A DNA stretch of 64,000 nt from Streptomyces specialis. GTDB lineage: Bacteria; Actinomycetota; Actinomycetes; Streptomycetales; Streptomycetaceae. The stretch spans positions 62,001 to 126,000 of the forward strand of contig NZ_LN929897.1 in the NCBI RefSeq assembly GCF_001493375.1, read 5' to 3'. Both the position numbers and the translations under genes were made by a program. This document shows, piece by piece, positions 1 to 64,000 of the stretch (position 1 is the stretch's first letter; each line of letters begins with the position of its first letter). Below the pieces are notes generated by a model. The model saw nothing but the letters and a program-made list of their open reading frames with translations. It had not been told where the DNA came from and did not search any database.

Positions 1-267
1 CTCGCCGAGTACGCCGGCATCGTCGTCATCTGCGCCCTGACCGCCGTCCTGTTCCTCGGCGGCTGGCACGGCCCGGCCGCCGACAGCCTCGGCTGGCTGT
101 GGATGCTGCTGAAGACCGCCGTTCTCGCCTTCCTCGTCATCTGGGCCCGCGTGGCCTGGCCACGGCTGCGCGCCGACCAGATCCAGCGGTTCGCCTGGAC
201 GGTGCTGGTGCCGCTCGCCCTCGCCCAGGTCGCCCTCACCGGAGTCGTCAGGGTGGTGATCGCATGA
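1..267 (+). CDS. nuoH: NADH-quinone oxidoreductase subunit H (C-terminal part only)
   Basis: The reading frame is open from the first base and ends at TGA 265-267, giving 88 codons of a membrane protein. It begins [11 protein letters not shown] and holds about three hydrophobic helices, as expected for the C-terminal end of NuoH, the complex I membrane subunit at the quinone site. The start lies outside the window. Identity rests on this sequence and on its place directly before nuoI, with which it overlaps by four bases (ATGA). Confidence 0.88.
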
Positions 268-785
268 CCTTCGGATCCGGCCTCGTCAAGGGCCTGGCCG
301 TGACGCTGCGCACGATGACGCGGCGCGCCGTCACCCAGCAGTACCCCGAGACGCAGCCCGAACTGCCGCCCCGCAGCCGGGGCGTGATCGCGCTGTTCGA
401 GGAGAACTGCACGGTCTGCATGCTCTGCGCCCGCGAGTGCCCCGACTGGTGCATCTACATCGACTCCCACAAGGAGACCCTCCCCGCCGCCGCCCCCGGC
501 GGACGGGAGCGCAGCCGCAACGTCCTCGACCGGTTCGCCATCGACTTCTCGCTCTGCATGTACTGCGGGATCTGCGTCGAGGTCTGCCCGTTCGACGCGC
601 TGTTCTGGTCCCCGGAGTTCGAGTACGCCGAGACCGACATCCGCGAGCTGACCCACGAGCGCGACCGGCTGCGCGAATGGATGTGGACCGTTCCCGAGCC
701 GCCGCCGCTCGACCAGGCGGCCGAGGAGCCCAAGGAGATCGCCGCCGCCCGCAAGGCGGCGGAACGCGCGGGGGAGGCGACATGA
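264..785 (+). CDS. nuoI: NADH-quinone oxidoreductase subunit I
   Basis: This 173-residue ferredoxin-like subunit carries electrons between iron-sulfur clusters in the peripheral arm of complex I. Two classic 4Fe-4S motifs are visible: [12 protein letters not shown] near residue 50 and [12 protein letters not shown] near residue 97, each with CxxCxxC followed by CP. The frame stays open upstream to 99, but ATG 264 overlaps the nuoH stop (ATGA) and fits family length, so I chose it. The C-terminal tail is rich in Ala, Glu and Lys. It sits between nuoH and nuoJ in the usual order. Confidence 0.95.
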
Positions 786-1384
786 GCGGCGGAAACGGGT
801 ACCTCTCGCCGTCCGGACAGGAGATCGTCTTCGTCCTGACCGGCCTCGTCGTCCTCGGCGCCGCCGTGCTCTGCGTCACCACGAAACAGCTCGTGCACGC
901 CGCGCTCTGGCTGGTGGTCGCCCTCGGCGGGCTCGCTGTCCAGTACCTGCTGCTCACCGCCGAGTTCGTGGCCTGGGTGCAGGTCCTGATCTACCTCGGC
1001 TCGGTCGTCGTGCTGCTGCTGTTCGGGCTGATGCTCACCAAGGCGCCCATCGGGCCGAGCGCCGAGGCCGACTCGGGGAACCGCCCGGTCGCCCTCGTCG
1101 TCGCTCTCGCCGCGGCGGGTACCCTCGTCACCCTCGTCGCCGACGCGTTCCGCACCGCCTGGATCGACCTCGACACCCCGCACGGCGAGTCCGGGCCGAT
1201 CGGCGACAGCCTGTTCCGCGTCTGGGTGCTGCCGTTCGAGGCGCTGTCCGTGCTGCTGCTCGCCGCGCTGGTCGGCGCCATCGTCCTGTCCCGCAAGGAC
1301 ACCCCCGACGCCCCCGACCCGGCCGGCACCCCCGGCACGACCGGCACGACCGGCACCGGGCCCGCGAAGGGCGGCGGTCGCTGA
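782..1384 (+). CDS. nuoJ: NADH-quinone oxidoreductase subunit J
   Basis: A 200-residue integral membrane subunit of the complex I proton-pumping arm. About five hydrophobic helices are seen, the first beginning [12 protein letters not shown]; the third carries the conserved Tyr-Leu-Gly-type segment ([18 protein letters not shown]). The last 30 residues are a low-complexity tail of Pro, Gly and Thr (GTTGTTGTG) that should be cytoplasmic and is not part of the fold. ATG 782 overlaps the nuoI stop by four bases, which indicates translational coupling. A longer in-frame opening from 437 runs through nuoI and is not used. Confidence 0.93.
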
Positions 1385-1704
1385 TGCACCTCGTCTACCC
1401 GGCCGTGCTGTCCGCGCTGCTGTTCTGCGTCGGCCTGTACGGCGTCCTGGCCAGGCGGAACGCCATCCTGGTGCTGATGGCGGTGGAGCTGATGCTCGCC
1501 GCCGTCGGCCTCAACCTCGTCGCGTTCGACGTCTGGCTCCGCGACGTCACCCACGCCGGGCAGGTTCTCACGCTCTTCCTCATCGCCCTCGCCGCCGCGG
1601 AGATCGGCATCGGCCTCGCCATCGTGCTGCTCGTCCACCGCCGCCGCGGCACGGTGGCCGTCGACCGGCTCACCGAGCTCCGGGAGAAGAAGCCCGTCAC
1701 GTGA
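1384..1704 (+). CDS. nuoK: NADH-quinone oxidoreductase subunit K
   Basis: A small 106-residue membrane subunit with three predicted helices, matching the family length of about 100. The second helix holds the conserved Glu of the proton channel ([15 protein letters not shown]), and the third holds a second Glu ([14 protein letters not shown]). Start ATG 1384 shares its A with the nuoJ stop (TGATG). The 3' end overlaps nuoL by four bases. Tight packing means it is surely co-transcribed with its neighbours. Confidence 0.95.
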
Positions 1705-3617
1705 ACACCACGACCGCCGCCGTCCTCGTCCCGCTGCTGCCCTTCGCCGCCGCGGCCCTGATCCTGCTCACCGGCCGGCGCGCCCCCGAGTTCGTGCGCC
1801 CGCTCGCCGTGCTGCCGACGCTCCTCGCCGCCGCGCTCGCCGTCCTCGTGGCGGTGCGCCCGGGCGGCGGCGCGCCGATCGACGCGGCCCCCCGCCTCAC
1901 CCGCACCGGGAACGACGCGCTGCCCATCGAGCTGGCCCTGCACCTCGACGGGTTCGCCGTCCTGGTGGCGGTCCTGGTCACCGTCGTCGCGGCCTGCGTC
2001 CAGCTCTACTCCACCGGCTACATGCGCGGCGACCCGCGCTACCCGTCGTACGCCGCCCTCGTCTCCCTCTTCACCGCCGCGATGCTGCTGGTCGTCTACA
2101 CCGACGACCTGATCGTGCTGCTGACCGGCTGGGAGGTCATGGGCATCGCGTCGTACTTCCTGGTCGGCCACTACTGGGAGACCTCCGCCGCCCGCGCCGC
2201 CTCGCTGAAGGCGTTCCTGGTCACCAAGCTCGGCGACGTGCCGTTCCTCATCGGCATCCTGGCCCTGGCGGGCGACGCGGAGACGTTCCGGATCAGCGCC
2301 ATCGCGGCCCGCCTCACGGCACCGTCCTCGGCGGCCCAGGCGCTGGAGCTGGACCACCCCACGCTGGTGGCGCTGCTGCTGCTCGCCGGGGTGGCCGGCA
2401 AGTCGGCGCAGGTGCCGCTCCACACGTGGCTGCCCGGCGCGATGGCCGGCCCGACGCCCGTGTCGGCGCTCATCCACGCCGCCACCATGGTCGCCGCGGG
2501 CGTCTACCTGATCGCCCGCCTGCTGCCCGTCTTCACCGCCTCGGCAGCCGCCCTGGCCGTCCTCGCGGTCGTCTCGGCGGTCACCATGCTCGGCTCGGCG
2601 CTCGCCGCCCTCGCCCAGGACGACGTCAAACGGATACTGGCGTACTCCACCATCGGGCAACTGGGCTACATGACCGGCGCCCTCGCCGTCGCCGACCGCG
2701 GCGCCGCCGTCTTCCACCTGCTGACCCACGGCGCGTTCAAGGCCCTGCTCTTCCTCACCGCCGGGGTCCTCATCCACACCGCGGGCACCGGGTCGCTGGC
2801 CGCCATGTCGCACCTGCGGGCGCTGAAACGGAAGGCGCCCGACGTGTTCTGGACGATGACCATCGGGCTGCTCGCCCTGGCCGCCGTGCCGCCGTTCTCC
2901 GGTTTCTTCTCCAAGGAGGCCGTGCTGGGCGCCGCCGAGCACGCCGCGCTCGATCCGGGCCACAACGTGCCGGCCGCCGCCGGCTGGATCGTGCTGGTCG
3001 CGGGCCTGGCCACGGCCCTGGTCACGGCGGCCTACGCGGCCCGGCTGTGGCTGGTCGCCTTCCACGACCCGGCCGGGACGCGCGAGGAGCCGGTGCCGGT
3101 GGGGGAGGGCGCGAGCCCGGCGATGACCGCCGTGCTGTGGGCACTCGCGCTGCCCGCCCTGGCACTCGGCCTCGCCTACCGCGAGCTGCCCGACTGGTTC
3201 GACGGCGGTTCCCTGGCGCCCACCACGTTGACCTCGCTGCTGGCCACCGGCGCCGCGCTGCTCGGGGCGCTCGCCGCCTGGGCGGGCTGGCGGCGGGCGT
3301 ACGAGGGCGACGGGCCGGTCGATCCGGGGCCCGTGCTGCTCGGCCCGCTGCACCGCCCCGCCGCCGCCGGATTCCACGTGGACGCCCTGTACGCGGCGGC
3401 GTTCGTCCGGCCGGCGCTGGCCGCCGCCCGGCTGGTGCGGTTCCTCGACGCGGCCGTCGTCGACACCTACGTACGCGGCGCCGCCGCCGGGCCCGGCCTG
3501 CTCGGCACCCTCACCCGCCGCGCCCAGACCGGCAACGTGCAGACGTACCTCACCGCCCTGGTGGCCGGGGCCCTCGTCCTGGCCGTCGCCGCCGTCCTCG
3601 TCGTCACGGGGAAGTGA
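1701..3617 (+). CDS. nuoL: NADH-quinone oxidoreductase subunit L
   Basis: A 638-residue antiporter-like subunit, the distal proton pump of complex I. It contains the Mrp-antiporter core: [17 protein letters not shown] near residue 145 with the essential Glu, then [32 protein letters not shown] near residue 235 with the channel Lys and His, and [11 protein letters not shown] near residue 320. A long C-terminal amphipathic segment and a final helix follow. The start is GTG 1701, overlapping nuoK. Length and motifs are typical. Confidence 0.96.
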
Positions 3618-3623
3618 CCGCCC

Positions 3624-5258
3624 ATGATCAGCATGAACGAGACCGCGACCCGGCTGCTCCTGGTCGCCGTCGTCGTCCTGCCGCTGCTGGGCGCGGTGGC
3701 CGCGCTGCTGCCCGCGCCGCCCGGCCTGCGCGGCCGGCACGGCCCGGACCGCGACGTGCTGCGGCACGGCGTCACCGTCACCGGGCTGGTGTTCGTGGCG
3801 ACCCTGGTGCTGGCCGCCGCGTTCGACCACGACGACCCGGGAACGATCCAGGCCGAGACCGACAGGAGCTGGATCCCGGCGCTCGGCATCCGGCTCCACC
3901 TCGGCGTGGACGGCATCTCGCTGCCGCTGCTGGTGCTGACCGCGCTGCTGACGTTCCTGTGCGCCCTGCACAGCTACTTCCGGCCGCCGGACGGCCCGCG
4001 ACCGGCGGCCTTCGTGGCGCTCCTGCTGCTGCTGGAGGCCGGGACGCTCGCCACGTTCGCCGTGCTCGACCTGATGCTGTTCTTCCTGGCCTTCGAGACG
4101 GTCCTCGTCCCGATGTACTTCCTCATCGCCCGCTGGGGCGGCGCCGGACGGACGGCGGCGGCCTGGAAGTTCGTGCTGTACACCGTGCTCGGCTCGGTGG
4201 TGATGCTGCTCGGTCTGCTGCTGATCGGCGTGCGGGCCGGCACGTTCGACATGGTCGCCCTCGCCGAGGCGCACGGCGACGGGCTCACGCACACCACGCA
4301 GCTCCTCGCCGTCCTGGCGCTCGGCATCGGGTTCGCGGTCAAGACGCCGATGTGGCCGCTGCACAGTTGGCTGCCCGACGCGCACACGGCCGCCCCCACC
4401 ACCGGTTCCGTGCTGCTGGCCGGGGTGCTGCTGAAGATGGGCACCTACGGGCTGGTGCGTATCGCGCTGCCCATCGCGCCGGAGGGCATGGCGACCTTCG
4501 CGCCGTACCTCGGCGCCTTCGCCGTGGCCGGGATCGTCTACGGCTCGCTCGCCTGCCTGGCCCTGGTCCGCCCGTCGCCCGACCACCCCAGCCGGAAGGG
4601 CTCCGCCCTGCCCCGCTCCCGGGGCGCGGGCGGCGACCTGAAGCGGCTGGTGGCGTACTCCTCGATCGGCCACATGGGCTTCGTGCTGCTGGGCGTCGCG
4701 ACCCTCACCCCCACCGGGGTGAACGGCGCGCTCTTCGCCAACGTCGCGCACGGCCTGATCACCGGGCTGCTGTTCTTCCTGGTCGGCGCCCTGAAGGAAC
4801 GGACCGGGACCACCGACCTGGACCGGCTCGCCGGGGAGAACGGCGCCGCGCTGTACGGGCGGTCGCCGAGGTTCGGCGGGCTGCTGGCGTTCACCGCCGT
4901 CGCCTCCCTCGGGCTGCCGGGGCTGGCCGGGTTCTGGGGCGAGCTGCTGGCGATGGTCGGCGCGTTCGACCCGGCCGCCGGGCTCAGCCGGCCCGCGTTC
5001 CTCACCTACCTGGCGGTGGCCGCGTTCGGCACGCTGCTGACGGCCGCGTACATGCTGCTCGTCGTCCGCCGCGTCTGCATGGGCGAGCGCCCGTCCGGCG
5101 CGGACACGCCACCCGACCTGCCCGACCTGCGCGGCTACGAGTACGCGGCCTTCGTGCCGCTGGCCGCGCTCACCGTGCTCGCCGGGCTGTGGCCCGCCGT
5201 GCTGCTCGACCTCACCGATCCCGCCGTGCAGAGCCTCCTGCCGGGAGTCGTTCCATGA
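3624..5258 (+). CDS. nuoM: NADH-quinone oxidoreductase subunit M
   Basis: A 544-residue antiporter-like membrane subunit of complex I. Recognisable segments are FFLAFETVLVPMYFLI near residue 153 (channel Glu), KTPMWPLHSWLPDAHTAAPT near residue 240, and LKRLVAYSSIGHMGFV near residue 340. ATG 3624 follows nuoL by six bases and has GGGGAAG just upstream. Residues 312-335 form an Arg/Pro/Ser-rich loop (PSPDHPSRKG) before the conserved helix, longer than I would expect. It overlaps nuoN by four bases. Confidence 0.95.
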   Translation: MISMNETATRLLLVAVVVLPLLGAVAALLPAPPGLRGRHGPDRDVLRHGVTVTGLVFVATLVLAAAFDHDDPGTIQAETDRSWIPALGIRLHLGVDGISLPLLVLTALLTFLCALHSYFRPPDGPRPAAFVALLLLLEAGTLATFAVLDLMLFFLAFETVLVPMYFLIARWGGAGRTAAAWKFVLYTVLGSVVMLLGLLLIGVRAGTFDMVALAEAHGDGLTHTTQLLAVLALGIGFAVKTPMWPLHSWLPDAHTAAPTTGSVLLAGVLLKMGTYGLVRIALPIAPEGMATFAPYLGAFAVAGIVYGSLACLALVRPSPDHPSRKGSALPRSRGAGGDLKRLVAYSSIGHMGFVLLGVATLTPTGVNGALFANVAHGLITGLLFFLVGALKERTGTTDLDRLAGENGAALYGRSPRFGGLLAFTAVASLGLPGLAGFWGELLAMVGAFDPAAGLSRPAFLTYLAVAAFGTLLTAAYMLLVVRRVCMGERPSGADTPPDLPDLRGYEYAAFVPLAALTVLAGLWPAVLLDLTDPAVQSLLPGVVP

Positions 5259-6757
5259 ACCTCGTCCAGACCGTCGACTGGGCGGTCATCGCGCCCCCGG
5301 TGATCGCCGCCGTCGCCGCGGTCGCCCTGCTCGTCGCCGACCTGTTCCTGCCCGCCGCCCGCAAGGCGCTCCTCGGCTGGGGCGCGGCGGCGGCGCTGGC
5401 GGTGGCCCTGCTCGCCCTGCTGCCGCTGCGGGACGGCGACCGGGCCACGTTCTGCCTGCCCGGCGACCCGGACCTGTGCTCCTACGCGGCGGACCGGTTC
5501 GCCGTCACCGTCCAGTTGCTGGTGCTGGGCGGCGCCTTCCTCGCCGCGCTGCTGTCCATCCCGGAGACGGAGGACGGCGCGGTGCCGGGCGGTGAGTTCT
5601 GGTTCCTGCTGCTGTCCTCGGCGGCCGGTGCCGCGCTGCTGCCCGCCGCCCGCGACCTGGCCACCCTGATCATCGCCCTGGAGGTCACGACGCTCCCGGC
5701 GTACGCGCTGGTCGCGCTGCGGCGCGGCGGCTCGGCCGGGCCCGAGGCGGCGCTGAAGTTCTTCCTGTCGTCCGTCACCGCCACGGCCGTCGGGCTGCTC
5801 GGCGTCAGCTTCGTCTACGCGGGCGCCGGCAGCCTCTACCTGGAGGGCATCGCGGCGGGCCTGCCGACGGCCGACCCCCGGCTCGCCACGCTCGTCGACG
5901 CCGGGGTGGCGCTGACCCTGGTCGCGTTCGCGTTCAAGGCGGCGGCGGTGCCGTTCCACTTCTGGGTGCCCGAGACATACGTCGGCGCCCCGCTGCCGGT
6001 GGCGGCCTATCTGTCGGTGGTCGGCAAGATGGCGGGCGTCGCCGGTCTCGTCCTGGTCACCACCCTCGCCTTCCCCGGCTACGGGGACCTGTGGGGGCCG
6101 GTCGCGGGCGTGCTGGCCGGGCTCACCATGACGGCCGGGAACGTCGCCGCGCTGCGCACCGACCCCGAGGCGCCGCACAGCGCGGTCCGGCTGCTGGCCT
6201 GGTCCTCCATCGGGCAGGCCGGTTACCTGCTGGTCCCGATCGCCGCCTCGGCGTACGCGACGGACACGATCGGCACGGCCGTGGCGTACGCCCTGATGTA
6301 CGGCGTGGTGAACCTCGGCGCGTTCGCCGTGGCCGCGCACGTCGCGCGGCAGCGGTCCGCGCACCGGATCGCGGACTACCGGGGGCTGTACGCGCGGCAG
6401 CCGGCCGCCGCGCTCGCCCTGGCGTTCTTCCTGCTCTGCCTGGCCGGGCTGCCGCCGGGGATCATCGGGCTCTTCGCGAAGGTCGCGGTCTTCGAGACGG
6501 CCGTCGACGCCGACCTCGGGGTGCTGGCGGTGGTGATGGCGGTCAACGTCGCCGTCGCCCTGTACTACTACCTGCGCTGGACGGCGTACCTGTTCCGCGG
6601 GCCCGCCGCGACCGAGGCCGGACCGGGGGAGACCGCCGGGTCCGGACGGCCCGCCGCGCCCCTGACCGGCGCGATCGTCCTCGCCGCGCTCGTCGGTGTC
6701 GTCCTGTCCGGAGCCCCGCAGATCATCCTCACGTTCGCCTCGGGAGCGATGCTCTAG
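5255..6757 (+). CDS. nuoN: NADH-quinone oxidoreductase subunit N
   Basis: A 500-residue antiporter-like membrane subunit and the last gene of the nuo operon. Motifs: [20 protein letters not shown] near residue 140 with the channel Glu, [24 protein letters not shown] near residue 230, and [16 protein letters not shown] near residue 310. ATG 5255 overlaps the nuoM stop (ATGA). The frame is open far upstream, but only this start agrees with the family length. A small hairpin follows the TAG stop. Confidence 0.95.
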
Positions 6758-6779
6758 GGGCGAGGCGTGCGGGGCGTGA

Positions 6780-6796
6780 GGGGAACGGATTTCCCC
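6780..6796 (+). terminator. Weak hairpin after nuoN
   Basis: GGGGAA-CGGAT-TTCCCC forms a six-pair stem 22 bases past the nuoN stop, followed by CCGTATGG rather than a T-run. It may mark the end of the nuo transcript, but could equally be an operator near the htpX start region. The rest of the 143-base gap to htpX shows no clear promoter to me. Confidence 0.35.
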
Positions 6797-6900
6797 CGTA
6801 TGGCGTTGTGCCCATCGGGAGTGTCCACTGTTGGTGGAAGGAACTCCGACATCCGGCTCCCTTCCGGACACCCCCGCCTGCGCTACCTGGAGGGCACACC

Positions 6901-7761
6901 GTGCACCGCCGGCACAACGGACTGAGGACAGCCGCCCTGCTCGGCGGCATGTCCGCGCTGATCCTGGTCATCGGCAGCTTCTTCGGCCGGACCGGACTGG
7001 TCATCGCCCTGCTGATCGCGCTGGGCACGAACGGCTACGCCTACTGGAACAGCGACAAGCTCGCCCTCCGCTCCATGCGCGCCCGCCCGGTCAGCGAGTT
7101 CGAGGCCCCCGAGCTGTACCGGATGGTCCGTGAGCTGGCCGGACAGGCCAGGCAGCCGATGCCCCGGCTCTACATCTCCCCGACCGAGGCCCCCAACGCC
7201 TTCGCCACCGGCCGCAACCCGCGCAACGCGGCCGTCTGCTGCACCGAGGGCATCCTGCGCCTGCTGAACGAGCGGGAGCTGCGCGGCGTCATCGGCCACG
7301 AGCTGAGCCACGTGTACAACCGGGACATCCTCATCGCGTCGGTCGCCGGCGCGATGGCCTCGGTCATCATGTTCCTGGTCAACTTCGCGTGGCTGATCCC
7401 CTTCGGCCGCGACGACGAGGACGGGCCCGGCATCTTCGGGATGCTGCTGGTCCTGATCCTCGGCCCGGTCGCCGCCTCGCTCATCCAGCTCGCCGTCAGC
7501 CGCTCCCGCGAGTTCGAGGCGGACGCCTCCGGCGCCCGGCTCACCGGCGACCCGATGAGTCTGGCCAGCGCCCTGCGCAAGCTGGAGGCGGGCACCCAGG
7601 CCCGCCCGCTGCGTCCCGAGCCCCAGCTCGAAACGGCCAGCCACATGATGATCGCCAACCCCTTCCGCAGGGGCGAGGGCCTGGCCCGGATGTTCTCGAC
7701 GCACCCGCCGATGGCCGAGCGCGTCGCCCGGCTGGAACGCATGGCGGGCGGCCGGTTCTGA
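6901..7761 (+). CDS. htpX: HtpX-family membrane zinc metalloprotease
   Basis: A 286-residue M48 protease that in the family cleaves damaged membrane proteins from the cytoplasmic side. Two N-terminal helices (residues 9-45) are followed by the zinc motif HELSH in [12 protein letters not shown] near residue 135, two further hydrophobic segments, and the third-ligand Glu in [12 protein letters not shown] near residue 205. Start GTG 6901 is preceded by TGGAGGGC at good spacing; the frame is open back to 6091 inside nuoN, which is not used. It stands alone on this strand apart from the small gene that follows. Confidence 0.92.
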
Positions 7762-7776
7762 CGCCATGCTGTGGGC

Positions 7777-8178
7777 GTGAAGACTCTTCTGAACCTGATC
7801 TGGCTCATCTTCTCCGGCCTGTGGATAGCCCTCGGTTACGCCGTGGCGGGGCTGATCTGCTTCGTCCTGATCGTCACCATCCCCTTCGGCATCGCCTGCT
7901 TCCGCATCGCGGGCTATGCGCTGTGGCCCTTCGGCTACACGGTGACCGAGCGCCGGGACGCGGGCGTGGCGTCCGGCGTGGGCAATGTGATCTGGCTGAT
8001 CGTCGCCGGTATCTGGATCACTATCGGCCATATCGTCGCCGGGATCGCGTTCTGCGTCACCCTCATCGGCATCCCGTTCGGCATCGCGCACTTCAAGATG
8101 GTGCCGGTCTCGCTGATGCCGCTGGGCCGCGAGATCGTGCCGACGAGCGACCCCTACCCCCGCTACCGCTGGTCCTGA
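7777..8178 (+). CDS. YccF-domain inner membrane protein
   Basis: A 133-residue protein made of two copies of a YccF-like unit. Each has a hydrophobic helix, a TIPFGIA or IGIPFGIAHFK turn, and an aromatic-Pro segment (ALWPFGYTVTERRDAG; SLMPLGREIVP). YccF proteins are membrane proteins of unknown function. The start may be GTG 7777 (MKTLLNLIW) or GTG 7771, two codons earlier; no strong ribosome site distinguishes them, and I prefer 7777 from family N-termini. It lies 15 bases after htpX and converges on the DedA gene. Confidence 0.82.
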   Translation: MKTLLNLIWLIFSGLWIALGYAVAGLICFVLIVTIPFGIACFRIAGYALWPFGYTVTERRDAGVASGVGNVIWLIVAGIWITIGHIVAGIAFCVTLIGIPFGIAHFKMVPVSLMPLGREIVPTSDPYPRYRWS

Positions 8179-8198
8179 ACCCCCGGCCCCCCGGCCGC

Positions 8199-8822
8199 TC
8201 AGCCGGCCTTGGCCGCCGCCCGGCGCTCGCGGATGATCCGCACGCCCTCGTGAATGCCGGCGAGCGCCAGGGCCAGGCCGAGCCCGAGGACGACGCCGCG
8301 CAGCGGGTTCTCCTCGAACGCCGCGCCGCCGATGAAGCCGATCATCGCGGAGTAGACCGCCCAGCTCACGGCCGCGATGGCGTCGTAGGCGGAGAACAGG
8401 CGCAGCGGGTACTTGGTGGCCCCGGTCGTCAGGGTGGCGGCGGTCCGGCCGCCGGGGATGTACCGCGCGATGATCAGCATGATGCCGCCGCGCTTCTCCA
8501 GCATGTGCCCGACGTGGTCGTACGCCTTCCGGGTCCGCCCCTCGGGTTTGAGCCGGGCGTAGATGCGGTCGCCCGATTTCCGGCCTATGAGGTAGGAGAT
8601 GTGGTCCCCGGCGAAGGCGCCGAGCGCCGCCACGATGATGATGAGGGCCAGGTTCGGATTGCCGTCCGCCGCCGCGAAGACCCCCAGCGTGACCACCAGG
8701 GTCTCGCTGGGCACCACGGGGAAGAAGCCGTCGAGTTTCGCGACGGCGAAGAGAGCCACATACACCCACGGGGTGGCGATGAAGCCTTCGATCGCGTCGA
8801 GGATGGCGTTGTCCACGGGCAC
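8199..8822 (-). CDS. DedA-family (VTT-domain) membrane protein
   Basis: A 207-residue membrane protein of the DedA/SNARE-associated family, linked to lipid flipping and envelope homeostasis. Visible family marks are the N-terminal re-entrant segment with FFPVVPSETLVVTLG near residue 38, the GAFAGDHISYLIGRKSGDR motif near residue 75, and ARYIPGGRTAATLTTGA near residue 125, which contains the conserved Arg and Gly residues. The reading starts at GTG 8822; GTG 8816 is an alternative. It is 18 bases downstream of corA, so the two may be co-transcribed. Confidence 0.88.
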   Translation of the reverse strand: MPVDNAILDAIEGFIATPWVYVALFAVAKLDGFFPVVPSETLVVTLGVFAAADGNPNLALIIIVAALGAFAGDHISYLIGRKSGDRIYARLKPEGRTRKAYDHVGHMLEKRGGIMLIIARYIPGGRTAATLTTGATKYPLRLFSAYDAIAAVSWAVYSAMIGFIGGAAFEENPLRGVVLGLGLALALAGIHEGVRIIRERRAAAKAG

Positions 8823-8840
8823 AGCCTAAACCGCCGGTCC

Positions 8841-9956
8841 CTACAGCCATCCGTTGCGCCGGAAGCCCCGGTAGAGCAAAAAGCACGAAACCAGGATCAC
8901 GGCCCACACCAGCGGATAGCCGAACGACCAGCCCAGTTCCGGCATGTGCTCGAAGTTCATGCCGTAGACGCCGCAGACCATGGTGGGCACGGCGATGATC
9001 GCCGCCCACGACGTGATCTTGCGCATGTCCTCGTTCTGCGCCACCGTCACCTGCGCCAGGTTGGCCTGGAGGATCGAGTCGATGAGCGCGTCGTAGCCGG
9101 TGACCTGGTCGCTCACCCGTGACAGGTGGTCCGCGACGTCCCGGAAGTACCGCCGGATGTCCGGGTCGATGATCGGCAGCCCGTTCTCCGACAACTGCTG
9201 GAGCGGCCGGTCCAGCGGCGCCACGGCCCGCTTCAGCTCCATCAGCTCGCGCTTCAACTGGTAGATCTGCCCCGGATCGCCGCCGCGCCCCGGGATGTCG
9301 GCGAAGACCGACAGCTCCACCTCGTCGATGTCGTCCCGGACCGCCTCGGAGACGTCGAGATAGTGGTCCACGACATGGTCGGCGATGGCGTGCAGCACGG
9401 CGGACGGCCCCTTGGCCAGATGCTCCGGATCCGCCTCCAACTGCTCCCGCAGCGGCCCGAGCGAACCGTGGCCGCCGTGCCGGACGGTGACCACGAAGTC
9501 CTTGCCGATGAAGATCATGATCTCGCCGGTCTCCACCACCTCGCTGGTGGCGGTGAGCTGCGCGTGCTCCACGTACCGGACCGTCTTCAGCACCATGAAC
9601 AGCGTGTCGTCGTACCGGTCGAGCTTCGGCCGCTGGTGCGCGTGGACCGCGTCCTCCACGGCCAGCGGGTGCAGCCCGAACAGGTCCGCGATCCCCTCGA
9701 ACTCCGCCTCGTCCGGCTCGTGCAGCCCGATCCACACGAACCCGCGCCCGGGCCGCCTGCGGACGTAGGCCAGCGCCTCCTCGGGCGACCGGTGGCCGTC
9801 CTGGCGGACCCCGTGGCGGTAGGCCGCGCAGTTGACGACGGCGGTCCCCAGGGGCGACCGGGCCGGATGGCTCAGATCCACCTTCCTGACCGCCACGTTC
9901 TCCGGGCGCCCCAAGGGATGCTGAATGGCCTTGCGAAGGTTGCGCATGACGGACAC
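8841..9956 (-). CDS. corA: CorA-family magnesium/cobalt transport protein
   Basis: A 371-residue CorA-type divalent cation channel. The N-terminal two thirds are the cytoplasmic funnel domain. Near the end come TVAQNEDMRKITSWAAIIAVPTMVCGVYGMNFEHMPEL, with the diagnostic GMN selectivity motif after the first helix, and a second helix ending FRRNGWL. GTG 9956 has AGGAGGT five bases upstream on its strand, so I chose it over the in-frame ATG 9947. Transport specificity beyond Mg/Co cannot be read from sequence. Confidence 0.93.
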   Translation of the reverse strand: MSVMRNLRKAIQHPLGRPENVAVRKVDLSHPARSPLGTAVVNCAAYRHGVRQDGHRSPEEALAYVRRRPGRGFVWIGLHEPDEAEFEGIADLFGLHPLAVEDAVHAHQRPKLDRYDDTLFMVLKTVRYVEHAQLTATSEVVETGEIMIFIGKDFVVTVRHGGHGSLGPLREQLEADPEHLAKGPSAVLHAIADHVVDHYLDVSEAVRDDIDEVELSVFADIPGRGGDPGQIYQLKRELMELKRAVAPLDRPLQQLSENGLPIIDPDIRRYFRDVADHLSRVSDQVTGYDALIDSILQANLAQVTVAQNEDMRKITSWAAIIAVPTMVCGVYGMNFEHMPELGWSFGYPLVWAVILVSCFLLYRGFRRNGWL

Positions 9957-10047
9957 GGGGACCTCCTGAGATCAGCGCCAGTCTATGAATGCCTGCGCTC
10001 CGGCGTCTGACCTGGGAAGGCCGCTTCATGCCCCTTCCGTGCCGATA

Positions 10048-10710
10048 TCAGGTCCCGCCGATCGTGGTCCCCGCCACCGTGCCGGTGATGATCACCGTCA
10101 GCGCCACGTCCGCCGCGTCGAGCACCCGGCGCACCGCCGGCGGCGCCCACTGCCCGCGCGCCACCTCGGCCATGGACTTCTCCACCACCCGCCGGTCGGC
10201 AGCGGGGAACGCCAGCCGGTGCAGCCTCGCGCCGTGGAGCAGCCCGATCAGCGCGGCCGTGCGCTCGTCGGGCACCTGCCCGCCGAGCACGACACCGGTC
10301 AGCCGCTCCCGCAGCGCCGCCTCCACCGATCCGTCCGCCTCCGGATACCGTCGCACCGGAAACAGGCCCAACACCTTCCGGACCTCCTCGCGCACCAGCC
10401 CGCGTTCCTTCAGGCCGTCACCCGCCCCGGCCACCGCGCTCTTCAGCAGGCGGCGCATCCACGGCTCGGTCCGCTCCGGCTTCTCCTGGCCGGCGATCTC
10501 CGCGAGCCACGCGTCGACAGCCGGGACACCGACCGGGGACGGGTCCCGGACGGCGACCACGTCGTCCGTCATGTCGATCCGCCCCGCGAGGGCCAGCTCC
10601 ACCAGCGACGCGGCGGCGATGGCCCACGCCACCCGCGTCGATTCCCGCTCGGCCCCCGACTCGTCGTCCAGCGACAGCAGCAGAAGCTGCTCCCCCAGCG
10701 TGATGTCCAT
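10048..10710 (-). CDS. GPP34-family (GOLPH3-like) protein
   Basis: A 220-residue, largely helical soluble protein. It begins MDITLGEQLLLLSLDDESG and continues with the ALVELALAGRI-like helix, SPVGVPAVDAWLAEI, and RLTGVVLGGQVPDERTAALIGLLHGARLHRL, all characteristic of the GPP34 domain named after the Golgi phosphoprotein GOLPH3. In eukaryotes this fold binds PI4P; the bacterial role is unknown to me. The C-terminus is a hydrophobic beta-like segment ending TTIGGT. It sits downstream of yajQ and upstream of corA on the same strand, in gaps of about 100 bases. Confidence 0.85.
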   Translation of the reverse strand: MDITLGEQLLLLSLDDESGAERESTRVAWAIAAASLVELALAGRIDMTDDVVAVRDPSPVGVPAVDAWLAEIAGQEKPERTEPWMRRLLKSAVAGAGDGLKERGLVREEVRKVLGLFPVRRYPEADGSVEAALRERLTGVVLGGQVPDERTAALIGLLHGARLHRLAFPAADRRVVEKSMAEVARGQWAPPAVRRVLDAADVALTVIITGTVAGTTIGGT

Positions 10711-10820
10711 TCCTCACGGCTCCCCTCTGGCCATGTGCCGGACGTTGCCCGCACCCGGGGAAGCCGTACCCACCCGCCGGTGGGGCGGACACCCCGCCGG
10801 ACCCGGCGGCGGGGGTGCGC

Positions 10821-11309
10821 CTAGCGGTAGTTGACGAACTGCACGGCGAAGTCGAAGTCGGCCTCCCGCACCAGCCGCTGCACTTCCTGGAGCGCGTCCC
10901 TGCTCTTGGAGCTGACCCGCAGCTCGTCGCCCTGCACCTGCGCCTTGACGCCCTTGGGGCCCTCGTCCCTGATCAGCTTGGTGACCTTCTTGGCGTCCTC
11001 GGTGGAGATGCCCTCCTTGACGGTGGAGTACAGCCGGTACTCCTTCCCCGACGCCTGCGGCTCGCCCGAGTCGAGCGCCTTCAGCGAGATGCCGCGCTTG
11101 ATGAGCTTCGACTGGAAGATGTCGAGCACCGCCAGGGCCCGCTCCTCGGCGTTGGCCCGGATCTCGATCCGCTCCCCGGACCACGCGATGGACGCCCCGA
11201 CGCCGCGGAAGTCGTAGCGCTGGGAGATCTCCTTCGACGCCTGGTTGAGCGCGTTGTCGACCTCCTGCCGGTCGACCTTCGAGACGATGTCGAAACTGGA
11301 GTCGGCCAT
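10821..11309 (-). CDS. YajQ-family nucleotide-binding protein
   Basis: A 162-residue protein matching the YajQ/UPF0234 family length. It begins [20 protein letters not shown], followed by [12 protein letters not shown] and the second repeat with [15 protein letters not shown] and [19 protein letters not shown], ending [10 protein letters not shown]. Some members bind cyclic di-GMP; that is family knowledge, not shown here. The frame opens 20 codons earlier at 11369, but ATG 11309 gives the usual N-terminus. It lies just before tRNA-Tyr, on the opposite strand. Confidence 0.92.
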
Positions 11310-11445
11310 GGTGTCTTCAGGCTCCTCGTACTCGGGCTCATCGGGCTGGTCGGCGCACAGCCTAGCCACCCGCTACCCCGAACCACCCCGCACAACCGAG
11401 TGGCGGACCACCCCCCGCGATCAGGTATCGTTTACCGCGTTGCGA

Positions 11446-11527
<82 letters not shown>

Positions 11528-11534
11528 CCCGACG

Positions 11535-11578
11535 AAGAGGGCCCCTGACCTGCGAATCAGCAGGTCAGGGGCCCTCTT
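11535..11578. terminator. Bidirectional terminator after tRNA-Tyr
   Basis: A perfect 19-pair stem (AAGAGGGCCCCTGACCTGC and its complement) closes a GAATCA loop and ends in CTCTTGT. It separates tRNA-Tyr on + from the hydrolase gene that converges on - and ends at 11614, so it can serve both. Confidence 0.85.
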
Positions 11579-11613
11579 GTCATGGGGCGAAGCCGCCGGG
11601 CGCGCCTGCCGGT

Positions 11614-12600
11614 TCAGCCCGTGAGGGTGTTGAGCCAGCCGGTCAGCAGACGGTTGACCTCCTCGGGGCGTTCCTGCTGGATCCAGTGGCCGCAGCCCTC
11701 CAGGAGGTGAGAGGCGGTCAGGCCGGGGAGGGTGGTGGGGAAGGCGTCGACAGCGTCGGCCATCCAGGTGGTGGAGGCGTCCAGGGCGCCGCCGATGAAC
11801 AGGGACGGCTGCTTGATCGGGGCGCCGCGGTGGGGGGCGAGGTCCTCCCAGTCGCGGTCCATGTTGCGGTAGCGGTTGAGGGCGCCGGTCAGGCCCGTGC
11901 GCTCGAACTCTCCGGCGTAGACGTCGAGGTCGTCCTCGGTCAGCCAGGCCGGGAGGACGCCGGAGGGGAAACGGTCACGCAGCCGGCCGCCGTGGGCGAC
12001 GAAGTGCGGGTCGGGCTCGCCCCGGGCGGGCATGGTGTCGGCGGACAGGGCGGCGTAGAGGCCCGCGAGCCAGCCCCGCACGTCCGGCTCGATCTCCGTC
12101 TCGGCGCGGCCGGGTTCCTGGAAGTAGGAGACGTAGAACTCCTGCCCGGCGCCGCCGATCCGGCCGAACACGTCGGTGGGGCGGGGGCCGCCGGGCGGCG
12201 CGTACGGGACGCTCAGCAGGGCGACGGCCCGGAAGATCTCGGGGTGGAGCAGGGCGGAGGTGGCGGCGATGGTGGAGCCCCAGTCGTGGCCGACGACCAC
12301 CGCGTTCTCCTCACCGAGGGCGCGCACGAGGGCGACGTTGTCCTCCACCAGGTCCAGCATCCGGTAGGCGTCGATCGCCGCGGGCTTGGAGGAGCGGCCG
12401 TAGCCGCGCACGTCGATCGCCACCGCCCGGTAGCCGGCCGCGGCGAGGACGGGGAGCTGGCGGCGCCAGGAGTACCAGGACTCGGGGAAGCCGTGCACGA
12501 GCAGGACCAGCGGGCCGGTGCCCTGCTCGACCAGGTGCAGGCGCCCGGCCGGGGCCTCGACGGTGCGGTGGCGGGGCGCGGCGGAAGGTTCGAGGTGCAT
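11614..12600 (-). CDS. Alpha/beta-fold hydrolase, epoxide hydrolase-like
   Basis: A 328-residue enzyme of the alpha/beta hydrolase fold. Near residue 35 is HGFPESWYSWR, the HGxP oxyanion motif of epoxide hydrolases. Near residue 104 is GHDWGST, with Asp as nucleophile. The catalytic His is in EGCGHWIQQERPEEV close to the C-terminus. These features favour an epoxide hydrolase over an esterase, since the nucleophile is Asp, not Ser; a dehalogenase is the main alternative. ATG 12600 has GAGGAGA upstream. It is divergent from the XRE regulator, which may control it. Confidence 0.87.
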   Translation of the reverse strand: MHLEPSAAPRHRTVEAPAGRLHLVEQGTGPLVLLVHGFPESWYSWRRQLPVLAAAGYRAVAIDVRGYGRSSKPAAIDAYRMLDLVEDNVALVRALGEENAVVVGHDWGSTIAATSALLHPEIFRAVALLSVPYAPPGGPRPTDVFGRIGGAGQEFYVSYFQEPGRAETEIEPDVRGWLAGLYAALSADTMPARGEPDPHFVAHGGRLRDRFPSGVLPAWLTEDDLDVYAGEFERTGLTGALNRYRNMDRDWEDLAPHRGAPIKQPSLFIGGALDASTTWMADAVDAFPTTLPGLTASHLLEGCGHWIQQERPEEVNRLLTGWLNTLTG

Positions 12601-12679
12601 GGGGGCTTCTCCTCGGCTCGCGGGTGGACGCGGGTACGCACCGATGATGCGGCGCGGCGACCGTCCGCCGCGATCACCC

Positions 12680-12694
12680 TTGCCACTCTGGCAA
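12680..12694. promoter_or_regulatory. Candidate operator between hydrolase and XRE regulator
   Basis: TTGCCA-CTC-TGGCAA is a perfect inverted repeat with six-base arms, in the 144-base space between the two divergent starts. Such dyads are typical operators for HTH regulators, and the adjacent gene encodes one. Binding is inference only. Confidence 0.5.
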
Positions 12695-12744
12695 ACTCGC
12701 AGCAGAGGATGGTGGAGCGGCACGTCCGGAAGGGGGCGCAGCGG

Positions 12745-13344
12745 GTGACAGGCGACGACGTGGCCGACACGCCGGCGGCGATGGGCCCCCGGTTGCGGGC
12801 CGCGCGCGAACGCCGCGGCTCCACGCTCACCGGCGTCAGCCGCGCGACCGGTCTCTCCCCGAGCACGCTGTCGCGGATCGAGACCGGCCGGCGCAAGCCC
12901 ACCCTGGAAGCGGTGGTGCGGTTGGCGAAGGAGTACGGCGTCTCCCTGGACGAGCTGGCCGGCACCGCCCCCGCCGCCGAGCCCCGCACCCCCGCGCGCC
13001 GGCGTTCCGGCGACGACAAGGCGGTGCTGCCGCTGACCCGGTACGTCGGGGGCCTGCACGCCCACAAACACGTCCTGCCCGCCGTCCAGGAGCCGCCCGC
13101 GCGGCCCCGGCAGGTCTCCCACGACGGCTGGGAATGGCTGTGCGTCCTCTACGGACGGCTGTGGCTCGCACTCGGCGACCAGGACCTGGTCCTGAGTGCC
13201 GGGGACGTCGCCGAGTTCGACACCCGCAGTCCCCACGGGCTCGCGAACGCCGGCTCCGGCGGCCCGGTCGAGTACCTGATCATGTTCGGGCCGCAGGGCG
13301 AACGCCTGCGACCGCGCACCCCGCCCGCCCCCAGCGCCCGGTAG
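12745..13344 (+). CDS. XRE-family transcriptional regulator with C-terminal cupin domain
   Basis: A 199-residue regulator. The N-terminal HTH is clear: GPRLRAARERRGSTLTGVSRATGLSPSTLSRIETGRRKPTLEAVVRLAKEYGVSLDEL. After a basic linker comes a cupin-like barrel (WEWLCVLYGRLWLALGDQDLVLSAGDVAEFDTRSPHGLAN) that in this family senses a small ligand. GTG 12745 has GGAAGGGGG upstream; the in-frame ATG 12709 would add 12 residues but its purine run abuts the start. It faces the epoxide hydrolase-like gene, which suggests local regulation of detoxification or catabolism. Confidence 0.87.
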   Translation: MTGDDVADTPAAMGPRLRAARERRGSTLTGVSRATGLSPSTLSRIETGRRKPTLEAVVRLAKEYGVSLDELAGTAPAAEPRTPARRRSGDDKAVLPLTRYVGGLHAHKHVLPAVQEPPARPRQVSHDGWEWLCVLYGRLWLALGDQDLVLSAGDVAEFDTRSPHGLANAGSGGPVEYLIMFGPQGERLRPRTPPAPSAR

Positions 13345-13377
13345 CGGGCAACGGACGAACGGCCTCAAGGCTCCGGT

Positions 13378-13400
13378 CGGGCCCCTCGGCGGTGGGCCCG
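13378..13400. terminator. Hairpin between converging regulator and sialidase genes
   Basis: CGGGCCC and its complement form a seven-pair stem around a nine-base loop in the 108 bases between the two convergent stops. No T-run follows, so the role is uncertain. Confidence 0.4.
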
Positions 13401-13452
13401 GCGGTGGACCAGGGGAGCGCCCCCCGCGTTCCCACGCCGCTCCCGGGTCCGG

Positions 13453-14661
13453 TCAGATGTCGATACGGCGGAACTCGATCCGTTCGTACGGCCCGGCGGT
13501 GCCCGTCTCGAAGAGGACGCCGGTTGTGCCGTCGGCCAGCACGACCAGCTCCGAGTACGCCGCCGAGTCGGACGACAGCGTCAGGACCTCGGTGAACGTC
13601 CCGCCCCCGTCGTCGCTGCGCCACACCGTCAGCGCCCCCCGCGCGTCCGGGTCCGACGGGCCGGTGAACAGCAGCGGGCCGCCGTCCGGCCGGACCACGC
13701 TGCCCTGCACCACCGGCACGGCGTCGAGGTCGCCCTGCGCCGCGTACCCGCCGCCCTCCAGCGTCTCGCCGCCGTCCGCCGAGTACGCGCCCGCGCGGTT
13801 CCCCGGACCCGCGCCGTTCTGGTCGCGGGCGCTGAAGTACAGCCGCCCGTCGGGGAGTTCCGCGACGGACGACTCGTTGGCGTTGATCGTCCCGTCGTAC
13901 GAGCCGTCCACGTACCCGATCCGCCAGGTCTCGCCGCCGTCGTCGCTCAACAGCGCGTGCGCCCCGTAGTACCGCGGCTCCTCGCCCGTGTCGTCCGAAC
14001 CGGCGGGCGGCGCCGCCGAGTGGTTGGCGGGGATCACCAGCCGCCCCGCGTGCTCCCCGGCCGTCAGCGCCACGCCGTGGCCGGGACCGGTCGCGTACCA
14101 GCGCCAGTCGGGAAGCTTCACGTCCGCCGTGATCTCCCGCGGCGCGGTGAACGTCCGGCCGTCGTCGTCACTCGTCTGCGTGAAGACCCGGCGGCCGTCC
14201 TCCGGCGCCGTCGCGCCGCGCATGATGTCGGCCTCGGTCACCCCGCCGCCGTTGAACGACGTCAGCAGCACCACCCGTCCGGACGCCGGATCGACCACGG
14301 GCGCCGGGTTTCCCCGGGTGTCGCCCGCGCCCGCCGCCACCACGGTCAGCGGCTCCCACGTGCAGCCGCCGTCCAGCGAGCGCCGGACCACCACGTCGAT
14401 GTGCCCGGAGTCGCCCGCGCCGCCGACCCGGCCCTCGGCGAACGCCAGCAGCGTGCCGTCCGGCGTCGTCACCGCGGCCGGGATGCGGTACGTGTCGTAG
14501 CCGCCCTCGCCCGCGGCGAACGGCACGGACGACACGCACGCCGCCCGGGAGGAGCCGGGCCCGGAATCCGTCATCACCCTCACCACCGTCGCCGTCACAC
14601 CGACCGCGGCCACCGCCGCCGACACCACGAGTACCCGTCTGGCCCGGGAGGAGCGGAACAT
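13453..14661 (-). CDS. Secreted exo-alpha-sialidase (GH33-like)
   Basis: A 402-residue enzyme that should release terminal sialic acids outside the cell. An N-terminal signal or anchor (RSSRARRVLVVSAAVAAVGVTATVV) has no lipobox. The propeller shows YRIP near residue 57 with the first catalytic-triad Arg, and at least four Asp-box units (SLDGGCTW, SDDDGRTF, SDDGGETW, SADGGETL). A Glu in NESSVAELPDG, an Arg in YFSARDQ and the nucleophile Tyr in SAAYSELVVL complete a plausible active site. Upstream on the same strand lies an NAD(P)-binding gene with no evident link. Confidence 0.87.
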   Translation of the reverse strand: MFRSSRARRVLVVSAAVAAVGVTATVVRVMTDSGPGSSRAACVSSVPFAAGEGGYDTYRIPAAVTTPDGTLLAFAEGRVGGAGDSGHIDVVVRRSLDGGCTWEPLTVVAAGAGDTRGNPAPVVDPASGRVVLLTSFNGGGVTEADIMRGATAPEDGRRVFTQTSDDDGRTFTAPREITADVKLPDWRWYATGPGHGVALTAGEHAGRLVIPANHSAAPPAGSDDTGEEPRYYGAHALLSDDGGETWRIGYVDGSYDGTINANESSVAELPDGRLYFSARDQNGAGPGNRAGAYSADGGETLEGGGYAAQGDLDAVPVVQGSVVRPDGGPLLFTGPSDPDARGALTVWRSDDGGGTFTEVLTLSSDSAAYSELVVLADGTTGVLFETGTAGPYERIEFRRIDI

Positions 14662-14713
14662 GCCCGGACCTTAGCCCAGACGGACCAACGGGCACCCGGC
14701 GAGCCGCGCGGCC

Positions 14714-15385
14714 TCAGCCCGGCGGGCGGGGCAGGACCGCCGCCACCGCCTGCGGGATCGGCGTCCCGCCGTTGGTCAGGTCCAGCGTCAGCCCGGCCGT
14801 GCCCGGCGTGTCCAGCAGCGCCATCAGCACCGCCGCCACGTCGTCCCGGGTCACGTCCCCGCGCGGCGCCTTCTCCGCGAGGTGCACCCGGCCCGTGCCG
14901 TGCCCGTCGGTCAGGCGGCCGGGCCGCAGGATCGTCCAGTACAGCCCGGAGCGGGCGCGGATCTCGGCGTCCGCGGCGCTCTTGGCCCGCAGGTACGCCG
15001 CGAACACCGGGTCGGTGCCAGGAGGCGGCTCCCCGTCCGCGTTCATGGACGACACCACGACGAGCCGCCGCACCCCGACCCGCTCGGCGGCGTCCGCGAA
15101 CAGCACGGCCGCCGCCCGGTCCACCGTGTCCTGCCGCGCCGCCCCGCTCCCCGGGCCCGCGCCCGCCGCGAAAACGGCGGCGTCGGCGCCCTCCAGGTGC
15201 CGGGCCACGTCGTCCACGCCCGCCGACTCCAGGTCGCAGACCACGGGCTCGGCCCCGGCCGCGAGCAGGGCCCCGGCCTGGTCCGGCCTGCGGATCAGCC
15301 CGGCCACCTGATCCCCGCGCCCGGCGAGCAGCCGTTCCAGGCGGCGGGCGATCTTGCCATGTCCTCCAGCGATCACTGTGCGCAT
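14714..15385 (-). CDS. NAD(P)-binding Rossmann-fold protein, SDR/NmrA-like
   Basis: A 223-residue atypical short-chain dehydrogenase/reductase. The N-terminus MRTVIAGGHGKIARRLERLL is the GxxGxxxx dinucleotide loop, followed by VVVSSMNADGEPPPG and the loop YLRAKSAADAEIRARSGLYWTILRPGRLTDG, where a Tyr-Leu-Arg-Ala-Lys segment resembles YxxxK. The substrate is unknown. The frame opens further upstream, but ATG 15385 gives the family N-terminus. It lies 35 bases downstream of the amidohydrolase-like gene on the same strand. Confidence 0.85.
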   Translation of the reverse strand: MRTVIAGGHGKIARRLERLLAGRGDQVAGLIRRPDQAGALLAAGAEPVVCDLESAGVDDVARHLEGADAAVFAAGAGPGSGAARQDTVDRAAAVLFADAAERVGVRRLVVVSSMNADGEPPPGTDPVFAAYLRAKSAADAEIRARSGLYWTILRPGRLTDGHGTGRVHLAEKAPRGDVTRDDVAAVLMALLDTPGTAGLTLDLTNGGTPIPQAVAAVLPRPPG

Positions 15386-15420
15386 GGCCCCGACCGTACG
15401 CCCGCCCCGCGCCGACGGCC

Positions 15421-16635
15421 CTATCCGGTCGCCTGACGGGGCAGCGCCGGCCCGCCGGGCGGCGAGGGCGGCGGGTCGCCGAACTCCCGCACCGCGCTCG
15501 GCCGTGCCACGATCCGGCCCCGGTGGATCACCAGCCGGCTGTACGCCAGGGACAGCGCCTCCGCGACCGTCTCGCCGCGCACCGCGAGCAGTTCGGCGGG
15601 GAACCCCGCGTCGATCCGCACCTCCGGCAGCCCCAGCGCGCCGCGCGCCCGCCCGCCGCCCGCCGCGTGCGCCCCGCCCGCGCCGCCCCCGCCCCGCGGG
15701 GCCAGCAGGAACGCGGCCTCCAGCGGATCGCCGCGCCCCACCGGGTTGGCCGCGTCCCGCAACGCCCCGCCGCCCGCCACGACGCGGACCCCGGCACCGG
15801 TGAGCAGCCGCACCGGCGTCGTCGCCCGTACCGGCCGGTGGCCCGGTGAGAGCGCGCACGGGCCCTGCGGCACGCAGACCACGGTGATCCCGGCCGCCGC
15901 GAGCCGGTCGGCGGCGCGGGCCGCCACGGCCGGGGGCAGCAGCGACAGGCCGGTGCAGGGGCCGATCGTCACCCCGGGCCGGTGCGCGGCGGCGGCGGAC
16001 GCCAGCCGGGCCAGCCGAGCCGGGTCGTCGCCCTCGGTGTGGAGGTCCACGGCGCGGCCGTGCTCCCCGGCGACGTCCAGCAGGACGTCGAGGGACCCGG
16101 CCGGGTCGGGGTCGAGGTCGGGGCAGCCGCCGAGCGCGTCGGCGCCCAGCTTGGCGGCGTCCTGCGTCTGGGCCCGGTTGTCGGCGCCGGCCAGGCCGGT
16201 CAGCAGCCGGGGCGCGGCCACGGTGGACAGGTCCGCCAAGCCGCGCAGCGCGCGCCGGGCGTCCAGGACGGCCTCCAGCGCGGTCAGCCCGAGCGCGTCC
16301 CCGACCCGGACGTGGCTGCGCTGGGCGGTGGCGCCGTGCCCGAGCTGGGCGAGCGCCGCCTCGGTGACGCGGCGGCGCAGGTCGCCCGGGGTGTCGGGCG
16401 GTGGCGCGGTCCCCGTCCCGGCGGCGGTCAGGGCCGTGTCGTGATGGGCGTGCGGCTCGACGGGCGCGGGCAGCAGCAGGTAGCCGGTGAGGTCGAGGCG
16501 CGCCCCGCCGTCCCCGTCCGGCGGGGACAGGCTGCCGGGGGTGCCCACCGCCTCGATCCGGCCGCCGCTCAGCCGCACGTCGACGGTCCGGCCGTCGACG
16601 AGCCGTGGTCCACTGAGTACGAGGCGCTCTGGCAT
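15421..16635 (-). CDS. Amidohydrolase-like protein, probably catalytically degenerate
   Basis: A 404-residue protein with the layout of cytosine deaminase-type amidohydrolases: a beta domain, PAPVEPHAHHD at residues 57-66 (metal-binding HxH), SHVRVGD at 107-113, VDLHTEGDD at 196-204, and NPVGRGDPLEAAFL at 297-310. Compared with E. coli cytosine deaminase as I recall it, the Glu after the third His is Gly (202), the next His is Pro (226, in IGPCTGL), and the metal Asp is Gly (288-290, VAGGGALRD). Residues 314-338 are Gly/Ala/Arg-rich and of low complexity. Hydrolase activity is therefore doubtful. It heads the minus-strand run with the Rossmann protein and sialidase. Confidence 0.78.
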   Translation of the reverse strand: MPERLVLSGPRLVDGRTVDVRLSGGRIEAVGTPGSLSPPDGDGGARLDLTGYLLLPAPVEPHAHHDTALTAAGTGTAPPPDTPGDLRRRVTEAALAQLGHGATAQRSHVRVGDALGLTALEAVLDARRALRGLADLSTVAAPRLLTGLAGADNRAQTQDAAKLGADALGGCPDLDPDPAGSLDVLLDVAGEHGRAVDLHTEGDDPARLARLASAAAAHRPGVTIGPCTGLSLLPPAVAARAADRLAAAGITVVCVPQGPCALSPGHRPVRATTPVRLLTGAGVRVVAGGGALRDAANPVGRGDPLEAAFLLAPRGGGGAGGAHAAGGGRARGALGLPEVRIDAGFPAELLAVRGETVAEALSLAYSRLVIHRGRIVARPSAVREFGDPPPSPPGGPALPRQATG

Positions 16636-16717
16636 CGCGTGCGAGCCTAGAGGGCGCTTGTCCCGGCCTTTACGGATTTCGCCTTACGGGTCAGAGCGTG
16701 TAATCTCTTGAGCGCTC

Positions 16718-16790
16718 GCCCCAATAGCTCAGTCGGCAGAGCGTCTCCATGGTAAGGAGAAGGTCAACGGTTCGATTCCGTTTTGGGGCT
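16718..16790 (+). tRNA. tRNA-Thr (anticodon GGT)
   Basis: A 73-base cloverleaf: acceptor GCCCCAA with TTGGGGC, D-arm GCTC...GAGC, anticodon stem TCTCC/GGAGA around ATGGTAA, T-arm AACGG/CCGTT, discriminator T. The CCA end is not encoded. A TAATCT hexamer at 16701-16706 may be the -10 box. Confidence 0.96.
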
Positions 16791-16839
16791 CTGAGGTGTG
16801 AGGTCTCCCTCGTGTGATCGCGGGGACCGCCCACCTCGT

Positions 16840-16912
16840 GGCGGCGTAGCTCAGTCGGTAGAGCAAACGGCTCATAATCGTTGTGTCACCGGTTCAAGTC
16901 CGGTCGCCGCTA
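16840..16912 (+). tRNA. tRNA-Met, elongator (anticodon CAT)
   Basis: A 73-base cloverleaf with acceptor GGCGGCG paired to CGCCGCT (first pair G-U), anticodon loop CTCATAA and T-arm ACCGG/CCGGT. The anticodon stem AACGG/TCGTT lacks the three G-C pairs of initiator tRNA, so this is the elongator. It is 49 bases after tRNA-Thr and shortly before rpmG. Confidence 0.95.
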
Positions 16913-17007
16913 CGTCACGTAGCCGATTACAGGGTTGGCCCTCTGATCGGCTACTCTCTCTGTGTTCAACCAGTGTTAAACCCGTCCATCCGTCAAGGAG
17001 CACTCAC

Positions 17008-17172
17008 GTGGCTGCCACCGACGTCCGCCCGAAGATCACGCTGGCCTGCGTGGAGTGCAAGGAGCGGAACTACATCACCAAGAAGAACCGGCGCAACGAC
17101 CCGGATCGCCTGGAGATGAAGAAGCACTGCCCGCGTTGCAACTCGCACACGGCTCACCGCGAGACGCGCTGA
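17008..17172 (+). CDS. rpmG: 50S ribosomal protein L33 (zinc-binding form)
   Basis: A 54-residue L33 of the large subunit. The two cysteine pairs, CVEC near residue 14 and CPRC near residue 43, make it the zinc-binding (C+) form. Start GTG 17008 has AAGGAG eight bases upstream and the frame is closed by TGA at 17170-17172. It follows tRNA-Thr and tRNA-Met, an order I recall from other Streptomyces. A long terminator hairpin follows. Confidence 0.95.
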
Positions 17173-17200
17173 CCGTCCAGAGAGCCGAACCATGGTTCGA

Positions 17201-17237
17201 CGTCGAGGCCGCCCCCGCACCGGGGGCGGCCTCGACG
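17201..17237 (+). terminator. Terminator after rpmG
   Basis: CGTCGAGGCCGCCCCCG pairs perfectly with its complement over 17 bases around a CAC loop, followed by CTTCTGTCGT. It ends the tRNA-rpmG unit before the dehydratase pair. Confidence 0.85.
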
Positions 17238-17303
17238 CTTCTGTCGTCGCGCGCGGCGGCGGGGAAATGACAGGCCGACAGCCCGGGATGAGGATTTCCG
17301 CCC

Positions 17304-17768
17304 ATGCCCCTTGATCAGTCCTTCGCCGGGCGGAGCTATCCGCCCACCGAGCCGTACGAGGTCGGCCGGGAGAAGATCCGCGAGTTCGCCGAGGCGATCG
17401 GGGACCCGAACCCGGCGTACACGGACCCGGAAGCGGCGAGGGCGCTCGGACACGAGGACGTGATCGCGCCGCCGACGTTCGTCTTCGCGATCACCTTCCA
17501 GGCCGCCGGGCAGGTCATCCAGGACCCCAAGCTGGGCCTGGACTACGCCCGCGTGGTCCACGGCGACCAGCGGTTCGTCTACACCCGGCCGGTGCGGGCG
17601 GGGGACCGGCTCACGGTCACCTCGGTCATCGAGACGGTCAGGTCCATGGCGGGCAACGAGATCCTCGACGTCCGCGGCGAGGTCCACGACGCCGCCGGGG
17701 AGCACGTGGTCACCGCGTACACCAAGCTGGTGGCGCGCCAGAAGGACGACGGGGAGGACCGGGCATGA
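17304..17768 (+). CDS. MaoC-like dehydratase, N-terminal type (HadA-like)
   Basis: A 154-residue hot-dog-fold protein of the FAS1-type dehydratase family. It shows the usual start MPLDQSFAGRSYPPTEPYEV, then EAIGDPNPAYTDPEAAR and PPTFVFAITFQAAG, and the conserved VVHGDQRFVYTRPVRAGD. By analogy with mycobacterial HadA it is the non-catalytic or substrate-binding partner of the following HadB-like protein in a 3-hydroxyacyl dehydratase heterodimer. It overlaps the next gene by four bases (ATGA), which supports a complex. Confidence 0.86.
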   Translation: MPLDQSFAGRSYPPTEPYEVGREKIREFAEAIGDPNPAYTDPEAARALGHEDVIAPPTFVFAITFQAAGQVIQDPKLGLDYARVVHGDQRFVYTRPVRAGDRLTVTSVIETVRSMAGNEILDVRGEVHDAAGEHVVTAYTKLVARQKDDGEDRA

Positions 17769-18199
17769 CGGCCCAGATCGCCTACGCCGAGGTCGCGACC
17801 GGCGACGAATTGCCCTCGGCCGTCTTCCCGGTCACCCGCGAGACGCTGGTGCGCTACGCGGGCGCCTCGGGGGACTTCAACCCGATCCACTGGAACGAGC
17901 GGTTCGCCAAGGAGGTCGGCCTGCCGGACGTGATCGCGCACGGCATGTTCACCATGGCCGCGGCGATCCGGGTGGTCACCGACTGGGCCGGCGACCCGGC
18001 GGCCGTGGTGGAGTACGGCGTGCGGTTCACCAAGCCGGTCGTGGTGCCCGACGACGACACCGGCGCCCGGATCGAGGTCTCCGCGACGGTCGCCGCCAAG
18101 CTGGACGACGAGGCCCGGACGGTCCGCGTCGACCTGATCGCGCGCAGCGCGGGGCAGAAGGTCCTCGGCATGGCCCGCGCGGTGGTCCGCCTCGCCTGA
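17765..18199 (+). CDS. MaoC-like dehydratase, catalytic type (HadB-like)
   Basis: A 144-residue hot-dog-fold hydratase/dehydratase. The hydratase-2 motif is visible: YAGASGDFNPIHWNERFAKEVGLPDVIAHGMFTMA near residue 30, with catalytic Asp and His. Together with the preceding gene it would form a 3-hydroxyacyl-ACP or -CoA dehydratase for fatty acid metabolism; the exact substrate cannot be told. The start is ATG 17765 inside the end of the upstream gene. Confidence 0.88.
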   Translation: MTAQIAYAEVATGDELPSAVFPVTRETLVRYAGASGDFNPIHWNERFAKEVGLPDVIAHGMFTMAAAIRVVTDWAGDPAAVVEYGVRFTKPVVVPDDDTGARIEVSATVAAKLDDEARTVRVDLIARSAGQKVLGMARAVVRLA

Positions 18200-18242
18200 C
18201 GGCACGGCACGCCCGGCCCGGACCCCGCCGTATTCTGGCGGG

Positions 18243-19298
18243 GTGCAGGAGATCCCCAACGCGCCGCTCGCCCCGCTGACCACCCTCCGCCTCGGCGGGC
18301 CGGCCGCGCGGCTGGTCGTCGCCGAGACCGACGACGAGGTCGTGGAGGCCGTCCGCGCGGCCGACGCCGCCGGAGCGCCGCTGCTGATCATCGGCGGCGG
18401 CAGCAACCTCGTCGTCGCCGACGAGGGCTTCGACGGCACCGCCCTGCGCGTCGCCACCACCGGTTTCCGCCTGGACGGCACCCATCTGGAGCTGGCCGCC
18501 GGGGAGGTCTGGTCCGACGCCGTCACCCGCACCGTCGAGGCCGGGCTCGCCGGCGTCGAGTGCCTGGCCGGCATCCCCGGCTCGGCCGGCGCCACCCCCA
18601 TCCAGAACGTCGGCGCCTACGGCCAGGAGGTCTCCACCGTCCTGACCGAGGTCGTCGCCTACGACCGCGCCGCCCGCGCCGTCGTCACCCTGCCCAACGC
18701 CGCGTGCGGATTCGCCTACCGGCACAGCCGCTTCAAGGCCGACCCCGGCCGGTTCGCCGTGCTCCGCGTCCGCTTCGCGCTCCAGGACGCCGGCGGGCTC
18801 TCCGCGCCCATCCGGTACGCGGAGACCGCCCGCCTGCTCGGCGTCGAGCCCGGCGACCGCGTGCCCGCCGCCGACGCCCGCGACGCGGTCCTCAAGCTGC
18901 GCACCGGCAAGGGCATGGTCCTCGACCCCGAGGACCACGACACCTGGTCGGCCGGCTCCTTCTTCACCAACCCCGTCCTGGACGACGCCGAGTTCGCCGC
19001 CTTCCGCGCCCGCGTCGCCGAACGCCTCGGCCTCGACGCCGCCCCGCCCGCCTACCCGGCCGGCGAGGGCCGCACCAAGACCTCGGCGGCCTGGCTGATC
19101 GACCGGGCCGGCTTCACCAAGGGCTACGGCACCGGCCCCGCCCGCATCTCCGGCAAGCACACCCTCGCGCTCACCAACCGCGGCGGCGCCACCACCGCCG
19201 ACCTGCTCGCCCTGGCCCGCGAGGTCAGGGACGGCGTGCGGGCGGCGTTCGGCGTCACCCTGGTCAACGAGCCGGTGATGGTGGGCGCCGCCCTGTAG
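18243..19298 (+). CDS. murB: UDP-N-acetylmuramate dehydrogenase
   Basis: A 351-residue flavoenzyme that reduces UDP-GlcNAc-enolpyruvate to UDP-MurNAc for peptidoglycan synthesis. FAD-binding segments IIGGGSNLVVADEGFDG near residue 42 and GIPGSAGATPIQNVGAYGQEV near residue 113 are clear, as are YRHSRFK, the catalytic-Ser region WSAGSFFTNP and the C-terminal Glu in VNEPVMVG. The start GTG 18243 lies only four bases after GGCGGG, and TATTCT sits about ten bases upstream, so a nearly leaderless message is possible. It converges with the deaminase gene across 15 bases. Confidence 0.94.
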   Translation: MQEIPNAPLAPLTTLRLGGPAARLVVAETDDEVVEAVRAADAAGAPLLIIGGGSNLVVADEGFDGTALRVATTGFRLDGTHLELAAGEVWSDAVTRTVEAGLAGVECLAGIPGSAGATPIQNVGAYGQEVSTVLTEVVAYDRAARAVVTLPNAACGFAYRHSRFKADPGRFAVLRVRFALQDAGGLSAPIRYAETARLLGVEPGDRVPAADARDAVLKLRTGKGMVLDPEDHDTWSAGSFFTNPVLDDAEFAAFRARVAERLGLDAAPPAYPAGEGRTKTSAAWLIDRAGFTKGYGTGPARISGKHTLALTNRGGATTADLLALAREVRDGVRAAFGVTLVNEPVMVGAAL

Positions 19299-19313
19299 GA
19301 GAGCCGGAGGCCG

Positions 19314-20333
19314 TCACAGCGCCAGCCACTCGTCGATCTCCAGCAGGATCTTGGCCCGCACGTCCTCCGGCGCCGCCGAGGCCCGCACCGACTGCCGCGC
19401 CAGCTCCGCCAGTTCCGCGTCCGTGAACCCGTGGTGCTCCCGCGCGATCCCGTACTGCGCCGCCAGCCGCGAGCCGAACAGCAGCGGGTCGTCCGCGCCC
19501 AGCGCCATCGGCTCACCCGCCCGCCACAGCGTCCGCAGCGGCACGTCGGCCAGCGTCTCGTACACGCCGAGCGCCACGTTCGACGCCGGGCACACCTCGC
19601 ACGTCACCCGCGCCCGCGCCAGCCGCTCCAGCAGCCGCGGATCCTCCGCCGCCCGCACCCCGTGCCCGATCCGGGCCGCCCGCAGGTCGTCCAGGCAGTC
19701 CCGCACGCTCGCCGGGCCCGACAACTCCCCGCCGTGCGGCGCCGCCAGCAGCCCGCCGTCCCGGGCGATGGCGAACGCCCGGTCGAAGTCCCGCGCGAAC
19801 CCGTGGCGTTCGTCGTTGGACAGGCCGAACCCGACGATGCCCCGGTCCCGGTAACGGACCGCGAGCCGGGCCAGGGTCCTGGCCTCCAGCGGATGCTTGA
19901 CACGGTTCGCCGCGACCAGCACCCGCATGCCGAGGCCGGTCTCGCGCGAGGTCGTCTCCACCGCGTCCAGGATGATCTCCAGCGCGGGACTCAGCCCGCC
20001 CAGCCGGGGCGCGTACGAGGTGGGGTCCACCTGGATCTCCAGCCACCGCGCCCCGTCGCGCAGATCCTCCTCCGCCGCCTCGCGCACCAGCCGCTGGATG
20101 TCCTCGGGACCGCGCAGGCAGGAGCGCGCGATGTCGTACAGCCGCTGGAAACGGAACCACCCGCGCTCGTCCGTGGCCCGCAGCCGGGGCGGCCGGCCGC
20201 TTCTGAGGGCCTCCGGCAGGTGCACGCCGTACTTGTCGGCCAGCTCTATCAGGGTGCCGGGGCGCATCGAGCCGGTGAAGTGCAGGTGAAGGTGGGCTTT
20301 CGGCAAGGTGCGGACGTCACGAACACGATCCAT
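19314..20333 (-). CDS. add: Adenosine deaminase-family protein
   Basis: A 339-residue member of the adenosine/AMP deaminase family that would convert adenosine to inosine using zinc. Metal and catalytic motifs: KAHLHLHFTGSM near residue 15 (HxH), LAAPHGGEL near residue 195 (His and catalytic Glu), ARIGHGVRAAEDP near residue 217, and LGADDPLLFG near residue 275 (Asp pair). HLHFTGS in place of the more common HLHLEGS is a variation to note, so substrate preference may differ. ATG 20333 was chosen over an upstream in-frame start at 20429. Confidence 0.88.
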   Translation of the reverse strand: MDRVRDVRTLPKAHLHLHFTGSMRPGTLIELADKYGVHLPEALRSGRPPRLRATDERGWFRFQRLYDIARSCLRGPEDIQRLVREAAEEDLRDGARWLEIQVDPTSYAPRLGGLSPALEIILDAVETTSRETGLGMRVLVAANRVKHPLEARTLARLAVRYRDRGIVGFGLSNDERHGFARDFDRAFAIARDGGLLAAPHGGELSGPASVRDCLDDLRAARIGHGVRAAEDPRLLERLARARVTCEVCPASNVALGVYETLADVPLRTLWRAGEPMALGADDPLLFGSRLAAQYGIAREHHGFTDAELAELARQSVRASAAPEDVRAKILLEIDEWLAL

Positions 20334-20377
20334 CCCAAGATCTTGCCGTATCCGCGCGGAAGGCCGGTAGTCACGTG

Positions 20378-20425
20378 CCCCGGACGTGCGCCCGACCGAA
20401 CTGGCGGGCGGGCGCACGCCCGGGG
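20378..20425 (-). terminator. Terminator after the aminotransferase gene
   Basis: CGTGCGCCCG (20385-20394) pairs with CGGGCGCACG (20409-20418), and CCCCGG outside it pairs with CCGGGG across one mismatch. This strong stem is just past the aminotransferase stop and before the deaminase start on the same strand, so the two are probably separate transcripts. Confidence 0.7.
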
Positions 20426-20432
20426 ACACGGA

Positions 20433-21662
<1,230 letters not shown>

Positions 21663-21750
21663 GGGAGGCATCGTTCCAGACGACCCCGGGCGGTGACACC
21701 CGGGTTGCCGAGGTGCGACGGGAACGCCCCACCGGGCACGCCAGTAGCCG

Positions 21751-21780
21751 TTCGACGGCGGGCGCTTCACCACGTACACT
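21751..21780 (+). promoter_or_regulatory. Candidate promoter for tRNA-Trp and secE
   Basis: TTCGAC (21751-21756), an 18-base spacer and TACACT (21775-21780) fit a vegetative promoter, about 49 bases before tRNA-Trp. Confidence 0.5.
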
Positions 21781-21828
21781 CCTCAGCGGTGGCGCTCGAT
21801 GCGGTAGGTTGTCGGGACCACACGGCAA

Positions 21829-21901
21829 AGGGTCGTAGCTCAATTGGTAGAGCACTGGTCTCCAAAACCAGCGGTTGGGGGTTCAAGTCCCTCCGGCCCT
21901 G
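21829..21901 (+). tRNA. tRNA-Trp (anticodon CCA)
   Basis: A 73-base cloverleaf: acceptor AGGGTCG with CGGCCCT (one T-G pair), anticodon stem CTGGT/ACCAG around CTCCAAA, T-arm with GGTTCAAGTCC and discriminator G, the usual identity base for tryptophan. CCA is not encoded. Its place before secE is common in high-GC Gram-positives. Confidence 0.96.
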
Positions 21902-21971
21902 CTACACGAAGTGAACAGCCGTCCGGGTGGCCGGGCGGCTTTTGACCATGACCGGGATCAGGTGAGGACGA

Positions 21972-22253
21972 GTGGCTGGGATCACGGACTCCGTGGAGAC
22001 GCCAGAGCCCCGGGAGCCCCGGGGCGAGGGCAAAACCGGCCGACGCGGCAAGCGCGCCAAGAAGGGGCCGCTGGCCAGGCTCGTGCTGTTCTACCGGCAG
22101 GTCATCGCCGAGCTGCGCAAGGTCGTCTGGCCTTCCCGGCGCCAGTTGTCGACCTACGCTTCGGCGGTGATCTTCTTCGTCATCGTCGTCATCTGCCTGC
22201 TGACCGTGCTTGACTGGGGATTCAGCCGAGCCGTCGAGTATGTCTTCGGCTGA
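21972..22253 (+). CDS. secE: Preprotein translocase subunit SecE
   Basis: A 93-residue membrane subunit that clamps SecY in the protein export channel. A basic N-terminal stretch ([16 protein letters not shown]) precedes the conserved amphipathic segment [20 protein letters not shown] and a single C-terminal membrane helix ([15 protein letters not shown]). GTG 21972 has GTGAGGACGA upstream. The short length with one helix is the normal Gram-positive form. nusG follows 41 bases later. Confidence 0.95.
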
Positions 22254-22294
22254 TGTATTTGCCCTCGTCCGAAAGTCAGGAAGAAGCAGTCACC

Positions 22295-23044
22295 GTGTCT
22301 GACCCGATCCCGAACGACGCCGCGCCCGACGCCGAGAGCGAGGACACCGAGCGCGACGACATCGTCGAAGAGGTGCCGGCCGCGGACGAAGAGGCGCCGG
22401 CCGCGGAGGAGCCCGTGGCCGAGGAGCCCGTCGACCCTGTCGCCCAGCTCCGCGAGGAGCTGCGCGTCCTGCCGGGTGAGTGGTACGTCGTGCACACGTA
22501 CGCGGGATACGAGAACCGCGTGAAGACGAACCTGGAGCAGCGGGCCGTCTCGCTCAACGTCGAGGACTACATCTTCCAGGTCGAGGTGCCGCAGGAAGAG
22601 GTCGTCCAGATCAAGAACGGCGACCGCCGGACGATCAAGCAGAACAAGCTTCCCAGCTACGTGCTGGTGCGGATGGACCTGACCAACGAGTCCTGGGGCG
22701 TGGTGCGGAACACCCCGGGCGTCACGGGCTTCGTCGGCAACGCCTACGACCCGTACCCGCTGACGCTGGACGAGATCGTCAAGATGCTCGCGCCCGAAGC
22801 CGAGCAGAAGGCCGCGGCGGAGGCCGCCGCCGAGGGCGGCGCGGCCGGGGGCCGCAAGGTCGAGGTCCAGGTGCTGGACTTCGAAGTCGGCGACTCGGTC
22901 ACCGTCACCGACGGCCCGTTCGCCACGCTCCAGGCGACGATCAACGAGATCAACCCGGACTCGAAGAAGGTCAAGGGCCTGGTCGAGATCTTCGGCCGGG
23001 AGACCCCGGTCGAGCTGAGCTTCGACCAGATCCAGAAGAACTGA
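22295..23044 (+). CDS. nusG: Transcription termination/antitermination protein NusG
   Basis: A 249-residue elongation factor that links RNA polymerase to Rho or to the ribosome. Residues 1-60 are a long acidic Ala/Glu-rich extension, followed by the NGN domain from [20 protein letters not shown] with the RNAP-binding SYVLVRMDL and TPGVTGFVG segments. A second Ala-rich insert ([14 protein letters not shown]) precedes the KOW motif [15 protein letters not shown]. The acidic tail is typical of actinobacterial NusG. Start GTG 22295 follows AGGAAGAAG; the frame opens earlier at 22253. Confidence 0.95.
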
Positions 23045-23050
23045 GGCCCG

Positions 23051-23113
23051 CGCTCCTCGAAAGGAGCGCTCCGGGGCCGGGCGGGCGTTGGTGCCGCCCG
23101 GCCCTCGATTTTG
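23051..23113 (+). terminator. Tandem hairpins between nusG and rplK
   Basis: CGCTCCT-CGAA-AGGAGCG (23051-23068) is followed by GGGCCGGGCGG/CCGCCCGGCCC (23074-23104) and then TCGATTTT. The second stem with its T-run looks like a terminator or attenuator, making rplK the head of a new transcript. Confidence 0.6.
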
Positions 23114-23138
23114 GCCGTACGACCGTACCCGTTACCGT
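23111..23138 (+). promoter_or_regulatory. Candidate rplK promoter
   Basis: TTGGCC (23111-23116), a 16-base spacer and TACCGT (23133-23138) lie just after the hairpins and about 65 bases before rplK. The match is moderate. Confidence 0.42.
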
Positions 23139-23203
23139 GGGGCGGTATGCCTGCGCGCGGATGATCGCCGCGCGCCTTCTCATCAAGGACCCGGAGAGAG
23201 CGA

Positions 23204-23635
23204 ATGGCTCCAAGGAAGAAAGTCACTGGGCTGATCAAGCTCCAGATCCAGGCCGGCGCGGCCAACCCCGCGCCGCCCGTCGGTCCGGCGCTGGGCCAGC
23301 ACGGCGTGAACATCATGGAGTTCTGCAAGGCCTACAACGCGGCGACCGAGTCGCAGCGCGGCTGGGTCATCCCGGTGGAGATCACGGTCTACGAGGACCG
23401 CTCCTTCACCTTCATCACCAAGACCCCGCCGGCCGCGAAGATGATCCTCAAGGCCGCGGGCGTGGAGAAGGGCTCCGGCGAGCCCCACAAGACCAAGGTC
23501 GCCAAGATCACGCGCGCCCAGGTCCGGGAGATCGCCACCACCAAGCTCCCCGACCTCAACGCCAACGACCTGGACGCCGCCGAGAAGATCATCGCCGGCA
23601 CCGCCCGTTCCATGGGTGTCACCGTCGAGGGCTGA
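23204..23635 (+). CDS. rplK: 50S ribosomal protein L11
   Basis: A 143-residue large-subunit protein at the GTPase-associated centre, the binding site of thiostrepton together with 23S rRNA. The N-terminal domain shows [33 protein letters not shown] with the conserved proline turn; the C-terminal RNA-binding domain ends in [15 protein letters not shown] 23204 has GGAGAGAG before it. L1 follows at 69 bases. Confidence 0.97.
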
Positions 23636-23703
23636 TCCGCCCGCCGTGGCAGGGCCCGCGCTGGCCCGGACCACGACTCCCCTCACTACCAGCAGGAGCA
23701 GCA

Positions 23704-24420
23704 GTGAAGCGCAGCAAGAACCTCCGCGGCGCGGACGCCAAGGTCGACCGCACCCGCGTCTACGCCCCCCTCGAGGCCGTCCGTCTCGCCAAGGACACCA
23801 ACACGGCCAAGTTCGACGCGACCGTCGAGGTCGCCATGCGCCTGGGTGTCGACCCGCGCAAGGCCGACCAGATGGTCCGCGGCACCGTCAACCTTCCGCA
23901 CGGCACCGGCAAGACCGCCCGGGTCCTGGTCTTCGCGACCGGTGAGCGTGCCGCGGCGGCGGAGGCCGCGGGGGCCGACATCGTCGGCTCCGACGAACTG
24001 ATCGACGAGGTCGCCGGCGGCCGTCTGGACTTCGACGCCGTCGTCGCGACCCCGGACCTCATGGGCAAGGTCGGCCGCCTCGGCCGCGTCCTCGGCCCGC
24101 GCGGTCTGATGCCGAACCCGAAGACCGGCACCGTCACCCCCGACGTGGCCAAGGCCGTCACCGAGATCAAGGGCGGCAAGATCGAGTTCCGCGTGGACAA
24201 GCACGCGAACCTCCACTTCATCATCGGCAAGGTGTCCTTCGACGAGCGCCTCCTCGTGGAGAACTACGCGGCGGCCCTGGACGAGATCCTCCGCCTCAAG
24301 CCCTCGGCGGCCAAGGGCCGTTACCTGAAGAAGGCGACCATCTCCACCACGATGGGTCCGGGCGTGCCGATCGACACCAACCGCACCCGTGACCTCCTCG
24401 CGGAGGAAGCCGCCGTCTGA
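23704..24420 (+). CDS. rplA: 50S ribosomal protein L1
   Basis: A 238-residue large-subunit protein of the L1 stalk that also represses its own operon in many bacteria. The signature [19 protein letters not shown] and the [24 protein letters not shown] region are clear, ending [21 protein letters not shown] 23704 follows AGCAGGAGCAGCA. The frame is open far upstream through rplK in another phase of reading, which is a GC artefact. A terminator hairpin follows closely. Confidence 0.96.
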
Positions 24421-24458
24421 CCTTCCCGGTCGCATGTGGCGTGACGCGCCCGACAGTT

Positions 24459-24498
24459 GCCCGTCCCCGTTCTGTTACAGAGCGGGGGCGGGCATTTT
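24459..24498 (+). terminator. Terminator after rplA
   Basis: GCCCGTCCCCGTTCT pairs with AGAGCGGGGGCGGGC over 15 positions (two G-T pairs) around GTTAC, followed by ATTTTCG. It ends the L11-L1 transcript before the lipoprotein gene. Confidence 0.85.
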
Positions 24499-24585
24499 CG
24501 TCGCCGGGGCGCTGGGTTAGCGTGAAACGGAAGGCACGGGTCACAGAGCCAGACGTCCGCACACCACGGAAGGACCGGGGGAACC

Positions 24586-25515
24586 ATGCGTCCCATACGC
24601 ACAGCCGCGCTCGGAGCCGCCGGTGTCGCCCTGCTGGCGGCCACGGCCGCCTGCAGCGATTCCGGATCCGGCAGCACATCGACGGACAGTTCGGGCCAGG
24701 GGGACGGGACCTCCGTCCGGGCCGCCTTCGACGCCGTGGCCGCGGCGGCGGAGACCACGCGGGAGACGACGTCCGCCAGGTTCGAGGCGGTGATGCGCTC
24801 CCCGCAGTCGGCCGGCGGCGAGCTGGAGATGTCGGGCGCCATGTCGTGGGACCCCGAACTGGCCATGGACATCACCATGACCGGCGAGGGCCTCGCGGCC
24901 GACCCGGCGATCCCCGAGGAGATCGCGGTCGTCTGGGTGGACGACGTGATGTACATGAACATGGGCGCCGGCTTCGGCGGTGACTTCCAGGGCCGCGACT
25001 GGCTCGCCCTGGACCTGACGGCCCTCGCCGAGGAGTCCGGCGACGAGGCCGCCGCGGACGCCCTGTCGTTCGGCCTGGACGAGGCCGGCCAGGACCCGGC
25101 CCAGCAGCTCGCCCTGCTGCTCCAGTCGCCGGAGATCGAGGTCGTCGGCGAGGAGTCGCTGGACGGCGTCGAGGTCACCCACTACCAGGGCACCATCTCC
25201 GTCGAGGACGCGATGGAGCGCAACGGCAGCGCCGACTTCCTCACCGAGGAGGAACGCGAGGAACTCATCGACGTCATGGAGCAGCAGGGCATCGAGAGCT
25301 ACGACATCGACGTCTGGGTCGACGACAACGACTTCCCGGTCCGCATCCACCAGACCTACGACACCAGCGCGGGACCGGTGGAGTACGAGGTCCGGTACAG
25401 CGACTTCGGCACCGACGTGGAGGTGGCCGCGCCGCCGGCCGGTTCCGTGGTCGACTTCGGGGAGCTTCTCCGGGAGCTGGGGGAGGGGACGGGGCTCGGC
25501 GCGGATCTGGGCTGA
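24586..25515 (+). CDS. Putative lipoprotein (LppX/LprG-like)
   Basis: A 309-residue exported protein. The N-terminus MRPIRTAALGAAGVALLAATAAC is a signal with a lipobox ending at Cys 23, followed by a Ser/Gly/Thr linker. The mature part alternates beta segments such as ELEMSGAMSWDPELAMDITMTG and VWVDDVMYMNMG with acidic helices, and the C-terminal third has DVWVDDNDFPVRIHQTYDT. This resembles the LppX/LprAFG lipid-binding fold, but that is a resemblance by pattern only. It interrupts the ribosomal cluster between L1 and L10, as I recall for other Streptomyces. Confidence 0.82.
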   Translation: MRPIRTAALGAAGVALLAATAACSDSGSGSTSTDSSGQGDGTSVRAAFDAVAAAAETTRETTSARFEAVMRSPQSAGGELEMSGAMSWDPELAMDITMTGEGLAADPAIPEEIAVVWVDDVMYMNMGAGFGGDFQGRDWLALDLTALAEESGDEAAADALSFGLDEAGQDPAQQLALLLQSPEIEVVGEESLDGVEVTHYQGTISVEDAMERNGSADFLTEEEREELIDVMEQQGIESYDIDVWVDDNDFPVRIHQTYDTSAGPVEYEVRYSDFGTDVEVAAPPAGSVVDFGELLRELGEGTGLGADLG

Positions 25516-25546
25516 TTTGCCTGACGCCCGGCCGTTCCTCTACTCT
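25516..25546 (+). promoter_or_regulatory. Candidate rplJ promoter
   Basis: TTGCCT (25516-25521) and TACTCT (25541-25546) are separated by 19 bases, or TGCCTG by 18. Transcription from here would start near 25553, exactly where the L10 leader begins. Confidence 0.5.
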
Positions 25547-25552
25547 CGCACG

Positions 25553-25735
25553 GTAGCCAAAGACCGCAGGTTGTCGCCCCGGGCTCCGCTCGGAGCCCGG
25601 GGAGACCGAAGGTTCCGCTGATGATGCGGACGGCCCGCGCAGGTGATCGTGGAAGACTCTGTCCGACCGTGGTGTTGAACGCGGTCGCGTGTCCGCCCTG
25701 AGCGCCTGCGCTCGGGGCGTTTCGTTGTTGTACGG
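25553..25735 (+). ncRNA. Ribosomal protein L10 leader RNA
   Basis: The leader starts with the GTAGCCAAAGACCGCAGGT-type segment familiar from L10 leaders, then a 12-pair stem CCCCGGGCTCCG/CGGAGCCCGGGG (25577-25602). It ends with CGCCCTGAGCG/CGCTCGGGGCG (25694-25719) followed by TTTCGTTGTT, which looks like an attenuator. The known role of this leader is binding of L10-L7/L12 to repress its own operon. Confidence 0.75.
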
Positions 25736-25802
25736 CCCCTTCCGTGCGGTCCCCGACTTGGGAAAACAGCACCCGGAAAGACCCGGAAGGAGGGCCGAGG
25801 TT

Positions 25803-26351
25803 ATGGCGAGTCCTGACAAGGGCGCGGTCGTCGCGGAGATCAAGGAGAAGTTCGAGAACTCCAACGCGGCCGTCGTCACCGCGTACACCGGGCTCACCGT
25901 GGCTCAGCTCAAGAAGCTGCGCCGCTCGCTCGGTGAGAACGCCCAGTACCGCGTGGCGAAGAACACGCTGACCAAGATCGCGGCCAACGAGGCCGGGGTC
26001 ACCGGGCTCGACGAGTTCTTCAAGGGCTCGACGGCCGTCGCCTTCGTGACCGGAGACCCGGTCGAGACGGCCAAGGGTCTGCGTGACTTCGCCAAGGAGA
26101 ACCCCGCTCTCGTCATCAAGGGCGGTGTCCTCGACGGCAAGGCGCTGAGCGCCGAAGAGATCACCAAGCTCGCGGACCTCGAGTCCCGCGAGGTGCTCCT
26201 CTCCAAGCTGGCCGGTGGCATGAAGGCGTCCATGGCGAAGGCCGCGGCGACCTTCCAGGCCCCGCTCACGGAGTTCGTCCGCACCGCGGACGCGCTGCGG
26301 GCCAAGCTCGAGGAGCAGGGCGGTGCCGGCGAGCCGGCTCCTGCCGAGTAG
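25803..26351 (+). CDS. rplJ: 50S ribosomal protein L10
   Basis: A 182-residue large-subunit protein forming the base of the L7/L12 stalk. It begins [33 protein letters not shown], followed by [21 protein letters not shown], and ends in a helical L12-binding tail ([18 protein letters not shown]). ATG 25803 has GGAAGGAGGGCC upstream. The frame also opens at 25689 inside the leader, which is not used. rplL follows at 64 bases. Confidence 0.96.
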
Positions 26352-26415
26352 GCGAACACCCGCCCCCAGCCAACGAAATCCGGCACCAGCCGACTGACAT
26401 GGAAGGACCGCCATC

Positions 26416-26802
26416 ATGGCGCTGACCCACGACGAGCTGCTCGACCACTTCGCGGGCATGACCCTGCTCGAGCTGTCCGAGTTCGTCAAGGCGTTCGAGG
26501 AGAAGTTCGACGTCAAGGCCGCCGCCCCGGCCGCCGTCGCCGTCGCCGCCCCCGGTGGTGCCGGTGGCGCCGCCGAGGCCGAGGAGGAGAAGGACGAGTT
26601 CGACGTCGTCCTCACCGGCCCGGGCGACAAGAAGATCCAGGTCATCAAGGTCGTGCGTGAGCTCACCTCCCTCGGCCTGAAGGAGGCCAAGGAGCTGGTG
26701 GACAACACGCCGAAGCCCGTCCTGGAGAAGGTGAACAAGGAGGCCGCCGAGAAGGCGCGCGAGGCCCTCGCCGCCGCCGGCGCCGGCGTCGAGGTCAAGT
26801 GA
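26416..26802 (+). CDS. rplL: 50S ribosomal protein L7/L12
   Basis: A 128-residue acidic stalk protein that recruits translation GTPases. The dimerising N-terminal domain ([26 protein letters not shown]) is joined by an Ala/Gly hinge ([17 protein letters not shown]) to the globular C-terminal domain, with [40 protein letters not shown] 26416 has GGAAGGA eight bases before it. It is followed by an attenuating hairpin before rpoB. Confidence 0.97.
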
Positions 26803-26829
26803 TCTCACGCTGACCGCGTGGCTCCTGCC

Positions 26830-26861
26830 AGGGGCGATCACCCACTCGGGTGGTCGCCCCT
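26830..26861 (+). terminator. Attenuating terminator between rplL and rpoB
   Basis: AGGGGCGATCACCC pairs with GGGTGGTCGCCCCT (14 positions, one G-T) around a four-base loop. No T-run follows. The known pattern in bacteria is partial termination here, so that ribosomal protein mRNA exceeds rpoB mRNA. Confidence 0.75.
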
Positions 26862-27168
26862 CGGCGTTGTGGCAGCGGGCTCCTTGCCCCCGGGGCCGGT
26901 GCGGGTAAGGTGAACCACGGTCGCTCCCCGGGTCCCGTCCGAGACGGGTGGTGAGGGAGCAGGGGCCTTGACGAACCGCGGCAGGCGCGCGATTCTCCTC
27001 TCGCGCCGCCAGATCGATCCGTGTTCCGAGGCATGGATCCCCGGCGGAGCGGGAAGTGATGCGGCAGACGGGTCAGCACCCGGTGATCGAGGCGATCGGG
27101 AGCAGACCTGCCTGGAGGGCACAGCGTGAAGAACACCGAGGGTGGCACCTCGATGGTCGGTACGGGCA
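26862..27168 (+). other. Intergenic leader region upstream of rpoB
   Basis: Part of a 485-base gap without a recognisable gene. TTGCCC (26884) and TAAGGT (26906) at 16-base spacing could be a first promoter, followed by a CCCGTC-CGA-GACGGG hairpin. I see no convincing small coding frame with a ribosome site. It may be a long untranslated leader or hold a small RNA. Confidence 0.4.
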
Positions 27169-27198
27169 TTGGACATCAGTGGGTCTTGTGGCTACACT
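27169..27198 (+). promoter_or_regulatory. rpoB promoter
   Basis: TTGGAC (27169-27174), an 18-base spacer and TACACT (27193-27198) form a good vegetative promoter 90 bases before rpoB. The GGCTACACTGACC context recurs almost exactly upstream of rpsJ. Confidence 0.65.
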
Positions 27199-27287
27199 GA
27201 CCCTTTGCGCTGCCTGGATGCCCCTTGCCCGTCACCAGGGGGGCCGGTACGCGCGCAGAGAGTCCGAGCCCTCGGAAGGACCCCCTC

Positions 27288-30773
<3,486 letters not shown>

Positions 30774-30874
30774 CGGGTCGGGCCGGGGGAGAGAGCCCGT
30801 TCTCCCTCCCCGGCCTCCCCACCCGGACCCCGACAGACCATTGACTGACACGACCCTGAGAGGGATTGACGAGA

Positions 30875-34774
<3,900 letters not shown>

Positions 34775-34794
34775 GTCCGGTACCGGAACAGCGC

Positions 34795-34830
34795 GATGGG
34801 CGGCTTCCCCGAGCGGGGAAGCCGCCCATC
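34795..34830. terminator. Terminator between rpoC and the LCP gene
   Basis: GATGGGCGGCTTCCCC and its complement make a perfect 16-pair stem around GAGC. It lies 20 bases past rpoC and six before the converging LCP stop, so it can end both transcripts. Confidence 0.85.
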
Positions 34831-34836
34831 GGCGTG

Positions 34837-35955
34837 TCAGCGCACGGTCTCGCCCAGCTCCGCCGGGGCCTGGCCGGAGGCCAGGTAGGCCGCCATCTCG
34901 TCGTCGAGCATCGCCTGCCACAGCGGCCGGGCCGCCTCGTGGTCCAGCAGGACGACCGACTGGCCGGCGATGGTGTCGGTGCCCGTCACCGGGGCGTTCA
35001 TGAAGTGCACGTCCGAGGCGCGGATGTCGCGCAGCCCCCAGAGCAGGCCGCGCAGGTCGCTGTTGCTGAGCTGGTCGTCCACGCTCACCACATCGCCGAC
35101 CGTGTTGAGCAGTCCGTTCAGCCGGCCCGGGTCGGTGAGCGTGTCGGCGCTCAGGGTCTGGGTCATCAGGGCGCGCAGGAAGTTCTGCTGGCGCCGGGTG
35201 CGGTCGAAGTCGCCGCCGGGCAGCGACTCCCGCTCGCGCACGTAGGTCAGCGCGTCCTCGCCGTTCATCCGCTGCCCGTCCACGGTGACGCCGCCCACCG
35301 CGTCCGTCAGCGCCCGGAACCCCGACCAGTCCACGACGGCAACGTGATCGACGCGGATGCCGGTGAGGTTCTGCACGGTCTGGACCATCAGCGGCGGGCC
35401 GCCCCATGAGTAGGCCGCGTTGAGCTTGGCCTCGCCGTGGCCGGGGATGTCCACCCAGGTGTCCCGGGGGAGCGACACCACCGAGGCGGTCCGGCGGTCA
35501 CCGGAGAGCTGGAGCAGCATCATCGTGTCGCTGCGCGCCGCGCCCGCCTCCCAGACCGGGCCCTCCTCGGGTGTCTCGTCGGCGTCGAGGCCGACCAGCA
35601 GGTAGACCTCGGCGTCCCCCGCCGCGGCCGGCGGCTGCTCCTCCTCGGGGAGGTCGGGCAGCGCGTCCGGGATGCGGTCGATGGAGTCGAGCGCCTGGTC
35701 GGTGCGCCAGTAGGCGTACCCGGCCCCGGCCAGCAGGAGCACGGCTATCGCGGCGAGCGAGGCGAGCAGGACGCGCGGCCAGCGGCGTCTTCGCCGGGGC
35801 GGCGGCCCGCCGGGCGCCGCCCCGGGGCCCTCCCTCCGGGCTGGGTCTTCCCCGGCCACGTTCTTCCCTGCCGGGCTTTCCCCGGCCGAGTCCCCGGTGT
35901 TCCCCCCGGCCGCGGACCCGTGGTCCGCGGCGTCCGGCGGCAGCGCGGTCGTCAT
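34837..35955 (-). CDS. LCP-family (LytR-CpsA-Psr) cell wall ligase
   Basis: A 372-residue membrane-anchored enzyme of the family that transfers glycopolymers onto peptidoglycan. A disordered cytoplasmic head rich in Gly, Ala and Pro leads to RRRRRWPRVLLASLAAIAVLLLAGAGYAYW, a single membrane helix near residue 60. The LCP domain shows AGAARSDTMMLLQLS, VSLPRDTWVDIPGHGEAKLNAAYSWGG and FDRTRRQQNFLRAL with the conserved Arg and Asp residues. ATG 35955 has GGAGGGG eight bases upstream; ATG 35979 is in frame but less well placed. It is divergent from rpsL. Confidence 0.88.
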   Translation of the reverse strand: MTTALPPDAADHGSAAGGNTGDSAGESPAGKNVAGEDPARREGPGAAPGGPPPRRRRRWPRVLLASLAAIAVLLLAGAGYAYWRTDQALDSIDRIPDALPDLPEEEQPPAAAGDAEVYLLVGLDADETPEEGPVWEAGAARSDTMMLLQLSGDRRTASVVSLPRDTWVDIPGHGEAKLNAAYSWGGPPLMVQTVQNLTGIRVDHVAVVDWSGFRALTDAVGGVTVDGQRMNGEDALTYVRERESLPGGDFDRTRRQQNFLRALMTQTLSADTLTDPGRLNGLLNTVGDVVSVDDQLSNSDLRGLLWGLRDIRASDVHFMNAPVTGTDTIAGQSVVLLDHEAARPLWQAMLDDEMAAYLASGQAPAELGETVR

Positions 35956-36010
35956 ACTCTCGTCCCCTCCAGTGTTCATACGGTCATTGTGCTGTTCTCA
36001 GGCGCTTGTT

Positions 36011-36039
36011 TTGACCGCAGCCCGTGGGGTAGGTACGCT
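36011..36039 (+). promoter_or_regulatory. rpsL (str operon) promoter
   Basis: TTGACC (36011-36016), exactly 17 bases, then TACGCT (36034-36039) is the best vegetative promoter match in the window. It gives an mRNA leader of about 180 bases with an unusual T6 run at 36070-36074 and nearby. Confidence 0.7.
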
Positions 36040-36145
36040 CTGACCTTGTGCCTGGGGTGTTCCCTGCGTTTTTTCAGTCCGCATTGGAACTCCGGGATCT
36101 GCATCCGCTCCCCGCAGCCTAGCGAGGAATGGCTCCTGCAGTCTT

Positions 36146-36186
36146 CGACACGCCCGACCGCGTGGGTCGGTGCGGTGTTCCGGGTT
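36146..36186 (+). promoter_or_regulatory. Leader element shared with rpsJ (copy 1, upstream of rpsL)
   Basis: The 25 bases 36146-36170 (CGACACGCCCGACC...GGGTCGG) are identical to 42925-42949 before rpsJ, and CCGGGTT follows nine bases later. CCGACC/GGTCGG can form a six-pair stem with GCGTG as loop. The element ends 38 bases before the rpsL start codon, exactly as in the rpsJ copy. I do not know a named family for it; autoregulatory or antitermination use is inference. Confidence 0.7.
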
Positions 36187-36224
36187 AGCTTCATCGAGAT
36201 CGGCACAGAGAAACCGGAGATACG

Positions 36225-36596
36225 GTGCCAACGATCCAGCAGCTGGTCCGCAAGGGCCGGCAGGACAAGGTCGAGAAGAACAAGACGCCCGCCCTGGAGG
36301 GTTCGCCCCAGCGGCGCGGCGTCTGCACGCGTGTGTTCACGACCACCCCGAAGAAGCCGAACTCGGCCCTGCGCAAGGTCGCCCGTGTGCGACTGAGCAA
36401 CGGAATCGAGGTCACCGCCTACATTCCGGGTGAGAACCACAACCTTCAGGAGCACTCCATCGTGCTGGTGCGCGGTGGCCGTGTGAAGGACCTGCCGGGT
36501 GTTCGTTACAAGATCATCCGCGGCTCCCTGGACACCCAGGGTGTCAAGAACCGCAAGCAGGCCCGCAGCCGCTACGGCGCCAAGAAGGAGAAGTAA
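36225..36596 (+). CDS. rpsL: 30S ribosomal protein S12
   Basis: A 123-residue decoding-centre protein. The two streptomycin-related loops are wild type: [13 protein letters not shown] with Lys 43 and [13 protein letters not shown] with Lys 88, and Asp 89 is the usual modified residue. So this allele gives no sign of streptomycin resistance. GTG 36225 follows CCGGAGATAC. It heads the str operon with S7 two bases downstream. Confidence 0.97.
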
Positions 36597-36598
36597 GC

Positions 36599-37069
36599 AT
36601 GCCTCGTAAGGGCCCTGCCCCGAAGCGCCCGGTCCACATCGACCCGGTCTACGGTTCTCCTCTGGTGACCTCCCTCATCAACAAGGTGCTCCTGAACGGG
36701 AAGCGCTCCACCGCCGAGCGCATCGTGTACGGCGCGATGGAGGGACTGCGGGACAAGACCGGCAACGACCCGGTCATCACGCTGAAGCGCGCGCTGGAGA
36801 ACGTGAAGCCGACCCTCGAGGTCCGCTCCCGCCGCGTCGGCGGTGCCACCTACCAGGTGCCGGTCGAGGTCCGTCCCGGCCGTTCGTCGACGCTCGCGCT
36901 GCGCTGGCTGGTCGGGTACTCCCGCGCCCGTCGCGAGAAGACCATGACCGAGCGGCTGATGAACGAGCTGCTCGACGCGTCCAATGGGCTCGGTGCCTCC
37001 GTGAAGAAGCGCGAGGACACCCACAAGATGGCCGAGTCCAACAAGGCCTTCGCGCACTACCGCTGGTAG
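36599..37069 (+). CDS. rpsG: 30S ribosomal protein S7
   Basis: A 156-residue small-subunit head protein that nucleates 16S rRNA assembly. It starts [40 protein letters not shown] and ends with the conserved [20 protein letters not shown]. Only two bases separate it from rpsL, with AAGGAGAAG inside the S12 end as its ribosome site, so translation is probably coupled. Confidence 0.97.
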
Positions 37070-37107
37070 TCGCTACCCCATCGAGACCGAGAGAAGACCG
37101 AAGCCAT

Positions 37108-39231
<2,124 letters not shown>

Positions 39232-39256
39232 CCCTTAAGCTGGAGCAAGGGGCGTT

Positions 39257-39275
39257 CGGGGGCGTTTCGCCCCCG
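39257..39275 (+). other. Hairpin between fusA and tuf
   Basis: CGGGGGCG-TTT-CGCCCCCG is a perfect eight-pair stem in the 170-base gap between fusA and tuf, with no T-run. It may be a processing or stabilising structure; tuf in Streptomyces is known to be also transcribed alone. Confidence 0.45.
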
Positions 39276-39401
39276 GAGCCCAGCCCTTCAACGAAGCGGT
39301 CAAGGGCGTCCCCCTCGGGGTCCTGGCCGGTTCGGTCGACCATCTGAAAACCTTCCGCAAGGTGCGGGGGGCGTACAGCACCAGTCCACAGGAGGACCCC
39401 A

Positions 39402-40595
39402 GTGGCGAAGGCGAAGTTCGAGCGGACTAAGCCGCACGTCAACATTGGCACCATCGGTCACATCGACCACGGCAAGACGACGCTTACCGCGGCGATTACC
39501 AAGGTGCTGCACGACGAGTTCCCGGACCTGAACGAGACTTTCGCGTTTGAGAACATCGACAAGGCGCCCGAGGAGCGCCAGCGCGGTATCACCATCTCCA
39601 TCGCGCACGTCGAGTACCAGACCGAGAGCCGGCACTACGCCCACGTCGACTGCCCGGGGCACGCGGACTACATCAAGAACATGATCACCGGTGCCGCCCA
39701 GATGGACGGCGCCATCCTGGTGGTCGCCGCCACCGACGGCCCGATGCCGCAGACCAAGGAGCACGTGCTCCTGGCCCGCCAGGTCGGCGTGCCGTACATC
39801 GTGGTCGCCCTGAACAAGGCGGACATGGTGGACGACGAGGAGATCATGGAGCTCGTCGAGCTCGAGGTCCGTGAACTCCTCACCGAGTACGAGTTCCCGG
39901 GCGACGACGTGCCGGTCGTCAAGGTCTCCGCGCTGAAGGCGCTCGAGGGTGACCCCGAGTGGGCCAAGACCGTTCTCGAGCTGATGAAGGCCGTGGACGA
40001 GGCCATCCCGCAGCCGGAGCGCGACGTCGACAAGCCGTTCCTGATGCCGATCGAGGACGTCTTCACGATCACCGGCCGCGGCACCGTCGTGACCGGTCGT
40101 ATCGAGCGCGGCATCCTCAAGGTCAACGAGACCGTCGACATCATCGGTATCAAGGAGACGAAGGCCACCACCACCGTCACCGGTATCGAGATGTTCCGGA
40201 AGCTGCTGGACGAGGGCCGGGCCGGTGAGAACGTCGGTCTGCTCCTCCGCGGCATCAAGCGCGAGGACGTCGAGCGCGGCCAGGTCGTCATCAAGCCGGG
40301 TTCGGTCACCCCGCACACCGACTTCGAGGCGACCGCGTACATCCTGTCGAAGGACGAGGGTGGCCGTCACACCCCCTTCTTCAACAACTACCGCCCGCAG
40401 TTCTACTTCCGGACGACGGACGTGACCGGCGTGGTGCACCTCCCCGAGGGCACCGAGATGGTCATGCCCGGCGACAACACCGACATGAAGGTCGAGCTGA
40501 TCCAGCCGATCGCCATGGAGGAGGGCCTGAAGTTCGCCATCCGCGAGGGTGGCCGGACCGTGGGCGCCGGCCAGGTCACCAAGATCATCAAGTGA
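39402..40595 (+). CDS. tuf: Translation elongation factor Tu
   Basis: A 397-residue GTPase that brings aminoacyl-tRNA to the ribosome. Motifs are [56 protein letters not shown] and NKADMVDD. It is the tuf1 type by position at the end of the str operon. The C-terminal domain ends [13 protein letters not shown] 39402 has an excellent GGAGGA site. I saw no elfamycin-resistance change, though I checked by eye only. Confidence 0.97.
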
Positions 40596-40622
40596 TCTGA
40601 CGCCCGGCTCGGGCAACGGCAC

Positions 40623-40675
40623 GACGGGCCCCGTTCCGCATGGAATCCATGCGGAACGGGGCCCGTCCGCTTTTC
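40623..40675 (+). terminator. Terminator of the str operon
   Basis: A perfect 21-pair stem (40623-40643 with 40647-40667) closes an AAT loop and is followed by CGCTTTTCC. It is the longest perfect stem that I noticed in the window and sits 28 bases after tuf. Confidence 0.92.
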
Positions 40676-40762
40676 CGCGCCCAGCGGGCGCCTCCATGAC
40701 TCGGGCCCGCACCGGTGGCACCCTGGCGGCGGACAGCCGCGAAACACCACAGGGAGCACCTC

Positions 40763-41431
40763 ATGGCCAGGATCGCGAACTTCGGGGCGAATGGCGCCAT
40801 CGGTCACCGCGTCGTCAGCGAGGCCCTCGACCGCGGTCACACGATCACGGCCGTGGTCCGCGACCCCGCGTCGGTCAGCAGGACCCACCGGAACCTGACG
40901 GTCGTCACCGGTGACGTCCTCGACCCGGCGTCCGTCAGCCTGGCGGCCCGTGACCAGGACGTCCTGGTCAGCGCCGTCGGCGGCGGCGACGGGCCGGGGC
41001 ACCGGGCTCTCCTGCGGCCCGCGGCCGAGTCGCTGGTGGCCGGCCTGCACACGCTGGGGGCCGGGGCACCCCGGCTGATCGTGGTCGGCGGCGCCGGGTC
41101 GCTGCGCGTCCCGGGCGGCGGCCTCCTCCAGGACACCCCCGGGGTCCCGGAGGACGTGCTGCTCATCATGCGGGCGCACGCCGACGCCCTGGCGTACCTG
41201 CGCCGGGTCGCCGGCGAGATCCGCTGGACCTGCCTCAGCCCCGCCGCCTGCGTCCGGCCGGGCCGCCGGACCGGGCGGTACGAGACCGGGCTGGACGAAC
41301 TGGTCACCGACGCGCGGGGACAGAGCGCGATCTCCCTGGAGGACTACGCGGTCGCGCTGGTCGACGAGATCGAGAAGCCGCGCCACCTCGGGGAGCGGTT
41401 CACGGTCGCCCACGGGGAGCGAGAGGCGTGA
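40763..41431 (+). CDS. NAD(P)H-binding protein, SDR/NmrA-like
   Basis: A 222-residue Rossmann-fold protein: MARIANFGANGAIGHRVVSEALDRGHTITAVVRDP holds the GxxGxxG dinucleotide loop, and TCLSPAACVRPGRRTGRYE and SAISLEDYAVALVDEIE match the NmrA-like or flavin-reductase-like subgroup. There is no YxxxK pair at the usual place, so catalytic activity may be absent or different. ATG 40763 has AGGGAG upstream; an in-frame ATG at 40715 lacks a site. It is unrelated in sequence detail to the similar-sized gene at 14714. Confidence 0.84.
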   Translation: MARIANFGANGAIGHRVVSEALDRGHTITAVVRDPASVSRTHRNLTVVTGDVLDPASVSLAARDQDVLVSAVGGGDGPGHRALLRPAAESLVAGLHTLGAGAPRLIVVGGAGSLRVPGGGLLQDTPGVPEDVLLIMRAHADALAYLRRVAGEIRWTCLSPAACVRPGRRTGRYETGLDELVTDARGQSAISLEDYAVALVDEIEKPRHLGERFTVAHGEREA

Positions 41432-41462
41432 AAGGCGTGAACACGGGGGCAAGGTAGCCCCC

Positions 41463-41506
41463 GAAGTGGGGCACTTCCCGTAATCACCTGACCGCGTACC
41501 GGTACG
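41463..41506. promoter_or_regulatory. Two palindromes before the DUF5954 gene
   Basis: GAAGTG-GGG-CACTTC (41463-41477) and CGTACCGGTACG (41495-41506) are both perfect inverted repeats within 44 bases, ending 17 bases before ATG 41524. They look like regulator binding sites. Confidence 0.45.
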
Positions 41507-41523
41507 GCTGTCACGCTGGGCGC

Positions 41524-42570
41524 ATGAAGGATCACGGGAACAGTCCACCGCGTCACCTGACCTTCCGCGTCACCCACCGGGACGACCCGGTCTCCGAGGT
41601 CACGGAGCAGGACACGATCAAGGCCGCCGAGCGGTATCCCCATGTCGTCATCAGAGGGCCGGTCTTCGGGTTCGCCGAGCAGCGGCCCGAGGACGGGGAG
41701 AGCTGGCGCCTGCTCAGCGACGTGGGGGACGGCTTCGCGCAGCACTCCAGGGACGGGCTCAACTCCCACCTGTGGTTCAAGGCGAAGGAGGAGACGGCGC
41801 CCGGCGACCCGCTGCGGGAGCGTCTGCTCGCCGCGGTCGCCCTGCTGGAACGGGAGCCGGTCGACGAGGTCGCCGTCGGCGACACCCGCTACCGTGTCGT
41901 GCGCGGCGACGAGTTCGCCCGCACCGGACCCGACGGCATCGAGGGGCCGAGGCCGACCGACCCCGACGACCCCTCGCGCGACCTGGGCGACCGGGCCCGC
42001 CGTAACGCGCCGAGCCGGACCCGGGGCTTCGTCATCGACCACGCGAACCCGACCGGGATCATGGAGAGCATCCAGCGGATGGAACTGCTCTCGCTGCACT
42101 ACGAGGCGCCGCGCATCCCCAGGGACGTCCGGGAGGACTCCCGCCGCGCGCTGATCTCCCACCCCGGGGTGGTGCTGCTGCCGGCGGCGTTCACGTTCGC
42201 CGAGCGGAAGACCAAGTCCTGGGAGCCGATGGCCGCCCTCCAGGGCAGCCCGCACGAGGCCCGCGCGACGCTGTACAACTACCTGGCCGAGTTCCTGCCG
42301 AAGCTGGAGCAGGGCGTCTCGGCAGCCGACGCCGCCACGTACGCCAGGGCCGCCGAGGTCTACCGCGCGGGGCCGCCGCGCGACGAACTCCGGGTCCTGG
42401 GGCGGCGCTTCCGGGTGATCCGGGTGGAGCGGCTGGTGCGGATCGGCCCCGACGGGCCGGAGCCGCCGCGCCCCAGCGACCAGGACCCCTACGGGCCGAT
42501 GCAGTTGCACCCGCCGCTGGCCGAGGTGGAGGAGCGCGAGCGCGCCAAGAAGGCCGCGGAGGAGGGGTGA
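41524..42570 (+). CDS. DUF5954-family protein of unknown function
   Basis: A 348-residue soluble protein that I associate with the Streptomyces DUF5954 family. It has two related halves: VGDTRYRVVRGDEFARTGPDGIEGPRPTDPD near residue 118 and LGRRFRVIRVERLVRIGPDGPEPPRPSDQDP near residue 293 share the pattern of a beta hairpin followed by RxGPDGxExPRPxDxD. A basic helix with TFAERKTKSWEPM lies between. No enzyme motif, signal or membrane segment is visible. It stands alone between the str and S10 operons, behind two palindromes. Confidence 0.8.
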   Translation: MKDHGNSPPRHLTFRVTHRDDPVSEVTEQDTIKAAERYPHVVIRGPVFGFAEQRPEDGESWRLLSDVGDGFAQHSRDGLNSHLWFKAKEETAPGDPLRERLLAAVALLEREPVDEVAVGDTRYRVVRGDEFARTGPDGIEGPRPTDPDDPSRDLGDRARRNAPSRTRGFVIDHANPTGIMESIQRMELLSLHYEAPRIPRDVREDSRRALISHPGVVLLPAAFTFAERKTKSWEPMAALQGSPHEARATLYNYLAEFLPKLEQGVSAADAATYARAAEVYRAGPPRDELRVLGRRFRVIRVERLVRIGPDGPEPPRPSDQDPYGPMQLHPPLAEVEERERAKKAAEEG

Positions 42571-42574
42571 CCGG

Positions 42575-42614
42575 CGGCGGTCCCGGCCGGGCCGGCGCCC
42601 GTCCGGGACCGCCG
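42575..42614 (+). terminator. Terminator after the DUF5954 gene
   Basis: CGGCGGTCCCGG (42575-42586) pairs perfectly with CCGGGACCGCCG (42603-42614) over a 16-base GC-rich loop, five bases after the stop. Confidence 0.65.
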
Positions 42615-42635
42615 GGAACCATGCTTCTCGCCCGA

Positions 42636-42666
42636 TTGGCACTGTCGGTGGGCGATATGGCACACT
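42636..42666 (+). promoter_or_regulatory. Candidate rpsJ (S10 operon) promoter
   Basis: TTGGCA (42636-42641) and CACACT (42661-42666), 19 bases apart, share with the rpoB promoter the pattern TTGG...GGCnACACTGACC. Starting near 42672, the leader to rpsJ would be about 330 bases long. Confidence 0.5.
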
Positions 42667-42924
42667 GACCAGGTTGCTCGGTTGACAGCCGATGCTGCGC
42701 GCCTCCCGCCGGGAGGACCGGAAGCGAGTCCCACTGTATTCGTCGCTGCATATATGCCCTGGTCAACGGGGTAGCAGCGGAAATACCGGGATCTTCCGGG
42801 AAGCGTGGGCGGGGCATCAGCCAGGCACCCGGTGGAGATCTTCCCCCACTCCTCACAGAGGAAACCTCCCGACGGCCTCGCGGCCGGAGGGCGCCCCCTC
42901 GGGGGCGGAATCTGAGAATGAGTG
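42667..42924 (+). other. Long S10-operon leader with several hairpins
   Basis: No gene is seen in this stretch. Short stems follow each other: CCTCCC-GCC-GGGAGG near 42705, CCGGGATCTTCCGGG near 42786, and CGCCCCC-TC-GGGGGCG at 42892-42907. The order of structures suggests a regulatory leader, as S10 leaders are in other bacteria. Confidence 0.45.
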
Positions 42925-42966
42925 CGACACGCCCGACCGCGTGGGTCGGCGGGGGAGTACCGGGTT
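42925..42966 (+). promoter_or_regulatory. Leader element shared with rpsL (copy 2, upstream of rpsJ)
   Basis: Identical over 25 bases (42925-42949) to the copy before rpsL and again followed by CCGGGTT (42960-42966). The spacing between the two blocks is ten bases here and nine there. The end is 38 bases before the rpsJ ATG. Confidence 0.7.
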
Positions 42967-43004
42967 CCAGAGCGTTGACGAAGAGACAGGACGACGAAGT
43001 AGCC

Positions 43005-43313
43005 ATGGCGGGACAGAAGATCCGCATCCGGCTCAAGGCCTACGACCACGAGGTCATCGACAACTCGGCGAAGAAGATCGTCGAGACGGTGACCCGCACG
43101 GGTGCGTCGGTCGCGGGCCCGGTGCCGCTGCCCACTGAGAAGAACGTGTACTGCGTCATCAAGTCGCCGCACAAGTACAAGGACTCGCGCGAGCACTTCG
43201 AGATGCGCACCCACAAGCGGCTGATCGACATCCTCGACCCGACCCCCAAGACCGTTGACTCGCTGATGCGCCTGGACCTCCCGGCCGGCGTCGACATCGA
43301 GATCAAGCTCTGA
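43005..43313 (+). CDS. rpsJ: 30S ribosomal protein S10
   Basis: A 102-residue small-subunit head protein, also known as NusE in transcription antitermination. [29 protein letters not shown] and the [39 protein letters not shown] end are typical. The frame opens at 42918, but ATG 43005 gives the exact family length. It heads the S10 operon; rplC follows 16 bases later. Confidence 0.97.
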
Positions 43314-43329
43314 GAGGCGCGGAAGAGAG

Positions 43330-43974
43330 ATGACGAAGCAGATCAAGGGCGTCCTGGGCGAGAAGCTCGGCATGACCCAGGTCTGGGACGACAACAACCG
43401 TGTCGTCCCGGTGACCGTGGTCAAGGCCGGGCCCTGTGTCGTGACCCAGGTGCGCACCAATGACAGGGACGGCTACGAGGCCGTCCAGATCGCGTTCGGC
43501 GAGATCGACCCCCGCAAGGTGAACAAGCCCCTCAAGGGCCACTTCACCAAGGCCGACGTCACCCCGCGCCGCCACCTGGTCGAGCTGCGGACCGCCGACG
43601 CCGCCGAGTACACCCTCGGGCAGGAGATCACCGCCGAGGTGTTCGAGTCCGGCGTCAAGGTCGATGTGACCGGCACCAGCAAGGGCAAGGGCACCGCCGG
43701 TGTCATGAAGCGCCACGGCTTCGCCGGTCTCGGCGCCTCGCACGGCACCCAGCGCAAGCACCGCTCGCCGGGCTCCATCGGTGGCTGCGCCACCCCGGGC
43801 CGCGTGTTCAAGGGCCTGCGCATGGCCGGCCGGATGGGCAACGAGCGCGTGACCACCCAGAACCTGACCGTCCACGCCGTTGACGCGGAGAAGGGCCTGC
43901 TGCTCATCAAGGGCGCGGTGCCCGGCCCCAACGGCGGCCTCGTCCTGGTCCGCACCGCGGCCAAGGGGGCCTGA
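43330..43974 (+). CDS. rplC: 50S ribosomal protein L3
   Basis: A 214-residue large-subunit assembly protein whose long loop reaches the peptidyl transferase centre. It has [30 protein letters not shown] at the start, and the conserved loop [59 protein letters not shown] precedes ATG 43330. The linezolid/pleuromutilin-linked loop residues look normal. Confidence 0.97.
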
Positions 43975-43981
43975 GTTAGCC

Positions 43982-44626
43982 ATGAGCACCGTAGACATCC
44001 TTTCGCCCGCCGGTGAGAAGACCGGCACCGTCGAGCTGCCCGCCGAGATCTTCGACGCCCGGGTCAGCGTTCCGCTGATCCACCAGGTCGTCGTGGCCCA
44101 GCTCGCCGCCGCCCGCCAGGGCACGCACAAGGCCAAGAACCGCGGCGAGGTCCGCGGCGGTGGCAAGAAGCCGTACCGCCAGAAGGGCACCGGCCGCGCC
44201 CGTCAGGGCTCCGTCCGCGCCCCGCAGTTCACCGGCGGTGGCGTCGTGCACGGTCCCGTGCCGCGTGACTACAGCCAGCGGACCCCGAAGAAGATGAAGG
44301 CCGCCGCCCTGCGCGGTGCCCTCACCGACCGGGCCAGGAACGACCGCATCCACATCGTCACCGGCGTCGTGGACGGCGAGGTCTCCACCCGCGCGGCCCG
44401 CACGCTGCTCGGCAAGATCAGCGACCGCAAGAAGGTCCTGCTGGTCGCCGACCGCAAGGACGAGACCTCGTGGCTCTCGGCCCGCAACCTGCCCCAGGTG
44501 CACCTGATCGACCCGGGCCAGCTCAACACCTACGACGTCATCGACTCCGACGACGTGGTGTTCACCAAGGCCGCCTTCGACCGCTTCGTGGCGGGCCCGG
44601 CCAAGTCCGAAGGGAGCGACGCCTGA
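43982..44626 (+). CDS. rplD: 50S ribosomal protein L4
   Basis: A 214-residue large-subunit protein lining the exit tunnel; in several bacteria it also represses the S10 operon. The extended loop is intact: [35 protein letters not shown] near residue 58, in which macrolide-resistance changes would occur. The start ATG 43982 lies seven bases past the rplC stop. The stop overlaps rplW (TGATG). Confidence 0.97.
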
Positions 44627-44958
44627 TGAGTGAGGGAACCGTCGCCGAGGTCTCCAGCAAGGAGATCACGCACCCGCACGACATCCTGATCAAGCCGGTC
44701 GTGTCCGAGAAGAGCTACGCGCTGCTCGACGAGAACAAGTACACGTTCATCGTCGACCCGCGGGCGAACAAGACCCAGATCAAGCAGGCCGTCCAGGCGG
44801 TCTTCTCGGTCAAGGTCACCTCGGTCCACACGATCAACCGGCAGGGCAAGCGCAAGCGCACCCGCACCGGTTTCGGCCGGCGTGCCAGCACCAAGCGAGC
44901 CATCGTGACCCTCGCCGAGGGCGACAGCATCGACATCTTCGGCGGTCCGGTCTCCTAG
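44626..44958 (+). CDS. rplW: 50S ribosomal protein L23
   Basis: A 110-residue protein at the polypeptide exit, docking site of trigger factor and [46 protein letters not shown] is the core, with the basic loop [25 protein letters not shown]. The N-terminal 17 residues are a non-conserved extension. Start ATG 44626 shares a base with the rplD stop. Confidence 0.96.
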
Positions 44959-44996
44959 GGGAGCCGGTCCGTCCGATACCGGACGAGGACTAAGAA

Positions 44997-45833
<837 letters not shown>

Positions 45834-45845
45834 GAGCAGGTTGCG

Positions 45846-46127
45846 ATGCCGCGCAGTCTGAAGAAGGGACCCTTCGTCGACGACCACCTGATCAAGAAGG
45901 TGGACACGCAGAACGAAGCCGGTACCAAGAACGTCATCAAGACCTGGTCGCGCCGCTCGATGATCGTCCCGGCGATGCTGGGCCACACGATCGCGGTGCA
46001 CGACGGCCGTAAGCACGTCCCGGTGTTCGTCACCGAGTCGATGGTCGGCCACAAGCTCGGCGAGTTCGCGCCGACCCGCACCTTCCGCGGCCACGTGAAG
46101 GACGACCGCAAGTCGCGGCGCCGCTGA
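45846..46127 (+). CDS. rpsS: 30S ribosomal protein S19
   Basis: A 93-residue small-subunit head protein that pairs with S13. [24 protein letters not shown] and the signature [32 protein letters not shown]-type region are clear. AGGAGCAGG precedes ATG 45846 within the end of rplB. Confidence 0.97.
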
Positions 46128-46167
46128 GCGGGGTGTGCAGATCATGACCGACACCGAAGGGACAACC

Positions 46168-46515
46168 ATGGAAGCCAGGGCTATCGCGCGGTACATCCGC
46201 GTCACGCCCATGAAGGCCCGCCGTGTGGTGGACCTCATTCGCGGCAAGGACGCCGCGGAGGCCCAGGCGGTCCTGCGCTTCGCCCCGCAGGCCGCCAGTG
46301 AGCCGGTGGGCAAGGTGCTCGACAGCGCCATCGCCAACGCCGCGCACAACTACAACCACACGGACGTCGCCAGCCTTTACGTGAGTGAGGCGTACGTCGA
46401 CGAGGGCCCGACCCTGAAGCGGTTCCGGCCGCGTGCCCAGGGCCGCGCCTACCGGATCCGTAAGCGGACCAGCCACATCACGGTGGTCGTCAGCAGCAAG
46501 GAAGGGACCCGGTAA
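46168..46515 (+). CDS. rplV: 50S ribosomal protein L22
   Basis: A 115-residue protein whose long hairpin lines the exit tunnel. [38 protein letters not shown] and the C-terminal [24 protein letters not shown] are typical. I chose ATG 46168 for family length; the frame opens at 46135 (ATG) and 46144 (ATG), either of which would add a short extension. The stop TAA shares one base with rpsC. Confidence 0.95.
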
Positions 46516-47354
46516 TGGGGCAGAAGGTAAACCCGCACGGGTTCCGGCTCGGCATCACCACCGACTTCAAGTCGCGCTGGTACGCCGACAAGCTGTACAA
46601 GGACTACGTCAAGGAAGACGTCGCGATCCGCCGCATGCTCACGCAGGGCATGGAGCGCGCCGGTATCTCCAAGGTGGAGATCGAGCGCACCCGCGACCGC
46701 GTCCGCGTCGACGTCCACACCGCCCGGCCGGGCATCGTCATCGGCCGCCGCGGCGCGGAGGCCGACCGGCTCCGGGGCAACCTGGAGAAGCTGACCGGCA
46801 AGCAGATCCAGTTCAACATCCTCGAGGTCAAAAACCCCGAGCTGGACGCGCAGCTCGTCGCCCAGGCGGTCGCCGAGCAGCTCTCCTCCCGCGTCTCCTT
46901 CCGCCGTGCCATGCGCAAGTCGATGCAGAGCACGATGAAGGCCGGCGCCAAGGGCATCAAGATCCAGTGCGGCGGCCGTCTCGGCGGCGCCGAGATGTCC
47001 CGCTCCGAGTTCTACCGCGAGGGCCGCGTGCCCCTGCACACCCTGCGCGCCAACGTGGACTACGGCTTCTTCGAGGCCCGCACCACCTTCGGCCGCATCG
47101 GGGTCAAGGTCTGGATCTACAAGGGCGACGTGAAGAACATCGCCGAGGTCCGCGCCGAGAACGCCGCCGCCCGCGCCGGGAACCGTCCGGCCCGCGGTCC
47201 CGGTGGTCCCGGTGGCGACCGCCCCGCCCGTGGTCGTGGCGAGCGCGGTGGCCGCGGACGCAGGCCGCAGCAGCAGGGCGCGCCCGCCGCCGAGGCTCCC
47301 AAGGCCGAGGCGCCCGCCGCCCCCGCCGCCGAGAGCACGGGAACGGAGAGCTGA
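46515..47354 (+). CDS. rpsC: 30S ribosomal protein S3
   Basis: A 279-residue protein with a KH domain ([27 protein letters not shown] near residue 74) and the S3 C-terminal domain ([33 protein letters not shown]). The last 60 residues are a Gly/Arg/Ala-rich low-complexity tail ([19 protein letters not shown]), common in actinobacteria. ATG 46515 overlaps the rplV stop by one base. Confidence 0.97.
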
Positions 47355-47358
47355 GACC

Positions 47359-47778
47359 ATGCTGATCCCTCGCAAGGTCAAGTACCGCAAGCAGCACCAC
47401 CCCAAGCGCAAGGGTGCTGCCAAGGGTGGTACCGAGGTCGCCTTCGGTGAGTACGGCATCCAGGCCGTCACCGGCGCCTACGTGACGAACCGGCAGATCG
47501 AGGCCGCCCGTATCTCGATGACCCGGCACATCAAGCGTGGCGGCAAGGTGTGGATCAACATCTACCCCGACCGTCCGCTGACCAAGAAGCCGGCCGAGAC
47601 CCGCATGGGTTCCGGCAAGGGTTCGCCGGAGTGGTGGATCGCGAACGTCAAGCCGGGGCGCGTGATGTTCGAGCTCTCCTACCCCAACGAGAAGATCGCT
47701 CGTGAGGCGCTGATCCGCGCCGCGCACAAGCTTCCGATGAAGTGCCGGATCGTCCGGCGCGAGGCAGGTGAGGCGTGA
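47359..47778 (+). CDS. rplP: 50S ribosomal protein L16
   Basis: A 139-residue protein near the A site of the large subunit. [37 protein letters not shown] and [23 protein letters not shown] are characteristic. ATG 47359 lies four bases after rpsC. The stop TGA shares its A with the next start. Confidence 0.97.
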
Positions 47779-48020
47779 TGGCAGCCGGTACCAAGGCAGC
47801 GGAGCTCCGGGAGCTGAACGACGAGGAGCTCGTCGTGAAGCTGCGCGAGGCGAAGGAGGAGCTGTTCCGGCTCCGCTTCCAGGCGGCGACCGGCCAGCTC
47901 GAGAACAACAGCCGGCTCAGGGCCGTCCGCAAGGACATCGCCCGGATCTACACGCTGATGCGCGAGCGCGAGCTCGGTATCGAGTCGGTGGAGCCCGCCG
48001 GGGCGGTGGAGAACGCCTGA
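47778..48020 (+). CDS. rpmC: 50S ribosomal protein L29
   Basis: An 80-residue protein near the tunnel exit. [56 protein letters not shown] is the two-helix core; the C-terminal [11 protein letters not shown] tail is typical for the genus. ATG 47778 (TGATG with rplP) is preferred to GTG 47775. Confidence 0.96.
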
Positions 48021-48301
48021 TGAGTGAGAAGACTGTGACTGAGACGACTGAGCGCGGCCGACGGAAGACCCGTGAGGGTCTGGTCGTCAGCGACAAGATG
48101 GACAAGACCGTCGTTGTCGCTGTCGAGGACCGGGTCAAGCACGCCCTGTACGGCAAGATCATTCGCCGGACGAGCAAGCTCAAGGCCCACGACGAGCAGA
48201 ACGTCGCCGGTATCGGTGACCGCGTTCTTCTGATGGAGACCCGTCCGCTGTCCGCGACCAAGCGCTGGCGCGTCGTGGAGATTCTGGAGAAGGCGAAGTA
48301 A
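48020..48301 (+). CDS. rpsQ: 30S ribosomal protein S17
   Basis: A 93-residue OB-fold 16S rRNA-binding protein: [40 protein letters not shown] and [24 protein letters not shown]. It starts at ATG 48020, sharing a base with the rpmC stop. Confidence 0.97.
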
Positions 48302-48304
48302 CCA

Positions 48305-48673
48305 ATGATCCAGCAGGAGTCGCGACTGCGCGTCGCCGACAACACGGGTGCCAAGGAGATCCTCTGCATCCGCGTTCTCGGTGGATCCGGGCGCCGCTAC
48401 GCGGGCATCGGTGACGTCATCGTGGCCACCGTCAAGGACGCTATCCCCGGTGGCAATGTGAAGAAGGGCGACGTCGTCAAGGCTGTCGTCGTGCGCGCCG
48501 TCAAGGAGCGCCGGCGGCCGGACGGCTCGTACATCCGCTTCGACGAGAACGCCGCCGTCATCCTCAAGAACGACGGCGACCCCCGTGGCACCCGTATCTT
48601 CGGCCCGGTGGGCCGTGAGCTGCGCGAGAAGAAGTTCATGAAGATCATCTCGCTCGCGCCGGAGGTGCTGTGA
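48305..48673 (+). CDS. rplN: 50S ribosomal protein L14
   Basis: A 122-residue protein at the subunit interface. [40 protein letters not shown] and the conserved [18 protein letters not shown] are clear. It follows rpsQ by three bases and starts the spc part of the superoperon. Confidence 0.97.
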
Positions 48674-48675
48674 GC

Positions 48676-48999
48676 ATGAAGATCAAGAAGGGCGACCTGG
48701 TCCAGGTCATCACCGGTAAGGACAAGGGCAAGCAGGGCAAGGTCATCGTGGCCTTCCCCCGCGAGGACCGCGTCCTGGTCGAGGGTGTCAACCGGGTCAA
48801 GAAGCACACGAAGGCCGGCGCGACCGCCCGCGGGTCCAAGACCGGTGGCATCATCACGACCGAGGCCCCCATCCACGTGAGCAATGTCGCGCTGGTGGTG
48901 GAGAAGGACGGCAAGAAGGTCACCACCCGGATCGGCTACCGCTTCGACGAGGACGGCAACAAGATCCGCGTTGCGCGCCGGACCGGTGAGGACATCTGA
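48676..48999 (+). CDS. rplX: 50S ribosomal protein L24
   Basis: A 107-residue assembly initiator with the KOW motif [22 protein letters not shown] near the start. I chose ATG 48676, nine bases after GGAGGT; GTG 48670 would be only three bases from it. The C-terminus [23 protein letters not shown] is typical. The stop overlaps rplE by one base. Confidence 0.95.
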
Positions 49000-49565
49000 T
49001 GACCACTGCCACCGCCAACGCCGTGCCGCGTCTGAAGACGCGGTACCGCGAAGAGATCATCGGCAAGCTGCGTGACGAGTTCCAGTACCCGAACATCATG
49101 CAGGTGCCGGGCCTGACCAAGATCGTGGTCAACATGGGTGTGGGCGACGCCGCCCGCGACTCCAAGCTGATCGAGGGCGCCGTGCGCGACCTCGCCACGA
49201 TCACCGGTCAGAAGCCGACCGTGACCAAGGCCCGCAAGTCCATCGCGCAGTTCAAGCTGCGCGAGGGGCAGCCGATCGGCGCGCACGTGACGCTGCGCGG
49301 CGACCGGATGTGGGAGTTCCTCGACCGGCTGCTGTCGCTGGCGCTGCCGCGCATCCGCGACTTCCGCGGCCTGTCCCCCAAGCAGTTCGACGGGCGGGGG
49401 AACTACACGTTCGGTCTCACGGAGCAGGTCATGTTCCACGAGATCGACCCCGACCGCATCGACCGGGTGCGGGGCATGGACATCACCGTGGTCACCACGG
49501 CCACGACCGACGACGAGGGCCGCAGCCTGCTGCGCCTCCTCGGATTCCCCTTCAAGGAGGCGTGA
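48999..49565 (+). CDS. rplE: 50S ribosomal protein L5
   Basis: A 188-residue 5S rRNA-binding protein: [36 protein letters not shown], then [33 protein letters not shown], and the end [18 protein letters not shown] 48999 overlaps the rplX stop. Confidence 0.97.
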
Positions 49566-49567
49566 CC

Positions 49568-49753
49568 GTGGCGAAGAAGGCTCTGATCGCCAAGGCCAGC
49601 CGCAAGCCGAAGTTCGCCGTGCGTGGCTACACGCGCTGCCAGCGCTGCGGCCGGCCGCACTCCGTGTACCGCAAGTTCGGCCTGTGCCGTGTGTGCCTCC
49701 GTGAGATGGCGCACCGCGGCGAGCTGCCGGGCGTCACCAAGAGCTCCTGGTAA
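49568..49753 (+). CDS. rpsN: 30S ribosomal protein S14, zinc-binding type
   Basis: A 61-residue S14 of the short zinc (Z) form, with [20 protein letters not shown] holding the four cysteines near residues 24-43, ending [12 protein letters not shown] 49568 follows rplE by two bases, with AAGGAGG inside the rplE end. Streptomyces usually keep a longer zinc-free paralogue elsewhere. Confidence 0.96.
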
Positions 49754-49835
49754 CACCGACTACGCCGTAGGTCCCGTGTCCGCGCGTCACCGCGCGGGCG
49801 AGGAAACCCCGGCGAGAGAGGCCCAAGGCCGTTAC

Positions 49836-50234
49836 ATGACCATGACCGATCCGATCGCAGACATGCTGACCCGTCTGCGGAACGCGAACTCGGCGTACCA
49901 CGACTCCGTCGTGATGCCGCACAGCAAGATCAAGTCGCACATCGCGGAGATCCTCCAGCAGGAGGGCTACATCACCGGCTGGAAGACCGAGGAAGCCCAG
50001 GTGGGCAAGGCCCTCGTGCTCGAGCTGAAGTACGGCCCGAACCGCGAGCGCTCGATCGCCGGCATCAAGCGGATCTCCAAGCCGGGCCTTCGGGTCTACG
50101 CGAAGTCCACGAGTCTGCCGAAGGTGCTCGGCGGCCTGGGCGTGGCGATCATCTCCACGTCGCACGGGCTGCTCACCGACAAGCAGGCGCAGAAGAAGGG
50201 CGTGGGTGGGGAAGTCCTCGCCTACGTCTGGTGA
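49836..50234 (+). CDS. rpsH: 30S ribosomal protein S8
   Basis: A 132-residue 16S-binding protein, in many bacteria a repressor of the spc operon. It begins [25 protein letters not shown] and ends [13 protein letters not shown], with the [12 protein letters not shown] motif. ATG 49836 gives the family length; ATG 49842 is two codons later. The 82-base gap before it is larger than elsewhere in the cluster. Confidence 0.96.
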
Positions 50235-50256
50235 CGGAAGGGAACGGAGGAGAGCC

Positions 50257-50796
50257 ATGTCGCGTATTGGCAAGCAGCCGATCCAGATTCCCGCCGGTGT
50301 GGACGTCACCATCGAGGGGCGCAAGGTCGAGGTGAAGGGCCCCAAGGGCGCCCTGTCGCACACCGTCGTCGCGCCGATCGAGGTGTCCCGTGGCGAGGAC
50401 GGTGCCATCCTGGTGAGCCGTCCCAACGACGAGAACCGCTACCGTGCTCTGCACGGCCTGTCGCGCACGCTGGTGGCCAACATGATCACCGGTGTCACTC
50501 AGGGCTACATCAAGAAGCTCGAGATCAGCGGCGTCGGTTACCGCGTCCAGGCCAAGGGCACCAGCCTCGAGTTCTCGCTGGGCTACAGCCACCCGATTCT
50601 CGTCGAGCCCCCGGAGGGCATCGCGTTCAAGGTCGAGACCCCGACCCGGTTCAGCGTCGAGGGGATCGACAAGCAGAAGGTCGGCGAGGTCGCGGCCAAC
50701 ATCCGCAAGCTGCGGAAGCCCGACCCGTACAAGGCCAAGGGCGTGAAGTACGAGGGCGAAGTCATCCGCCGCAAGGTCGGAAAGGCTGGTAAGTAG
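50257..50796 (+). CDS. rplF: 50S ribosomal protein L6
   Basis: A 179-residue protein near the factor-binding site. [37 protein letters not shown] and the C-terminal [25 protein letters not shown] are diagnostic. The ATG is preceded by GGAGGAGA. Confidence 0.97.
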
Positions 50797-50798
50797 CC

Positions 50799-51182
50799 AT
50801 GGCATACGGCATCAAGATCGCCAAGGGCGACGCGCGCAAGCGTGTCGCGAACAAGCGCCGCCACGTGCGCATCCGCAAGAAGATCTCCGGCACGACCGAG
50901 CGTCCGCGCCTGGTGGTGACTCGTTCCAACCGCCACATGGTGGCGCAGGTCGTGGACGACACCGTCGGGCACACGCTCGCCTCCGCCTCGTCTCTCGACG
51001 TGTCCATCCGTGGCGCCGAGGGCGACAAGAGCGACAAGGCCAAGCGCGTCGGCGCGCTGGTGGCCGAGCGGGCCAGGGCCGCGGGCGTCGAGGCCGTGGT
51101 GTTCGACCGCGGGGGTAACAGGTACGCCGGGCGCGTCGCCGCGCTGGCGGACGCCGCCCGCGAGGCGGGGCTCAAGTTCTGA
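50799..51182 (+). CDS. rplR: 50S ribosomal protein L18
   Basis: A 127-residue 5S rRNA-binding protein: [42 protein letters not shown] and the ending [28 protein letters not shown]. It follows rplF by two bases. Confidence 0.97.
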
Positions 51183-51219
51183 GCCGGTCCCGTCGACTGA
51201 ATCGAGAGAGGTAATTCCA

Positions 51220-51822
51220 ATGGCTGGACCACAGCGCCGCGGTGGTGGCGCGGGGGGCGGCGAGCGGCGGGACCGTAAGGGCCGGGACGGCGGCGCCGCC
51301 GCCGAGAAGACCGCGTACGTCGAGCGTGTCGTCGCGATCAACCGTGTCGCCAAGGTAGTGAAGGGTGGTCGCCGCTTCAGCTTCACCGCGCTGGTCGTGG
51401 TGGGCGACGGCGACGGCACCGTCGGTGTCGGGTACGGCAAGGCCAAGGAGGTGCCGGCCGCCATCGCCAAGGGTGTCGAGGAGGCCAAGAAGCACTTCTT
51501 CAAGGTCCCCCGCATCCAGGGCACCATCCCGCACCCGTTCCAGGGTGAGGAAGCCGCGGGTGTCGTGCTGCTCAAGCCGGCCTCGCCGGGTACCGGCGTG
51601 ATCGCCGGCGGCCCGGTGCGCGCCGTGCTGGAGTGCGCGGGCATCCACGACGTGCTGAGCAAGTCGCTCGGCTCGTCCAACCCGATCAACATCGTGCACG
51701 CCACGGTGGCCGCTCTGAAGGGCCTTCAGCGCCCCGAGGAGATCGCCGCCCGCCGTGGTCTGCCGCTCGAGGACGTCGCTCCCGCCGCTCTGCTGCGGGC
51801 GCGCGCCGGGGTGGGTGCGTGA
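51220..51822 (+). CDS. rpsE: 30S ribosomal protein S5
   Basis: A 200-residue protein of the mRNA entry and decoding region. A Gly/Arg-rich N-terminal tail ([21 protein letters not shown]) precedes [43 protein letters not shown], the spectinomycin loop, which looks wild type. The start is ATG 51220 with GAGAGAGG upstream. The stop overlaps rpmD (TGATG). Confidence 0.97.
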
Positions 51823-52004
51823 TGGCCCGGCTGAAGATCACTCAGGTCAAGTCCCGCATCGGGAGCAAGCAGAACCACCGGGAGACGCTGCGCTCGCTCG
51901 GGCTGCGGCGTATCAACGACGTGGTCGTCAAGGAAGACCGCCCGGAGATCCGCGGCATGGCCACGACCGTGCGGCATCTGGTGACGGTCGAGGAGGTGGA
52001 CTGA
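51822..52004 (+). CDS. rpmD: 50S ribosomal protein L30
   Basis: A 60-residue protein: [58 protein letters not shown]. It matches the usual bacterial L30 in length and sequence. It starts at ATG 51822, sharing a base with the rpsE stop. Confidence 0.97.
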
Positions 52005-52005
52005 G

Positions 52006-52485
52006 ATGGCGGACCTCGCCAAGAAGGAGACCGCCACGAGCGGCCCCCTGAAGCTCCACGACCTGCGTCCCGCGCCGGGCGCCAAGAAGGCCAAGATCCG
52101 GGTGGGTCGTGGTGAGGCGTCCAAGGGCAAGACCGCGGGCCGCGGCACCAAGGGCACCAAGGCCCGGTACCAGGTCAGGGCGGGCTTCGAGGGCGGTCAG
52201 CTCCCGCTGATCCAGCGGCTGCCGAAGCTCAAGGGCTTCCGCAACCCCGCCCACAAGCAGTTCCAGGTCGTCAACCTCGACCGTCTCGCCGCCCTCTACC
52301 CGGAGGGTGGAGAGGTGACCGTCGAGGACCTGGTCGCCAAGGGCGCGGTGCGCAAGAACGAGCTCGTGAAGGTGCTGGGTTCCGGTGAGATCTCCGTGGC
52401 CCTGACGGTGACGGTCGACGCCGTCTCCGCCTCGGCGAAGGAGAAGATCACCGCGGCCGGTGGCACCGTCACCGACGGTTCCTGA
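52006..52485 (+). CDS. rplO: 50S ribosomal protein L15
   Basis: A 159-residue assembly protein. The core [52 protein letters not shown] is typical, and [28 protein letters not shown] ends the fold. The first dozen residues ([13 protein letters not shown]) are longer than I recall for relatives. It lies one base after rpmD and ends at a strong hairpin. Confidence 0.96.
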
Positions 52486-52513
52486 GTCGGTGGACGCACG
52501 GCCGAAAAGGTAA

Positions 52514-52560
52514 GACTGACCGGGGACGTCCGCGCATGGGCGTCCCCGGTCAGTCGTTCC
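52514..52560 (+). terminator. Terminator between rplO and secY
   Basis: GACTGACCGGGGACG (52514-52528) pairs perfectly over 15 bases with 52541-52555 around a 12-base loop, followed by GTTCC. Confidence 0.75.
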
Positions 52561-52585
52561 GGCCCGGGGCCCGCGCCGGTAAGGT
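52557..52585 (+). promoter_or_regulatory. Candidate secY promoter
   Basis: TTCCGG (52557-52562), 17 bases, TAAGGT (52580-52585) directly follows the terminator and lies 90 bases before secY. A similar TAAGGT box occurs at 26906 upstream of rpoB. Confidence 0.48.
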
Positions 52586-52675
52586 GGCGTCCGTTGTCGT
52601 CACCCGTTCTGTCATATTCATTGGACTTCTAAGACCGAACCTCTCGCGCTCACCGCGGGGGGCGCAGGAGGAGCC

Positions 52676-54001
52676 GTGCTCACCGCGTTCGCACGGGCGT
52701 TCCAGACGCCCGACCTGCGTAAGAAGCTGGTCTTCACACTTGGCATCGTCGTGCTGTTCCGGCTCGGCCAGCACGTCCCGGTGCCCGGGGTCAGCTTCCA
52801 GAACGTCGATCAGTGTGTGAAGGAGGCCGAGGACCTCGGAGGGGGTTCGAGTCTGTTCGGTCTGGTGAACATGTTCAGCGGCGGGGCGTTGCTGCAGCTC
52901 ACCGTGTTCGCCCTCGGCATCATGCCCTACATCACCGCGAGCATCATCCTTCAGTTGCTCGTGGTCGTGATCCCCCGGCTGGAGGCCCTCAAGAAGGAGG
53001 GACAGGCCGGCCAGGCGAAGATCACCCAGTACACGCGGTATCTCACCATGGCTCTCGCCGTGCTCCAGGCGACGGGTCTGGTGGCGACCGCCCGCAGTGG
53101 CACCCTCTTCCCCCAGTGCACGGTGCGTAACGACATCATCCCCGACGACTCCGTCTTCACGACGCTGGTCATGGTGATTGCCCTCACATCCGCCACCGCA
53201 CTCATCATGTGGATGGGTGAACTGATTACCGACCGGGGTATCGGTAACGGCATGTCCATGCTGATGTTCGTCTCCATCGCCGCCGGGTTCCCGGCTTCGC
53301 TGTGGCAGATCAAGCAGCAGGGCAGCCTGGCCGACGGCTGGATCGAATTCGGCACCGTCGTCGCGTGCGGTCTCGCCATGGTCGGGCTGGTGGTCTTCGT
53401 CGAGCTGGCGCAGCGCCGCATCCCCGTGCAGTACGCCAAGCGGATGATCGGGCGCCGTTCCTACGGTGGCACCTCGACGTACATCCCGCTCAAGGTCAAT
53501 CAGGCGGGTGTGATTCCTGTCATCTTCGCCTCGTCGCTGCTCTACATTCCGCAGCTCCTCGTGCAGTTCGCCGGGTCCGATTCCGGCGGCTGGACGGACT
53601 GGGTGACCCGGCATTTCACCGGCGGTGACCACCCGTACTACATCACTACGTACTTCCTGCTCATCGTCTTCTTCGCCTTCTTCTACGTGGCCATCACCTT
53701 CAACCCCGAAGACGTAGCCGAAAACATGAAGAAGTATGGTGGGTTCATCCCGGGTATCCGGGCGGGCCGTCCCACGGTCGAGTACCTGAGCTACGTGCTG
53801 AACCGCATCACGTGGCCGGGGTCGCTCTATCTGGGTCTGATCGCCTTGGTGCCTACCGTGGCGCTGGTGATGTTCAACGCAGAGCAGGACTTCCCATTCG
53901 GTGGGACATCCATTCTGATCATCGTGGGTGTCGGCCTGGAAACGGTGCGGCAGATTGAGAGTCAGCTCCACCAGCGCAATTACGAAGGGTTCCTACGCTG
54001 A
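52676..54001 (+). CDS. secY: Preprotein translocase subunit SecY
   Basis: The 441-residue channel protein of the Sec export system, with ten membrane helices. Typical segments: LGIMPYITASIILQLLVVVIPRLEALKKEGQAG near residue 80, GELITDRGIGNGMSMLMF near residue 180, RRSYGGTSTYIPLKVNQAGVIPVIFASSLL near residue 259, and NPEDVAENMKKYGGFIPGIRAGRPT near residue 343. GTG 52676 has AGGAGGAGCC upstream. The stop overlaps adk (TGATG). Confidence 0.97.
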   Translation: MLTAFARAFQTPDLRKKLVFTLGIVVLFRLGQHVPVPGVSFQNVDQCVKEAEDLGGGSSLFGLVNMFSGGALLQLTVFALGIMPYITASIILQLLVVVIPRLEALKKEGQAGQAKITQYTRYLTMALAVLQATGLVATARSGTLFPQCTVRNDIIPDDSVFTTLVMVIALTSATALIMWMGELITDRGIGNGMSMLMFVSIAAGFPASLWQIKQQGSLADGWIEFGTVVACGLAMVGLVVFVELAQRRIPVQYAKRMIGRRSYGGTSTYIPLKVNQAGVIPVIFASSLLYIPQLLVQFAGSDSGGWTDWVTRHFTGGDHPYYITTYFLLIVFFAFFYVAITFNPEDVAENMKKYGGFIPGIRAGRPTVEYLSYVLNRITWPGSLYLGLIALVPTVALVMFNAEQDFPFGGTSILIIVGVGLETVRQIESQLHQRNYEGFLR

Positions 54002-54657
54002 TGCGAATCGTCCTCGTCGGACCGCCGGGCGCGGGTAAGGGCACGCAAGCCGCGTTGCTCGCCGAGCGCCTCGCCATTCCGCACATCTCCACCGGCGATC
54101 TGTTCCGCGCCAACATCAGTCAGGGCACGGACCTCGGCCGCCAGGTCGAGTCCATCCTGCGTGAGGGCGGACTCGTACCGGACGAGATCACTGTGGCGAT
54201 GGCCGCGAACCGGCTCGCCCAGCCGGACGCCGGGGACGGTTTCCTGCTCGACGGCTTCCCCCGCAACATCGCCCAGGCCAAGGCCCTGGACGGGATGCTG
54301 GTGGAGGCCGGGCACAAGCTCGACGCGGTGCTGGACCTGGAGGTCCCCGAGGACGAGGTGGTCAAGCGCATCGCCGGCCGCCGCACCTGTCGCAAGGACA
54401 GCAGCCACGCGTTCCACTCGACGTACCGGCCCCCGCTGAAGGACGGCGTCTGCGACGTCTGTGGCGGCGAGCTGTACCAGCGCGAGGACGACCGCGAGGA
54501 CACCGTCCGCAAGCGGCTCTCGGTCTACCACCAGGAGACCGAGCCCATCATCGACTACTACCGCGCGCAGGGCCTGGTCTCCACGATCCCGGCCCTCGCC
54601 CCGGTTTCCGACGTCACCCAGCGGGCGCTGGACGCCCTGCCGGAACGCGCCGCCTGA
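54001..54657 (+). CDS. adk: Adenylate kinase
   Basis: A 218-residue enzyme converting ATP + AMP to two ADP. P-loop GPPGAGKGTQ at residues 7-16, AMP-site PHISTGDLFR near residue 30, FLLDGFPRN near residue 81, and a long LID domain with a zinc-type site (RRTCRKDSSHAFH and CDVCGGEL). Adenylate kinase next to secY is the common bacterial order. ATG 54001 shares a base with the secY stop. Confidence 0.97.
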   Translation: MRIVLVGPPGAGKGTQAALLAERLAIPHISTGDLFRANISQGTDLGRQVESILREGGLVPDEITVAMAANRLAQPDAGDGFLLDGFPRNIAQAKALDGMLVEAGHKLDAVLDLEVPEDEVVKRIAGRRTCRKDSSHAFHSTYRPPLKDGVCDVCGGELYQREDDREDTVRKRLSVYHQETEPIIDYYRAQGLVSTIPALAPVSDVTQRALDALPERAA

Positions 54658-54683
54658 TCCGGCGCCCGAGAGGAATATCACCC

Positions 54684-55520
54684 ATGGTGGAAATCAAGAC
54701 CCCCGAGCAGATCGCGAAAATGCGCGCGGCCGGTCTTGTCGTCGCCGAGATACACCGCCGCTGTGCCCAGGCGGCGGTGCCCGGCGCCACCACCAAGGAG
54801 CTGGACGACATCGCGGCACAGGTGCTGGCCGAGCGGGACGCCAAGCCGAACTTCCTCGGCTACGGCGGCTTCCCGGCCAGCATCTGCACGTCGGTGAACG
54901 ACGTCGTGGTGCACGGCATCCCGGACCGGGAGACCGTGCTCAAGGCGGGCGACATCATCTCGATCGACGCCGGCGCGATCGTCGACGGCTGGCACGCGGA
55001 CGCGGCGCTGACGGTCTTCGTGGGGGAGGGGCACGCGTCCTCGCTCCACGAGTTGAGCCGGGTGACCGAGGAGTCGCTGTGGGCCGGCATCGCCGCGATG
55101 CGCAAGGGCAACCGGCTGGTGGACATCTCCAAGGCCATCGAGACCTACATCCGCCGCCAGCCGCTCCCGCCGTCCGGCAAGTACGGCATCGTGGAGAACT
55201 ACGGCGGCCACGGCATCGGCAGCGAGATGCACATGGACCCGCACCTGCTGAACTACGTGGACCGCCGGCGCGGGCGCGGCCCGCGCCTGGTGCCCGGGTT
55301 CTGCCTGGCGATCGAGCCGATGCTCTCGCTGGGCACCCCCAAGACGCACGTGCTGGCCGACGAGTGGACCGTGAAGACGAACGACGGCACCTGGGCCGCG
55401 CACTGGGAGCACTCGGTGGCGCTGCTGGAGGAGGGCCCGCTCGTGCTCACCGCCGTGGACGGCGGCCGGGCCAAGCTCGCGGAGCTGGGCGTCACGGCCG
55501 CACCTGATCCGCTGGCTTAA
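54684..55520 (+). CDS. map: Methionine aminopeptidase, type I
   Basis: A 278-residue dinuclear metal enzyme that removes the initiator Met. Ligands are visible in SIDAGAIVDGWHADAALT (two Asp), NYGGHGIGSEMHMDPHLLNY (His), FCLAIEPML (Glu) and WEHSVALLEEG. GAGAGGAA precedes ATG 54684. It completes the secY-adk-map unit. Confidence 0.95.
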   Translation: MVEIKTPEQIAKMRAAGLVVAEIHRRCAQAAVPGATTKELDDIAAQVLAERDAKPNFLGYGGFPASICTSVNDVVVHGIPDRETVLKAGDIISIDAGAIVDGWHADAALTVFVGEGHASSLHELSRVTEESLWAGIAAMRKGNRLVDISKAIETYIRRQPLPPSGKYGIVENYGGHGIGSEMHMDPHLLNYVDRRRGRGPRLVPGFCLAIEPMLSLGTPKTHVLADEWTVKTNDGTWAAHWEHSVALLEEGPLVLTAVDGGRAKLAELGVTAAPDPLA

Positions 55521-55573
55521 CGATCTTGTTCGGTGGGAAAGATCACCGATTCGTTTTTTCCCAAGGGGTGCCG

Positions 55574-55579
55574 TAGACT
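55574..55579 (+). promoter_or_regulatory. Candidate -10 box of the infA promoter
   Basis: TAGACT (55574-55579) follows a T6 run at 55554-55559, which is unusual in this GC-rich DNA. The -35 element at 17-18 bases (TTCGTT or TCGTTT) is weak. The site is about 75 bases before infA. Confidence 0.4.
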
Positions 55580-55654
55580 GGTCAGTCGGTCCTGGTGCAC
55601 CCGTCTGTCCAGGGCCATCCAGGTAGCCGATCCCGGAAGGTGAAGCGCTCAAGC

Positions 55655-55876
55655 ATGGCCAAAAAACAAGGGGCCATCGAGATCGAGGGCACCGTCGTCG
55701 AGTCTCTGCCGAACGCGATGTTCAAGGTGGAGCTCCAGAACGGACACCAGGTTCTCGCGCACATCAGCGGCAAGATGCGGATGCACTACATCCGTATCCT
55801 GCCCGACGACCGGGTCGTGGTGGAGCTGTCTCCCTACGACCTGACGCGCGGGCGGATCGTCTACCGCTACAAGTAG
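55655..55876 (+). CDS. infA: Translation initiation factor IF-1
   Basis: A 73-residue OB-fold factor that binds the 30S A site: [73 protein letters not shown]-type sequence throughout. ATG 55655 is preceded by GGAAGGTG; the frame opens upstream at 55595. Confidence 0.98.
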
Positions 55877-55920
55877 CACCACGTAGACACAGCAGATCAA
55901 GACCCGGAGAGCCTCAACTC

Positions 55921-56034
55921 ATGAAGGTCAGGCCGAGCGTCAAGAAGATCTGCGACAAGTGCAAGGTGATCCGCCGCCACGGGCGCGTCATGGTCATCTG
56001 CGAGAACCTGCGCCACAAGCAGCGCCAGGGCTGA
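55921..56034 (+). CDS. rpmJ: 50S ribosomal protein L36
   Basis: A 37-residue protein too short for standard open-frame cut-offs: [20 protein letters not shown] at the start and [12 protein letters not shown] at the end. Cys 11, Cys 14, Cys 27 and His 32 form the zinc site, so it is the C+ form. CCGGAGAG precedes ATG 55921. It lies between infA and rpsM as is usual. Confidence 0.96.
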
Positions 56035-56217
56035 CCGCACCGTACTTTTCGCAGCCGCTTCGCGGACGCACGCGACAACAGCTCACAGCAGATACCCGAC
56101 CCCTCGCTCTGCGCGGGGACGACACCCCCGGTCGGAGGCCGGGGACCCGGGACCTCGACGGTCAGGGAACGGTGCTGCGTCAGACCTCCGACGACACCAC
56201 ATCAGGAGCCACACCAC

Positions 56218-56598
56218 ATGGCACGCCTCGCAGGCGTCGACCTTCCGCGTGACAAGCGCGTCGAGGTCGCTCTCACCTACGTCTTCGGCATCGGGCGCAC
56301 CCTTGCCAAGGAGACGCTCGCCAACACCGGGGTGAACCCGGACACGCGCGTGCGTGATCTGGTCGAGGAAGACCTCGTCAAGATCCGCGAGTACGTGGAC
56401 AACAACATCCGCACCGAGGGTGACCTCCGTCGCGAGATCCAGGCCGACATCCGCCGCAAGGTCGAGATCCAGTGCTACGAGGGCATCCGTCACCGCCGTG
56501 GCCTGCCCGTTCACGGCCAGCGGACCAAGACCAACGCCCGCACCCGCAAGGGCCCGCGTCGCGCGATCGCCGGCAAGAAGAAGCCGGGCAAGAAGTAG
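56218..56598 (+). CDS. rpsM: 30S ribosomal protein S13
   Basis: A 126-residue head protein contacting the P-site t[45 protein letters not shown] and [32 protein letters not shown] are diagnostic. A 183-base gap precedes it, with a CCCCGG/CCGGGG hairpin near 56126-56144, and no clear promoter. Confidence 0.97.
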
Positions 56599-56662
56599 TC
56601 CGACCGGACGCCGCAAGCGGTCCGGCAGCAGGACCGACCACCTCCACGGGAGTTAACACCAC

Positions 56663-57067
56663 ATGCCTCCAAAGGGCCGTTCCGCCGGCGCCAAGAAAGT
56701 GCGCCGCAAGGAAAAGAAGAACGTCGCTCACGGGCACGCCCACATCAAGAGCACGTTCAACAACACCATCGTCTCGATCACCGACCCGACGGGCAACGTG
56801 ATCTCCTGGGCCTCCGCCGGTCACGTCGGCTTCAAGGGCTCCCGGAAGTCGACGCCGTTCGCGGCGCAGATGGCCGCGGAGAACGCGGCGCGCCGGGCGC
56901 AGGAGCACGGGATGCGCAAGGTCGACGTCTTCGTCAAGGGACCCGGCTCCGGCCGCGAGACCGCGATCCGCTCCCTCCAGGCCACCGGCCTGGAGGTCGG
57001 CTCGATCCAGGACGTCACCCCGACCCCGCACAACGGCTGCCGCCCGCCCAAGCGCCGGCGCGTCTGA
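56663..57067 (+). CDS. rpsK: 30S ribosomal protein S11
   Basis: A 134-residue platform protein. The N-terminal basic tail leads to [56 protein letters not shown] and the end [16 protein letters not shown]. The ATG has GGGAG 11 bases upstream. Confidence 0.97.
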
Positions 57068-57094
57068 CCAGGTGAAGTAGGAGACTGAGAGAAC

Positions 57095-57721
57095 ATGGCG
57101 CGTTACACCGGGGCCGACTGCAAGCGTTGCCGTCGGGAGAAGCAGAAGCTCTTCCTCAAGGGAGCCAAGTGCGAAAGCGCTAAGTGCCCGATCGAGATCC
57201 GTCCTTACCCCCCGGGTGAGCACGGACGCGGGCGCACCAAGGACAGCGAGTACCTGCTGCAGAAGCGCGAGAAGCAGAAGTGCGCGCGCATCTACGGCGT
57301 CCTGGAGAAGCAGTTCCGGGGGTACTACAACGAGGCGAACCGTCAGTCGGGCAAGACGGGTGAGAACCTGCTCCGCATCCTGGAGTCCCGTCTCGACAAC
57401 GTGGTCTACCGGGCCGGCTTCGCCAAGTCCCGCGACCACGCCCGTCAGCTCGTCCGGCACGGCCACATCGTGGTCAACGGCCGGAAGACCGACATCCCCT
57501 CGGCGCGTGTCTCGCCGAACGACATCATCGAGGTCCGTGAGTCCTCCCGCGTCCTGACCCCCTTCCAGGTGGCGCAGGCCGAGGCCGGGGACAAGACGGT
57601 TCCGGCGTGGCTGGAGTCCATCCCGTCGCGGCTGCGGATCCTCGTCCACTCGCTGCCCGAGCGCCAGGTGATCGACACCCAGGTGCAGGAGCAGCTCATC
57701 GTCGAGCTCTACTCGAAGTAA
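57095..57721 (+). CDS. rpsD: 30S ribosomal protein S4
   Basis: A 208-residue primary 16S-binding protein with an S4 RNA-binding domain ([39 protein letters not shown]). The N-terminus has four cysteines (CKRC and CESAKC), a zinc site typical of the C+ form. The start ATG is 28 bases after rpsK. Confidence 0.97.
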
Positions 57722-57748
57722 CCGAGCGCGAGCCCGATCCTCCGGACG

Positions 57749-57783
57749 CGGGTGGAGCCGTGTGACACGCGCGGCTCCACCCG
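57749..57783 (+). terminator. Hairpin between rpsD and rpoA
   Basis: CGGGTGGAGCCG (57749-57760) pairs over 12 bases with 57772-57783, with an 11-base loop. No T-run follows. The rpoA -35 box lies within its loop. Confidence 0.6.
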
Positions 57784-57789
57784 TATCCT
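57762..57789 (+). promoter_or_regulatory. Candidate rpoA promoter
   Basis: GTGACA (57762-57767, five of six matches to TTGACA), a 16-base spacer and TATCCT (57784-57789) lie 61 bases before rpoA and overlap the hairpin. Confidence 0.52.
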
Positions 57790-57849
57790 TGTCGCACACA
57801 TCGTCTGGCTCGGCATCAAATAGCGGGTGCCGAAGACTGGAGCCTCACC

Positions 57850-58872
57850 ATGCTGATCGCTCAGCGTCCCTCCCTGACCGAAGAGGTCGTCGACGAGTTC
57901 CGCTCCCGGTTCGTGATCGAGCCGCTGGAGCCGGGCTTCGGCTACACCCTCGGCAACTCCCTGCGGCGCACGCTGCTCTCCTCCATCCCCGGCGCGGCCG
58001 TCACCAGCATCCGCGTCGACGGCGTGCTGCACGAGTTCACCACCGTGCCGGGCGTCAAGGAGGACGTCACCGACCTGATCCTCAACATCAAGCAGCTCGT
58101 CGTCTCCTCCGAGCACGACGAGCCCGTGGTGATGTACCTGCGCAAGCAGGGCCCCGGTCTGGTGACCGCCGCGGACATCGCCCCGCCGGCCGGTGTCGAG
58201 GTGCACAACCCCGACCTGGTGCTCGCGACCCTGAACAACAAGGGGAAGCTGGAGATGGAGCTGACCGTCGAGCGCGGTCGCGGCTACGTCTCGGCGGTGC
58301 AGAACAAGCAGGCCGGTCAGGAGATCGGCCGCATCCCCGTGGACTCCATCTACAGCCCCGTGCTGAAGGTCACCTACAAGGTGGAGGCCACCCGTGTCGA
58401 GCAGCGCACCGACTTCGACAAGCTGATCGTCGACGTCGAGACCAAGGAGGCCATGCGTCCGCGTGACGCGATGGCGTCGGCCGGCAAGACGCTGGTCGAG
58501 CTGTTCGGCCTGGCGCGCGAGCTGAACGTCGACGCCGAGGGCATCGACATGGGCCCGTCCCCGACGGACGCCGCGCTCGCCGCCGATCTGGCGCTGCCGA
58601 TCGAGGAGCTGGAGCTGACCGTCCGCTCCTACAACTGCCTCAAGCGCGAGGGCATCCACTCGGTGGGCGAGCTGGTGGCCCGCTCCGAGGCGGACCTCCT
58701 CGACATCCGCAACTTCGGCGCGAAGTCGATCGACGAGGTCAAGGCGAAGCTGGCCGGCATGGGCCTGGCCCTGAAGGACAGCCCGCCCGGATTCGACCCG
58801 ACCACCGCCGCCGACGCGTTCGGCGCGGAGGACGACGGCGACACCGGGTTCGCCGAGACCGAGCAGTACTGA
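57850..58872 (+). CDS. rpoA: DNA-directed RNA polymerase subunit alpha
   Basis: The 340-residue alpha subunit. The N-terminal assembly domain has [34 protein letters not shown], and the C-terminal promoter-contact domain has [44 protein letters not shown] near residue 255. The tail is acidic ([14 protein letters not shown]). Length matches Streptomyces RpoA. Confidence 0.98.
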
Positions 58873-58873
58873 T

Positions 58874-58907
58874 CTTCCCGGGCGGGCGTCCGCCCGCCCG
58901 GGGGAAG
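58874..58907 (+). terminator. Hairpin between rpoA and rplQ
   Basis: CTTCCCGGGCGGGCG pairs with CGCCCGCCCGGGGGAAG (two unpaired G) around TC, directly after the rpoA stop. Without a T-run, it may rather protect or attenuate the message. Confidence 0.55.
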
Positions 58908-58957
58908 CTGACACCGGTACCTGACACGGCCGGTGCAGACACCGACAGGAGAGAACC

Positions 58958-59488
58958 ATGCCGACGCCCACCAAGGGCCGCAGGCTGGGCGGCAGCCCCG
59001 CCCACGAGCGTCTGATTCTGGCGAACCTCGCCACCGCGCTGTTCGAGCACGGCCGCATCAAGACCACCGAGGCCAAGGCCCGGCGGCTGCGTCCGGTCGC
59101 CGAGCGGCTCATCACCAAGGCGAAGAAGGGCGACCTGCACAACCGTCGCCAGGTGATGCAGACCATCCGCGACAAGAGCGTGGTCCACACGCTGTTCACG
59201 GAGATCGGTCCGAAGTTCGCCAACCGTCCCGGTGGCTACACCCGGATCACCAAGGTCGGCCCGCGTCGTGGCGACAACGCCCCGATGGCGGTCATCGAGC
59301 TGGTGGAGGCCCTCACCGTGCAGCAGGAGGCGGTCGGCGAGGCCGAGGCCGCCACCACCCGCGCGGTGAAGGAGGCCGAGGCCGCCAAGGCGACCGAGAC
59401 CACCGAGGGCACCGAGGCGGAGCAAACCGCCGAGGCCGCGGAGGCCGCCGAGCAGTCCAAGGACGAGCAGGCCGAGAAGGACGCCTGA
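58958..59488 (+). CDS. rplQ: 50S ribosomal protein L17
   Basis: A 176-residue protein. The 120-residue core starts [46 protein letters not shown] and includes [25 protein letters not shown]. The last 50 residues are an acidic Ala/Glu/Thr repeat-like tail, common in actinobacterial L17. GGAGAGA precedes the ATG. Confidence 0.97.
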
Positions 59489-59510
59489 CCGTCCGCGTCC
59501 TGTCCTGGTC

Positions 59511-59547
59511 CGCTGGGCCTGTTCCCCTTGTGGGAGCGGGCCCAGCG
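59511..59547 (+). terminator. Terminator after rplQ
   Basis: CGCTGGGCC pairs with GGCCCAGCG, extended inside by GTTCCC/GGGAGC, around a short loop. It separates rplQ from truA. Confidence 0.65.
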
Positions 59548-59594
59548 GCGTTCCGTCGTACGGCGGCGAAGGGTAAGCGAGGGGAAAGCGGGCC

Positions 59595-60458
59595 ATGAGC
59601 GACGAGCGGGACCGGGTCCCGCCCGGCCTGGTCCGGGTGCGCCTGGACCTGTCCTACGACGGGCGGGGGTTCTCCGGCTGGGCCCGGCAGGAGGGACGGC
59701 GCACGGTCCAGGCGGAGATCGAGGAGGCGCTGCGCGTGGTGACCCGCTCGCGCGCCGAACGGTACGAGCTGACCGTGGCCGGCCGTACGGACGCGGGGGT
59801 GCACGCCCGGGGCCAGGTCGCCCACGTGGACCTGCCGGAGGAGGTCTGGGCCGAGCAGCACGACCGGCTCGTGCGCAGGCTGGCGGGACGGCTGCCGCAG
59901 GACGTGCGGGTGTGGCGGGCGGCGCGGGCGCCGGAGTTCTTCAACGCCCGGTTCTCGGCGATCTGGCGGCGCTACGCCTACCGCGTGAGCGACCAGCCGG
60001 GCGGGGTCGATCCGCTGCTGCGCGGGCACGTGCTGTGGCACAACTGGCCGCTGGACGTGGCGGCGATGAACGAGGCGTCACGGCGGCTGCTGGGCGAGCA
60101 CGACTTCGCCGCGTTCTGCAAGCGGCGCGAGGGCGCGACGACGATCCGGGCGCTGCGGGACCTGCGCTGGGAACGGCGGCCCGACGGCATCGTGGAGGGA
60201 ACGGTCGAGGCGGACGCGTTCTGCCACAACATGGTGCGTTCGCTGGTGGGCGCGCTGCTGTTCGTCGGGGACGGGCACCGGGCGCCGGAGTGGCCGGCGG
60301 CGGTGCTGGCGGCCCGGACGCGGGACTCCGCGGTGCATGTGGTCCGGCCGCACGGGCTGACCCTGGAGAAGGTCGCCTATCCGCCGGACGACGCCCTCGC
60401 GGCCCGCAACGCCGAGGCCCGCAACCTCCGGACGCTCGCCGCCGGTCCTGAAGGCTGA
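59595..60458 (+). CDS. truA: tRNA pseudouridine(38-40) synthase
   Basis: A 287-residue enzyme that modifies the anticodon stem of many tRNAs. [30 protein letters not shown] at the start and the catalytic Asp in [20 protein letters not shown] near residue 57 are clear, as is [24 protein letters not shown] 59595 follows GGGGAAAGCGGGCC. It lies after the alpha operon as in other Streptomyces. Confidence 0.95.
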
Positions 60459-60482
60459 CCGGGCCGTGACCTGGGCGCCGGC

Positions 60483-61367
60483 TCAGCCGTCCTCGTTGCG
60501 CCGCCGCTCCTCGACGATCGCGCTGGCGGAGGCCGACGCCTGGGCCTCGCCGCGCTGGATGATGCTGGCGAAGGCGTGGTCGTTGCCGTCCCTGGCCGCC
60601 TGCTGGGCCGGGGTGCCGTCGCCGCTGTCGGGGGTGCCGTCGCTGTTGCCCGCGAGGGTGAAGTAGGCGTAGCGGCCGACCTGGTTGCTGGTGGTGCGGC
60701 AGCCGCCGAGCTGGCAGAAGACGGGCGCGTCGCCGCCGGTCAGCGCCAGCAGGTACATCCCGGCGCCGCCGGCCTCCTCGCGGGCGGCGGCGGCGTCCTC
60801 CTCGGAGGGGAACTGGGCGACGCCCACGGTCACCGCGACGCCGTCGGCGGTGTAGGTGGCGCGCACCAGGCCGGTGCAGCCGTGGTCCGCGAGGACCGCG
60901 CCGAGGTCGGCGCTGGTGCCCTGGGCACAGTCGGTGGCGCCGTCGGTGGCGGCCTCGGTGTAGGTCCGGCCGTCGATCTCCATGGTGTCCCCGGCCCAGA
61001 ACGTGCCGGGCTCGAAGGGGGCGAGGTCCTTGTCGGCGTCGGAGATGAACTCGCGCGGCTGCGGCAGGGGCGGGAGCGTCGTCTCCTCGAAGCTGGGTTC
61101 GGCGTCGTCGCTGCCGGAGGGCAGGTCGGAGGGGTCGGGGAGGGTCGCGGACGGGCCGTCGGAGGCGTCGGCGCGCTCGTCGTCGCTCTGGTTGACGATG
61201 GCGAGCGCGACCACGGTGCTGATGGCCGGGGCGGCCCCCGCCGAGCCGCCGATCGGGGTCAGCCTCCGGCGCCCGCGCCGCCGCTCGGCGTCTGCGGCGA
61301 GCGCGTCCCAGTCCGGAGTGTTCGATCCCCCGGGGACCCACGCCGGTCCCCCCTGCCCGTAACTCAT
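60483..61367 (-). CDS. Hypothetical protein, probably membrane-anchored
   Basis: A 294-residue protein I do not recognise. The N-terminus MSYGQGGPAWVPGGSNTPDWDALAADAERRRGRRR is a cytoplasmic Gly/Pro head, followed by a weak hydrophobic segment (GAAPAISTVVALAIV) and an acidic Ser/Asp linker. The outer domain has four Cys in two pairs (ATDCAQGTSADLGAVLADHGC and VFCQLGGC) that could form disulfides, and a FxPGTFWAGDTMEIDG region. It converges on truA with 24 bases between the stops. Its start is ATG 61367. Confidence 0.7.
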   Translation of the reverse strand: MSYGQGGPAWVPGGSNTPDWDALAADAERRRGRRRLTPIGGSAGAAPAISTVVALAIVNQSDDERADASDGPSATLPDPSDLPSGSDDAEPSFEETTLPPLPQPREFISDADKDLAPFEPGTFWAGDTMEIDGRTYTEAATDGATDCAQGTSADLGAVLADHGCTGLVRATYTADGVAVTVGVAQFPSEEDAAAAREEAGGAGMYLLALTGGDAPVFCQLGGCRTTSNQVGRYAYFTLAGNSDGTPDSGDGTPAQQAARDGNDHAFASIIQRGEAQASASASAIVEERRRNEDG

Positions 61368-61518
61368 GGGCGAAGTTTAGTGGTGCGCTCCGCGCCGGGA
61401 GCGTGGGGGCGCCGGAGGGAACGGGCGGGAGCGGCTGCCCGCGCGCCGGCCGGCCGGAGTAGGCTGACCGGAAAGTACTTCCCGGCGGCGCCGTGTGGCG
61501 AGCGCGCGGGGCCTCGTT

Positions 61519-61548
61519 TTGACCCGGCCCGCGCGAGAGCGGTACTCT
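61519..61548 (+). promoter_or_regulatory. rplM promoter
   Basis: TTGACC (61519-61524), 18 bases, TACTCT (61543-61548) is a good vegetative promoter. The part of the 359-base gap before it (61368-61518) shows nothing that I can assign. Confidence 0.65.
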
Positions 61549-61554
61549 GCCTGG

Positions 61555-61726
61555 TCGATAATGCGTATGGCTTGCTCGATCTCACGTGAGGGGCCTTGCG
61601 CCGGTCCACCAGGACGGTTGCCAGCGGTCGCCACCCGGTTTGCGTCACCGGAGTGCGGCTCTTTCTGCCGTGATCGCCGGGTGGCCTTGTCAGAGTCTCA
61701 CCACTGAAGAAGCGAAGGCTACGACC
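61555..61726 (+). promoter_or_regulatory. Structured leader of the L13-S9 operon
   Basis: GCCACCCGG (61630-61638) pairs with CCGGGTGGC (61677-61685), enclosing two small stems (CCGG/CCGG, which competes with the end of the first helix, and CGGC/GCCG around TCTTTCT). This gives a possible three-way junction 41 bases before rplM. Autogenous control by L13 is known in other bacteria; its use here is inference. Confidence 0.5.
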
Positions 61727-62170
61727 GTGCGTACGTTCAGCCCCAAGCCCACCGACATCCAGCGTCAATGGCACGTCATCGACGCCGCCGATGTCGTCCT
61801 GGGCCGCCTGGCCGCCCAGGCCGCCACCCTTCTGCGGGGCAAGCACAAGCCGGTGTACGCGCCGCACGTTGACACGGGTGACTTCGTCATCATCGTCAAC
61901 GCCGACAAGGTGCACCTCTCCGGCAACAAGCGGACCCAGAAGATGGCCTACCGGCACTCCGGATACCCGGGCGGTCTGCGGTCCGTCCGTTACGAGGACC
62001 TGCTGAAGAACAACCCCGAGAAGGCCGTCGAGAAGGCCGTCAAGGGCATGCTGCCGAAGAACACCCTCGGCCGCCAGATGTTCTCCAAGCTCAAGGTGTA
62101 CGCGGGTCCCGAGCACCCGCACGCCGCGCAGCAGCCGGTCGCGTTCGAGATCACCCAGGTCGCGCAGTAG
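61727..62170 (+). CDS. rplM: 50S ribosomal protein L13
   Basis: A 147-residue early-assembly protein: [67 protein letters not shown] and the signature [32 protein letters not shown] 61727 gives the family length; the frame opens at 61586. Confidence 0.97.
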
Positions 62171-62210
62171 TCCGGCCACGTAGTACACGAGAGAGAATCT
62201 GAGGAGAACC

Positions 62211-62720
62211 GTGGCCGAGCCCACCACCGAAACCCTTGACGCCGAGGTCCCCGAGGTCGAGGAGTACACGACCGAGAGCACGCCGGAGGAGTTCGCCGGC
62301 GCCGAGACGTCCTCAGCCCGCTTCGGCGACCCGCTGCCCGGCGCCGGCACCGGCCGCCGGAAGAACGCGATCGCCCGCGTGCGGATCGTTCCCGGCAGCG
62401 GCAAGTGGAAGATCAACGGCCGCACCCTGGAGGGCTACTTCCCCAACAAGGTGCACCAGCAGTCCGTGAACGAGCCCTTCAAGGTGCTCGAACTCGACGA
62501 GCGCTACGACGTCGTCGCCCGCATCTCCGGCGGCGGCGTCTCCGGCCAGGCGGGCGCCCTGCGCCTCGGCGTGGCCCGCGCGCTCAACGAGGCGGACGTG
62601 GACAACAACCGCGGCCCCCTGAAGAAGGCCGGCTTCCTGACCCGTGACGCCCGTGCGGTGGAGCGGAAGAAGGCCGGTCTGAAGAAGGCCCGCAAGGGGA
62701 CGCAGTACAGCAAGCGCTAA
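62211..62720 (+). CDS. rpsI: 30S ribosomal protein S9
   Basis: A 169-residue protein contacting the P-site tRNA. The first 40 residues are an acidic extension ([21 protein letters not shown]), then [35 protein letters not shown] and the conserved C-terminus [15 protein letters not shown] 62211 has GAGGAGAA immediately upstream. Confidence 0.97.
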
Positions 62721-62733
62721 CCCTTCACCGGTC

Positions 62734-62775
62734 AACGCCCCGACAGCGGATCCGTGCTGTCGGGGCGTTCCTTTT
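62734..62775 (+). terminator. Terminator after rpsI
   Basis: AACGCCCCGACAGC (62734-62747) pairs perfectly over 14 bases with 62756-62769 around GGATCCGT, followed by CCTTTTAT, a textbook intrinsic terminator. Confidence 0.92.
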
Positions 62776-62855
62776 ATAGGGTTACCGCCACATAAGGTCA
62801 GCGCTGCCTACGGTTGACGCATGAGCCGCTCGTCGGAAACTTCGGAGGGAACACT

Positions 62856-64000
62856 GTGGGACGACTCTTCGGCACGGACGGCGTGCGCGGCGTCGCCAAC
62901 GCGGATCTCACCGCCGAGATGGCGCTCGGCCTGTCGGTCGCCGCGGCGAGTGTGCTCGTCGAGGCGGGCGACCTGTCCGGGGCGGGGCGCGCCTCCCGCA
63001 CGCGTCCGCTGGCGGTCGTCGGGCGGGACCCGCGGGCGTCCGGGGAGTTCCTGGAGGCGGCGGTGGTGGCCGGGCTGGCCAGCGCGGGCGTGGACGTCCT
63101 GCGGGTCGGTGTGCTGCCGACGCCGGCCGTCGCGTACCTGACCGGCTCCCTCGCCGCGGACTTCGGCGTGATGCTCTCCGCCAGCCACAACCCCATGCCC
63201 GACAACGGCATCAAGTTCTTCGCGGCGGGCGGCCACAAGCTGGCCGACGAGCTGGAGGACCGCATCGAGACCGTGTACGGGGAGCACGCGGCCGGCCAGC
63301 CGTGGCGGCGCCCGGTGGGCGCGGGCGTCGGCCGGGTCACCGAGTACGGCGCGGGCTTCGACGCGTACGTGGCGCACCTGGTGCGGGTGCTGCCCAACCG
63401 GCTGGACGGCGTCAAGGTCGTCATCGACGCGGCGCACGGCGCGGCGTCGCGGGTCGCGCCCGAGGTGTTCGCGCGGGCCGGCGCGGAGGTCGTCACCATC
63501 GGCGCCGAGCCCGACGGCCTCAACATCAACGACGGCTACGGCTCCACCCACCTCGGCCCGCTGTGCGCCGCCGTGCGCGAACACGGCGCCCACCTGGGCA
63601 TCGCGGTGGACGGCGACGCGGACCGCTGCCTGGCCGTCGACGCGGCGGGCACGCCGGTGGACGGCGACCAGATCCTCGCCGTGCTGGGCGTCGCCATGCG
63701 GGAGGCGGGCACGCTGCGGCACGACACGGTCGTCGCCACGGTGATGTCGAACCTCGGCTTCACCCTGGCGATGGAACGGGAGGGGCTGCGGCTGCGGCAG
63801 ACGGCGGTCGGGGACCGTTACGTGCTGGAGGAGATGAAGCGCGGCGGCTTCTCGCTCGGCGGCGAGCAGTCCGGGCACGTGATCGTGCTGGACCACGCGA
63901 CGACCGGCGACGGCACCCTCACCGGCCTGCTGCTGGCCGCCCGGGTGGCGGCGACGGGCCGGTCGCTGGGCGAGCTGGCCGGGGTGATGGAACGGCTGCC
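62856..64000 (+). CDS. glmM: Phosphoglucosamine mutase (3' end outside window)
   Basis: The first 381 codons of GlmM, which converts glucosamine-6-phosphate to glucosamine-1-phosphate for UDP-GlcNAc synthesis. [14 protein letters not shown] begins the protein, the phospho-Ser loop is [16 protein letters not shown] near residue 108, the metal loop is [12 protein letters not shown] near residue 250, and the sugar loop is GGEQSGHVI near residue 335. GTG 62856 follows GGAGGGAA. A TAAGGT box at 62793 may be its -10. The frame runs off the window. Confidence 0.95.

Follow-up and report, generated by a model that had tools for sequence, protein, structure and literature searches.

The window, a stretch of 64,000 nucleotides from Streptomyces specialis, carries a gene for an amidohydrolase-like protein that stands back to back with two tRNA genes and a ribosomal protein gene. 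The locus is arranged as follows, with counts referring to the 125 aligned orthologue rows defined below:

14714..15385, minus strand: NAD(P)H-binding gene (Pfam family NAD_binding_10), located downstream of the putative pseudoenzyme gene at a distance of 35 bp
15421..16635, minus strand: putative pseudoenzyme gene, 404 amino acids, amidohydrolase barrel, cytosine deaminase/AtzC-like
16644..16649, minus strand: TAGGCT, a -10-like element separated from the start codon by 8 bases
16718..16791, plus strand: tRNA-Thr, the divergent neighbour (124 of 125 rows)
16840..16913, plus strand: tRNA-Met (123 of 125 rows)
17008..17172, plus strand: open reading frame that we take, from its sequence, to be rpmG, ribosomal protein L33 (122 of 125 rows)

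The gene starts with an ATG at 16635 and is read as an open frame of 404 codons down to 15421. The NAD(P)H-binding gene lies downstream of 107 of the 125 copies within the fetched flank, 71 of these within 100 bp, and in the window it is possibly cotranscribed with the gene. We considered its product as a functional partner, a candidate weakened by the occurrence of both genes apart: the neighbor was not found within the fetched flank downstream of 18 of the 125 copies, and genome G074 has the neighbor alone. Farther downstream, past the NAD(P)H-binding gene, an open reading frame at 13453-14661 (minus strand) is sialidase/neuraminidase-like by eye, its product probably secreted. The available part of PMC7042404 gives SCO4636 as a UPF0336 protein; taking this as the gene after rpmG, the Streptomyces coelicolor orthologue should be SCO4634 by gene order. 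We found no paper in the open-licence literature on SCO4634/SCO4633 or on amidohydrolase pseudoenzymes in Streptomyces; for pseudoenzymes of the amidohydrolase superfamily in general, a single broad review came up, and among the matches listed for signature proteins or the rpmG context, nothing evident concerned this protein.

The protein matched the Pfam model Amidohydro_3 above its gathering score (39.6 versus 29.7 bits), and phmmer aligned it with the AtzC-like protein 6nbo and bacterial cytosine deaminases as the nearest solved sequences. Scores against the NCBIfam amidohydrolase and cytosine deaminase models (PRK05985, PRK07572, and PRK07583) fell far under the cut-offs (145 versus 408 bits for PRK05985); the PRK05985 cut-off was likewise not reached by L145 and L149, the two enzyme-like relatives scanned. 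An AlphaFold2 model built from 74 sequences (mean pLDDT 91.6, pTM 0.89; lowest confidence at residues 261-270 and the C-terminus) contained the barrel and small beta-domain of cytosine deaminase, and Foldseek and VIA placed it beside 6nbo, AtzC, and 1k6w. The fold is shared over nearly the full length with AtzC-type N-isopropylammelide isopropylaminohydrolases and bacterial cytosine deaminases (6nbo, 2qt3, 4cqb, and 1k6w; VIA Z 43.6-44.8, 23-31% identity), with Z 44.8 over 362 aligned residues (rmsd 2.4) for 6nbo and Z 43.6 for the Escherichia coli enzyme 1k6w. A preliminary description of this DNA, made from its letters, had reported, without naming a strand, an intact frame and otherwise preserved fold-defining segments and had proposed structure prediction with overlay on cytosine deaminase; the open frame, the confident model, and the overlays bear it out. 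The CRMP proteins (e.g., 4cnu and 4b90 in Foldseek), which are inactive relatives of dihydropyrimidinase, share the fold class at a TM of only about 0.55; they are human and belong to another branch of the superfamily.

For residue comparisons, loci L001-L112 and L141-L220 (192 in all) yielded 188 alignment rows after four broken or partial copies were dropped: 125 orthologues (124 distinct, L061 and L213 being one locus entered twice), 55 enzyme-like relatives, all with the full catalytic set, and 8 copies of a Yinghuangia/Embleya type (5 distinct). Orthologue rows were picked by the presence of Cys260 and the absence of Asp290, so that counts for those two columns are circular; 124 of the 125 rows are tied to the locus independently, through the adjoining tRNA-Thr. 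Among the dropped copies (L103, frameshifted; L104 and L112, cut at contig ends; L109, masked), residue 290 is Gly in the three in which it can be read (L103, L109, and L112), and the motif LPQGGC is present in three of three readable ones (L104, L109, and L112). The positions compared are the following:

16444..16452, minus strand: His62-Ala63-His64, codons that encode the first metal pair; His at both positions in 125 of 125 rows
16435..16437, minus strand: Thr67, a Lys in 55 of 55 enzyme-like relatives; Lys in 0 of 125 rows
16039..16041, minus strand: third metal His, His199; His in 125 of 125 rows
16030..16032, minus strand: Gly202, replacing the catalytic Glu; Glu in 0 of 125 rows (Gly 76, Ala 44, Leu 3, Ser 2)
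15958..15960, minus strand: Pro226, replacing the fourth His; His in 0 of 125 rows, Pro in 122
15856..15858, minus strand: Cys260, in a shortened loop after strand 251-254; the enzyme-like relatives have Leu here, 55 of 55 (rows chosen on the presence of Cys)
15766..15768, minus strand: Gly290, replacing the metal Asp; Gly in 125 of 125 rows (rows chosen on the absence of Asp)
15433..15492, minus strand: C-terminal stretch with V382-R383-E384 and P399-R400-Q401; all six residues invariant in 125 of 125 rows

The three metal His presumably correspond to His61, His63, and His214 of CodA. His62, His64, and His199 are present in every orthologue row and in all 55 enzyme-like relatives, whereas Glu202 and His226 are each found in all 55 relatives and in none of the 125 orthologue rows, a difference beyond chance. 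The two selection columns give 0 of 125 versus 55 of 55 for Asp290 and 125 of 125 versus 0 of 55 for Cys260. The available text of PMC11796326 describes the metal site as three His and one Asp and gives His214 and Glu217 of 1k6w as catalytic; by our own reading, the bacterial and yeast enzymes are swapped in that text. Compared with the catalytic cytosine deaminase/AtzC group, the protein thus has the three metal His but lacks the metal Asp that follows strand 8, the catalytic Glu three residues beyond the third His (Glu217 in CodA), the fourth His that follows strand 6, and the pocket loops. The enzyme-like relatives share 43 invariant columns. Of these, 21 persist in 97% or more of the orthologue rows, all three metal His among them, and 17 persist in fewer than 5%, a set that includes the catalytic residues and the loop that follows strand 7. 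The stretch after HxH is also shortened or variable in the orthologues, and by analogy with cytosine deaminase, the two shortened or lost loops would line the pocket. Fifty columns are invariant across all 125 rows, including H62, H64, H199, C260, VRE, and PRQ. In the model, His62 lies within strand 60-63 with His64 immediately after it, and His199 immediately follows strand 195-198; Pro226 is two residues past strand 222-224, Gly290 three residues past strand 284-287, and Cys260 six residues past strand 251-254. The active site of this fold is carried at such strand ends, and its loops at positions like that of Cys260 face the barrel mouth. The preliminary description had named the retained HxH pair and third His, the changes of Glu to Gly at 202 and of the fourth His to Pro at 226, and a metal Asp replaced by Gly at 288-290. 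All are confirmed by the codons, the last at 290, and its surmise that Streptomyces relatives share some of the changes holds throughout the family, the same losses recurring across the 125 rows. The alignment adds the invariance of the three His, the shortening or loss of two loops, and a new invariant Cys and C-terminal motif.

The distribution of the gene was followed in overlapping samples of genus, family, order, and class. Matches were detected in all 61 genomes sampled from the genus (a few as contig-edge fragments only), in 197 of 200 genomes of the family (E 1e-20), in all 104 same-genus genomes of the order sample, and in 41 of 196 genomes of the class (19 belonging to the window's family). 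Seven of the 197 family genomes (genera g2 and g5) are of the Yinghuangia/Embleya type, as judged by shared contigs, and match through other copies; the orthologue is present in at most 190 of the 200, by partial inspection of the genomes. The other two families of the order sample (15 genomes) gave 4 weak matches and 11 genomes with none (E 1e-15). Loci were fetched for 11 of the 22 class matches outside the family, and all 11 encode the full catalytic set. Sampled orthologues were thus seen in Streptomycetaceae only, and nearly all sampled Streptomyces and most close relatives carry the gene beside the same tRNA pair. A few Streptomyces also have an enzyme-like paralogue (L145, L146, L150, L151, and L156); like the copies in other Actinomycetota, these are recognisably homologous but retain the full catalytic set.

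A midpoint-rooted tree of 80 rows (35 of the 125 orthologues, the 5 distinct Yinghuangia/Embleya-type copies, and 40 of the 55 enzyme-like relatives) united the orthologues in a single branch with support of 100/100 on a long stem of 0.73. The nearest sampled enzyme-like proteins came from Allokutzneria and Kutzneria; the Streptomyces enzyme-like paralogues and the enzyme-like copies of other Actinomycetota fell on separate branches. The Yinghuangia/Embleya-type copies (L106-L108, L110, and L111, with L141-L143 repeating three of these) have Lys67 changed to Arg and Glu202 to Asp and have lost the loop after strand 7; they retain the fourth His and the metal Asp, and they group with Actinopolymorpha, apart from the putative pseudoenzymes. 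At first these copies looked like a half-way stage, with Glu changed to Asp and other residues kept. That candidate was rejected: a common clade with the orthologues had a log-likelihood 56.9 lower (p-AU 0.0019, the group having been named for the AU test after the tree was seen). Judged from the sequences, their changes are a separate, independent departure.

The Yinghuangia/Embleya-type copies had no rpmG or tRNA-Thr in their fetched flanks (up to 1.5 kb), and in seven of seven genomes of this type the tRNA-Thr/tRNA-Met/rpmG locus exists with no match to the gene across the flank that was fetched. Likewise, the fetched flank of this locus in a relative from the class sample (G290) does not contain the gene. 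These loci suggest that the gene came to its present place within Streptomycetaceae. Two of the Yinghuangia/Embleya-type genomes have another gene at the same place, divergent from tRNA-Thr (L117 1995-3119 and L119 1998-3161, both minus strand; 374 and 387 amino acids), which by eye is unrelated to the putative pseudoenzyme.

The family is under purifying selection. All 125 aligned orthologue rows are open frames, and dN/dS for this gene alone had a median of 0.175 and a range of 0.07-0.29 across 43 non-overlapping pairs (80-98.5% identity; one of 44 pairs was excluded for too few silent changes, and the doubly entered locus L061/L213 enters the set twice). Exceptions are few. In G074 the genome has no match, and its NAD(P)H-binding gene adjoins tRNA-Thr, so that one lineage or more can do without the gene; in G092 there is no match in the genome, including the 12 kb around the locus. 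The gene is thus missing from an otherwise conserved locus in both (L115/L222 and L221, respectively), and the two genomes could serve as natural knock-outs. The contig of G133 ends at the locus, the match in G169 has an internal stop, and the copy in G132 (76% complete) has a frameshift.

Upstream of the gene, TAGGCT was found in 105 of 124 orthologue loci (4.6 in shuffles) and GTACGACTA in 106 of 124 (0 in shuffles), and where the two occurred together in this order and range (90 loci), the gap between them was 35 bp in 81. The longer form GGTACGACTAWT is nearly unique per genome (e.g., L226-L229), its core standing 35 bp before TAGGCT in those 81 of 90 loci: G005, G054, G038, and G071 each have a single site, 160-330 bp before the gene's match, and a genome-wide scan of the window's genome returned zero sites. 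No such match was found in the listed g14 genomes. The looser GGTACGACTWWT matched in 61 of 121 genomes, one to three times each; many of these matches lie upstream of the gene, judged by coordinates without a site-by-site tally. A regulon recognized through GGTACGACTAWT was considered and is unsupported, four of five genomes having one site, before this gene, and the window's genome none. A scan for a consensus sigma-70 promoter gave 0 sites. The window's copy has lost the GTACGACTA site and kept TAGGCT alone; with this element 8 bases before the ATG, its transcript would be nearly leaderless. The same copy has departures at 8 of the 166 conserved columns, against a median of 2, and together with the lost site this suggests that constraint may be weaker in this genome.

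Taken together, the pattern of residue losses and retention, the single branch, the synteny, the purifying selection, and the conserved upstream element argue for a maintained pseudoenzyme and not decay, as the preliminary description had proposed; on sequence evidence, that proposal holds. Catalytic residues are lost and the gene is kept, a combination expected of an amidohydrolase pseudoenzyme. Hydrolysis has very probably been lost, and the protein is probably kept for another job. The reading we consider likely overall is that of a vertically inherited pseudoenzyme of the cytosine deaminase/AtzC branch with a binding role in place of hydrolysis. Under this model, one ancestor within the Streptomycetaceae would have had the gene beside tRNA-Thr, tRNA-Met, and rpmG with hydrolysis already dismantled through loss of the metal Asp, the catalytic Glu, the fourth His, the Lys after HxH, and two pocket loops. 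The barrel and the three metal His have stayed, and Cys260 and the C-terminal VRE...PRQ motif are specific to the family. Most likely, and most simply, a metal ion or small ligand would still sit at the three-His site, and the protein would work through binding, in sensing, storage, or scaffolding, with the C-terminal motif contacting a partner. Against this reading, the three His might persist for packing or stability, without metal; the lineage lacking the gene, the broken copies of G169 and G132, and the possibly weaker constraint on the window's copy also count against it.

A re-tooled enzyme seems to us unlikely, though it is the strongest competitor. Here, the three His with Cys260 (or Glu/Asp201) would form another metal centre for other chemistry, e.g., redox, lyase, or isomerase. 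The invariance of H62, H64, and H199 in all 125 rows, the newly arisen Cys six residues beyond its strand, and an acid (Asp or Glu) at residue 201 in 119 of 125 rows fit such a centre. However, the pocket loops are deleted or variable, and no acid, Lys, or Arg occurs at the columns where the orthologues reach 95% conservation or more and depart from the consensus of the enzyme-like relatives. A fuller version, in which the three His, possibly with Cys260, make a new centre in a Streptomycetaceae-specific metal or redox sensor or new-chemistry enzyme, with its own nearly genome-unique promoter element beside the tRNA-Thr, tRNA-Met, and L33 genes, is as a whole similarly doubtful.

Still less probable is a purely structural or assembly partner without metal, like the pseudo-dihydroorotase (pDHO) of Pseudomonas aspartate transcarbamoylase (ATCase). 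The available part of PMC7053772 offers the precedent within the superfamily, an inactive pDHO subunit that is nevertheless needed for ATCase activity, and the invariant, family-specific stretch at the C-terminus would suit such a role. Both are inactive-type proteins that are kept, although inactivity is a prediction for the Streptomycetaceae protein, which belongs to another branch of the superfamily and has no known partner. In the same part of that source, a fungal pseudo-DHO domain called homologous to the Pseudomonas subunit is without zinc ligands, whereas here the three His are retained in 125 of 125 rows; this sets the Streptomycetaceae family apart from pseudo-DHO. Nor was a constant partner gene seen, given the 18 copies with no NAD(P)H-binding gene in the downstream flank and G074, which retains that gene without the pseudoenzyme.

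We regard an ordinary working hydrolase whose shifted ligands are hidden by the alignment as highly improbable. Asp294 and Glu/Asp201 do lie near lost residues, but both positions are acidic in the enzyme-like relatives too, beside the canonical Asp and Glu; because Asp294 is invariant there next to the metal Asp, it does not stand in for that ligand at a shifted position. Nor are the ligands recovered by aligning the sequences differently: the lost residues come just past the predicted strands 195-198, 222-224, and 284-287. Furthermore, Pro takes the place of the fourth His in 122 of 125 rows, and two pocket loops are gone. Finally, a decaying gene or an accident local to this genome, for which the missing upstream element and the departures of the window's copy might speak, can be dismissed with near certainty, as the family copies are open, syntenic, and under purifying selection.

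A maintained pseudoenzyme at this locus would mean that Streptomyces and most of their sampled relatives keep, in a constant position next to core translation genes, a protein that automatic annotation would presumably label as amidohydrolase or cytosine deaminase even though it lacks the residues which that reaction needs. The family offers a clean natural experiment, combining a single loss of catalysis with the retention of three metal ligands and with new invariant residues, and in a genus as well studied as Streptomyces, a knock-out and a metal assay would be directly worthwhile.
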